A stretch of 64,000 nt of DNA from Antedon mediterranea. Taxonomy: Eukaryota; Echinodermata; Crinoidea; Comatulida; Antedonidae. Shown here in pieces: positions 1 through 64,000 of this stretch (the first letter of the stretch is position 1; each line of letters starts with the position of its first letter). Location: assembly GCF_964355755.1 (NCBI RefSeq), contig NC_092675.1:29102912-29166911 (forward strand), given 5' to 3'. Under the pieces are notes generated by a model, which had not been told where the DNA came from, did not search any database, and worked only from the letters and a program-made list of their open reading frames with translations. A program made the translations under genes and the position numbers.

Positions 1-1245
1 CCAGCGATTGTCCGTTTGTACTTAACCTATAGTATATGATACTATTACTAGTATTGTGAAGTACTTTGGCAAGATTTCATCTGAAAGGGAAAGTCCCTTT
101 ATTGCTTCCTACTGCTGTGCCTTCATCTTTTAGCTTCAGCTATCATTAAATGATCTTATATATGCTTTGATTTTGTGTTTGATACCCGGAGGACTAAAGC
201 TCCGTGTAAACTATCAAACTAGTTTAACAAAAAAAGTATGATTTGCTCAATTATGGTAGTCATATCCAAATATGGTAGTGATATTTCATCATCATGTCCA
301 TATATGGGCACATTACATGTTTTTGTCAGTTAAACTTTGATTGGTTGGTTTGAAGACACTATTATATCACTAACTAGTAACAAGTGTTAATAGATACTTT
401 TTATAATCTAGAATAAAATATACTCCACACATCTATTGTTGCCCAATGCATACAAATGCTATTGCTACTAGTACTACCCTTGCTTTATTTCATTTTTTTG
501 CATATAAATTATTACTGTATATTTAACTATTTGTACAGTAATTAAGAAAAATACAAATGTTATAGAAATACTAATAATACAGTGTGTGTTAATACTGTTT
601 AGAATCTAAATTCATAAAAATATAAGTGTTTGCATTTTTACTGTTCAAAATAGAAAACGCACTCAACTTTATATTAGGTTGAGCTATCTTTATAACTTTA
701 TTAGTAATGTTAAAACATATGGAATTTTCAGGGGTATTTTATTCAAAATATTGGAATGCAATAATAGAATACACTGTACATTGCTGCACCTTCTTTATAA
801 TGTTCAATTCATTATTATATTCATCTATTATAAATTTATTATCTATAAATTTACATTTGTCTATTGTTTTTATATAATAAGTACGTTCAACCAAATGAAT
901 GCATCATAGTCTTCAGACTATGAATCAGAATTAATATTGTATTCAAATTTTGTTTGTGCCTAGGTTTACCTGGGTAAACCAATAATTGCCATACTATCCC
1001 CAAAAAGAGAGATGCATGGAAAACAGAATAATTAATTTGAACACCCCTATTTCTTACACTATTAATATTATTTGTTTTTGTTAATAAAGTCCAATAGTAT
1101 GTTACTGCCATGTCAGGTTTGTTGCAATATTATATATACTGTATATATAAAAAACTGTAGGTGGCGGTCAATAGAAATCAATTACAAATAATGACTTAAT
1201 ATTATGACAATAATTTGACTGAACTACTGTACATGTTGTTTACAG
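1..1245. other. NFI intron sequence (left edge)
   Basis: AT-rich intron lying upstream of the first recognisable NFI exon. Apart from a decayed MITE-1-like copy at about 190-352 I see no coding segment. The exons for the NFI DNA-binding domain should be further left, outside the window. Confidence 0.6.
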
Positions 1246-1335
1246 GTGGGTCGGTGCTTAATGGGCATGGTGCCGTTGACAGTTTTGCCGCTCGAGGAGT
1301 GTTTACAGCGACAGAACTAAGGCGGGCAACAAGAC
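1246..1335 (+). CDS. NFI: First NFI exon in the window
   Basis: This 90-nt exon runs from TTTACAG to GTAAGT. It begins with two bases of a split codon and ends one base into the next codon, which is completed by exon 3315 (C + CA). It encodes GSVLNGHGAVDSFAARG and then VFTATELRRATR, the segment linking the DNA-binding domain to the transactivation region in the family. It has no methionine and would be missed by simple ORF calling. Confidence 0.85.
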
Positions 1336-4300
1336 GTAAGTACTAATTTGCACCTTTAAAATGCATTTTCAGAAATTGTGGAATTCTTTGATGTACTGGA
1401 CCTCATTTAGTTCATTAACTTGTTTTCATCCAACCAATTTTGGAACCTCATTACAAAAAAGTGCGATGTGCCCAAATATGATAGTGATATGACTTCATTG
1501 TGTCCATTATTATGAGCACTGTGTCCATTATTACAGTATTGGCACATCACATTTTTTAGGCTCACTAAAATTGTGTTTACCTAAAATCAATTTTTGGACC
1601 TCATTGCTTAGTTTTGTGAAAAGTTATATAGAAAGGATCTGTTGCTTCCTTTGACACATACTGTATTATTTATTTCTTTATCAAAATAATTGAATAATGA
1701 CTAACTCTTTGAAATTGTAAAAAAAATTATCGTAACTGGGATAATCGGTCGAGCATGATAACTTTGGCCAAGAATGATACCCATTTTGCAGAAGTTACAA
1801 TGACCCCTCTTTTTAGGTGCCACCATCTTACTATTGGTATCGTGGGGCTAAGTAACAAAAGGTTCATTGCCCTAGGATCATATGTGACTATGTCATGTTC
1901 AAATTATGACATGCCAGCAAATTGTCCATTCTTTTGTCATTTGAATTGTACTAAAAACAGATGTTTTAGAACCAACAATTGGAAGGTAGTGGCGTTCAGT
2001 GTGCATGTGCTCCCTTGAGACCTGCAACCCTTGCTGCATTCTGTTTTAACTCTGTTTAATTTCATTGCATTTCTATTTGGCATCAATTTTGTTTCAAAGT
2101 AGGGATTCATGTTTTATGTTATCATGTGTGTTGGCAACAGATTAGGGTTAATAGTTCTTCATATTTTAAACTTTAATGTTGTGTTTTACCAGCTTAAATA
2201 TAAATTTAGATATTTTATTGCAACTCTAAATGATGCAAATCTAGCATTGACCTTGTAACTCCAAAGGTTGCAAACGTACTGCTATTCTTGCATCTCCAAA
2301 AGTTGCAAACTCCCTCCAACAGAATTATAAATCATAAAAATATTGAATTGTTTTTTATTTATTTATAATTATTGTTGTTACTAATCCTGATTTCACATGA
2401 CAAACTTGTTAACATTAAAACTAAATTAAACTAATGTGATTATGCAATACATCAAATTGCGTCGATACATCGTTGCGTTCTAGTGAGAACCACGCTTTAG
2501 ATATTAAAGTATTCTCAAATTTTAAATACACCTTAGACTTTTTAGTAGCTACATCACAGAACACCTAAGACCTAAATTAGCATAATTAAGATCAAATATG
2601 TGTTAGATTGCAACCTTTATTTTCAGGCATCAGTGTAGAAACATGTTAAATCTCAGCTTAAAATGGTGCTGCTAAATAATAATCCATTTACCCTTTGTGT
2701 TAAAAGTCCTATTGTTCATTAAATAACTCTTTTCAATTAAAATGGAGTTTATAAATACCTGATTTTTTCTGATAGAGTAGTCATGTACAATCATTGAAAA
2801 TACAAATGTTACATTACTTGTATAACACACAAACATGCACTTTCTATTAGAAGTGTAGTGTTATGATATGGCAACATATTAGAAGTGTAGGCGGCCTACT
2901 ATAGTATAAATTCTTCTTTGTTCATCACACAAAAAATATACATTTTGTTATTGTTTAGACAGTATAACCCCCCTTTTGAATACCCTTATTCAAGGGACAC
3001 CTTAATACATTTCTGTGGAACGAACGAGGAGCAGTATGTTGTAACACTAGGCCAACCACTTATTTATTTATTTGAACCATATTTAATGAGAGTGATCCAT
3101 CCAGCAATTGCTGATCATTTGGAAAACCCCTATTTAAGTGACACCGCTATTAAGTGACACCGCTATTAAGAAAACACTGTTGCGCCTTGAAGGTGTCCCC
3201 TAAATAGGGCTTGTACTGTAATTTTTTCTGCTGTTTTTATATATTTTTTTAAACAATACATCCATATAATACAATACAGTTATAGCTTCTATATCACTTC
3301 TTTTTCTTATTTAGCACCAATCTGTAACGGAGCCAACGTAACTGGTTTAAGTTTCCCAGGGGACCTTGACAGTCCGAACATGTGTCAGTTCTCTAGTTCA
3401 TTCCCGGGGGTAGCACACCCTATAAACCTCCGGAGAACGCCAATGTCACAGGCCCAACCGCAACCTATGAAACGACAGAAGAGAATCTCCAGTAGCATGG
3501 ATGATGATATTGATAGTGTCGGCGAAGAAAAGATCTACGGTCATTCCCCTGCCTCCGTCAGCAGTCACTCGTCTGGTTGGCATAGCGACATTGATCCCGC
3601 CGGTAAGAAATGAAATGTTTTAATCATTTTCGAGTCATGTGGGATTCTTAAAGTTAAATTCAATTTAAAATTCCTGTCATTTATACTATATTTACTGAAT
3701 TATCGAATCTTTAATATTGTTATCAAACATTAGTCATGTGACCGGCCTCTAAACTTATCAACCAATGAATGCTTAGAATCAAGTAAGATTGTCTGTTGCT
3801 TCGTAATGTTTAGCCAATCAGACGTTTGCTGTATAAGTACTTTAGTACCTGTGGGTATTGAATGGAGACGTTAAACTAAATTAATTATAATCATTTGAAT
3901 TGATTGATTTTGAAGTTAGTTGTATTGTTTTTAAATCGGAGCAGACATGAATGACCGTTGATAGTTGTCCTTAAATAATTCATTCTCACTCTTTATTATA
4001 TTATTGTAAACCAATGCATTGCAATGTAAAATTAACTGTCTATATCTCCTGTATTTCTTCCTAAGAAAACAAAAATAAGTAATACTGTAACATTTGTTCA
4101 GTCAGAATTCATGAACTGTAGGGCTTCCCTTTACATTACATATTTGAACGCAATATATAGTTGATTTAATCATCAATTTGCTATAATGTCATCAGGTTTG
4201 CTATGATGATGCTAAATGATAATAATAAATTATAGAGTACAGAGGCAATTTATTATTTTAAAATGAGTTATTTGGTCTATTTTCTATTTTTAAATAATTA

Positions 4301-7300
4301 GTTTTATTTCAAATATTAATATTTACTGTCTTTTTCTATTAAAGGTCAAAGTCCGGGTGCAGTGCCGTCACCAAATATTATTCACTCCAACAAGGTAAAA
4401 ATTTCAGAGAAGGGCAGTAACTTTACAAATACGATTTCACCAACCAATGGAATGGCAGCGTTACTGAAGGTTCAACCTAAACTGGAGCCAAATCTAGTAG
4501 GATCATTTAGAAGTTGTGCTAATGAAAGTGATCTGAGAGGTGAGTAAAGGTTTAATTGTACATAGTGATTTTGTCTTCACTAGATGAGTAAAGACCTAGT
4601 CAAATTGTACCTAGTGATCTGTCATCACTAGGTAAGTGATTGTCTTCACTAGGTGAGTAAAGGCCTAGTTCAATTATACCTAGTAATCTGTCTTCACTAG
4701 ATGAGTACTAGTCAAATTGTATCTAGTGATCTGTCATCACTAGGTGAGTGATTGTCTTCACTAGGTGAGTAAAGACCTAGTTCAATTATACCTAGTAATC
4801 TGTCTTCACTAGATGAGTACTAGTCAAATTGTACCTAGTGTTCTGTCATCACTAGGTGAGTGATTGTCTTCACTAGGTGAGTAAAGACCTAGTCAAATTG
4901 TACCTAGTGATCTGTCATCACTAGGTAAGTGATTGTCTTCACTAGGTGAGTAAAGGCCTAGTTCAATTATACCTAGTAATCTGTCTTCACTAGATGAGTA
5001 CTAGTCAAATTGTACCTAGTGTTCTGTCATCACTAGGTGAGTAAAGGTTGTTATGCTTTCGAAATGCAAGCAATGTCATATTATATTGTTATGTCGTAAC
5101 AGCAAAGTGTTCAGATTTGCTTAACTAAGCCTTTCGTTTGAAATTGAAGTGTCACCGATTTGCGCGAACATCTGGTATGCAGGAGTAAATTTGATTAGAG
5201 GTCAAAATCGTTGATGCATGACTTTCGTATCGTAAGCGTCATTCACTAATCTTGTACCCCTGTCATAAGAGGTAGTTCAGACCTATGGAGTTGTACTCCG
5301 CATATGATTCAAAAGCATAACTTTTTAGGTCTGAGCAGGCCCTAAGCCTGGTTTCATACTTCACTGGTAAAGGTTGACTTAAAGAGTGCTTTTGTCTATA
5401 AGTATCACAGTCTTCACTGTATGATTGCTTCACTGTGACATTTTTCCTTCATTTAACTCAAGTTCAAAATTGTGAATTAAGATTATTAGAATCATTAAAA
5501 TTATCAGCTAAAAAAATTGTTTTTTACTTTAATAAGTTTTTTTTTTGCTTGAATTTCAGTGGCCACATCACTTTATTCGCTCAACCAGTCTGATTTCTTC
5601 GGCACTCACTCTCGTAGTATACAGGGCAACAATTTAACAGATTTTGTACAGTATGTTTGTGATCAGGAAACAAATAACCAGGTATGTTCAATATCATTGT
5701 TCATCATTCTTCTTATCTCATTTATATCTAATTATACTCCTATGTAGTTTTAAAGAGGCAAAATCACGACTATACTACATTCAACATTGAATACTGTTTT
5801 ATTTTATACTCCGATTGTATTAACAACTGTCTTATTAAAAAGTCTTTTCTCTCAGAATTTAGCATAAATTAGGGGTTGGGGTTATATTTCAGCATAATAT
5901 TAATAATATAATAATAAAGATTTCTAGAGCGCACACCTTGCCACCAAAGATACTCAAGGCGCTTAATTATACTGATTTACAATATGTTGGTTCATATGGA
6001 GTTTCTTTTTGTGACCAAGGAGTTGATCAGCTCAATAGTAAGCGTTCCATTCGGGACGGTAGACAAAAAAAAAAATGGTCATTTAACATAATACAGTCTG
6101 CTATATTAAGTTTTTCATCTACAGTCCCGAAATGAAAGCTTACCAATATGTAAATGGTAATTATTGTGGTTTAAACCTCATATTACAAAGTCAATTTTAA
6201 TTTCAAATTTGTAGAATAATATTAACTTTTACCTATTTTGTTGCCAACAGCATGGTATTACAGGTAATGCAAATACAAAGATAGCCGGATTTATTCCTGC
6301 CACGATGCTACCCCCTCCACCACCGCCACCTATGGCCCGACCAGTTGCTATAGCAACGTCAATTGGTCAAACAGGGGTGTTATCAATGTCAAACCCATCG
6401 ATTGGCAGCACACCAGGTTAGTTAACTATTCTTATATTGTTATTGTGTTTATTGTTTAAAGCACAAACAAACAAGTTAGTGGACAAATCTAATTCCATGA
6501 CCTAGATGATCGTAGAGGCGTAGCAGATGAGATACAGTAGTAGTACTCATCATAATGCAATGCACAGGCATAAGCCATATTTCCCAGTGGTGCCCATTTC
6601 CTCTCTGGTCTGGCAGGGTATTTTGCTGGATGGCCGTCGTTGGTTCTCCTGAACCGACGCCCTTGTAGTTAGTTTTTTGTTTTTAGTACCAACTGGGTGT
6701 CCAAGTTTTAGAGGAGGTTTAGTCACCGGTGTGTGGCAGTAGCTGTGACAAATAATTGAATTTAATTAATTGTAAAAATTATTTTTTAAATCATTAAATT
6801 GAGGTAGTTACTATTGATATTATTATTGAATTATTTTTACCATTTTAATAGGAACAACAAGTGTAGTGAGTGCTTGTCCAACGACACCACCGGGCAGAAG
6901 TGTCATGCACAGTCCGTTCACCGTCTTACACAGGCCAGAGAACACCATGTTATACACACAACAACAGGTACATATGCTTATTGAAATACTTTGGTTCGAG
7001 TGAGTTAGCGGTTAAGACAGTAGAACCGTAATTACATTCAGCAAGGGTTCAAGCCTCACCCGCTCAATGGTTCTGGTGGTAGAACAAGTCTTCTCGGATA
7101 AGGACTATAAACCGTTGGTCCAGTGTACACATCTGGCTCATGTGCACTTAAAAGTACCTAGTACATCTTTCGAGATGAGTAGGGGGTTACACCGGTGTGT
7201 CTTTGACTGAAAAGGTTACCCAGTATAAATAAATAACAAATTTAGAATTCACAAATGTTAAGCTATGCTTGGAGAGCCTTGCAAAATAATAATATTCTAC

Positions 7301-9066
7301 TTAATCGTTTAGTAACAAAATGTCATCTGAACCTTTTAGAGGTTTGATTCCAGGCAGTGATCTGAAGCCTGTATGTCCGTAAACTTGTTATATTTCCTCA
7401 TCTTCTTAATTACCTCATTTTCACATCACATTGGCCAAATGCTTGGTTGTAAAACAATTGGTACTTTTTGTTTTAAAGCAGTTGTTATCATACCCAAATA
7501 TAAGCCCAGTGAATATCAGCCCAACGACATTCAGTCCGACTACATTTAGCCTTCTGACTTCACCTGTGGCCACACCAAGAACTACACCAAGATCAACGCC
7601 GATACCCAGGTGGACAACGCCCCTGATATCGTTGGATGAGAATGCAGATTACGCCATGTTAGCAGGTGTGTAGCTCTAGTTTGTGTGGCACTTTGGTAAA
7701 GAAGACAGTATTGTCCTTGTTCATGTTTCTAAAGCTCTGTCTATACTATCAAACTTTATGTGACAAAAAAATGTAATGTGCCCATATATGGACATGATGA
7801 TGTCATATCACTACCATATTTGAGCATATCAAACTTTTTGTCAAACTAGTTTGATAGTGTAGACAGAGCTTAACATTTATTGGCTTATAAATAAAAGCGT
7901 TAGGCAACATAATATCATGTTTGATTTTTTTTTTCTGGTTGTTCATTGTTTTTAAGAATAAGTTTACTCAAAATGTTTTTCTTTTCTATTGTGTAGGAAT
8001 GATTCCAGGTGCAGCGACGGATGAATCTATCATTAGTAATGATGGTAAGAAGTAGCTATATATCTACAATTTACCAAGCATTTTGATACAATTTTTACTG
8101 TATTTTATCACTTCTTCTTTTAATTTCATTTCATTTTATTGCATATCAAAATCGCAGCCAATGGCTGAATTACATGATACTTACAAATATAAAAACATTT
8201 AAAACAGGCATAAAACAGTATATAAAGTTCACATAGAAATCAAAGAACAAATAAAAGTGGAATCAAACATATTGCACAACTTCTGTTTCACATCTAGTAG
8301 TATTTATTTTATTATACACAATAAACCTTTCCCTTAAATAAACTCCCCATAAAATTCCTCCTGATTAATAAACACTCTGGGGAATTTATTCAAATAAACA
8401 CGATTTTATATGCATAGCATTCTGATTGTCATAGCAATATGGACAATATATCCAAGCATAAGTTGTAGTTAGCATTTTGCGAATGCTGGTATAACTTAAT
8501 TTCGAATAACACACAATTTTTATGAACTGAACAACATGCTATTTATTACTCTCAAATTCTATGCATATTCTCAGAACAATTGATTAAAATTCTTGGAAAG
8601 AACATGACGTGCTTAGTATTAGGTAGATGATACTATGCAGGCAGTTGTTGAACATGTATTCAACATCCCAGTGGGAGCGCATTGCTACACCTTTCTACCC
8701 TGTTGTCATCATGTTAACATGCCTCACAAATGTTGCACGTTCAGCTTTTTTTTTTTTTTTTTTTTCATACTCAGTGTAGACAGAGGTTTAGAATAATAAA
8801 TGAAGTAGAATCATGCTACGTGAGTAATGTAGAACTCCTATTAAAGGGACACCTTTCAGGACCCAAAAATGTCTCACCTTAAAAGAATGAGTTCTGCTGT
8901 ATTTTCATTAATTGGCCATGCAAACAATTGATATTTCCCTTTTTTTTTTGTTTCAAATTTTAATGCTTTCTACTTTATTTTTACAGAGCAGAGATTTGTA
9001 CCAGTTCTAATGAACACCGAGCCAATGGATACAACTAACAGTGTGCCTAACACCCCCACCAAGTAG
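1246..9066 (+). CDS. NFI: Nuclear factor I (NFI/CTF) transcription factor, 3' nine exons (partial)
   Basis: NFI proteins bind TTGGC(N5)GCCAA as dimers and activate or repress transcription in the nucleus. Exons by hand: 1246-1335, 3315-3602, 4345-4539, 5560-5681, 6251-6416, 6852-6967, 7479-7665, 7997-8044, 8987-9066. All have AG/GT borders and the phases join into one frame of 429 residues to the TAG at 9064. Landmarks in order match the C-terminal half of vertebrate NFIA/B/C/X as I know it: DSFAARGVFTATEL (vertebrate DSFVTSGVFSVTEL), the KRQKR...SSGWH region, NLTDFVQYVC (vertebrate TLKEFVQLVC), and MLPPPPPPPMARPV, nearly identical to the vertebrate proline motif. The MH1-like DNA-binding/dimerisation domain is absent, so it lies left of the window. 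The tail after the proline motif is long, rich in Ser/Thr/Pro, and carries SP/TP repeats. Intron 3 begins with a minisatellite built from its own donor. Family very confident; exact borders good. Confidence 0.93.
2952..3220. repeat. Degenerate palindromic interspersed repeat (GACACC/GGTGTCCC type)
   Basis: Segments such as TTCAAGGGACACCTTAAT, a direct doublet of AAGTGACACCGCTATT and GGTGTCCCCTAAATAGGG form a loose inverted repeat in the intron just before NFI exon 3315. Related fragments lie near 8835-8900 and 40745-40800, each near a TACTGTA. It is probably an old non-autonomous transposon family. Boundaries are approximate. Confidence 0.5.
4540..5047 (+). repeat. Splice-donor-bearing minisatellite in NFI intron 3
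   Basis: A complex tandem array starts exactly at the donor of exon 4345-4539 and runs to about 5047. Sub-units carry CTAGTGATCTGTCATCACTAG, shown here in part, and CACTAGGTGAGTAAAG-type blocks. I count about seven intronic AG|GTGAGT and two AG|GTAAGT matches, near 4632, 4652, 4744, 4764, 4855, 4877, 4925, 4946 and 5037, plus degenerate ATGAGT copies. The genuine donor reads GAG|GTGAGTAAAGG, and its intronic side is the same as the repeat. Using any downstream copy would add an in-frame TAA at once after the exon. Confidence 0.9.
6485..6745. repeat. Interspersed repeat, copy 1 (GCGTAGCAGATGAGATAC family)
   Basis: The stretch CCTAGATGATCGTAGAGGCGT..., then AGCAGATGAGATAC, CTCATCAT, ACAGGCATAAGCCATAT and CCAGTGGTGCC recurs in the same order at about 22540-22690 in an SLC6 intron. 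Two diverged copies in unrelated introns indicate a dispersed repeat, probably SINE-like. No coding capacity is seen. Confidence 0.65.
6990..7205 (+). mobile_element. tRNA-derived SINE-like element in an NFI intron
   Basis: The head looks like a tRNA-derived RNA polymerase III promoter: an A-box-like GAGTTAGCGGTTAAGACAG is followed about 45 bases later by a B-box-like GGGTTCAAGCCTC. A unique body follows, with TCGGATAAGGACTATAAACC, GGCTCATGTGCACTTAAAAG and TTTCGAGATGAGTAGGG. The order of head and body fits a SINE. I do not see a clear 3' tail or a target duplication. Confidence 0.65.
7732..7871. mobile_element. MITE-1 copy (AAGCTCTGTCTACAC ends)
   Basis: A 140-bp element has near-perfect terminal inverted repeats: AAGCTCTGTCTATACTATC on the left and GATAGTGTAGACAGAGCTT on the right. 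The core holds CCATATATGGACATGATG and CACTACCATATTTG. It lies in the NFI intron after exon 7479-7665. No ORF is present, so it is non-autonomous. Confidence 0.9.
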
Positions 9067-11003
9067 CTGATTGGTCCGTTAGTTTGATAGTTGATAGCCA
9101 CCAAGAAGTTGATTGGTCTGTTAGCTTGGTGTCGCTTCTACTAAACAGCTGATTGGTCTTTTAGCTCTATGTTAACGCCCACAACTTAGACATTTGGTCT
9201 ATTAGCTTGGTAATGTGGAGTTGTGAATCTCAAACAAACAAACAAAGCAGCCATACCATTGAAGAAGAATTACCTACTTCATGTTTGTATATATATTATT
9301 ATATATAGCAAGAAAACCCAGTTTTTGTGCTTCCATATTTGTATATAGATATTACATTATATATATAAACAATGCACACTTTTGTGCTTATTTTGTTTCT
9401 TTTTCAAAATTATAATTCCATTATTAGTAAATAGTTAAGACAAGAAGAGCCTTGATATTTGAGAGTTGGCATGGATGTAGATTAGTACTACCTCTCTGGC
9501 TGTCGTCGTCATCGTCCTGTGTTCCCATTGGCTACTCTAACGACCAATAATCTGTCTGTCAGATTGCATCTCGCTCCATGTTTACTAAGAAATATGAAAT
9601 GGACACACTGGTTTGGAAATTGTAATAATTGAAAGCAATAATTTAAATTGAATATAGGTAATTGATTGTATATTATAATTGATTGATAAATTTATTGTTG
9701 AAGAAATGGGTAATATTTTTTTCTGACATATGATGTTGACTGCCAAGTAAACGTTTTCTTCAATGAAACATTTAAAAATGCTTCACAGAAAATAGATAAG
9801 GTCGATGGAAACGGAGAATGCAAAGAAATTGATGTAATATGTTGAGGTGCAATGAACTGCAGATTATGTGTTGTTATAATTTTTACTTATGTAGTGCTGC
9901 AACCAGTTAGAGCGCCCTCTATGGTATGGCCAGTTAGAGTGCCCTCTATAATGGCTTACACATTAGTGGGCAGTGTTACATTATGTGAGGGTAATACTGT
10001 AGATATAGAATGTTGACTGGTTTGTTGCGTTATGAGATGTAGAAGCCATGGGTAAAACAGGATCGAGAACATACAGTGAATTTTAATTACAGAAGGGATA
10101 TTTTATTATTAAGGATTGTATATATTGAAATGTGTATATTATTTTTTATTAAGAGTTGATAGGTGAATTGAAATATCACTGGTACATCCAACCGAAACAA
10201 TTAGCATGCTCAAAGATTGGTTTTAAAATATGGCTTATGTAAAAGAATAGAATTTTTAAAATGTTAATCAAATTTTAAATTAATTAGATTTTCTAAGGGT
10301 TTCAGAATTAACTGCTAAAAAAGATCAAAACTTAACATTTATTAAAATAGTTAATCTATGTTACTTAGATTTTCTTCCACTGTCTCTTCCATATTTTAAA
10401 TATTTATTTGCATCACCCAAAGGCCTCTCACTTTATAACATATAAAGGTTCTTAAACAAATGAAAATAAATTAATTTGTATTTTAATTATGTTTCTGAAT
10501 TGAATGAATGTTGACCCTTGACCTGCAACTTATCGTACATTTGAAATGTACAAAATATATGTGTCAAATTATGTTGTATTATTTTAATGCATTTTATTTC
10601 TTTGTAAAAATAGTTTTTAATTCTCACATGAAAGAGATGTTTCAATGAATTAACTGTTTAAAGTGAATTAAATATTTAAAAGTCAAACAGGGTAGTTTTA
10701 CACATAAGAAATGGAAATAATATTAAATTACAATAAACAAGATGTAGAGAAAACAAAATCTGTAGAATGAATTTGAATAAAACCATAGATAGCAATACAC
10801 AAAATTAATTCTGAACAGTTGACTGTGAAAATATGAAGTGAAACATTTTTTAACCAATCAAAGGTCAACATTTTTATTTTTAATAATAATAATAATAATT
10901 AATAAGGTTATTTGTAACTTCTGTACAGAAAAAGACAATTAAGCATGTTATAAATAAAATAAGTTTATATAAACTATCATCACGCATTCATGTGGTAGTG
11001 TTG

Positions 11004-11267
11004 ATTCTTAGGCTACACTAGCAAACTTTTGTGTTCTGCTGCATACTCCGAGTATTTTAGTCTCTGTTACTGCAGGATCACATGACTACAAAGACTCTTA
11101 TTGATTGGCTGACAAACTTTAGCAAACTAGTTGGTCAAGAAGGTGCATGGCCTAACTTCTGAAAACTAGTTTTCTGCAGTTTAGCAAAGGTTTTCAAATG
11201 TTTGTATACACTTGCAGTTTGTTTAAGTTTGCATTTACTAAAGTTTGTTAGTGTAGACTAGTCTTTA
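11004..11267. mobile_element. MITE-like element with ACTAGCAAACTTT ends
   Basis: The left end GGCTACACTAGCAAACTTT is mirrored by AAAGTTTGTTAGTGTAGAC on the right, spanning about 264 bp with no ORF. It resembles MITE-1 in its TGTAGAC-type end but has a different core. I see one copy. Confidence 0.6.
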
Positions 11268-12121
11268 CATAATTGGATTAAGTTAGTATTATCTTTTTAT
11301 ATTATTTTAAGGAGATAACACATACGTTATGCTTGATATATATCTTAACACAGTCAAAGACTGACTGCCTATACTCAGATTTAAAATGTAGTAAATCTTA
11401 GACTACAGGTATAACCTGATTGAAACGGTTTCTTTTACGTCGTAAACAACCAAAGTATTATTTTAGGTTTTCTATATTATCTTGACTTGGTAGAAACAAT
11501 CAGCCAATATTTTATATATTGTCAAGGAGGACATCGTTATAGGGAGGGGATTCAGGCAAAATACAACCATTATATTTATCTTTCTTTGGATTGAAGCCCT
11601 TATAAAAAAAACCTTGTCCAGAGAAACCAAAAGTTTTTTTATGTGAAATAAATTCAAATTTGTTTTGTCAAATTATATTTTTGGGGCCGTTGCAATTAAT
11701 TAATCCTTTCTTAGTTTTCATTTGAGTTTTGTTTGTTTACAGTGCTTCAATGTATATAACAACTTATTTTAAAAGTATTATTACTATTAAGTTTGAATTT
11801 TTTTTTGTTAAATATTAAAACTGTTGTTAACCTGTGCACCTAGTGCGAGATGTGAAAGTTATCTATAATTATAGAGAAGATGAAAGTATATTTTCAACGA
11901 TCAAAACATGTATAAAAGGCTATTTTTGTGTGTTTATTATGCATACGGTTATTACTATTAAGTTAACAATTGCTTAAGGCTTGTATTAAACATGGTTATA
12001 TTACACCTCTCTTAAAATATACTCATAAGTCTGCTGTGAAAGACTATAACAGAAGTGTTCATGTTTTTATAGAAGTCAGAAAATTCATGCAAGATATGGG
12101 TACTGCAGATGATGCACATTT

Positions 12122-12229
12122 AAGCTTGGTTCCCACTAGGACTGTGTTGACCAAATGACAAGCAACATTGGTCAACTCACTTACGTTGCGTTACGTCCTT
12201 GTGTTGCATCTCTAGTGGGAACCAAGCAT
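12122..12229. mobile_element. MITE-2 copy (AAGCTTGGTTCCCACTAG ends)
   Basis: A 108-bp element with ends AAGCTTGGTTCCCACTAG and CTAGTGGGAACCAAGC. The interior has ACGTTGCGTTACGTCCTTG, shared with copies near 15698, 48597, 51951, 52393 and 61290. It is short and non-coding. Confidence 0.85.
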
Positions 12230-13800
12230 TACTGTACTTCAATGTTCTGTTAATCCCAAATTTGTTTTGAAATACTGCAAATTCCTTAATAATTATGTCT
12301 TAAATTGGCACGGATTATAAATACTGTTAATTCCTAGGTTATAAATGTTAATTGAATTGAAAATAAATTTCTGTTATAATACTAGAAATTCCTGATAAAG
12401 CACAATGTTCTAGAGATCGAGGTTTTATTTGACAGTGAAGTATAAATTAAGTGATTAATTGAAAGAGTAATTTTTTATTTTGTTGCCCTTTTATGCGGTC
12501 ATGCCATTTGATTTTAAAATCTTGGATATAAGTTTTAAATGTTTTCCAGTTTTTTTAACTCACTACTAATTAAAAGTTTATTTAGAAGTGTGGTTAGTTT
12601 TGTAATTTTTGAAATTTAAATGTGAATGTTGTAGGATAACCAGATTCTTGCAACCTATCTGTAGAATTGTGCATAGGTGTGGACGGCACAACTATCATTC
12701 ATCTCCCCTAAAGGGTGGGGGGGGGGGGGTGGTGGGGGTCCCTTCGCAACCAATTTTGATTTTGGCTGATGCTTACATATTAGAATGTTTTCATTTGTCC
12801 CTAGTTGGAACGTAATGTTTAATTTATAATTTTAGCATGTTCGGGATGCGTTTTTATTATGATGAAGTAACCTGTGTTAAAATGTATTTTATCACAAACT
12901 AATGAATTGTTTATTGGAGTGCAATGCTATTTAAAAAAGGTTTTTTTTCTGTGCCAAATTTTTCGAATGCTATAAACCAAATAGTGTTAATCTGTAGATG
13001 GTTGCAGAAAAGTTTCTCAATTGGATTTGAAGGTTAAATTCTGTTAAAATGCTTATTTTGCTAAACATGTAGATCTCGCAAAATTCATAAATTACATTAC
13101 ACGTGTCTGAACTATAATTAGTAGTTTCATTTATGTTTAAGTGAATTTTACGGTATTTATTTTGCAAAAACTTGACGTTACTTGACTTAATGTTGCAGAC
13201 ATTCCAATAAAAAGGAAAACAAAAGTTGCGAATCTTTGGATATAGTTGAGGATGGGCAGAAGTTGCAACATGTCATGTAATAAATTTTTACGTAAGTGGA
13301 TAGAATAATTGATAACTGTGCCTTGATTAACATTGATTTTAAACAAGTTGAAGTGTATTCATCCCTTGCTATTTTTTTTTAGAACTTTTCCTTCAAATTA
13401 AATTATAAATTGTACAGCTATCATTTCATAATAACCATATATGGGCACATCATTACTGTATTTGGGCATATTATTATAGTTTATAACCATACGTGGGCAC
13501 ATTACTATATTTGGGCATGTCATAGTTTTATGGAACAGGTGGTATGTTAAGCAATTAGCTAAATGTTTCAAACTACATCTTTATAAATGAGGCAAGGTAG
13601 ACCAACTGTTTGTAATGTTGTAAATGATGTTTAAATTCTGCAAAATAAGAGTATTTTTATGCAGAATAAATTAGTTTTATATTGTGGGGACAACATTTAC
13701 ATATTCAGCTGATATAAATTTGTATTATTGTTTTGTAATGAATAATATATTTGTATGAATGATTTTTGGTCTGTCTTGCTGATGTTGTAATCTTTTTAAC

Positions 13801-16800
13801 AATTTTTTTTTTCTTGCAATGTTTTGCCTGACTTCAATATTAAGAGCGTAAACTAGACATTATATTCAATAACAAGTATATTCGAGAAGTGTACAGTTTG
13901 TATAATATGCATACAGCTTGAAAAAAAATATACCATGCACAAAATTACTAAAAGATTTGTCTTTGATTGTTTTCTGTCCATATCTGCTTTCTGTTTGTCG
14001 CCCTCTCTTGGAAATAAGCAAGTCTTGTGTTGTGTCTGCAACCAAATTATGTTCCACATACAGTACTTAAATGAACAAACAAATTTTCTTGGAATCTTTG
14101 ATGAAGACTCATTTTAGGTTGAACAGGGAATTGCTAATTAACGACCAGAATTTAGTATATTCAAACCTGATTCGATAGAAAAACCTTGTTACTGCCCTCA
14201 ACATGTCAGTAGTCAATTGTCAGTTTTACACAAACACACAAAGTTCTGTTTAGTTATAAAAAAAATTATTTACTGTATAGTGTTTTAATTATCTATCAGT
14301 ATCAAAATACAAATTCAAAACTAGGCAAAATTGTTTGCCTCACAAAACCTTACAAGAGCAATTTAGTTTATCTGTTTAAAATGTGTCCATGAAAAAGGAA
14401 TAATCATTTTTATTAATCTGCCGGAAGGAGACAAGAAGTCTGTAATTTTGATCCATTTTATTGTTGATGATATAAGCCTAGTTTAGCATATCATTCCATT
14501 GTGTAGACATTCTGATGAGCGATGAACAAATCAGTAACTTTTAAAGTTCTGGCCAATTGGACACCAGGTGTCGTCAACGTCATTGACACGTTCACCTGCA
14601 GTGCGGTTAATTGACTAGAAAATCAAGAGAACGAACATACGCGATATAATTATTTCACGGTTCAGCCTACAAACAGCGACTTTTCCACAACTCATTAAAT
14701 AAAATATAAATATCAGCTTTTTATCGATCATTTCTATTACCATTTATTGTCACCATTTCTTAGCAAATTGCTATTTTCTTGCTCAAATCAGAAAACAATC
14801 ACAAAATATTCTTAAAAATTAAATTATAACCAGAATTGCAACCAGAAAACATGCATTTCTTTACATTTAATAAATAACATATACTGTATTATTACTGCAG
14901 TATTATTTCATCATGTCCATTTTGGATATTTACTGCATTTGTAATCGACAAAAACAAGAAAATGTAATTGAAATACAAACTATTAACCTAATTAAACCAA
15001 AGTGAGCTGTTTTGTTTTGATAACACCTATTACTCAAATTTTACATTTAAAAATTAAAACTAAACAACAAAGCTATAACCTTGGTTCGAACAGGGATTCA
15101 CTCTTCCCTGGTTCGAACAATAATAGGTAAATCTAGGCAATTAAAAACATGAACAACTTAAAAAGCAAGCAAAGCAACTATTAATGAATGGCATAGCACC
15201 TATAATTGTTTCGTCTTTCCCTTATGTGGCAGGTACAGTACCCACGCCAGTAACTATGTTGTTTTGTGAGTTTATATTTGTTGGGTCAAATGCATCATAC
15301 TCATTTCAAAGGTAAATTACTAAAAAACTAAATTAAATATTACCTTTTATCATTACAATAAATATGTATATACAGTGGTTTATGCAGAGTGTACTCACAT
15401 GGAGTGTGTAGAACGTGTTTGGTACATCACTTTCATTGAACTGTTTTTAGCTTTTTAAAGCTTGTTCAAGGTTATTTACAACAAATACATCACATAGGAT
15501 TGTCGTAACACACATCTAAGTCAATAACTTACTATTCTAGTATAATAAATAAAAGACATTTTTATCTTTACAGACAATTATATAACAGTTAGTGGATGCT
15601 AATTGATCCTCTTAATAGTTACAGCTCTCATAAGTACAATTATTGCAAGCTAAGACTAGGATTAAACAATTGCATTGATTCCTCTACTTAAGTAATTAAG
15701 CCTGGTTCCCATTAGGACGCTGACCAATCACACGCGACTGTTCGAATAATCTATCGCTTGTGATTGGTCAAATCACTTTGCGTTGAGCTACGTTCTTACG
15801 TTGTGTCCTAGTGGAAACCGAGCTTTATTCCATGCTCTGCTGCAGTGGCATGGCCAGAGAAGATGAACAAGAAATCACTCATCTGTTATGGAATGGATTT
15901 TGGCAATATATTATGAATGAATGCTTTCTTGCCATCATTTGGCGTCTCTTGGCCATCTCACTTCTAAATATCTCACCCATTTGGTTAAAACATTGCGTTA
16001 TTTATAAATACGAATAAAAACACAGGTATATATTCACATTAGAATATTTGTATCCAAAAAATATACTATCTTTAAAGATCGTACCAAGAGTAAATATAAT
16101 CTATAGCACTATATACACCTTTAAAAAACAGCATTTATTTAATAATTTAATGCGATTGTTTAACTTTTAATTGCATTGGCTAAGCAAATGGAGTGTTTCT
16201 ATAGATACAGGAAGATCATTACCTAACACTAATTTGTTTTTTTTTGTATTTTTATTTATTTTTTATAATTTTTTTTTAACATTTTAAATATTTATTTTGT
16301 TTTTTTTAAATATTTTTTTATTTTAGTACAAACTTGAGTTTTCTATTCTCTCTTTTGTTTTTTTGTTTTTTTGTGGTGGTTTTTAGGTTTTTTTTAACAG
16401 TCTATACAGTATTATTATACACACATTTTACTCATTATTGATATCAGCAACATTGTCTTTGTGTTGTTTAGAGTGTCTATATATGGCAATTTTTTCAACA
16501 TCAACATGATTAAGTTAATTTTGATTTGGCAAGTTAGTCTTGGCTGTGTGGCAAGAACATCAAATTTAATTAAATGCTCTAAAAAGGCAGAATAATTTTC
16601 TCGTAGAGCACACTGGTCATTTTCATCATCACATTTAATAATGCCAATTGTAAATGATGATGCAGAATATAATATTTACAGTACCAAAAGAAGATGCATA
16701 ACTTCAAGGAAGTGCATAAATTGTCATGTTTAACCTAATGTGTGGAAGATAGAATATTACTATTATAAAAAATTACTATAAAAAGTATAGAAAAAATATA

Positions 16801-16936
16801 CAACTTATGAGTCTGAGGAAATGTACAAAGTTATCTTATATACTGTTGTTTATGAAATGATCTATAACAGTAAATAATAAATAATATGAAGTTATGCATT
16901 TAAGCAAATGTATACAATCCATCACCTAGCACCAAT
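13801..16936. other. Intergenic DNA between NFI and SLC6
   Basis: AT-rich sequence with long T-runs at 16230-16400 and no recognisable exon. Open frames around 13853-14117 overlap on both strands, lack coding character and match no family I know. One MITE-2 copy lies inside. Confidence 0.5.
15698..15825. mobile_element. MITE-2 copy
   Basis: Ends AAGCCTGGTTCCCATTAG and CTAGTGGAAACCGAGCTT bracket a core with two divergent ATTGG (CCAAT) boxes around GCGACTGTTCGAATAATC. It is about 128 bp long and has no ORF beyond a chance frame that enters its right end. Confidence 0.85.
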
Positions 16937-17234
16937 AAGGCTATGTTCACACTCACAGCACAGGAGCGGATCTAGAGGGAGCACTACGGGATCCTCTGGA
17001 TCCGCCCCTGCAGCGTTTGTTTCCAATTCAACGCAGCGTTAATTTTGTCTAACACTAGCGTTTGAACTGTAATTTCCGTCATCGCTGATGGCGGCCATGT
17101 CTGTTCGTGGCCAGCGTAAAAATCACTGTTGCCTCTCTCGTCTGTATTTGAATTCCAGATGTTGGGTATCCCAGACACAGTGTACCTAAGTCACATGCTA
17201 CCAACCTTTCAGTCGTGAGTGTGAACATACCCTT
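16937..17234. mobile_element. MITE-like element with AAGGCTATGTTCACACTCAC ends
   Basis: The left end AAGGCTATGTTCACACTCAC is mirrored by GTGAGTGTGAACATACCCTT on the right, giving a roughly 298-bp palindromic-ended element. It lies about 400 bp beyond the SLC6 stop codon. Open frames inside it are by-products. Only one copy is seen here. Confidence 0.8.
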
Positions 17235-17632
17235 GTACATATTATATATACAGTATTTACACAATTATGCTTAATAATTATATATATACAATATATACAT
17301 ATATGTTGAAATACATACAATGTTTACATATTAATGTATAAACAATTATACCAGATAATGTATTCATATTATAATATTGCTGATAATGTTTAACATAATC
17401 ATTTGACATACATTACATGATTACATATTCTTCATCATGTTATTGTAGCAACATTCAATGTTGTTACGTACAATACATTTTGCTTATTTTGTATGTTTAA
17501 GCAAACCTACTAGTTACAAGGGTTTAAACATTCATTATTGACTGCTGCGATGACATTTCACTAAAGGAATTTGTAGGTTTTTGCATTATACATGTGCTTT
17601 CCTTTTTACTGAATTTTTCCTAATTACTAATC

Positions 17633-20600
17633 TCAAACTTGTACTCCATTCACGTCATCGTAAGTAACTTTACCATCATAGCTATAGTCAATCATGGCCT
17701 GGGGGTCAAGGTCAGGGTCACCTCCCATTGTTGTTCCATTTCGTTGATGTACTTCAAAAGCCTCTCTTCGGTGGTCAACAAGTGCTGGACCCCATGTATC
17801 AGTTGAACTGGCCATTACTTTCAATCGCTATAATAAAATAAAATAAATATTATTTATACTTTCTGGGTTTCTTCTTCACTCATAAATAAAACTGAACTGA
17901 AGTATATGTGTGATACATGTTAAGCTTTGCATCCACTATCAAACTATAGTTTGACAAAAAAAGTGTGATGTACCGAAATATGGCAGTGATTTGCCCAAAT
18001 ATGGTAGTGATATGACATCATTAAGTCCATATATGGGCACACATCACATTTTTTTGTCACATAAAGTTTGATAGTGTAGACAAAGCTTTCGTCATCCAAC
18101 CATTACACGATAAAGCACCAACAAAAATGTTTTGTATTACTCATAGTAACTTACGTCAAGAGCGGAACCTTTCTGCTTAATGAAATCATAGATGGCAAGT
18201 CCAGGAATGGGCACAACAGCAGTAGCGTACAGGAACCAACCAATCACATGAGCCCAGTCGGGAAAATCAGAATCTCCGACAGTAGGAGCTGTCCAGTTAG
18301 CCCAGTCAAATAAAACGACAGCCTGGAAAAGACAAAATTAAATATTTTGTTATTGAATAATTTTAGTAATATCTTTTGTATTGATAGATACACATTATGT
18401 AATCATCATACCACCATTGCCAACTATTGATTCCTAATTAGCAAAGTGTAATAGATAATTTGTTTGTTTTTCACCTAATTGTTTAATTCTATTGATCAAA
18501 TTCTAGGTGACCTTCTTCTTGTATTTATATTCAATTTATGTACAATATTTGTGTTTTATTTAAATGTGTGTTGAGTTAAATTCACAAATAAATTTCCTCT
18601 TACTGATAATATTACAGGTGTAATAGCAAGCCAGTTGAGAGGCCACCAGTAGAAGAGAGGTGAATCCACAATGCGGTCACCGACCATCGTACGGATATCA
18701 TTAACGAATCTCTTGTAACCATACAACCACGCAATTCCAATGCATTCTCCGAGACCGTATAACAGGATTGGGTTTGCTACGTATGAATCGATTAATGCAA
18801 CCCAGTAATTACCAGCCTGAAATTACAAAATGATATGTAATTATTATTAATTATGCAAATATGTAAATTATTATTAATTATGCAAATTATTCAATACAGA
18901 AATCAACTTGATATAAATTTAATTGTAAATAACAAACTTTAATATCTTAATGTTTTTGATGAAGATAAAATAAAAAAATAGAAAATAAATTTAAATAAAT
19001 TAGGCCTATTAAATACAGAAACATAATTGTCGTGTTTAAAGAAAAATGATTTATACTTCAGAGTTTTAGAGCTATAGTAAGATATAAATGACAACTTATG
19101 TTTTTTTTAAATATATTTCTTTGATATTAATACTTATTGCATGAATCATTCATACTTTTATTTTATCATATTTAATGTCTAGTGTATATACCGTAATCTA
19201 CTTATCCATACCTGAGATACACACAGTAAGCCAATGAAAAAGCTAAACGAACAAAAAGCCCCAAGTACGTATAATTTCTTCTTCCTCAACTGCTTTGGAT
19301 ATTCGTCGATAACCGCTGTGATTATTGTTTCAACAATTACAAACTAGAACAAATTGAAAAATTAGAACACATAAGCTATGGTGAGTGGAAACACACGCTT
19401 AGTCAATTTAGTGTGAAGTGAGCACTTTAAGTACATGGAAATAGACACTTACATTGAGAATATGGCATGAATAACAAAAGATAGATATAGTTATAATAGC
19501 ATTAGGAGGTTTAAATTAAAAAAAGTATTTGCTATTTGAAGAAGGATTAATTGTTAATCTCCAGCATATTGTCTGTTTTACATCCTGTATTAAAGGCTAG
19601 AAAATTGTGAATAAGCAAAATACCAACCTGGCTATCAAGTCCAAGAGTTAGCAACATGAAGAAAAACAGGAATGCCCATACTGGAGCGCCAGGCAGACTA
19701 GCAACAGCTGAGGGATACGCGATGAACGCTAAACCAAAAGCTGAAAGAACAATCGTCAAAATATTTATGATTTAGTGAATTTCTAACTCCATTTTTCCCT
19801 TTAATCTGTCTTTTATAAAATATAAATCAGTATTTATTCTGGGTTGATTTGGATTAAAAAAGATTTTGATATGTAATTATATTACTTTTTAATATGTGTA
19901 TCCATCACACATTGGTTCATATAACAACCCTTTCTACCTTCTAATTATTGCAATACTTCTTTGTTACTTACATTGTGTGACCACGTCCTCAATTGGCTTA
20001 TCAAGTTGTTGTGCCATGTACCCAATGATAGAGAAGATCACAAAACCAGCTAATAAACTTGTTAAACAGTTCAAAATTGGGATGATCATAGCATCTCTGT
20101 TGGAAAAAAAAAATTTAAATTATAAAGTTTTATTTCCACAATGTAAATACAAAAGTTGTTATAATTAGAAATTGTACTTGTACTGGAAAAAACTAATAAG
20201 TTTTAAAGAGCTTTAAGGTTTCTTAGTTATATTACTGAAATTTATAATATTATACCTGAAGCAGTTGTTTCGGAATTTGTTGTATGAAGCTAAAGTGATG
20301 AGTCCGCCCCATGAAGCACTGAGGGAGTAGAAGATCTGAACGGCGGCGTCTTTCCAAACTTTAGGGTCCTTCAATCGGTGCCATTGTGGTGTGATGAAGT
20401 ACTTGATACCTTCTTGGTGTCCATCAAGAGTTAGGCCCTTGATCAGCAGAATGATAAGGACAACGTATGGGAAAGTGGCTGTGAAGTAGACTACCTTCCC
20501 TGATGATTTGATTCCCTTGGCTAAGCAAACAAAAACAATACCCCAGGCTAGCAGGAGACACAGACCTAGTTCCCACACAACATAGCCGGTGTCATTGATG

Positions 20601-23600
20601 CTATCAGATCTCTGTAAAGCCTCATATCTGGGGAGAAGAGCATAACAATTCATCAAACCACTATTCACTTTGAATTAAAATACCTAGAAATAACCCCATA
20701 ATCTTTTAGAATGCTTCATGCAGTGTCATTGACGTCACTACCCAAACTGATTATTATCGATTTTTGTTATTTTAATAAGTACCCAGGGTTAATTTTCTGT
20801 CAGTCATGATTCATTACCCCTTTTAATGTTCTACTGAAATTGAAAACAAGCGTCACATTCGACGAGATGTTTTTAAAAACAATCTTTTATTTTGTAGGAT
20901 TGAGAATTAGAAATGGCTAGTTGGAAACAGATCTAAAAATGTAAATACTGTATCAATGTAAAAACTGTATTAATGTGAATTCAAATAAACGAACAAGTAG
21001 TCTGACTTACAAATAAAATTCTTCACTTGCGCCAACACGTTCTTCTCTGAAAGGATCAACGTACAAAGACTTATCCCCGCCCGCACTAATGTTGTACATA
21101 GCCAACTCAGCTTCCGAGTAGTCACTCATGTAAGCACAGGTATTGTTAAATGTGACGAATGTACCGTTGCCGTGTACGCAGTCTTGCACCATCTCTGCAC
21201 AGTTGAAGACTGAGTTCCATGCGTGATCGCAGCCAACCCACGGGAGACTTTTGGTGAGAGATGCGAACATGTAACGTATAGTATATGTGATAATTACGTT
21301 GTAGTAAATACCGACGTAGAATGAAACAGCCATCATTCCATAACCAATGCCTATAAAAAATATGAATACAATATGCTTAGATGGCCATCATTCTCTTCAT
21401 GTAAATGTAAATTGGTTTTGGTTAATTTTATAAATAATAATGACCAATCAAAAGAATGAATATTTCTCCACATAAACTATTATTTTGCATCATGATTGTA
21501 AATATAATAAACTGTACAATGTAATCAAACATTTGTTATCACACAAAAAAAATATGATATTATTACTTACAAAATAATCAGCTTGTTTTAAATTTTAATA
21601 GATATTATCTGCATTTATTTACCCAAATTTAGGGTACATTACAAGCAAGTTATGGGAGATTTACCCACCAAGACTGATAAACACAAAGATTGGATTCAGA
21701 TTATTATCATAAGATATGTGAGACAGTAGCAATATCTGTTGCAATGCCAAGTTAGATGCTTAACTACAATTTTAACATATCGTATCACGAACCTTTACAT
21801 GCGATACAATTTATTTAATCTATGATAAAAAGCTGCATTGCATTTAACCTGCCTGAAGTGTATCTATTTAGCTAGTTTCATGCACCATGACTGGCGTCAA
21901 AATGTTCTAGCGTAATTGCACGGAAGTAGGGCTTTGAAAATTCTACAATTATATTAAGTGAGGATTCGTGACACGCGGGAGTTTCATGCGTCAAATGTAA
22001 CACAATCAAGGACAATACATATAAAATATAATATTAAATTATGGATAAATAATATTTGGATAATCGTTATAGATACGGCACAGTTTTGGATTTGTTCCAA
22101 GCGAAATCAATAAGTCTCATGGAAATGTGACGCTTTCTTTTCAAATAATCTTTGATGAGGATCTTTATATATTTTGGTCGTCGTCCAAGAAATTAAGTTT
22201 TTTTCCCTCTCCTACTGTGCAGGATGCACTAACAAGGAAGTTCTCAAAATGCAGACACGGGGAAAGTACCCTAAAAATTCATAACAACTATCTTTTTGAT
22301 AAAAACTATGAATGAAACATACAGTAGAACAATGCCCTTTCAAAAGTAAATAGTAATACTGCTAAAATGATTCATTTTGTTTCATTTTCTATAAAACCAA
22401 AACAAACCACTTGCAACATACATCAATGACTTTAAAACCACCAATTACAGACCTCCCTATAATAGCAATTGACTCAACAAAACAGTAGGGAAATTTGGCT
22501 TTAGTTAGGGATAGAATGATCTATCTAGTTCTATTTGTCCCATGACCTAGAGGATCAGAAGGTGCGTAGCAGATGAGATACTGCACCGAAGTCCTTCCAT
22601 AGGGAATTAGTAGTTGCACTCATCATGATACGATACACAGGCACATTAAGCCATATCTTCCAGTGGTGCCTAAACCCCTTTCAATGTGCCTAGCAGGACC
22701 CTCTAGCAAGAGTTTATGCACACCGCGGCACAACACCATACAAAATTCTGGTATAAACTCCAGAATTTGTCTAGGAAATTTGTTAGTTTGTGTTTCAAAT
22801 TATAAGGAAATATTTAACATTATTTCCGCAATAGATCTCAAGATTGTAATGTAATTCAAACTACAATAGTAGGCCTATATTCTTTCTTAGTAATTATTTC
22901 ATTTTCTATTTCCTGAAATTAAAACGTACCTCGTAAAATTGGAACTGCACGCCATGAGGTTATAGGTCCGAGACTGCAGTATTGTCCAAAAACCAACTCC
23001 AAAAAAAATAGGGGAATACCAGCAAAAAGCAACATAATTGTGTATGGTATCAAAAATGCACCTGTAAGATAAAAAAGAAGAAAATATATATTTTTTGAAA
23101 GTCCACGTTTTATTTATCATTATTTTCATACTGCATCGAGTATGCAAGAAATCTTAAGCACTGTTTTGCAAATTAATACACATTATTGGGAAGCTATTTA
23201 ATTATTGAGTTACTTAACAAATCAAAAATAAAACAGAAGCACTTTTAATATGAGTCCACTCTGGTCACATGACTGCTCACGCGTGACTCTGCGGTAAAGA
23301 GAAGCGGTAATGACGTACATTACCAACGTCAAATAACTCAGAATATCAATAATTTTCGATCGCAAAAAATTTACTTCTCAAATTAATCTAGAAAAAACAT
23401 TAGGTATTTTCAGAGATAATCTTAAATGTGATTATACCATTTCCTTTGTTTTTTAATTGCAAAATTCTAATATCAATATGTTTCTACTACGGTAATGCTA
23501 AACTTATAAATTTCATGATTTCTTTATATACACCACAATCAATCACAATCACAATCAGAATCACAATCAATCAGAATCACAATCACAATCACAATCACAA

Positions 23601-26600
23601 TCAATCAGAAAGGTATGAATTATCCAGTTACATTTTTTACCAAATTTTGTCAAAAATGATATAAAAAGGCCTATATCAATTATGCAAATAAAATATGTTA
23701 ATTTAAAATACTAATAGTAATAAATATAGTAAAAATTAAAATACGTCTAGAGAGAAGCTCAACAACTGTTTTATTATTATCGTGACATTTAACATAAAAA
23801 AACCCACAAATTTGGCTGCAGTTTTCGACGAAAATTGGCATTGAAAATGTTTGATATTTTGAAGGACGTATTTGACACTTGTAAAAAATCATATTTTCAC
23901 ACGTTTGACAAATGATAATAAGATTATAATTAGTTAATATCATGTGTTAGACTTGTGATACAGTTACAAATAGTACCGTGAGTATGACTAATCATAGTTT
24001 GGCATCAACATCGGTTTAGTAAAGCCCTCATTAATTTATATTCCCTGTCGTCGAGAACATTCTAGTTAACCATATATTCTGTAATCAGTCTTAAATATAC
24101 CGGTATATATATATTTGAACATTTTTATGTAAATTTAAAGTTAACAAAGTAAAAATTATGCAGATTAAAAAATGTATTGGATGAAAATATTTAGATATTA
24201 AGTATTATGTATACAGTATATTTTATTTCTTGAATTATAAATATATGGAAACAGTGAGCGGATGCAGTATTTTGAAATATAATTAGAAATGATTTAAACT
24301 TCAACTTACCCCCTCCATTGGAGTAACATAAATATGGGAAACGCCAGACATTTCCAAGTCCGACTGCGTACCCTAAACATGACAGAAGAAAATCTAATTG
24401 GCCAGACCAGTTTCCACGGACTTCATTTTCGTCTTTACTTGGGAGGTCAACGTCGTCGTGAGGTGCAGAAAAATCACTTGTCGGAACATGGCCACCGTTA
24501 CTTAGGTGTCCATTTTCATCAATTTCAGTTACGTGTCCATCGTCTTTAGGAGGCTAAAATAAAAATATCAATATTTAATACTAATGATATAATGAAATAA
24601 TCCTATATTAACATAATATAGCTTTTTTTTGCAAACAGTGTTTTTATGCATTATTGTGTGGATAACACCGATTTTTCTCCCAACAACAAATCTTAAGAAA
24701 TGTGATGGAGATTATATACACAAAACAAACAAAAACATTAGGTTAACATTAGGTTAACATTAGGTTAACATTAAGTTAACATTAAGTACATTAGGTTAAC
24801 ATTAGGTTAACATTAAGTTAACATTAGGTTAACATTAGGTTACTTAAAATTCTTATAAGTAGCAACAAATGTAATGATTTAACATTAAAATCAAACTACA
24901 TCAAGATTTCCATGAAAATTGTTGAACAGTTGTCCTGAAATATGATATTAAAAATTGAATTACTTTTGGTTTCTGGACAATACTAAACTAAATTAGTTAT
25001 ATTATAACATAATGAAACAAAAAATAGAATTTAAAAAGAAAGTCATAATTCACTCATAACGTTTACCTCCAAACTCTAGCCATGGTGATGGAGGTATAAA
25101 AATATACCTCCATGCTCTAGCCTACCAATCTTACCTTTTGCAATGCCATCTTTCAGTCTTAAATCTCAGTAAACTAATATATCAAACAAATTATTAAAAA
25201 TTTACTTATTAATAACAAAACAACAAAGTTAACTCGTCTGCGTGAACTAATATTTGCAACTGATGCGCCACCATCAGGTGCTTTGTTTATGTTTACATTT
25301 TGATCCGGTCAGCGTATCCGACGATACATCCGGTTCCATTAATGAGAACTGCTCAGAGTACACTACCATATTTGGTAAAATGGGTTGTTCCATTATTATG
25401 ATTTACATCTTTGTAGTCATCGACCTTCACTTAAGTGGTGTTGTCATAATCCGTTTATTTGACCATATGGTGGGGTCAGTAAATGAACACACTTGAACCT
25501 TTGTAATGTACAAAGTGTTATTGTTTTTATAATTTAGCAAATGACCCTCTTCCTCTCTTCGTCGACAGCTTCTGAATCGCAATCGGCTCATTTAGATTTT
25601 ATTTTTTATGTATGAATGTATTTCTGGAAGGATAATTTACAAATCTACCATGGAGCTATCTACGGAGTCACCACCATAACAAATAAAACCCAATGAAAAA
25701 TAATCAAACAGTTAAAGAAAATCTACATTCTATCTAGTCCCGATTGTAGTCTCCAGACAAACACCGCGTACAAATAAGGAATTTCGCGCCAGTCGTTAAA
25801 CTTGGAATACGTTCAATACAAAGCGCGCCAAATATTCGCGCCAAACTGAACGGCATTGTCGACGACGGGAAGTCATGCCTAATTAAATTCACGAGTCACT
25901 TATCACGACCCAGATTCGGCGTGGGGTGTAATTTGCAACTTTCACTTGTTTTCCCCCCTAAATACGGATACAAGAAGTAGGCCTACGTACGTGAGCAATG
26001 TACTGTAATTGTTTTTTTTATTTATTACTCATGTTTGGTGGTGCTCAAGGAGCAATAGTATATGAGTAGGAGAAAGGGAGACAGATGATGCGATCACAAA
26101 CCTGGTAGACTGATATTTTGATATTTACCCCGGGTAGCCTACACCCAGCCTATAAAAATGGTGTTTTACAATTTAATTTGGAAATCGACCACCCTTAAAT
26201 TCATTATATCAACAAAGTAGGCTTACCGGTTTTGTAGATAAAAAAGCAGACAAAGGATTAAAAATATCAATAACAACTTTGCGGTGACCAATAATGTGGT
26301 TTTCCGTGAAGTATTGCTCTCCCGCGATAACAGCCCCCATCGGAACAAACGACCTGCTGATTACCGGTGGTAGGTACATAATTAAATTGATTTTTATATT
26401 GATAATGCGGAACCACAGGTCGTTCAACCTTGGATCAAAAACTAATCCATGTTTGTTTACACATTTTGTATTTATTATCATTTTATACCTGATTTAACCG
26501 TTTGTTTATTTATTTCCTTTATTGCATCCAGTAAACAGTGATGAAGTTCACATAAATACAGGTATTTAAAAAACTTTATCAAAGAAAACAAAACATAGTA

Positions 26601-28137
26601 TAACACAAACCAAATAAGTTACTAAAATATATCATAGTCCACAAATCAGTCTTTCAATGGCCATCATATTCATAGTACATCCAGTAACACAAACAAAAAG
26701 GTGGTGTTTTTTTGCATGGTATTTATAAATTTAATGACTCGGCATGTTGGAATGGCCACATTATAATAATTGACCAATATGGAGCTGATTAAGACCAGAC
26801 GGTTATACCTCCCGCACAAAAATGAAAACTGTGTGAATTTGTTGCGCCCTATGGGATCGATTCGGAAAGGCCTGTACTATTATCAGATAGATTTCCTCCG
26901 AACACTCCTTTATTTAATTGATCAAATTCCCGATGTCAACTTGGCTCGTTTCCAAGTTTTGCCATTCATTAATTCTTAAGTTATGCTTGCACACACACGG
27001 AACTATGCGATTGGCTGCCATGTGACACCCAATCATATTATGCTAATCATTCATAATACCGGTTTAACTGTTTGGTGTATTCATGATAAAATTACCTACT
27101 GCGGTAATGTATAATCAAAAACGAATTTAGAAAATGACATGATCAAACATCTATCATCAACATGAATTGTGTTCAATACAAAATGACATTATCTGACGAT
27201 GATACACTGCGTAGGTAGAATTGCCATGGTAAACGCTATCACGTGTATGACCATAAATGGACATGAAGAGGAACGACAGCTGATAACTATATGTGTTTAT
27301 TTCATATTGAAACAATTATCAACAGAAAATGTAGAAATATGTGCGGCATGACGACCAAAAGGAAGCGTATATAATAGCATATAAAATGAAATCAATCCAT
27401 AAAAAATGTATGATCAGAAATGATACGCTTGAGGGATCCAAACAGCGGTTACCGTAAAATCATCAAGAAAACGGTGTTACCGTAAGACTTGGAAATTAAC
27501 ATAAAAATTCTGAAGCATAATTGAGTCGGATTCGGTCTTGCATCACTAAGGGTGTTACGCGTATTTTACCGCCAAACGTCCCTCACTTTAGTTTTATCAA
27601 AATGAGATATATTTTGTGGTTTAACATTATTAGTAACGATTTGGTATTATGATCTGACAATGCTTAAAACCACTAAGATTAAGTAAGATTTTAAAACGGA
27701 AGTTTGACAATGAACACCTTTAATCTATACGTATTTCTCGTTGATTATTAGAAAAAATGATAATTTATCATTTATAAATGACCTCAAAAACTAGATGATA
27801 CTTTCAATCATCCTTGATACGTTGGAAATGTTTTACATCGTCTCTTTTTGCGCTAGCCTACTATAACCAACAACCTTAGTTCGAGAAATATTGTTTTTAT
27901 TATATATCTAACTACTAACCACGTTAATTAATATACTGTAATAATTATATGAGCCTATGTTTAATATTTATACTGTGTTTATACTTTTAATAAACAGAAA
28001 ACGACACTTACCGTCTTGTCGAATTTTCATCAATCATGCTGACTAAATTTATGAATTATCCCAAATATTAAACTTTCCTACTAAAAAATAAGATATATTA
28101 GACTCACCAGTGGTTTGTATTCTTTTTGTTCCGCCAT
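17633..28137 (-). CDS. SLC6A: SLC6 Na+/Cl- neurotransmitter transporter, glycine-transporter-like (complete, 11 exons)
   Basis: Plasma-membrane symporter of the neurotransmitter:sodium family. Exons in transcript order: 28137-28108, 24553-24310, 23061-22930, 21350-21011, 20627-20256, 20096-19972, 19740-19628, 19343-19212, 18816-18604, 18322-18155, 17827-17633. All borders are AG/GT and the 2064 nt give 687 aa. Seen: hydrophilic N-terminus; TM1 [15 protein letters not shown] (about 71-85; A73, V74 and N78 fit the Na+ site by family analogy); extracellular loop 2 with conserved C176 and C186 and sites N197-GT, N204-NT and N222-IS; TM5 [19 protein letters not shown]6 [22 protein letters not shown]8 LLTLGLDSQ ending at 452 (D450/S451 fit the second Na+ site). 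The tail [13 protein letters not shown] resembles the GlyT tail. It ends in VQV, a possible class II PDZ ligand. Substrate glycine is inferred from resemblance to GlyT1/GlyT2; another small amino acid is possible. Confidence 0.93.
17922..18088. mobile_element. MITE-1 copy in the last SLC6 intron
   Basis: AAGCTTTGCATCCACTATC on the left is mirrored by GATAGTGTAGACAAAGCTTT on the right. The core has GATGTACCGAAATATGG and CCATATATGGGCACACATC. It is about 167 bp and lies between the last two coding exons. Confidence 0.85.
22540..22690. repeat. Interspersed repeat, copy 2 (GCGTAGCAGATGAGATAC family)
   Basis: This shares CCTAGA(G/T)GATC, GCGTAGCAGATGAGATAC, CTCATCATGATACGATACACA, AAGCCATAT and CCAGTGGTGCC, in that order, with the NFI intron copy at about 6485. 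It lies in an SLC6 intron. Confidence 0.65.
23528..23608. repeat. AATCAC microsatellite
   Basis: Imperfect repeats of AATCAC, mixed with AATCAATCAG, lie in the large SLC6 intron. They make an apparent NHNHNHN open frame on the plus strand that is not a gene. Confidence 0.85.
24738..24843. repeat. 11-bp tandem repeat (CATTAGGTTAA)
   Basis: About nine imperfect copies of the 11-mer CATTAGGTTAA/CATTAAGTTAA lie in SLC6 intron 1. The unit contains TTAGG but is not the TTAGGG telomere repeat. Confidence 0.85.
25782..25845. promoter_or_regulatory. Cluster of three E2F-type sites
   Basis: TTTCGCGCC at 25782-25790, GCGCGCCAAAT at 25823-25833 and TTCGCGCCAAA at 25835-25845 each match the E2F consensus TTTSGCGC on one strand. 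They lie in SLC6 intron 1, 2.3 kb from its start codon, in otherwise AT-rich DNA. No first exon is recognisable on either side, so the target is unknown. Confidence 0.4.
28108..28137 (-). CDS. SLC6A: SLC6 first coding exon (10 codons)
   Basis: This exon encodes [10 protein letters not shown] and ends at a strong GTGAGT donor in phase 0, joining the [10 protein letters not shown]... exon at 24553. The ATG is the only one in the short upstream sequence that keeps the frame, but the assignment rests on splice fit and not on conservation. Confidence 0.65.
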
Positions 28138-28229
28138 AGATACAATGTTTTCAATATAATAATTTGTAAATGCTTTTATTTCGTGTTTGTTGTGTTCCGT
28201 TCACTTTGTTATTGTGGAGATGTCAACAA

Positions 28230-28376
28230 AGCTGTGCATATATACTACTACGGCACATTATTGTTATTGGCTTTCTTGTGAATGGATTGTGTGACGCATA
28301 GAGTTACGCTATTGTGATTGGCTTATAGAAAAGGTGGACGTATTTTGCTTAATATAGTTCAGCTGTCCTGATTGGC
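28230..28376 (-). promoter_or_regulatory. Putative SLC6 promoter: TATA-like box and three CCAAT boxes
   Basis: Upstream of the SLC6 ATG on the minus strand there is a TATATATG-like element at about 28237-28245. CCAAT boxes (ATTGG on the plus strand) lie at 28266-28270, 28317-28321 and 28371-28375, spaced about 50 bp apart. Position and spacing suit a core promoter starting near 28210. This is prediction from motifs only. Confidence 0.45.
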
Positions 28377-31300
28377 TAAGAGAAAATAGGTGGGCAAAGC
28401 TATCAATTAAAATTGATAAAGGGGCAGTCAAGGTTGTTATTGTATACCTCCCCATCTATACTGTAGTAAGAATTTTAAATATTTTATATTATACGGTATA
28501 ATAACACCAAAGACGGAAATACTTGGTAAATGTGTTGGTTCTGTATGTAGCCTATTGATGCCAGTACTCGTTAATTACAGACTCCTCGTTTATTAGTGGA
28601 TTTGAGGCATTCTTGACAAATGACAATGATTTTATTTCTACTGGATCATAGGATTTGGGAGAGAGAGAGAGAGAGGTCTGTGGCTATCTTATCTAGGTCG
28701 GCCTACCTACTTCCTATTAACCTTGAGGAAACGAACAAATCACAGTTTCGTAGAATACCAAACCTAGTAATACACCTACTTCCACTTAATCAGTTGGCTA
28801 GGGAGTATGAATCTCTGATTGACGACTTGGTTCCTCGACCCTCATAGTTCATCTAGACCCATGTGCATTCAATGGTTGATGTTTTCTGTAGCCCTAGTAC
28901 GGATATCTATTTTGTGTACTGATGAATGCGCTGGAAAATTGTCAATCGATTAACATAAAAAATATTAATATGTAAATGACATTTTCTTTACTACTTTTAC
29001 TAAATTTAACAGCACTTATGGAGTGAGTTTGGACTTAATAGCCTATTCACACTCCAGTATTCGAATATCACAAATCTAAGTAGTCACCTTCCGCATTCTA
29101 TTGTTCCCAAATATGTTACTTTTCTTGTGTCTTTTAAAATGAATTGTTGTGTTTTTGTTTGGCAGTGAAATACAATGACACAAATGACTCAATCAATGGA
29201 TAATAACAGTGATCCTCCCAAATTAATTTTCCATGCCCAAAACAATACATACATGATGTCTCATTTCAACGTGAACTTATCTCATTCTGAAAATTGAATA
29301 GTATAATATGTAGTATGGCTCATTGACTCATGGGAACTATTATTATAGATAGGTACAAAGGGCGTACATTTTAGGTTAAATCACAGCGAATGCCTTTATT
29401 CATGGGTATCAAATTATTGTGGTTTTAAATATGGCTTCCATACGATGTTGTGTATTTAAAGTTACTCGGAAAGGAAAAAATATGGAATGCTGACGACTTC
29501 TAAAAATAGACCTGCTGTATATCATTATTATCATTTTAAAAATAAATACGTATGGTGTGAAAACTGTCATAAATGCGAACTGTTATTATAATTCCATGCT
29601 CTTCGGTCAGATCCAAACTTTTCGCTTAGTCTATATTCAAATGGCATGTTCATCTATTATTCATGACGTCACTCACAACCAGTTACAACCAGTGTAGCTT
29701 ACGTAAACATTGTAGTATTTTATTGATCATAATAATAATATGATTATTTCCATTATAAACATCTTAACGAAATGTATTATAACTCCATCTCAACCATAAA
29801 CATAAAAGAAAGTAGATGTTGAAAAGAAAGTGTTTTGTATACTGTAGAATACGGTATTTTAACGCACTGAGTTGGTATTTTTTGGAATAAAGAATAAAAA
29901 GAGTTAAGGGGATACGATTTTTTAACGTATGCCCAAATAAGGTTCTAATTGAGGGTATAATCAAATTACAATGATCTTTTTCATATTTTTAAAGTGTTTG
30001 ATGATTAAAATAAAGTTATTTCAGATGTTTTGTATAGGCGAATACTTAAGAGATGAATAAATAAGTATACCTTTATTAATTAATCCGTTTTTGCAATGTT
30101 TTAAAAGAAAAATATAAACAAATATCTAATGTTCTTGGTCGAATACTAATATTACAGACTTTCAACTTTGGATATTTCGATTAGATATTGATTGGTTTTT
30201 ATCAAGGCCAGTTTCTTTCATCAATTTTACTATTTTTAATTTATAATTCGGATGATGAATTGATGCTTGGCAGAATGCCAGACTTTAAAGCAGACTTCTC
30301 GTCGATTGTTTACAAATATTGATGCTAATTATTGCGTGGGCCACTGGCAGTAATTTATTCACATACATTTATAATAATATTGTATATATTTATTATATTA
30401 TTAAAATAATAATCGCATTATGATCTAAGTCTTTTTTGCCATATGATTAAAATACGTTATTTTGTTATTTATTATATCATTTTGTATAATTTATCATTTT
30501 TACTTTTTTCCATTTAAAAAAAAGTTCTGTCTGTTTTTAATGATAACACTTTCAATATTTACTAATACCATAGTAATAAATATCTCTATATGCTATAATA
30601 CCCATAAAAAAAATTAAAAGCAAACGGACCATAATTAAAAGTGTTTATTTTGTTTTTAAAATTATGTAAAGACTGCAGCAGTTAATTAAATTTATTATAA
30701 GACTATTAATATATGATTACTTAAATCATGGAGTAATCTTATTACTTCATACTTTACAATAGACAGGATTATCATTGGTTTCCTAAATGTAATCCCACCC
30801 ACATGACGTATACTACATAATAGTATGACGTCACACAACAATAATCCATCTAAACCTCTTTTCTTCCCCAAGTCAAATTAAATGATAGTATTACGTAGAT
30901 AATCCGGTTGTCTTCGTGTAATAAATGCACTTTTGTCGAAAATACCCGTCGAAAATACGAAAACTCCACAAGAGCATGTTATGTTTACAAACGTATACAC
31001 ACTCTACACCCTAAGTATGGGTGTAGCCACTTTTGTCGAATGACGCCTACGGCAGAGAGATATTCTGAATATTTTAATATTAACATTTTTAGGCCGCTGT
31101 AATAAAATGAAAGCGAACGGAATACCAGAGATGTTTGAAAACATGAGACTGAGTGTTTGATTGTAAACACTCGTATTTTTATCTATGATCATCTTCACGA
31201 AACATAAATTGAAGGCCTACATAAAACACATGATCACGTGTTACATAATGCGATGGTTTCAATTAATTCATTATTTACAAGCCACCAAAATGAAATGTAA

Positions 31301-32346
31301 ATAAATAATTAATCTCAATAAAGAGAAATCACTAGGAAAATTAAGAAATAATTATATAATTTACCCATAAATAGGGAAAGAAACATCAAACAATATTATA
31401 ACAATACTTTAAAGTATTAACGAGGGAATGATATTTTATTCTAGGGAAAATATTTCCCGAAGCGCGTAATAAAAAAAAGCATAATGTCAAAATACTCTAA
31501 TAATATCTGAACTCATACATGGAGTAATACTAATGATAATTATGCTCGAATATAACCATTTAGACATCGTCGTCTGTATAGGTAGATTTAAAAATGATTG
31601 GACGTCTACCAAATATTATAAGTAGCTTCAGACTTCAACCTGTCCGTCTGCATCTCTTCTGAACATGCATTCCATCTTCGAATTGATGTTTTCAAAATTA
31701 ACAAAGATATAAATAGAATATATGCGAGAGAGAGATGCGAATAGGAATTTAATGAAAATTTAACAAGATTGCTTTCCAACTTGACGTCATAAAGAGCACG
31801 CGTACGAGTCCCGTGATTTCCGTGACGTAATTATGCTGTAATTACGATGCCGAGGTGTTTGTATAACGTATCACGCGGAATTCATAATACACTTTATGTC
31901 GGCGGAGGCTACATACGGGTAATAGGCTTCCGCATTTATTTTTGTGTACGGTATTTTATTGTAAAAATATTCTCTCACTATCATCATAATTCATAGCATT
32001 TCCATCATCATCTATACAATATATATCTGAAATATCATCATCATCATCTCATCATCATCATCGATTGTCGTCATCATGGATGGAGGCTGTCATTATCACC
32101 ATTGATAGTGATCATCATCATCATCATCATCATCGTCATCATCTTAATCAGTTGATTTTCCGAATTATCATTCCTATTTATGTTATCACATTCCATCGTT
32201 TTCATCATTTTATTGTGGTCATCTTCATAATTGGCATGGTCATATTTATCGTGCGCGCACGGTCACACGATGAACTTTTAAGAACGACATAGAGGGCGGT
32301 AAACATTTTTTATCTGTGTAGTGTGTGACCTGGAAAAAAATCAGTA
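28377..32346. other. Divergent intergenic region between SLC6 and HSDL2
   Basis: About 4 kb between two outward-facing genes. It carries palindromic CRE motifs TGACGTCA at 29664-29671, 30826-30833 and 31782-31789. An ATC/CAT microsatellite lies at about 32034-32140, just before HSDL2. Open frames such as 28620-28847, 29764-29964 and 30908-31198 have no family resemblance or coding look. Confidence 0.5.
32034..32140. repeat. ATC/CAT trinucleotide microsatellite
   Basis: Interrupted ATCATCATC tracts lie about 200 bp upstream of the HSDL2 start codon, within the probable promoter region. They produce a His-rich chance frame. Confidence 0.9.
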
Positions 32347-32360
32347 ATGTTGAATACAGG
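32347..32360 (+). CDS. HSDL2: HSDL2 14-nt first coding exon
   Basis: ATG TTG AAT ACA GG followed by GTAAGG encodes MLNT plus two bases of Gly. The missing base comes from exon 33989, giving MLNTGKLAGRT. As I know it the human protein begins MLPNTGRLAGCT, so sequence and phase both support this exon. A G at -3 gives a fair start context. Confidence 0.8.
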
Positions 32361-35300
32361 GTAAGGATTATTGATATAATTTAAATGCCATTATTTAATA
32401 TATTTGAAAAATTATATCATGTTTACGTGTTCGTATATTATTGCAATATTATGGGTAACATTTTAGTGTGTGTGTTATTTGTATATTATACCAATTAAAA
32501 GTTTAGTCCAGGCCTCCTGTTCCCATCGCCGGGTTTGCAGACACCGACGGAGTCGACCCCATCACTGCCTGTGTAAAAAAACCAATAGGGCCTAGCCAAA
32601 ATATCAGGGCGTTTGGAGATCGTACTAGTTGTAGGCCTAATTAGGGTATTATTGAATCTGGTGAATGTAGGGATTTCTCATTATAATATAGTAATAATTA
32701 ATAATAATTGTGTCCCATTAACCCTACAAACAACCTGTATTATAGGCCTACATCAATGCCATGCCAAAAAATACATACAAAGTACTGACATTAGAGACAA
32801 ATATATTTAACTATTGTCATTGACGTTAAAATATCATAATTTTTCAATTTTTCTATACTAACTACTGTACCCTCATTTATTAAAATAAATACAAACATAT
32901 TTGTCAGTTTTAATTTTAACTGGTAGATACTGGTACAAATTTACAAACTAATTGAATATGTCCCACCCAAATAAGTTTGTTTAATGGTAATGCAGTCAAC
33001 TCTCCCAATACCGGACTCTCTGAAAACCAGAAACTCTCTTTCCTGGGGCCGTAAAGGTCATAAATTCTTTTTTACCATTAAAAAGGCATTTCAGAATACC
33101 AGACTTAACAGAAAACCAAACATATTGGGAAGTCTGGTATTGGAGTTGACTTTATTAGAAAATCTGTGTTAAGTCATTCCTTTCAAATTTAAAGAACAAT
33201 ACAAATGCTACATACAATTTGCAATATTTGTGGCGCAATTATGAAATTGTACAAGGATTAAAATAAGAATGCAAAGAAATTTGGCAAGGATCTGTACAAT
33301 TTACCTTAGCACAATTTTATATTTTATTTACTGTAAATAATAAAGTAAGTAGATAATTTAATAAATATATAAGTAATAATTAAGTAAATTAAATAAATAA
33401 GTAAATATATATTACGGGGCGCTGATAATCATCCATGTTATTGTCTAATCACCCTGTCCTGATCACGTTATTACTCCGTGAAACAAACAGGTTATAGTGG
33501 GAACAGTTTAAGCTTGCAACACAGAGGGTCGCAGTAAATGCATGTAAATAATAATATGTTATTGTTAGAATTAATATTAACCCGAATATTTTGATAAATG
33601 CTAGATAATAATTGATGACAATGGCTCAAAGTTCAAACCCAAAATAAGCACATGCTTAAACTGAAGTAGTAGTAGGCGTATTGCAAATTAAAGGCACACT
33701 GTAGGGTAATAATTCTAACTATGACTGGTCACAAACAAGGGCAAGTCTGAAAATCATTTTTATGTTTAGCCTTTTTAGGTCAAGACTAGTTTTATCATGT
33801 AGTACTTGCTATCAATTCTAGTGGGTAACAATGATTTGGTGCATCGTTTACATAGGATAGGTAGTTGCAAATCAAAAGCTCCCTATAAATATTATGAGTC
33901 CTATGTATTGGTCATCGCAAAACGGCACGCGGCATGCTACAAAGTAGCACTAGCAGCAAAATTATTAATATTGTTCTGTCTTTTGCAGAAAGCTAGCTGG
34001 TAGGACACTGTTTATCACTGGTGCTAGTAGAGGCATCGGAAAAGCCATCGCACTAAAGGCAGCTAAAGATGGTGCTAACATTGTTATAGCTGCCAAGACG
34101 GCACAAGCTCATCCAAAGCTACCAGGCACCATATACACAGCAGCAGAAGAAAGTGAGTGAATGTGTTTTCATTTGTTCTGAATTACTTTGTTACTTAATG
34201 TTTATTTGTTTGACCTGTGTGAGCAAGAATAAATATATATAGTAATTAAAGGATCATTGCGATGAGAAGACCTTTAAAAATAATAAGGGAGGCCGTTGTA
34301 CAGTAGGTACAGTATGAATTAAGATAGCCTGGGCTTACAACCAAAAAATAGTTGAGGCTAAAACAGTGGCCACATCAAAATCTCTGCCCTGAGGTTGATA
34401 GCACACTGCTGTACTCTAAATTGAGTGCTTGAGTTGCAGGTTCTTGATTTTATTCAGTACGAGTGACACATTCTTTAAGGAAATCTCATAATCTAGTTGC
34501 TACTCTTCTGGCAGACCTGTGTCAAGGATCAGTTTCCTCTTCTGTCCAGCCATGTTTAGTGTAGGCCTATTGCACTCAAACAGTAACATTAACATGAACA
34601 GTAATTCTTCAAATTAAAAAATTAATTAAATTTAAAAAGATAATTTAACAAGAAACAAAGGATCAATTTTGACAGAAAATGATAAATATATAAAATATAA
34701 TAAATTAAAAAATGTGTTGTTCTTCGTCAATCTAGTAGAAAAAACTTTTGATTACACTTGTTTTAATAAAAACCAAACTGGAATCTTATAAGGGGCAAAA
34801 GGTCCCAAATCTTGTCCTACTCTTGTATTTGAAAATGAGCTCAAGAAATCCTGCTAAATTTAGTAAAATTTGCTGATAAACTTTTAAGCAGCAATATGTG
34901 AGCATAGTTGCAAGGCTGTAACAATCAACCACTAATTTGCAATCAACCACTAATGTAACATTAACCAATAACGCAACAATCAACCACTATGAAACATCAC
35001 CCACAATTTTTGTTACGTTAGTGAGTGATACAGGTGCTAGGACCTGAAACAATTCAAAGTTGACTGTGAGACTAAACCAACTGAAGGGATTTGTGAATAG
35101 GATTATACTCAAATCAAATCAAGTATTATGGTATATCTGTGTAAAGAGGACAACAATTCCTTAGGTCAAGAAAGATAAACAGAAATATAGCAAGATAATG
35201 TAGGTGATTAAGAAGGTTCCACGTGGCTAATGTCCAGTTATGATTGGTCAAGGTGATTTTTTATCCTCATCCTGCGCTGAAGAGGGTCAATAATTTGATA

Positions 35301-38300
35301 ATTACCGTAGGTCAGGGGGATATTTTTGGTATTTCAATTATCTGTTACTATCTTGTCAGGAAACCAATGATAATCATCTTGTTAATGTTATTAACATGCA
35401 TAGTAATTCTAAGATTTAAATGTTTAAGTAAACAAATTGTACTAAACCATCTTTTTTTTAAATCACAGTTTTCTTTACTAAGTGTCTTTTGGACGAAAAG
35501 AAATGTTTTTGAATTGAATTTTTGTTTTGTTATTTGTTTTTTTTTTCCCACAAAAACTACAGTAGTAAAAGATTAAAATAAACTAGATTTAATTCGTCAC
35601 TATGACGAATTATAGGTTATATGCATTGATTTAAATAAAGATAATTGATTTTTAAAAGATATATTGATTGATTGATTTTCTCAGAATCTTTAATTATTTA
35701 TAATATATGATAGGACCTTGCTAACGCGAACACCTTAGCCGGTATCACAATCCGATCAAAGATCCATATGCGTATAATGTCATAAACCACATTTGTTGTT
35801 ACATAAAAATAAAGACATAAGTTACTTTTTATCTAGATTTCATTATAAATCATGTGTATAATCTATACACTAAAAAATAAATTTGAACAAACAATACTGA
35901 TAATAAAAAAAAAATCTTATTTCTTTTCCCAAGGTGAGACTCGATCTCGGTACCTTAAATGCCATAGACACGAGCACAGACCATCGAGCCATACACAACT
36001 GACTAAAAGTTGTAGAAAAATTCCTCCGTGTATTTACTATGCAGTAACCACTTTGGTGCAAATAGATTATTACATACCGCAATGAATTATAATTTTTTAC
36101 TATGATGACATCTTTAAAAATGTAAAAAAATGATGCACTGTCAAACTATATACTTTTAACTTTAATATATGAACTTCTTAAGAAAGAAAGTTTAAGTTAT
36201 TTCGGCCTAAGAAAATGTCATAATTTTTTTTGATTGTCGAAATTATTTTTTTTCAATTTAATATGCAATCAATGAAGACTTAATCCACTTTTGTTCTCTT
36301 AATTGGATAATAAATTATACATATGATACATACACTTCAAGAAAAGGAAATAAAAAATAGGTGTTCCCCAGCATTCTGACGATATATATTAATTTTAAAA
36401 TTAGCCTGTCACTTTTGACGTGCTCGTATAACGCAATTTTGAGTTGAAAAGTGAATCAAATATGATGATATTATTAAAGAAAGACTGTAAAACAGAAATC
36501 GGGCAAAAAGAGTGCGCATTAACGTTTAACGCACAGTGCGCGTGCAAAAATCTGCGCACTCATGGCAATTTTTTACACGGCTAAAATTGCCTGAAACGTA
36601 CTCTAATTTCATCGAAAATAAATGTTGACAATTTTGAACATTTTAAGCGCGCGTACGCAAGCGTTATATGCGCTACGTGCGTAATTGTATTGCCATATGA
36701 TGAAATATGACCTGACATTTATGAGTACCAAATTTTGTTTAATTGTGATTCATGCTTGTGAAGATATGATTACAAACGTGATTTCGTTAAATCGCGCGTA
36801 ATGATTGATTGCGCACCGTGAAAACATAACCACATCGATTCCTGGCCAAAAGGAATATACTCTAAAAAATTGACTTAGCTAGATGAAACTGATGCCAAGA
36901 TAATTCACGGACAAAATAGTGCTAAGGAAAGAATAAATAAATAAATAAATAAAGATCCTGACAGAATCAAGAGGTTATATGCATTAATGCATATAACCTA
37001 CCGTAATAATATATTTATGTTTTTTGTATTATAATTGCTTTATTTTCTGTTATTTTAAAATATTATAATGGCTTTTTAAAATGTAATTAAATATGACTTC
37101 ATTATATCCAGGTTGTGAGACTTATGGCATCGTAATTAAACCAGATATTTACTTTAATTAAAGCCATTGAACTCTATTATTATTGTTTTTAAGTAACAGA
37201 TACCATATGGTAAGAGGAAAAACAACAATTTCAAATAAGAGTATATTTTTCTTAGAATTTTGTAATTAAAATTTTATTTGTAATAATTTAATACAATTCT
37301 GTAATTGTGTATTGGATAAGATTGTCAAATATAAAATGTCCCATATCCCTGTTGAATCCATTTTGGGGACACATTAAATTCTCAGTTCATGATACTGATA
37401 GTTGTTTTCAGACACCAAACTCTCGCAATAATCGTTATTTTCTTTCCTTCCTACCATAAACCATCAACTTCATATTTTTTTTATTTTAAATGTAAACAAT
37501 ATTTATACCATACAAAAAATTTATATATTGTTGCAGTATTGTTTAATCTTTATCTTAATATTTTTCTGGGAATAATTAATAAAGACAATGACATTTCTAT
37601 TTTTGGCTAGTCACTCCTAAATCTGGTGGTACAAATTGATAAATAAACATGTTTACACACAGAGCTTTATAAATAATAATATTATGGAACATATTTTATA
37701 CAATGCAAATTACTGAAAGCACAAAAGTGTTTTCTCTGGGTATATAGCTGGATTGATTTAGATGAAATAAATAAGTAAAAATGTTAAAAACCAATATTTT
37801 GTGTTTATAATTTACAGTTGAAAAGGCAGGCGGAAAATGTCTTCCGTGTATCGTGGACATACGAGAGGAGATTCAAATTCAAAATGCAGTTGATGAAACG
37901 GTGAAGATGTTCGGTGGAATTGATATCGTAGTGAACAATGCAAGCGCCATTAGCCTTACAGGGACGCAGGAAACATCGATGAAAAAATATGATTTAATGC
38001 ATAATGTGAATACGAGAGGAACTTACCTAACGTAAGCAGCTGGGTTTTGCAATCATGTCTTAATATTTTTCAATATACATCCATCATTTACAATAAAATA
38101 TATATTAGATACATTACCTACTTATGTTGTATGTACAGTATGTACAAAAGGAAATCATTAAAAATGTCAGTAACAAATGTTATACTATGGTCAATATATA
38201 TATAATATTTAATAATGTCTCTACAGTAATTGTCCATTTTGTCTCTACAGTAATTGTCCATTTTGTCTCTACAGTAATTGTCCATTTTGTCTCTACAGTA

Positions 38301-41300
38301 ATTGTCCATTTTGTCTCTACAGTAATTGTCCATTTTGTCTCTACAGTAATTGTCCATTTTGTCTCTACAGTAATTGTCCATTTTGTCTCTACAGTAATTG
38401 TCCATTTTGTCTCTACAGTAATTTGTCCATTTTGTCTCTACAGTAATTGTCCATTTTGTCTCTACAGTAATTGTCCATTTTGTCTCTACAGTAATTGTCC
38501 ATTTTGTCTCTACAGTAATTGTCCATTTTGTCTCTACAGTAATTGTCCATTTTGTCTCTACAGTAATTGTCCATTTTGTCTCTACAGTAATTGTCCATTT
38601 TGTCTCTACAGTAATTGTCCATTTTGTCTCTACAGTAATTGTCCATTTTGTCTCTACAGTAATTGTCCATTTTGTCTCTACAGTAATTTGTCCATTTTGT
38701 CTCTACAGTAATTGTCCATTTTGTCTCTACAGTAATTGTCCATTTTGTCTCTACAGTAATTGTCCATTTTGTCTCTACAGTAATTGTCCATTTTGTCTCT
38801 ACAGTAATTGTCCATTTTGTCTCTACAGTAATTGTCCATTTTGTCTCTACAGTAATTGTCCATTTTGTCTCTACAGTAATTGTCCATTTTGTCTCTACAG
38901 TAATTGTCCATTTTTTTTTTTGCTTTTCTTTATGTTATATTTTACTTTAACTATGTTGTTTTACTTTTGTACGTCTGATTTTGTTTATATGATCCACCAG
39001 TGATATCAGTACTACAATACTGAAGGTGTCTTCACAATAAAGACAGAAATAAATAAATAATACTGTAGCCATTCACAGGGTGATCGCTAATGTAATAATA
39101 ATTTAGTCTGTTAAAAATAGATATTATTTAACAGGTACTTCATAATTTCATTTTAACTGTCAAAAAAGTGGAGAAAAGGCCTCTCATTTTACTCTTACAG
39201 GTTGTTAACATTATTCATACCTTCTTTTTTTCTAGGTCAAAACTTTGTTTACCATATTTAAAAAACAGCAAGAATCCCCACATTCTGAACATTAGTCCAC
39301 CTTTGAATATGAATCGAAAATGGTTCAAGAATCATGTTGGTAAGATAATTTAACTAGATAAATAAATACCAATAAAGATGTAAATTCCATTACCATTAAA
39401 CATCACCCTTTATCTCTTTGTCTGTACAACTATAAACAAACCCTCTACATTATTTAAAGATTAAGCCATCAAATTGTGTTGTATGTTGGAAAAGAATGCA
39501 GACAAGTTATGATATTGATAGATCAATAACCCTACGTTTGTTGTTTACGATGATGACGTAAATGGTAAACATATGTTTATGTTAATTTTCAGCATACACA
39601 ATGGCCAAATATGGTATGTCAATGTGCGTATTAGGAATGGCTGATGAATTACAAGATGACAACATTGCAGTGAATGCTTTGTGGCCAAGAACAGGTATTG
39701 CAAAAATTGCACTCACAAAATGATTTATAACTAGAAGGCGTGTTTGGCTGTAAGAACTGATCATCCTTTTCAGAAAACATGAAATAAAACTCAATTTTAC
39801 CAGGCACGGATTTAGGCAGGGTCTAAATAGGTCATGTCTTGATAATTTTTCTGCAACTTAACGGATTGTTTTTATAATTTATTAAAAATTCCCCCCCCCC
39901 CCCCCCAACCGATCTATAATGGTGGATCCGCCCATGTTTACAGTACATGGTCATATCTATAAGTAATAATATAATAATTTATAAGTAACTATTTCAGTAT
40001 GAATTATTTTTATTGGGACTGACAAAAAATATGAATAAGAAAATAAAAGCTATACAGCAAATATGTCTAATGCAATGCAATTGGTATTGCATTTTAATGG
40101 AAAGAGAAAAATGAATCAACATCCCTAAAATAAACAATAACAGTCAAGATGAGAGAAAAGAAAAAGACACCCACTCTTGATATATATATATGCCTTACTT
40201 TTCGATTAATGTTTCCATGGTAACATTGTATTTTATTTTAGCCATATGGACTGCTGCTATGGACATGTTGGGAGGTGGAACCGGTGAGACACGGAAGCAG
40301 TGTCGTAATGTTGATATAATGGCGGATGCCGCATACACAATCCTGACGAAGGACAGTAAATCATACACTGGCAACTTTGCCATTGATGATGAGGTGTTGC
40401 AATCTGTTGGTGTAACAGACATCGATAAATATGCTTGTGAACCAGGTGGGTCATTTAAATATATAGTAGGGGACACCTTCATGACCAAAGTGTCACTTTA
40501 AAGGGTCTTTCACACATGTTCTGGCACGGTTCCGGTCCGGCACCGGAAAATCCAATCAAATGTTTCGTTTTCACGTGCATATCCATTGCCGCATAGCTGC
40601 GTGGAGCATCGTGAAAACAAAACATTTAATTCGCCAGACCGGAACCGTGCCGGAACAGGTGTGATAGACTCTTAATAGGTGTTGGTCATACTGGTAAAAC
40701 ATATATTGTCTCTTATTTGTTTCATGAAAGAATAAAAGTATCCGCTTAAGGGTTAAGTATCCGCTTAAGGGTGTCCCAAAAGACAGGTTCTACTGTATTT
40801 GTTATTACATTATATAAATAAATAATGTATTATTTTTATATAAATACATTTGTATACCTGGAATGCTACGCTACACAATTGCACAAACAGTATGTGTTGT
40901 ATAATAGATGGAGGGATAGAGGGAGCTTTCAATTCGTGCGCATGTGGAGATGTTGGAACACGTGTCCTCGCTCCTCACCTCGACACATGTTTGATGGTTT
41001 GTAAGTTCAGGCAACGATTGACGACACTGACCTCTGACCTGACCTAGGTTGGTTGTCAGCGCAATTTGAAAGCTTCCTCTACTACCTCATAGCTAACCAA
41101 ATGATTGGTGCTATTAACTTAGGAAAATTGACACGTGTCATTTTGGTTCTGTTAACTGTCATATTGACTTTTGTCAGAATTAACTTAAACACACACATAT
41201 ATATATTTTTACATCTGTTAGATCTTTACATCAATATAACTATAATTTACATTTCAGTCAAAACACAATATAATACGCCATAGCATCAACATGTACAGTA

Positions 41301-42607
41301 TTGATTATCTTCAAATATATCTGCTGTTGATATTGGCATGGATATTATTTTTACAGTCAATAGAATAATCAGTATTCCTCCTACACATGCCTACCATTAA
41401 TTCTACCCACATCCTGTGATATACATTTATTGTCACTCACTGTCACTATAAATACACCGTAGTGAATATTTACTGGTTTTCATACACACAGTAAAATAAA
41501 TGCTATCATTTTCGAAAATATTTCCTGTAATGGAGTAAAAAATGTTTATTGTCAAATATGTATATAGCATAGCCGTAGCCACCAGTTGGTTGGTAAGGCC
41601 TAACACTAACCCTGTGTGACCCGCATACAGATTGTTCTATTTTCTTGAGACCACCTAACCAATTTATTTCTCGTGGCTACAGCACTGTATGAGGTTTTAT
41701 TTAAGCTCTGTCTACACTGTTGAACTAGTTTGACAAAAAAAAAGTGTGATGTGCCCAAATATGTTAGCGATATTCCTAAATATATGGACACATCACATTT
41801 TGTTTGATAGTGTTAACATGGGGCCTATAATTAATATATAATTTAAAGGCCCATGGTGTAAACAAAACTTAAGAAAAAATAATTTCATTAAAAAGTATAA
41901 GCATCTAATTCAAACTAGATTTGAAAACATGATCATTTCAAGTTGATCTTGATTAATTATATTATTTTATTATTATTCATTATTGTGTTTAACAGGCCAT
42001 ACTCTGCTTCCGGACTTTTTCCTTGAGGAAGCTGGATCACCTGAGGATATGAAGGACCAGCTGGAGAAGCACGGTTCCCAACCTGCATTTGGTGGCGGTA
42101 AAGCATCCAGTCCATCGGCAGCTGAAGCTATTAAGTTAATGGACACATTAAAAAGCATCATGTCTGAGGAACATGTTAAAAAGATGGGAGCTGCAATTCA
42201 GTTTGAATTAAAAGGTAATAAACAAATTAGGAAATTCACTTCCACAAATGCTTTTGTGCATAATTATCTTACGGTATTTACATCACATTTCCCGTTTGAT
42301 TAGAAAGAAAGTTGTTTAGTCTTGGAGCTAATAATTCTTTTTATTAATCGATTTTATTTTTACAGATATTGATGAAAGTAATTGGTACCTTGATATGCGG
42401 AGCGGCTCCGGCACGGTTGGGAAAGGTGAGCTTGAGGGCGGTGCTGATGTAAAAATGTCAATGAAAGTGGATGATTTTGTGAAGATGTTTAAAGGTTCCT
42501 TAAAACCAACTACAGCTTTCATGATGGGAAAATTAAAGATCAAAGGAGACATGGGCAAAGCTATGAAACTAGAAAAACTAATGGGGGATTTACAGTCTAA
42601 ATTATAG
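32347..42607 (+). CDS. HSDL2: Hydroxysteroid dehydrogenase-like protein 2 (complete, 8 exons)
   Basis: HSDL2 is a peroxisomal or mitochondrial short-chain dehydrogenase fused to a sterol-carrier-protein-2 domain, linked to lipid metabolism; the true substrate is unsettled. Exons: 32347-32360, 33989-34152, 37818-38031, 39236-39339, 39593-39694, 40242-40445, 41996-42214, 42366-42607. They total 1263 nt and 420 aa; human HSDL2 is close to 418. Seen: cofactor motif TGASRGIG (15-22), NNASA (99-103), candidate Ser151 in LNISPP, and Y167-TMA-K171 as the YxxxK pair. DMLGGGTGE and a variable linker follow, then an SCP2 domain from about 300 to the end with VDDFVKMFKGSLKPTTAF. The protein ends in SKL, a canonical PTS1 peroxisome signal. 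Identity with the vertebrate protein is strong along the whole length. An AATAAA at 42767 is the likely poly(A) signal. Confidence 0.96.
32993..33150. mobile_element. Short palindromic element in HSDL2 intron 1
   Basis: TCAACTCTCCCAATACCGGAC on the left pairs with GTCTGGTATTGGAGTTGA on the right, with similar internal CCAG/CTGG segments, over about 155 bp. It is MITE-like and has no ORF of note. Confidence 0.55.
35925..36020 (-). mobile_element. tRNA-related (SINE-head-like) segment in HSDL2 intron 2
   Basis: On the minus strand TGGCTCGATGGTC resembles a Pol III A box. It is followed about 35 bases later by CGAGATCGAGTCTCACC, which resembles a B box and T-loop region. It does not fold into a convincing complete tRNA, so a tRNA-derived repeat is more likely. 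Confidence 0.4.
38216..38912. repeat. 24-bp minisatellite with 3' splice-site-like units in HSDL2 intron 3
   Basis: About 29 nearly identical copies of a 24-bp unit containing TTTTGTCTCTACAGTAATTG. Each copy presents a pyrimidine-rich stretch and CTACAG, like a 3' splice acceptor. Two units, near 38421 and 38686, carry one extra T; they are 265 bp apart, that is 11 units plus the extra base, which points to duplication of an 11-unit block. Because 24 is a multiple of three, long artificial open frames run through it on both strands. Confidence 0.97.
39888..39907. repeat. Poly-C run
   Basis: An uninterrupted run of about 17 C lies in HSDL2 intron 5. On the opposite strand it is a G-run with potential for G-quadruplex formation and sequencing slippage. 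Confidence 0.9.
40500..40674. mobile_element. MITE-like element with GGCACGGTTCCGGTC arms
   Basis: AGGGTCTTTCACACATGTTC and GGCACGGTTCCGGTC on the left pair with GACCGGAACCGTGCC and GTGTGATAGACTCTT on the right. The arms are about 38 bp and the element about 175 bp. It lies only 55 bp after the donor of HSDL2 exon 6. Confidence 0.8.
41703..41815. mobile_element. MITE-1 copy, right end eroded
   Basis: It begins AAGCTCTGTCTACACTG and has the family core GATGTGCCCAAATATG. The right end reads TTTGATAGTGTTAACATG instead of the full terminal repeat. It lies in HSDL2 intron 6. Confidence 0.75.
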
Positions 42608-42608
42608 G

Positions 42609-42665
42609 CCAAAGGCAAAGCTATGAAAGAAACACTAATAGGGGAATTACAGTCTTAAATTATAA
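42609..42665 (+). repeat. Imperfect duplication of the HSDL2 coding tail in its 3'UTR
   Basis: The bases after the stop, AAAGGCAAAGCTATGAAAG, ACACTAATAGGGG, ATTACAGTCTTAAATTATA, closely repeat the last 57 bases of the coding exon from about 42552. The copy has small indels and is untranslated. Confidence 0.85.
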
Positions 42666-42766
42666 AAAGAAACATTGGTATGGGACATTGAGATTTTCTA
42701 TAGAGGGCGCTATACACAAATTTTATTCTACACATTAAAAACTTTATTAAATCAATGTATTGCATA

Positions 42767-42772
42767 AATAAA
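42767..42772 (+). terminator. HSDL2: HSDL2 poly(A) signal candidate
   Basis: AATAAA lies about 160 bp after the HSDL2 stop codon. A minus-strand AATAAA (TTTATT on the plus strand) near 43039 may serve the converging HD gene, leaving the two transcripts only about 250 bp apart. Confidence 0.5.
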
Positions 42773-43501
42773 TATCCTCAAACCAAATGAAGAATTAAGT
42801 TTTGCTAAAAAATTTGAACACAATTGTAGTGAGTTTTGTAGCCAGCTGTTTGTTTATCCCAAGTGACTCTACTACTAGTCTCTCATAACATAGCTTGTTT
42901 TATTGTTCATGGAAGTGTATTCAATACAATGCTTAAACAATATGGTATCTGCAAATATCATCTGGTGTTCCAGAAAATTTGTACAAACACAATACTACTA
43001 AAAACAAGAATAAATGATTATCCAAGAAACCAATTGTTTGTATTTATTTAAATTTAAAAATAGATTGGGAAAAAAATCTTTCCACAGCACATTGATAATC
43101 AGCAGACATTTCATAACATTTTACATGAGAGTATCAATGATGTAGTATCCTACTTTTTTCAAAACTTGAATACATAACTTACAATTTTAAATACTGTAGT
43201 ACAAAAATGTAAAATACAGTACAGCACTCGACAAAGTGCATTACATTTAGTGATTTAGGACAGTGCCAAATCTGTTAAACTTCACTTAAACAATTTAAAA
43301 ACAAGTACAATTGCCACCAAAACAATCAAATCTCATTTCACATCCCTCTGTCTGAAAAATGCTTGCTTGTTAAAATTTACAAGCAATGGTTAGCCTTCAT
43401 GTCATTAAAAACTCAGTTCGTCTATCTTGATTCTCTTTCGCTTATACCTCATATGTGCAGGGCCCGAACCTTGCAATACCCATTATGCAATGTCTGATTT
43501 G

Positions 43502-45279
43502 TTAGCTTATCAGTCGATCAATCTCTCTCCGCATATTTCTCCTCGCTTGCACTTCATATTTGTCTCGAAAAACTTGAGTTGCATATATATTTGGAAGTTT
43601 CAGAAAACCCTGTAAAAGCTGTGAAATGTTAAATAACATGAATGTTAGATTAACTTGAATGATTGCATTTCAACAAATGACACTAAAATGATCTTAGTAT
43701 AAACCAAAAGACATCTCTAAAGCTCTGTCTACACTATCAAACTTTATGTGAAAAAAAAAATGTGATGTGTCCATATATGAGCATGACGATGTTGTATTAC
43801 TATCATATTTGGGTACATAACACTTTTTTTTCAAACTAGTTTGATAGTGTAGACAGAGCTTAAGAGATGCATTAAAAAAGTAAATAAAAAAATAATTCCT
43901 TTTATGTAGTACATTATATAGTAAACCTTTCCAAAAGCACCCAAAACCAGACTTTCCTTGAGGTCCAAAAGAAAACTATACCAGCCCAAAGGTGTCCAGT
44001 ATTGGTAGAGATTGTGATTACCTTTGTCCGCCTTTCCTTATAAGTATCCACAGCAACATGTATATATTCAGATCTGATCTGATCTGAATATTCATCATAC
44101 TCATCGTCTGCCAATCCCAAGACATGCATGTCGGCATCAAGAAAATAGTACTTGTCCTCATTTGCATACCTGGGTACAAATACATACATTTTTAAATTAC
44201 ATTCTTTTAATATTTTGAAAGCTTTCAATTTCATTGAGTATGAAGCTGTGAGGTAAATATTATTATAGTTTAAATTAATATTGAAATGTATCTGTTGAGC
44301 CTTGTCTACACTATCAAACTTTATGTGCCCATATATGGACATCATGATGTCATTTCACTACCATATTTAAACATATCACTACCATATTTGGGCATATTAT
44401 GGGGTTATTTAGCAGGACAATATGCATCACCGGTATTTTTGTACCTACATGTTAGGTGTCAGGTGGACATGCGTTATATGGCTTCTTGTCATCAAGATCC
44501 AATTAAACACATCGGTGATGTCACATGATGGAGCTTCAGGTAAACATTCTGCGGCAAAAGCTTCAAACATCTTGGCGCTTTCTTCCTCATTCTTGGATGA
44601 TTTGGGATCGTAAATTATGCTGTGTGAATAAAAATCTAATTTTTATTTCTACTTTTCTACTAGGCCTACATTCAATTAATACATATTTTTAGTTATTATT
44701 CATTATAATTTGTAGTGTGTGATCATTAGAAATCATTGCATAAAATATATTAATATATTATTATTAATTTTAAATTTATTTTGTTTGTGAAAACTTTTAA
44801 GCACAAGAGCGCCATCTATCTATTTCGCTCTTCTTCTTGTGCGCATGCTGTTGGTTTTTTACCAAAAAATGCAAGAGCGCCATCTATTTATTTCGCTCAC
44901 TACTATACATTATACACGGCGGACTCACTTGCTGTTCGAACATGATATCTTATTATTATTATATGGAAAACGAATAAAAAACTGCCAAAGGAAACTTAAC
45001 AATTCTGAAAAACAACAGATATTGCTTTAAAACCTACTCATGAAAAAATACACTCCAATAAACCAAGTCTGGTCTCTTGAGCTCCGACAAAACCCTGCTT
45101 ATTTCTTCGTTCAATTTGCCAATGTGATGCAACGTGTGGTAATAGCGACCATCTTCTGAATACCGTGCTTCAAGAAGTGACCACCATCGCTCGCTCAGAG
45201 TACTTTCGACAGAACATTCCGAACATAAATCTTCCCACTTACTTCTGATGACGTTTAAATCAAATTTGTAAGTATCCAT
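43502..45279 (-). CDS. HD-domain metal-dependent phosphohydrolase-like protein (complete, 4 exons)
   Basis: Exons in transcript order: 45279-45038, 44619-44449, 44169-44022, 43618-43502, all AG/GT bordered, giving 678 nt and 225 aa. It resembles the predicted HD-superfamily hydrolases of the COG4339 type, about 200 aa, common in bacteria and present in some animals. Seen: [16 protein letters not shown] with H48; SVFFHDIIYDP with the H80-D81 metal-binding pair, formed across the first intron (CAT GA|C); [36 protein letters not shown] with D149/D151; and IRSEYIHV. The C-terminus is [18 protein letters not shown] followed by ARRNMRREI. For exon 4 I chose the TTTCACAG acceptor because it supplies the expected LLQ before GFL. 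The start at 45279 is preferred; an upstream in-frame ATG at 45480 would add 67 residues unlike the family. Substrate unknown. Confidence 0.87.
43720..43861. mobile_element. MITE-1 copy, intact ends, in the HD gene
   Basis: A 142-bp element with ends AAGCTCTGTCTACACTATC and GATAGTGTAGACAGAGCTT, in the last intron of the HD-domain gene. It is almost the same length as the copy at 7732. Confidence 0.92.
44298..44403. mobile_element. MITE-1 partial copy in the HD gene
   Basis: It begins GCCTTGTCTACACTATC and contains CCATATATGGACATCATG and two ACTACCATATTT segments, but lacks the right terminal repeat. It lies in the intron between exons 2 and 3. Confidence 0.75.
44804..44898. repeat. Direct repeat of AAGAGCGCCATCTAT
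   Basis: Two copies of a 26-bp segment, AAGAGCGCCATCTATYTATT and then TCGCTC, start near 44805 and 44872 in the first intron of the HD gene. The AGAGGGCGCT-type motif also occurs near 42702 and 61778. Confidence 0.75.
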
Positions 45280-47907
45280 TACCAGATAAACATCTAATTT
45301 TAGAGTTAAGACAATGTTTAATAACTGTAACTGTATTTTTATACACCGTCGTACAAACCTCTGAATGTTTTCTTCAATTACGCCCTCTATCGGTATGCTT
45401 AAAAGCAGTAAAATCGAATGGGGTTTTCCCCACACACGAGGCTTTATGTATTTTTCCGATACTAGATTCAAGACATACAATCTAATAAATTAATTAATTG
45501 ATAAAGACCACATTTTATTTAAAGATATATTTCTTCCAAAAACATGAAAAATGCCATATTTAATTTTTAAAAATACTTTGAATAGGCCATTTCGCAGTTT
45601 TTCAATACCGTAGAAAAAAAACTAACAAAAATTATATTATTATATTATAAAAAGACAAAATAAGCGGTTAAATTCAACCGAAAACCTATTTACTATTTTT
45701 CGCTCTAAATTACAGTTTTGATCCAATTTTTGGGTCTAAACGTGAATAACTATTACATAAAATTAATGGCACATTAAAAAACAAAGTGGGCAATATAAAC
45801 AACTTTGAATCCAGAATAAGACAAAACACATAGTGCAAAGACAATAGACATGCGCTAACAATAGGTAGTATAGTAGTATAAATTACTTTAATGACTGCGA
45901 GTCGCGCTTTCTGGCGGTTTATTATCATAATAATATCGAACATTTATAAAGCGTTTTGTGTACATTCCGTCATAAGACCAGTAAGCAGCATAATCAATAT
46001 TAGTTACATAACTGTATACAACTTGCACAAGGTTACATAACATGTCAAAGGGACTCACTGTTTCTATTTAAAAATCGTGAAAGAACGGTTTCTTAATTGA
46101 ACCGGTTTAATACAAAAAATTGCGTTTATTTGCTCCGCGAAACCTGTTTTAAAAACCAGTATGATGATCGATATCGGAATTCAATTTAAAACCGAATTAA
46201 AAATCAATTCGATAAAATAAATTTCACTTTAAATGGGAAGAATAATTAATTCCAAACATGTTTAGATAATGCGTTAGACTTGCCCCAGGTCTGTATTTTT
46301 TTAAATTTCGATTTTTGTCAACCACAAGTAGTATACGTATGAAACGCCATATGTGCCAAAATATTTATCTTTTTACTAATAATTAAGTCAAAACTCCGTC
46401 TGGAACCCAGACTAGTAATGTATGTAGTAGAGATGGTATATCTATTATGCATAACATGCTGGACGGTCCCTAGGCCTACATAGTAAAAGATCATTTTATT
46501 TAAGATGAAGCGATAATTAAAATTGAACGCGGCATTGTTTTTCACCTGATTAGTAATATTTAAAAGGGAAATTATTTGATTATAAAAAAAACCATTACCA
46601 TCTGGACAAGCTTATATAAAATACCAAATAAGGAAATTCCATCCTAAATTGTCAACTGATCCATAATTCCATAGATTTACTTTAAGTTGATCACAATGTA
46701 TATCCCAAACGTTAAAGGTGAAGGCCGACTTTCCACTAGGCGAATTTGTTTGCGCGAATCATCGAAAGCGTCATCTTATACGCATCATGTGAGAGGGATT
46801 TGAAGGATGGAGACGTGAATACGCATGCGAGGCCTATAAGTTGATGCAAGCGCCGCAAGTAGGCCTAATTTGACCAATCACGACGCGATAGATCATCTGA
46901 ACTGTTGCACGCATGCGTTTATTTTTCTCCATGGTTGATTGAATGCAACCGTTTTGTAATTTTTATTAGCGAAATAATTTGTTAGTTAGGCAAAGGTGAA
47001 TAAGTTGAGTAAAACTAAAAAATAAATTGTATTCATTTTGTTTGTGCAAATGTTGATAGTGTCTCTCTGCTACAGAAATATTGTTAATTTTTTTAGTATG
47101 ATGTTCTGGATACTATACTTTTATCTTCTTATTCCATTATATTGATTTTTAACCTTTTATTTCTTTTTATGTACGCCTATTTATTTACTATAATTCCTAT
47201 TTACGATAGTGTATTTTAAAATCAAATACATGACAGTAATTGATATGTTTTTACAACAATATATTTAAAGGTCAGGCTGATGCTATCTAATTGAAGCAGG
47301 TTGATACAAAGAGAGTGATGATAAATATTGTTATTATAATTTATTGTTATAATAACAATGTTGATCGATTCCAGGGAACTACGGATATGAAAGAAAAATG
47401 CGCGATTTCTAATGGTTATTCGACTTTGTTGTTTTATTAAAAAAACAACGAATTATCACATGAAATAGATTCTTTTCGAAAAAAAAAGTCACATCCGACT
47501 GTTGATGGATCATTGTACATCATGATATGTCTAGTCTGTCATTAAACGGCGCATCTCAACATGTACTTGCTACTGCGCCTGCAGCGCGTTGACAATTTTA
47601 TCCAATTAGAATGCTCTATCTAAAAAGCATGGCAGCTCCTTGAATTTCTTGAAGCATAATAACGGAAGCAGTGATGTAAGCGGTGTCTAGGTAAAGCCAG
47701 GGCTTTGAACCTGTTCTTGCTTGGACTTATAACCCCAAAACAACATGTAGCGTGAAGGTTCACTCAGGGATTGTCTTCAAAATGTATTCTAGAGACGACG
47801 AATGAGATTGATAAAAGGTTGATTACGTTGTTGTCAGTGTACTGATGGTGTTTTTGAAAATCAATCTAATTAATGCAGCACACACAGTTATTATGATATA
47901 TTGTGTA
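45280..47907. other. Upstream of the HD gene; no gene seen
   Basis: The first few hundred bases should hold the HD-gene promoter and 5'UTR, but no clear TATA or CCAAT arrangement is visible. A diverged MITE-2-like segment at about 46722-46920 has TTCCACTAGGCGAATTTG and GACCAATCACGACGCGATAG. I see nothing coding. Confidence 0.45.
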
Positions 47908-48072
47908 AAGCTCTGCCTACACTATCAAACTTTATATATGACACATAAATATGATGTGCCCATATATGGACATGATGATGTCACATCACTACCATATTTG
48001 AGCATATCACTACCATATTTGGGCACATCACACTTTTTTGGTCAAACTTGTTTGATAGTGTAGACAGAGCTT
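47908..48072. mobile_element. MITE-1 copy, intact ends
   Basis: Ends AAGCTCTGCCTACACTATC and GATAGTGTAGACAGAGCTTT, 165 bp. Flanking bases extend the symmetry to TAAAGCTC/GAGCTTTA. The core has CCATATATGGACATGATG and ACTACCATATTTGGGCAC. Confidence 0.92.
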
Positions 48073-48596
48073 TACTTTCGTATTGGTTTTAAATGAACTC
48101 GAATCGCGAAGAGTGTGTTTTGTAACATTATACTTGATGCATATTAATGTGATCATCAAGTAAGTTATTTCAAATTTTGAATACAATTATTTTAATTAAT
48201 TTGATTTCTAAGATCATGTTGGCATGAAATTTGCAATTAAAAGTCGAACGAAGAAAAAAGAAATTTCAAATATTATTACCAGAGAAAACTTTATTCATTA
48301 TTCACAAAGACATATTCCATTTTTCAATTTCTTTTATTTCGGAAAAATGTCATCCATATCAACAAATCACCAACTATTAAACATTTATGCAAATATATAT
48401 TTAAAGTGTTACTTTATCAAACAATTAACATTAATGTCAAATTACAATTTTGATTAATTCTGAAATAATCGTTGCTTTATCGGTTGGCATTAACAAACAA
48501 TTATTAGATTATTTTACTATTAATTTAAATGTTACAAAACCAGTGTAATTACTAATGTAATCCAATCGTAGCAGCATATACACGGAAGGTTGGTTA

Positions 48597-48755
48597 TTCG
48601 TTCCCACCCATGTCGCAACGACAAACGCCGTAAGCGCAAGGCAAGTGAGTTGACCAATCACAAGCGACAGTTCGGATGGTCCGGCGTTGTTATTGGTTGC
48701 GTGTCGTGCACTTCGTCCTTGCGCGTGTGACGTGTCGAAATGGGAACCAAGCTTT
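48597..48755. mobile_element. MITE-2 copy
   Basis: TCGTTCCCACCCATGTCGC on the left and GAAATGGGAACCAAGCTTT on the right, with GACCAATCACAAGCGACAG and GTTATTGGTTGC inside. The left end is more diverged than the right. Confidence 0.75.
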
Positions 48756-49334
48756 GTGTAAGCTGCATGTTTAGTGTGGTATTTATTGAATATTATTATT
48801 AATATCATATTTTAGTGCGAATCTTAATTAACATACGCCCTCTAGAAATGTTTATCACGCAGTTGCATCATTATTACAATACAGTGATTATTATATCACC
48901 AGAAAAGATTTAAACAACCACACCGCCGTCCAGTTAATTTGAGTCATAATCCGTTTACACGAGCACTCTGCATGTACCATGCCATCGTGTCACAAACAGA
49001 CTTTCGAGTAGGCCTACGGAAAAATAAAAACGTAGAAAAGCACAAAAAAAGACGAGAGCTAAAATGAATTGTCTTTAAACAAAACTCACCGAAATTAATT
49101 TGTATGCTTTAAAAAAAATGATTACTCGATTACGTCTGTGGTTTGATTGGATGTGCGTCTGCTAAAACGCGCTTGTTGTCACATGGTATCTGTTAGTAAT
49201 TGTCTGTCCCAAATGAATGGTTCATCCATTCCCAGTTGTCATCCCTTATAATGTCTTACAAAACATTGCGTGATGATAACATAATTTAATCATAAAAACT
49301 CAAGAACCATGGTCATGTGTTCATGTTGTGTGTG

Positions 49335-49435
49335 AGAGGTACCACGGTGTAGTGTTCATACAACAAACCTCAATATGAGGTACCGCGGTGTAGGGTAATG
49401 CAACCCACCTCAGTGGGGTACCACGGTTTGTGTTA
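49335..49435. repeat. About 46-bp tandem repeat (GAGGTACCACGGTGTAG)
   Basis: Three imperfect copies with GAGGTACCACGGTGTAG, GAGGTACCGCGGTGTAG and GGGGTACCACGGT, separated by CAACAAACCTCA/CAACCCACCTCA segments. Confidence 0.75.
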
Positions 49436-49687
49436 CAATGAGTTTCCCTTCACCACTATCCCTAGCGTTCAAGAGAAAAATAATTCGTCTGAAGCCGGTT
49501 AAATATCCATGATTTTAGATCGATCATAGAGGTATAAAAAAGATTATACCTCCATGGATCGATATAGTTTGTCTTCATAAACCTTCATTAGTCGACCGTA
49601 CAAGCAAATACGTACGACACCACCCAGCCTAACTTCAGGATATGAACCCGGAGCCCAGTGGTTGAGGGAGTGAACGTTCATATTTTA

Positions 49688-49840
49688 GGCGGAATATTAG
49701 CAGGCCTAGTACATTTATTATTCCCCTTGATACAAAATCCGTATGGATTCGCGACTGGAGTGACCCATGGAGTCATATTCTATATTTTATTTACTTTATA
49801 TGCAGAGACAGATCGATTGGTTTCATTAGTATTTTTATCG
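49688..49840 (+). CDS. Candidate internal exon, hydrophobic, unknown
   Basis: An acceptor-like CATATTTTAG precedes an open segment reading GILAGLVHLLFPLIQNPYGF and then ATGVTHGVIFYILFTLYAET. It ends at a strong GTAAGT donor. Two membrane-like stretches are visible. No partner exon or family is recognised, and the ATG just upstream is closed by a stop after seven codons. It could be a pseudo-exon. Confidence 0.25.
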
Positions 49841-50169
49841 TAAGTGTGTTGTGTAGCTTTTGGCTGTGAAGTTATGTAAATACAACCAGACAATGTAAAC
49901 AACCTACATGTTCAATAACGTAATCTGATAAAAAGAATAATGATGATATCTTCACGTTAAAAAACCCACCTGACCCTAGTTTTGTTATTGATATGCCATA
50001 AACTATAATTATACGAATAAAGATGTGTTTTATTGCTTGGAGAACGTGATACAACTTGTGTTGGACCACACTTGTATCATACAGACGTGCGTTTAATATA
50101 ACAATATTACATCATTAATAATAATAGCCGAATTTCGTTGGACAAAACATAAGAATTTATTTATAATAA

Positions 50170-50535
50170 AAATAAGGATTAGGTTGAAATTTACTAGAAT
50201 AAATATTAAGTTGGAATCGACTGAAATAAGGATTAGATTGAAATCTAAAATAAGGATTAGGTTGAAATCGACTGAAATAAAGATTAGGTTGAAATTTACT
50301 AGAATAAGGATAAGGTTGAAATCGACTGAAATAAGGATTAGGTTGAAATTTACTAGAATAAGGATTAGTTAAAATCGACTGAAATAAGGATTAGGTTGAA
50401 ATCGACTAAAATAAGGATTAGGTTGAAATCGATTGGAATATGGATTAGGTTTAAATCGAATATAAAAATGATTAGGTTGAAATCAACTAGAATTTTGAGA
50501 ATGATTAGGTTTAAATCGGCTATAAGAATTGGATG
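50170..50535. repeat. 27-bp minisatellite (AAGGATTAGGTTGAAAT)
   Basis: About 13 imperfect copies of a 27-bp unit containing ATAAGGATTAGGTTGAAATC plus GACTGAA. Alternating variants carry TTTACTAGA in place of CGACTGAA. The unit is a multiple of three, which makes RIRLKSTEI-type frames on one strand and DFNLILI-type frames on the other, neither a gene. Confidence 0.92.
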
Positions 50536-51950
50536 GAAATTACTAGAACAAGTAATATAGCAAAGATTACATTGATAGATCGAGTATTTAAAATCGAAGT
50601 ACTGAAATAAACTTCTCAGTCTTGTATGAACTAGTTCAGTGTACATTACCGTATGTTTATAGCTAATCATCAATGTATGTATGTATGTATATTAGGCCCT
50701 ACTGATATAAAAAATAAAAGCCTTCATGAAGTTAACCACCAGCGAAAATCCAGTTACGGTTTAAATGATTTCCATAATAACACCGTAAAAATGAATGACA
50801 TTCAAATAAAATAGATGCACGAGTTCAGAAAGTGAACAAACAGTATTTTGTAGACAGTGAGGATTAAAATTATAAGCCTATCACCTTGATCGTTAGGAAG
50901 AAAAGGGTACAGTAATCGAATGATTGATAGACAATTGTAAATCATTTAGCCACAATATCACGTGACTTTTCAGTGACATTACTCATTGTCATAGTAAACT
51001 TTTTTTAAATAAAATGAAAAATGTATAATGATTTATGTAGACTGGTTTGTATTTACAGTATAAACATAGTAAGGCTATAGTTTATATAGTAGGCTATAGT
51101 AATTAATATGCCTGATGACGATACTATTCATATAAAGTGGACATGTTACGAGTGTAAAGAGGCTAAAGAGGGTCGGATTTAGCGTCATATTAATCATTAT
51201 ATAGGACATATAAAGGATTATTTTGTTACAGCCTTGTCCTTGTTAGGATTGACCTAGATCTAGATTTTTAACCCAACCTTGACCTCATTAACATACTTTC
51301 GACGCAAGCACTCATCGATTACGTGATCGTGCCAGTTCGTAAATACAGTACTCATTTCTTAATGCTCTTTATATAATATTTAGAGTACACACTTAAACGT
51401 CGGCTCCGTTTGAAGTTTAAAATTAAATGAAACTACTTTATTTAATCATGGATGCCGATATTGTTGTGTTATATATTGAATCACGTTGATAATATTTTAG
51501 TGGTGTCTTGTATATTCGTTCGTTTTCATATTTCTGTTTCTGTTCTGTATTTCGCTACCGACATAATTTGTGGGTCTAACTTTGTTTTTCATTGGTTATT
51601 TGAATTTTGTATTGGTATTTTCCCTACTCTGTAGGTGACTTTTTTTCTGCGAAATTTAATAAATAAAACAATTGTATTTTTCTCTTATATTTCTTGCACA
51701 ATATCAACAAAGCATAATTAAAGAATTTAAGATAGCCATTACATTAAGATATTAAACCCCGAGGTAGTCACAAATGTCGCGAATAGATATATAGTTTTAG
51801 TAGACTGTTTTCCCGTCTGTAAAATATGATATAGCATGTTTTTATTTCTGTTTCAAGACAAATGTTGACAGCAACCATACAACCATGCTAACAACATCTT
51901 AAATATTTTAAGCACTTTAAACATTACTACTTCTCATGGATTGCATAATC

Positions 51951-52085
51951 TTGTGCGCTAATTTTAACATACGCAACGTAAGTGATATGACCAATCACAA
52001 GCGATGGATTATTCGAAGAGTGGCCTGTGATTGGTCAACTCGCGTTGCGTGTACGTCCTTGCGTCTCTAGTGAGAACTACGCCTT
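51951..52085. mobile_element. MITE-2 copy
   Basis: The core ACGCAACGTAAGTGATATGAC, CAATCACAAGCGATGGATTA and GTGATTGGTCAACTCGCG is shared with the copies at 15698 and 52393. The right end is TCTCTAGTGAGAACTACGCC and the left end is eroded. Confidence 0.8.
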
Positions 52086-52405
52086 GCCAACTCGTCCTGA
52101 CGTGACGAGTTCAAATCGAATTAGGCCTATTATTTATTAGAATCCTATTGAAGGTCACCATTAATATTATTTGCACTTGTACATTGCCATTAATCATATC
52201 AGGTCTATTATAAGTTAGTTTTAAATGGATAAATGAATGATATTTGGCAAAAGTAAAGTTATTAAAAATATCTAAAAACTGAGTTCTTGGAAAATGTCCT
52301 TGTGTGGGATGTTGTTAGTCCTGATCAAGTTTTATTAATCCGGAAATTCGCAATCGATTGTGACATTTATGGGTGGCTGCTAAACACGTACGCCACTCCC
52401 CACTG

Positions 52406-52602
52406 AAGCTTGGTTGCCACTATGAGGCAACGTAAGGACGTAAACGCAACGCAAACGTTGACTAGTGACAAGCGGCAATCGAATAAATCCATCGCTTGTG
52501 ATTGGTCAAATCCCTTAAGCTTGGTTCCCACTAGTCGCTAGTGGGAACCACGCTTTACGTTGCGTTACGTCCTTGCGTTGCGTCTCTAGTGGGAACCAAG
52601 CA
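52406..52602. mobile_element. MITE-2 copy with nested terminal-repeat palindrome
   Basis: The outer ends AAGCTTGGTTGCCACTATG and CTAGTGGGAACCAAGC enclose the usual core. After GTGATTGGTCAAATCCCTT there is an inserted AAGCTTGGTTCCCACTAG, then TCG, then CTAGTGGGAACCACGCTT, a near-perfect short hairpin of two terminal repeats at about 52515-52553. The element then resumes with ACGTTGCGTTACGTCC. Confidence 0.85.
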
Positions 52603-52609
52603 TAAAACA

Positions 52610-54869
52610 AGCTGGATCTCTGCGTTGCTTTTGGACCTAAATAACTTTTGCAAACATTTAGGCATAGTAGGTCTTCAACAAACTTACCATGTTGACCGTA
52701 ATACGCATCTCCTCCGTGGTTTTCTAATTTTAAAGATCATGTGAATGATCTGTAGGCGCGGTCTTTTGTAGGCAGCACATTCAACAAACCATATCACATG
52801 CATTATTTACATAAATTATACTTTTCTATTTTCCCGACCACATGATCACCACCAAAGAAGTTTTTTTTTGTTTTTGAGATCTCAGAAAATAAATTTATTA
52901 AAAACTAAACATCATTTCATAGTATTCATAACTTAATATACAGTACATCTATTTAACACATTCACGTAGCGTATTCATCCACCAAGGAAGTTGATGTCGC
53001 AGGTAATCAAGTGACGTCACTACAGTGAAACAAGCGGGAAAGTGCATGATTTGATCCAAAATGCATCCGAATCATGAAGTACATTTTCCGTCAACAAAAA
53101 CTCTTCGGAAATATAAATTGAGCCAATAATATCTTATATTTAATAACAGGAAGTCAGTTGTATAATTCTGTTATTAATATCAAACTTGTTGATCTCTTTT
53201 TGTAACCTATTTAAGTTCAATTGGTGACCTAATTATTGTTAGCTATAATTTCGTCATCTTTGAATTCATAGCCAATCCCAATAACATTTTCTTTAGTTTT
53301 ACAGTAAAATAAAATTAAAACCAGGAGAAAATGGCAAAAGGCTTTCTAATAATCAGATAATAAACATGTTTTAACAACTTTTGTAACATGACCACAGTGC
53401 TGATTTTGCTATTTCCCCCTAACAGCCAAGTTAATCAACAGAACATATACTGTAATCCCATTTTCAAATATGCCAACATTATTATATATATAAATTATAA
53501 TTATAAAAGTCGTATAGAATTAAATTAAATCCCCAACCTAATTAAATCACATATCTACGTTAGACACACCCTTTAATTCAAAGTTGTCTCTTTTAATAAC
53601 TCTAAAAAAGGGATTAACAACTTATACGGTATGTCATATAATCAATATCGTATTCGTAGAATTTTGAATAAATAGTGTCGTTATATATTGATTGTAAATG
53701 ATGACGGCATCTGTGACACCAACAATAATCACGTCCTATAATTTTTTTTCTATTTTATATATTGTTTTATATTGATTTTGTTTTGTTCCTCTTTCTCCAT
53801 AGACATATACCGTACGAAATCAACTGATGAATTAAGACCGCACAATGGACAAATATATTGAAAGAGGAATCCCAGAATTAAACCATATGGAGTTATACGA
53901 ATAAATAATTTCATAAAAAAACTAACATTAAACATTGAGGTAAAGCATAAATTAACCATTGTTTTGCACATTCGGAAATCATTATTGTCTGTCGTGCGAT
54001 GTATATAGGGCCATTTTATTTTATTTATTTATTCATTTAGCATCCATTCAACAATAGGCCTACATTTAAAATACATAACAAAGAAAAAAAACGAACAATT
54101 GGAATATTTAAAATTGAATAAAAAAAAGTGAATGGATAAAGGACGACGACCCATAAAATCGACAAGTCAATTTATTTCCATGTTAATCTAGTGTGTTTTA
54201 AACCTATTTATTTTGTTTTGCAATATTTTTTTCAAAATTGTAAAATGATTTTAATTCGATTGCATAATCATTGCAGACGTCTTTATTGATATTGAAAAAT
54301 CAGATGACTTGAAAACGACCAAGTTTATCTAAAAGTTAAATCCAGTTTTTCGTTCGTCATCAGATTTAGCAATTTGTGTCCTCATTTTCTGGTCAAAGGA
54401 ATTTAAGAAATATCAATTTATATTACAAGACCTGGCCATGACCATAGGCCGTGACCATAGGCCATGACCATAGGTTGTGAGTACGCCTGAAATACGATCC
54501 AATCAAATTTAAGTCTATCATTTTTAATAACTAATAACCTTCAATGTTAAAGCCAACTGACCACAAACGAAAACTCTTCTGTTCTTTACTTTCTCGGAAT
54601 GTCTCAGAAATAAAGTAGGACCTAGTGCTAGTATGACCAACTGGATTATTCGTAGAAGTACGGAAGGATTTAAAAACGGCCTTTGAAATTGAAGAAATAC
54701 AACCAATCTACAAATAGACGTTATGCCTACGCTAATACAGTATATCGATAGCTTATGAAATATTGGATAATATATAATTGGTTTTGACGATAACAAATAT
54801 TACCACTTGTTGACGTTGGGTTGTTGTTAACTGGAGTCGTCAACCAGTTACAACATACTTAGGCCTGCC
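52610..54869. other. Gene-poor AT-rich DNA
   Basis: No coding exon is recognised. Around 54430-54480 a short tandem of CCATGACCATAGG-like units is present. Open frames at 53750-53971 and 54524-54796 on the minus strand have no recognisable family features. Confidence 0.5.
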
Positions 54870-54971
54870 ATGAACACACCAGCATCTGTCGGCCAAGCCA
54901 CCACCGGACCAAAGATCGTCATCAACAACTTAGTAAAAAGTGCACTTCAACTAAAAATTCAAAAGAACAAG
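54870..54971 (+). CDS. Candidate first coding exon, unknown protein
   Basis: ATG opens MNTPASVGQATTGPKIVINN and then LVKSALQLKIQKNK, ending at AAG|GTTAGT in phase 0. Codon use and the mixed polar/amphipathic composition look more coding than the surrounding AT-rich DNA. A possible following exon at 57149-57184, after TTTCAG, would add ESLMMQSSLSL and a stop, but that join is weak. I do not recognise the family. Confidence 0.35.
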
Positions 54972-57300
54972 GTTAGTGGTGAATATACTTGTATTCTTAG
55001 AAAACGTAATGTATACATTATTTGTTTAAAGATAATTGTTCGAGCAGATACCTCTGCTCGGATACATTATTTGATATTCTGCCAATGTTAAACATTATTT
55101 AATTCTTGTTTAATAATTGGTGCATTATGGTTTTGTCGCAATATGTGTTTATAATAATTCAAATGTATTTATTCATGATGCAAAGAAATATCATTCAGAT
55201 ACTAAATGTGCTTCACATTTTCAGAGAAATACAAATGTGAATATTAATTTCTAGCGTAATTATGCCAAATTACGTCAGCAAACTTTTTTCAATAAATAAG
55301 ACAATGATCAGTATGTCCGCTGCCCACAGCTTACACTTGCCTTACCCCCTTACGTCATCCCCTTACGTCACCGTATTCATAGATAGGCCTATATGGCTTT
55401 ACCAACGCATAGAGAGATGGTCGTGGCAACAATGAAATGATTTTTAAATAATTACACTTGTACTTATATAACATTAACAATGTGTGTAATCAAAATTATA
55501 TTAGGCATAATTTTAAGAAATAAAAATAATAATGAAAAGTTGGTAATGTCACATAAACGTTATTTTTTTTACACAAAAAAATTGGAACGAAAAAAAAATT
55601 CAACTCGAAACCCTGGAGGTCATGCGTTTTTTGTTCTATTTAACTATCTATTATGCCTTGTTTGTAAGCAAAATAAAGTATTTGTGCTCATTTTTTCCGA
55701 AAACAAAATGGACTATTTGATTTTGTGTGTGTGTGGGGGGTGGGGGGGGGGGGGGTGTTGGTTGGGGGTTAGGTGTGTGGTCGAGAAACACCTTGTCGCC
55801 ACTGTCATTGATTTAGTCTACAATACAATGCTTTCTTTGGTTGACAAATTGTGATCTAATTGTGTCTCATTCTATGTCTCACTGGATCGGACATCGCCTG
55901 ATTGTAATAAATAATTGATTATTGTTCCTGGGCCTCCCCCACTCTACCCAAAACCTTCCGCAACTATTTGTAATATTTTGTTTATCGACCATTACGACAA
56001 AATAGCAGGCCTATCACGAGTAGGCCTACAATTAGTACATTACAGTGGGAAAGCCACTTCGCGTTTTGACCGTTAAATCGTGTAAAATCGACTTACTTCC
56101 GCATTGACGATTTTGAAGCGCCACCTATCGTTGAAAACTGAAACCACGATTTTTCGTCGCCTAGCAAATAAGTGCTGTTTTATTTTAAGCTCTCATGAAT
56201 ATTTAAGAACCGCCCAACATTACCTATTATGGTAAAAGCATTTCCTAATAAGTATAATTGAATAACCAATCGGTTTTCTTCAAAGAAACCGAAGCTAATA
56301 CAATACATTCGGCGACTGAAGTCGGGACTCGTGAAATTTATAAATGTGGTACGATTTGACTACTGTTTTGTTGTCCATTTTCTGAATAGTCGGAGGTGCA
56401 TCCCAACAAATTAAAAAAATTGTAATCAATTGTTTTATCAAGAATAATATTAGTTTAATCGAGTATGATATATTTCTATCCTGTTCAAAATGTGTTGGTG
56501 TATTCTCAGGCCTCGAAAGGTAGGTACATTTTCTAGCTGTGAGCGTGGTTTCGGCAAACGCGAGACACGTGTGTCAGTATAGGCGATAGCGAGGCGTGTG
56601 CAGGGAACATTTTCGCCAGTGTAGCGTAGCAAAAAGCTATACAAAACAACCTTATTGCTACACATTTTGAAAATTGTGTAGCAAAAAATACAATACAAAA
56701 CTATGTTTCTCGACTTAAAAATCAGTTTGATTAGCAATATTGCTAAACAAAATTTTTAAATGAAAATTTTCCCTGGTGTGTTGGTACTGTGTTGATGCTG
56801 ATCCGATAGTCGTTAAGTTGTACTGATTACGAGTATCATTGGTCCTGGCCGGCCTAGCCTGGTGATCTGATCCCCCCCAAAAAATACTTTTTTTCAATCA
56901 GTATTAATATTATTATTTTATTTTTCATTTATTATTTGATTTATTAGGCTCAATAGATGCCTAGCTAGGCTACTAGTAGGCCTAGATTATATAAATAATA
57001 ATAGTAAATACTGTAATTTAATTAATAAAATACAGCTTCCATTTGCCTTACTTACTTTTATGTCATCATATAATATTATAATTATATATACAACCAGACA
57101 TTAACATTTTTTTAAAATAATATTTATTATTTTTTCTGACACTTTCAGGAATCGTTGATGATGCAGAGTTCTTTGTCTTTGTGACTTCAAACTGAGAGTG
57201 AAGTGGATAAAAAGATGACACCGGTACCTACCGACATTTTCATACCCAAACTATAATATAATTTAATTATTTAAAACAAAATGTTGAATTACAAATATAT
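54972..57300. other. Intergenic or intronic DNA with G-rich tract
   Basis: Holds TGTGTGTG followed by a long G-run at about 55724-55768, and nothing clearly coding. If the 54870 exon is real, this is its intron. Confidence 0.45.
55724..55768 (+). repeat. GT repeat and long G-run, G-quadruplex-prone
   Basis: TGTGTGTGTGGGGGGTGGGG continues into about 13 consecutive G, then further GGG and GGGGG runs, enough G-tracts for an intramolecular quadruplex. A similar G-run lies at 12714-12740. Confidence 0.85.
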
Positions 57301-58173
57301 AGGGTGTGTAGAAAGCAACGACCTCGAATTGGACGACCCCAACGACCCGGGCGACCTAGAATTGGACGACCCATAACACGAAACCGACGACCCTAGCCTA
57401 GCTTAGCCTACTAGGCCTAGGCTAAGTGTGGTATAACATCCCGAAGCCGAACATAGCCAAAGATCTTTAAACCATACCTTATATAATACTCGCAAGCAAG
57501 CAATTGATTGAAAAAATACAGAAATATCGCCATTTCATACTGAATGTGTCGACACGAACAAACGAACAGATATGGAACGCCAAGAGTGCATCATTAAAAC
57601 TGCATTCGACATATTAAAAATAAATTAAAAAGAAATAAATATTATACATTACATGGTTAAACCATGGACGTATAATTACATCTGGTCTTCTTATAACGAA
57701 CACTATAGGCCTACCAAGCAGCGTGTTGCGAACATGTGCATGGGGGGAGGGCCATAAGAAAAGCTTTACATTTCACACATGCATTGTATACGGCGGTCAA
57801 ACCTTCTCACCCGCCGCTGAAAAAGGGGCCGTTTTGACCTGGTATTTCGTGTGCTAATCGGATCGAATGCAGTTTTAATGATGCACTCTTGGCGTTCCAT
57901 ATCTGTTCGTTTGTTCGTGTCGACACATTCAGTATGAAATGGCGATATTTCTGTATTTTTTCAATCAATTGCTTGCTTGCGAGTATAATTTATATAAGGT
58001 ATGGTTTAAAGATCTTTGGCTATGTTCGGCTTCGGGATGTTATACCACACTTAGGCCTAGGCTAGGCTAGGCTAGGGTCGTCGGTTTCGTGTTATGGGTC
58101 GTCCAATTCTAGGTCGTCCAATTCGAGGTCGTTGGGGTCGTCCAATTCGAGGTCGTCGCTTTCTACACACCCC
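57301..58173. mobile_element. Large fold-back element with about 310-bp inverted arms
   Basis: The left arm 57301-57610 is repeated, reversed, at 57862-58173 with few differences. Termini are GGGTGTGTAGAAAGC and GCTTTCTACACACCC (right arm GTCGCTTTC). AAATATAT occurs directly outside both ends, at 57293-57300 and 58174-58181, and looks like an 8-bp target duplication, as in hAT-like elements. Arms carry repeated GGTCGTCCAATTCGA motifs near the tips. The 251-bp centre has no ORF. Confidence 0.93.
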
Positions 58174-60061
58174 AAATATATATATATGTTGCAGAGGATT
58201 TAGATGAATTACAATACAAATATTTATGTTGAATGCAAACCTACTACACTATACTCTGTAAATTATGTTATTGTCATGTGGTAGACCTTAAAAATTGAAT
58301 ATTTATTGTATGTTAGCCCTATTTTATATTTTATTAATACTGTATTAGTTTAACTACAGTATTAATTTATATTATACAGTACTAGGCCCCTAGGCCGGCC
58401 CAATTTTGTACATGTTTTTACCCCCAAAAAATGAATAAATAATTTGTTATTCAATCTAATTGCTTGTTTGTTCATCAATAACAAAACAATTGTAAGCAAG
58501 TATATAACAGTTCTTGTTAGCCGCTTATTTCAGGTCATATTATTAATATTAGCTAGGCCCGACGCGCCCGATCACAACGTCACTAAGTGACTTTCCGCCC
58601 CTGGAACAATCGCTCGCTAATAGGGCTAGGCCTCGGACTCGTATAAAAGCTATTATAATAGTTATGATAAATATTCCTCAACTAAAATGTTTACTGTGAT
58701 AAATAAACAAGTAATAATATACGTTGTATTGGAATGTATTTATTTATATGAATTCTTATACGCGGACAATTATAAACATCGCGTATATCGTTCGCTATAA
58801 ATAAATTCATAAACACGATGACGATGTGTTTACAAAATGGCGGTTTCGCTAGTTTTCGATGGAACAAATAGTGGTACCTTTAGTTTGAATAGTCGGAGCT
58901 GCATCCCAACCACCGAATTTTGTATCTTAATATCGTATTCTGTAGATTATTAATTTTTCTAACAGGGATTTTAAATTCAGGACTGTTCAATTTTTCTAAA
59001 TATTTTATTTTAATGATTTTCTAGGGTACAATTTCGGAAAAAAGACATTGGTTGATTTTGCCGTTAAATTACAGATTATCGTTTTGTTCAAATACATTTA
59101 ATTTTACATGACAATATATTAAAACCATTTATGAATTTATTTCACTAACAACATTTTTCCGATAATCAACTAAATTTACAAATATTGTGTTTTTCCAACA
59201 CCCTAAAATTTAGCCATTTTGAACTAAATTAGAAAAGTAGGGCGCCCTCTCCGAGTCGAAATTTGACACGATTTGTCGACTGGCTGTCCCACTGATTAGC
59301 CTTTGGTTTTTAAACTCGCTGCATGTTGTCCTACATTTTGAAACGAAAAGATTAATAATGATTTATGAATCGTCAAGGCAATCATCGGCGTGAAATATGT
59401 ATAGACACAATGTACCATCCATTGTTATGTAACACACGTAAAAAACGTACTGCGCATGTCCATCTACAGTGACTTGGATTTCATTCTATACTGTAGATAA
59501 TGTATTATTATTTTTGAACACGGTCCCCTAATCCAACCTACTTCTATCCCATAATAATAGCTTTAATGTTGAACCTTTCTGTAGTACAACGACGTTAAAC
59601 GCAACTTGAGCGATCATCCAAGTTCAATGCCCTCGAGTTATCTCAGAATAATTCGCTATTAATAAACTCGTCAGAGCGTACGAGACGGTTGCAACCAATC
59701 ACAATCGTTGATATATACAAATTATCAGCCAGTGTGGATTTTTTTATGTCATAACTCGTAGCCACGGTTATGCAATGTAACGCTAATAGTAAAGAGGTAT
59801 CGCAGGATGTGTGTTTACATCAGCCAATCAGCTAGCGTATTGAGTATAACGGGGAGTGAGACGACCTGGTCTGGCCCACTTTCCTCGGCGGGTTAAGGAC
59901 GATAAGAAAATAGTCCTAACCGCAAGCTATACTCAGCATTCGAGCGTAATTTTAAGCCAACCGTCATTTTGTAAAGGTTGTGATTCTATTGAGCATTTTA
60001 ATAATTTTTCTCAGTTAAAAACATAGAAAACGTAGCTAACAACATCAAGTGTGCATCAGTC
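58174..60061. other. Upstream region of the 60062 candidate gene
   Basis: AT-rich until about 59600, then richer in CpG. A CCAAT box lies at 59824-59828 within CAGCCAATCAGCTAGCG, and another CCAAT at about 59696. The last 240 bp could be promoter and 5'UTR of the exon at 60062. Confidence 0.35.
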
Positions 60062-60127
60062 ATGTTGAGTTATAAAGAGAAAACAGGAAGGAGGATCGAC
60101 TACGCATCATCATCCGACGAATGGGCG
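60062..60127 (+). CDS. Candidate first coding exon of a gene leaving the window
   Basis: ATG opens MLSYKEKTGRRIDYASSSDE followed by WA, ending in phase 0 at a good GTGAGT donor. The charged, serine-rich N-terminus and the CpG-richer, CCAAT-bearing upstream DNA suit a true start. No second exon is recognised before the right edge, so the gene probably continues outside. Family unknown. Confidence 0.4.
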
Positions 60128-61289
60128 GTGAGTTTATACGCCGACTTCTTGGTGGTGGTAGTGCATTTGTTTGTACTTTTATTAATTATCTATTTATAGC
60201 AAATTTTAATATGTTATATAATTAGAAGATATTAGAGGGATTGCATTAGCTTGCTTGTGTAAACGTACGATCATGGTGCAAAGTCGTGTACAAAATTAAT
60301 TTGAATCGTGTACAAAATTGTATCAATTTTAGTAGGCCTACTTCCTAACGATTACTAATTATACTGTAATAAGCCTACTTTGAATAAACCATGTTGGTGC
60401 TTAGGTGTAATTAGTTATTAATGTACACACTGGGCCTGTAGGCCCTTTGGAACTTATATAATACTTGTATCGATTGCATAATCAGATATTTAGATAAATT
60501 TTGATATCGCGAATGATATTGCATTGCGTTCAACCAGTATTTATCGTCGTCGGAAAACGTTACATAATTTAGTTATATAAAACTAAATTCAACGGTGCAT
60601 GCGTATTTGAACAAAAATGTCAACTTTAAATCACTAACACGTATATGAAGAAATTAAACAAAGTTATGAACCTTTTGTGTGGGAGGTTTTTTAGGCAAGC
60701 AGCAATTCTATAAAACTAATGCACAATGTTAAATATTGTACATGATGGGAACAAGACAGCTTGGAGGACTCGATTGCGTCGTGCGACGAGGACGAAATTT
60801 TTAAATCCGTCGCGTACGAGAATGCGTTTACGTTATTTGTTTTTGCGTTAATTGTAAATTGTGCTTATTGAACTTATCGAATGCATCATGACAACATGCC
60901 GCGCTCAATCTCAACCTAGAGTGCAGACAACCTCCTTTTCCCAACTGATTGACTTACAGATTAAATAAATTGTTAATCAAATATAACCGTATTCATTCCG
61001 GTACCTTTATTATTAGTGAGCTTTCGCATCGGGGGTGGGGGCGGCCGGGTTAGGAAAGGGAACGGCGGTAGAAGAGAGTATAGTAAACTTTAAAATACGT
61101 CCATGGTTTATGATTGCAAATAATGTATTTAATGAATCATAATATTAAAGAATAAATGACAAATTTTTGTCACATACCAGTATCTCAGCCAGTATAAATA
61201 CAGTTTGTCAATGTATAGTTGATGTGTTTTATGAGATTTAGATGATTTTATCTCATTCACGATATGTGCCGAAGAAAAATCTCCGTCTA

Positions 61290-61447
61290 ATGCTCGGTTC
61301 TCACTTGTGGACGCAATGCAGTGAGTTTGACCAATCACAAGAGGCGACTGTTCGGAAGATTCATCGCGTCGTGATTGGTCAATACTTCTTGCGTTGCATA
61401 ACGGCGTTCTTGAGACGTTGCGTCCAGGAGGAGGAAGAACCAAGCTG
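61290..61447. mobile_element. MITE-2 copy
   Basis: It begins TGCTCGGTTCTCACTTGTGG and ends GAGGAAGAACCAAGCTGG. The core has GACCAATCACAAGAGGCGAC and CGTGATTGGTCAATAC. Open frames on both strands at 61129-61530 run through it and are by-products. Confidence 0.8.
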
Positions 61448-62030
61448 GTGTACATAATTTTACCGTCCAGCACCGCGCATGTAATTCTTAGCTTAAAATA
61501 AATTTCAGCATGAACGAATAAGTAGCTCAATAGAAACCCAAATCAGGTAGTATAAGTTTTATTCATAAGTTTCGTTGAAAAACTATTGCTAAAAATAGCA
61601 TGATGTTTATAATAGAAACAATCAAAGCTTTTCTTTTCGAGAGGAAGTGAAATCCCAAGTGACAATCGGGTTTCGTTTACTATTGTCTACATTACTACAA
61701 TGTAACACAGCCTACTACTACGCTACCTGACCCCTGTGTTGCACTCTTTGAGTGTCCAAAAATAAAAAGTGTGTTGCCTATAGAGGGCGCTGTGTTTGCT
61801 AATTTTCTTGCATACCGTTATACCATCCAGGAGGGACGCGTAGGCCTACTAATTCATACTATCATTCATCATAGGTTATTTCATATGAATGAAAATTGAA
61901 TTTGCCGAATTGAATTTTAAATCAATTAAAAATATCCGAGGATGTTTGTTATCTAGGCGAGGAAGCTGGGGTGGGGTGTGTTTGTCGGGTGGTTGTTTTC
62001 CCATTTGTGGGCGTTTTCACATTGTGTGTT

Positions 62031-63206
62031 AAGTTCAACAAGGGTCTAGTGGCAGCGGGCCCGGCCGCGATTTTTTTTTTCGTACATAATTTGGGGACCC
62101 CTCATGAAACGTCACAAAATAAACATGAATAATTCATTCCGTGTGCACCCAAGCGTATAGCAACAAGAAGTGATTACACAAGTGCGGTACGATTCTAGGC
62201 CTATCTCCGCTGTGGTTGCGGCGTGCGATTTCATAAAAGAATAACGGCGTTTTGTGTGGATTGTCGAAATAATCAGCCTTTAGTTTATGTTGTTTTTAAT
62301 ATAATTTATTACTAAAGAATTACGTGTTAAAATGATAGTTTCTATTAATACTACATCAATCAATCAATCAAAGTAACATTTATTTCTCTTGTCTTTCATA
62401 GAAAATAAAAATTAACAGTAAAAATTATTAAAATAAGAGGGGCAACATTCCTAAAAAGCAAAGCTTGTATAAGGCAGCCCTTAGAAAATGAAAAAAAAAA
62501 ACAGGACAACACGGGAACCGGAAACAGGACAAAAACAGTAATGAAGACTTTTAGATTCAGGGTACCGAAAAGACTAAATATCAAAACTACATGTATTAGG
62601 CCTAATGTTAGTCTCTAAACCCATGTCTATTCTAGTAGTAGCTGTGTGTGTGTTAGGTATGACACAGTCCGAGTAATACTAATAAGTCAGCAAAATTAAA
62701 CAATAAACATTACACAAAAATACATTTTTTATTCTCGTGGGTCAAATCTTCCCATCTCTTGTGTTCATATACGCGCATTTTTAAAGTTCCTTTGAGTACA
62801 TATTGTTTGATAATAAAATAGCAGAATTTTAAAAATTACAGTACACAAACTATACACATTCTTTATTCTTGTGGGTAAAGCTTTCTTTGGGCTATGTCCA
62901 ATTACTACTTAGTTGAATGTGTCTTGCCTAGCTGTCGATTAGCCTCGACACATTATGCATAGTGCCAGTGGTGTGTGTGAAGAAGAGGGCGCGAAGGCAA
63001 TCACGTGAATTGACCTCCTAGGCCTACTGTAGAAAGAATCGTATCGCTCAGTGTAATCACTTTTTGTTGCTATAGGCTACGCTTGGGTGCAAATTTAACT
63101 GATGAATTATTCATGTTTATTTTGTGACGTTTCATGAGGGGTCCCCAACTTATGTACGAAAAAAAAATCGCGGCCCGGCCGTGGCCCCGTTGTTGCTCTT
63201 CAATAT
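62031..63206. mobile_element. Fold-back element with about 160-bp inverted arms
   Basis: The left arm, about 62036-62196, includes GGCCGCGATTTTTTTTTTCG, GGGGACCCCTCATGAAACGT and CACAAAATAAACATGAATAA. The right arm, about 63033-63201, reads the same in reverse, with ACGTTTCATGAGGGGTCCCC and CGCGGCCCGGCC. The roughly 0.84-kb centre has no long ORF but contains two related segments with TTTTTATTCTCGTGGGTCAA and TTCTTTATTCTTGTGGGTAA. Target duplication is not clear. Confidence 0.88.
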
Positions 63207-63523
63207 TATAAACTTTATTCATTTACGGGACTGATGTACAGTACAACTCGTTCAATCAACATTGATTGTTTTTACACAAGTTTGTGATACTACAAAATAA
63301 TAAAACACCATAAAAATACGAAAAAGAAAGAACATTTGAAAAGAAAATTACAGTAGATCACAATATTACCTGGATGGGCCTCCTAGTGCTGTTATTCACA
63401 TAGTATTGTGTTATCTATGAACTATTTATGCGATATTCCACGTATGTAGTAAAGTTATTGATACAAAACATGTTTTGGATATTTTACATTTTGATGGCAT
63501 TGAATGACAAGATAACGTTCGTG

Positions 63524-63962
63524 ACCTCATTGTTATGTAATCTACCCATTAATCATTTGTTAATGTTGTTGGCGCTCCATACCTTTTACAATCGTCTTGG
63601 CCTCATTGTTATGTAATGTACCCATTAATCATTTGTTAATGTTGGCGCTTCATACCTATTTACAATCGTCTTGGCCTCATTGTTATGTAATGTACCCATT
63701 AATCATTTGTTAATGTTGTTGGCGCTCCATACCTTTTACAATCGTCTTGGCCTCATTGTTATGTAATGTACCCATTAATCATTTGTTAATGTTGTTGGCG
63801 CTCCATACCTTTTACAATCGTCTTGGCCTCATTGTTATGTAATGTACCCATTAATCATTTGTTAATGTTGGCGCTTCATACCTATTTACAATCGTCTTGG
63901 CCTCATTGTTATGTAATGTACCCATTAATACTTCATTAATGTTAGCGCTTCATAACTGAAGG
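63524..63962. repeat. About 75-bp tandem repeat at the right edge
   Basis: Six units with CCTCATTGTTATGTAATGTA, CCCATTAATCATTTGTTAAT and CTTTTACAATCGTCTTGG. Two variants occur: A has GTTGTTGGCGCTCCATACC and B has GTTGGCGCTTCATACCTA. The order is A, B, A, A, B, then a diverged last unit. Confidence 0.93.
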
Positions 63963-64000
63963 CCTGGCCAAGGTTCACGCTAATGTTTAGCTGGTTGGTA

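Follow-up and report, generated by a model that had tools for sequence, protein, structure and literature searches.

Described MULE/Foldback families carry long terminal inverted repeats (TIRs), subterminal tandem repeats, and target-site duplications (TSDs) of 8–10 bp, mostly 9 bp or a mixture of 8–10 bp. In Mutator/Foldback elements (Phantom-type; Tm1 of Meloidogyne, Muta1 of Aedes, and Tetris and FB of Drosophila) the interiors are variable, nested insertions occur, and non-autonomous copies far outnumber coding ones. The barley MULE Hvu_Abermu has long TIRs and GGG...CCC termini, with a 9-bp TSD in 267 of 278 copies and a transposase. The TU fold-back elements of sea urchins have long inverted repeats whose outer domain consists of tandem repeats of approximately 15 bp, and they generate an 8-bp TSD. 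AcademH elements of animals and fungi are reported to have TSDs of 9 or 10 bp (PMC10045372); they encode a helicase-transposase.

The element described here is located in a window of 64,000 nucleotides (the whole stretch of DNA analysed) on C6, a contig of chromosome size in a genome of 354 Mb. Its family shares all of the above traits of Tm1, Muta1, Tetris, and FB, including a TSD within the 8–10 bp range; unlike these elements, whose TSDs are mostly 8–9 bp, it is rigidly confined to 10 bp, and no MULE transposase was linked to it. It resembles Hvu_Abermu in its long TIRs and in its termini (a comparison of the first three bases only). By description it is also like the TU elements in its long inverted repeats and approximately 15-bp tandem units, with a TSD of 10 rather than 8 bp, and like AcademH in the length of the TSD, although no helicase-transposase gene of the kind described for AcademH was linked to it in the copies read. 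The family is new; its kind is already known, and as mobile DNA in an animal genome it is ordinary.

Structure and boundaries of the window element

The window element is one copy of a dispersed multi-copy family, and we classify it with high confidence as a non-autonomous fold-back (long-TIR) DNA transposon. Its organization (Table 1) is that of the fold-back structural class: long TIRs make up most of the element (619 of 871 bp) and contain short subterminal tandem repeats of approximately 15 bp, the number of which differs between the two arms. The arms are nearly identical when one is reverse-complemented, as an earlier note on this DNA had observed, with 93% identity when gaps are included and 1.4% divergence when substitutions only are counted (as in all arm divergences below); much of the difference consists of small insertions and deletions in the repeat units.

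Table 1. Coordinates of the window element, its parts, and its flanks
Feature	Position in window	Strand	Remarks
Complete element	57302..58172		Short size class, non-autonomous fold-back, 871 bp; termini GGGTGTGTAGAAAGC / GCTTTCTACACACCC
Left TIR arm	57302..57610	+	309 bp; begins GGGTGTGTAGAAAGC
Right TIR arm	57863..58172	-	310 bp; terminates in GCTTTCTACACACCC
Left-arm subterminal tandem units	57319..57372	+	Short (~15 bp, CGAATTGGACGACCT type)
Right-arm subterminal tandem array	58097..58157	-	15-bp units, GGTCGTCCAATTCGA, ~4.5 units
Non-palindromic centre	57611..57862	+	252 bp, without a long reading frame; repeated in the genome together with the arms
TGCATGGGG	57737..57745	+	Position approximate (few bases); duplicated around the nested 815-bp element in the 1.75-kb class; unoccupied here
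Left TSD	57292..57301		CAAATATATA, 10 bp
Right TSD	58173..58182		CAAATATATA, 10 bp
Left flank	57152..57301		Part of another dispersed repeat, which hosts the insertion
Right flank	58183..58332		Same dispersed repeat, continuing

The earlier note placed the element at 57301–58173, with 310-bp arms and an apparent 8-bp duplication of the target. The ends are as sharp as it claimed and the flanking direct repeat is real, but the repeat is 10 bp long, and because only its inner eight bases had been seen, the ends were set one base too far out on each side. Since the TSD includes both the A at 57301 and the C at 58173, the element runs from 57302 to 58172 and its arms measure 309 and 310 bp.

As with any such inverted repeat, the strand is predicted to form a long hairpin (-623.6 kcal/mol, compared with a mean of -224 for shuffled sequences). 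The earlier note expected such a fold of any transcript through the element and supposed that it could feed small-RNA pathways; the prediction follows from the inverted repeat and speaks neither for nor against transcription or small RNAs. A search of phage DNA yielded no match.

Dispersed copies, target-site duplications, and empty sites

A genome search with one arm, the check proposed in the earlier note, does recover other copies: the left arm matches at least 40 places on many contigs, nearly all at 90–95% identity, and the centre of the element is found at about 40 places with up to 97–99% identity. Exact matches to the 15-base terminus number 214 (106 forward and 108 reverse), and a reversed-pattern control occurs 0 times in the same genome. 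Split by its preceding base, the pattern gives 210 positions, which resolve into 72 paired complete copies and 66 unpaired ends. The copies comprise a small group of 0.19–0.99 kb (with a peak near 0.83–0.89 kb) and a middle group of 1.5–1.96 kb (peak 1.73–1.79 kb). In addition there are eleven larger spans; the majority of these were read and contain further nested inserts.

An exact 10-bp repeat flanks 44 of the 57 complete copies read, with 44 different sequences, and two further copies have a 10-bp repeat with one mismatch; the longest exact flanking repeat is 8, 9, or 11 bp in none of the 57. When flanks were mispaired between copies in approximately 20,000 trials, the longest repeat never exceeded 6 bp. 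The 44 duplications have a mean GC content of 0.35 (0.33 for the window) and are all different, so AT-richness does not account for them. A TSD of fixed length combined with dispersal, here 72 complete pairs, is a feature of the fold-back class.

Empty target sites, also a feature of that class, are indicated by joined-flank matches for two copies. For the window copy, the two flanks joined with one TSD (a 300-bp query) match end to end in at least 40 places at 95–98% identity, and on this basis the element is inserted into another dispersed repeat of which uninterrupted versions exist. These matches are approximately 292–302 bp long and most therefore differ from the query by a few bases; we suspect that an AT microsatellite at the junction lies behind the differences in length. 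A second copy (L050) is found inside a reading frame resembling a LINE ORF, and its joined flanks with one TSD match approximately 15 uninterrupted places at 95–100%.

Low divergence between copies (0–1.7% for nearest-copy arms across the family) supports, at the level of sequence comparison, recent activity of the family, and such signs together with exact boundaries make its members suitable insertion markers. In the long class, same-side arms differ by 1.0% (median) between copies, compared with 3.4% for the two arms within one copy, so the two arms are passed on together, with no homogenisation between them inside a copy. The identity of the arms is therefore a property of the family and by itself gives no insertion date. 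The earlier note had taken it to imply recent insertion or gene conversion, which does not follow: the window arms differ from each other by 1.4%, and the nearest arms of other copies are at least as similar to them (0–0.7%).

These observations bear on three other accounts of the locus. That the arms of each copy are kept alike by internal gene conversion or snap-back repair would fit their 93% overall similarity, with much of the difference in small insertions and deletions in repeat units, but is very unlikely: the right arm of the window element has no substitution relative to one arm of another copy (L002, chromosome C1) and 1.4% relative to its own partner, the long class shows the excess of within-copy divergence given above, and the pattern that conversion would leave, with each arm most similar to its own partner, was not seen. 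Slightly more improbable again is an element of hAT, P, or Merlin type with an 8-bp duplication. The inner eight bases (AAATATAT) are indeed identical on both sides, but in each of the 44 copies whose flanking repeat is exact it is 10 bp long, and no copy stops at 8. Formation of the inverted repeat in place, through inverted duplication of local sequence or copy-back at replication, with the flanking 10 bp an AT-rich coincidence, can be dismissed with near certainty. The immediate flank is AT-rich and includes an AT microsatellite, but more than 70 complete copies with the same ends are dispersed at unrelated sites, most with a 10-bp repeat of their own, and uninterrupted target sites exist. 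The same facts dispose of the outcome under which the earlier note would have given up its reading (no other copies, no empty site, and flanks explained by local AT-rich sequence), and its identification of a fold-back transposon holds.

Nested elements within family copies

The 1.75-kb class consists of the short form plus an 815-bp nested element with imperfect inverted ends (GGAT...). The nested element is bounded on both sides by TGCATGGGG (a 9-bp TSD). Short-form copies, that of the window among them, have a single TGCATGGGG and represent the empty site for the nested element; the short form is the older design. The opposite order, in which the short form would have arisen from the 1.75-kb form by deletion, was rejected for this reason. 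Among its best 40 matches the nested piece is 97–100% identical over 650 bp, which indicates that the composite was recently amplified. The class provides a clean example of nested passenger amplification, in which a transposon inserted into the short form and then spread together with it.

Apart from one pair separated by 15.8 kb, all end pairs more than 2 kb apart were read. They prove to be family copies interrupted by nested foreign inserts, with no coding member among them; the inserts include other fold-backs, LINE-like frames, and an Academ-like remnant. One 7.9-kb pair (L046) has neither a matching TSD nor a long frame. A different long-TIR element (L042:689–4797; ends GGATCAACTGCC, arms of approximately 827 bp at 95%) is nested in one family copy; approximately 70–85 bp of the host element is absent at this site, and no TSD was seen there. 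Another copy contains a further fold-back (L041:629–3052; ends GGTGTCAGATGAAATCGGTCGCG, arms of approximately 500 bp). A short-class copy is interrupted by a 1058-aa open frame similar to a LINE reverse transcriptase (L052:1522–4695), an insertion that is probably recent because the frame is long and intact. An additional nested insert (L043:1846–5322) has termini (TAGGCTATGGGG...) that differ from the family ends and frame fragments containing ADTRMF...DTDDVF...FTGCDS, which we take to resemble the XPG-like nuclease known from other elements of the Academ type; its frames have no match in Pfam.

Source of the transposase and other features of the window

No transposase-sized frame attributable to the element is present in the copies read, and the family is therefore non-autonomous. 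A transposase-bearing relative with the same ends, as envisaged in the earlier note, was not found among the copies and MULE loci read. The genome has 36 MULE-domain hits, none of which is inside a mapped element (a comparison that covers the mapped copies and a minor part of the DNA behind the 66 unpaired ends); the closest approach of a hit to any mapped end is 10 kb, with a complete copy in between, and none of eight MULE loci read has a pair of family termini.

One of these eight, a MULE-domain locus of 59 bits, lies between long TIRs of its own, formed by inverted arrays of short tandem repeats of GGACAACTACCCCC type (L059:2033–2538 and 6383–6671), and is a candidate coding fold-back MULE with ends differing from those of the family. 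MULE-domain frames of 651 aa, equal in score, occur at five places in the genome and suggest a coding family that was active recently; the two of these loci that were read (L053 and L060) showed no long TIRs around them.

The family is most likely mobilised in trans by cut and paste, through a transposase with a 10-bp stagger. Such an enzyme, encoded elsewhere, would recognise the GGGTGTGTAGAAAGC ends and the subterminal short repeats (by analogy with described fold-backs, the 15-bp units are putative binding sites), excise the element, and insert it at cuts staggered by 10 bp; repair of the resulting gaps would then produce the 10-bp duplication.

As the superfamily of this transposase, Mutator/Foldback ranks first and is the probable source, although with considerable room for doubt. 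A 10-bp TSD is within the range of the MULE superfamily (8–10 bp, usually 9), but its rigidity is unusual, and the assignment is weakened because described MULEs mostly have 9 bp or a mixture of 8–10 bp; the identification as a transposon is unaffected by this. A smaller, still appreciable share of our expectation goes to another or an unrecognised superfamily. Ranked second is an AcademH-type transposase, of which the element would be a non-autonomous derivative, and this we regard as unlikely: the reported TSDs of 9 or 10 bp accommodate the family and are nearer to its rigid 10 bp than are those of typical MULEs, and the presumed XPG-nuclease likeness of the L043 fragments suggests that Academ-like elements may be present in the genome, but no AcademH helicase-transposase was linked to the family ends in the copies read, and the L043 element has the different termini and the frames unmatched in Pfam described above. 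It is more doubtful still that the rigid 10-bp TSD, the GGGTGTGTAGAAAGC termini, and the absence of a linked known transposase denote an undescribed transposase lineage, or a known one not known for fold-backs. A literature search on IS4EU found nothing. The source transposase of the fold-back family, if found, would show which superfamily combines fold-back ends with TSDs of strictly 10 bp.

Elsewhere in the window are exons of ordinary animal genes, one of NF-I (3191–3610) and one of a sodium:neurotransmitter symporter (20216–20674; SLC6, Pfam PF00209). A minisatellite with a 24-bp unit (38216–38914; 29 copies at 99%) is open in several frames, and a 76-bp tandem repeat (63525–63943; 5.6 copies) has a higher-order period of 226 bp at 97%.
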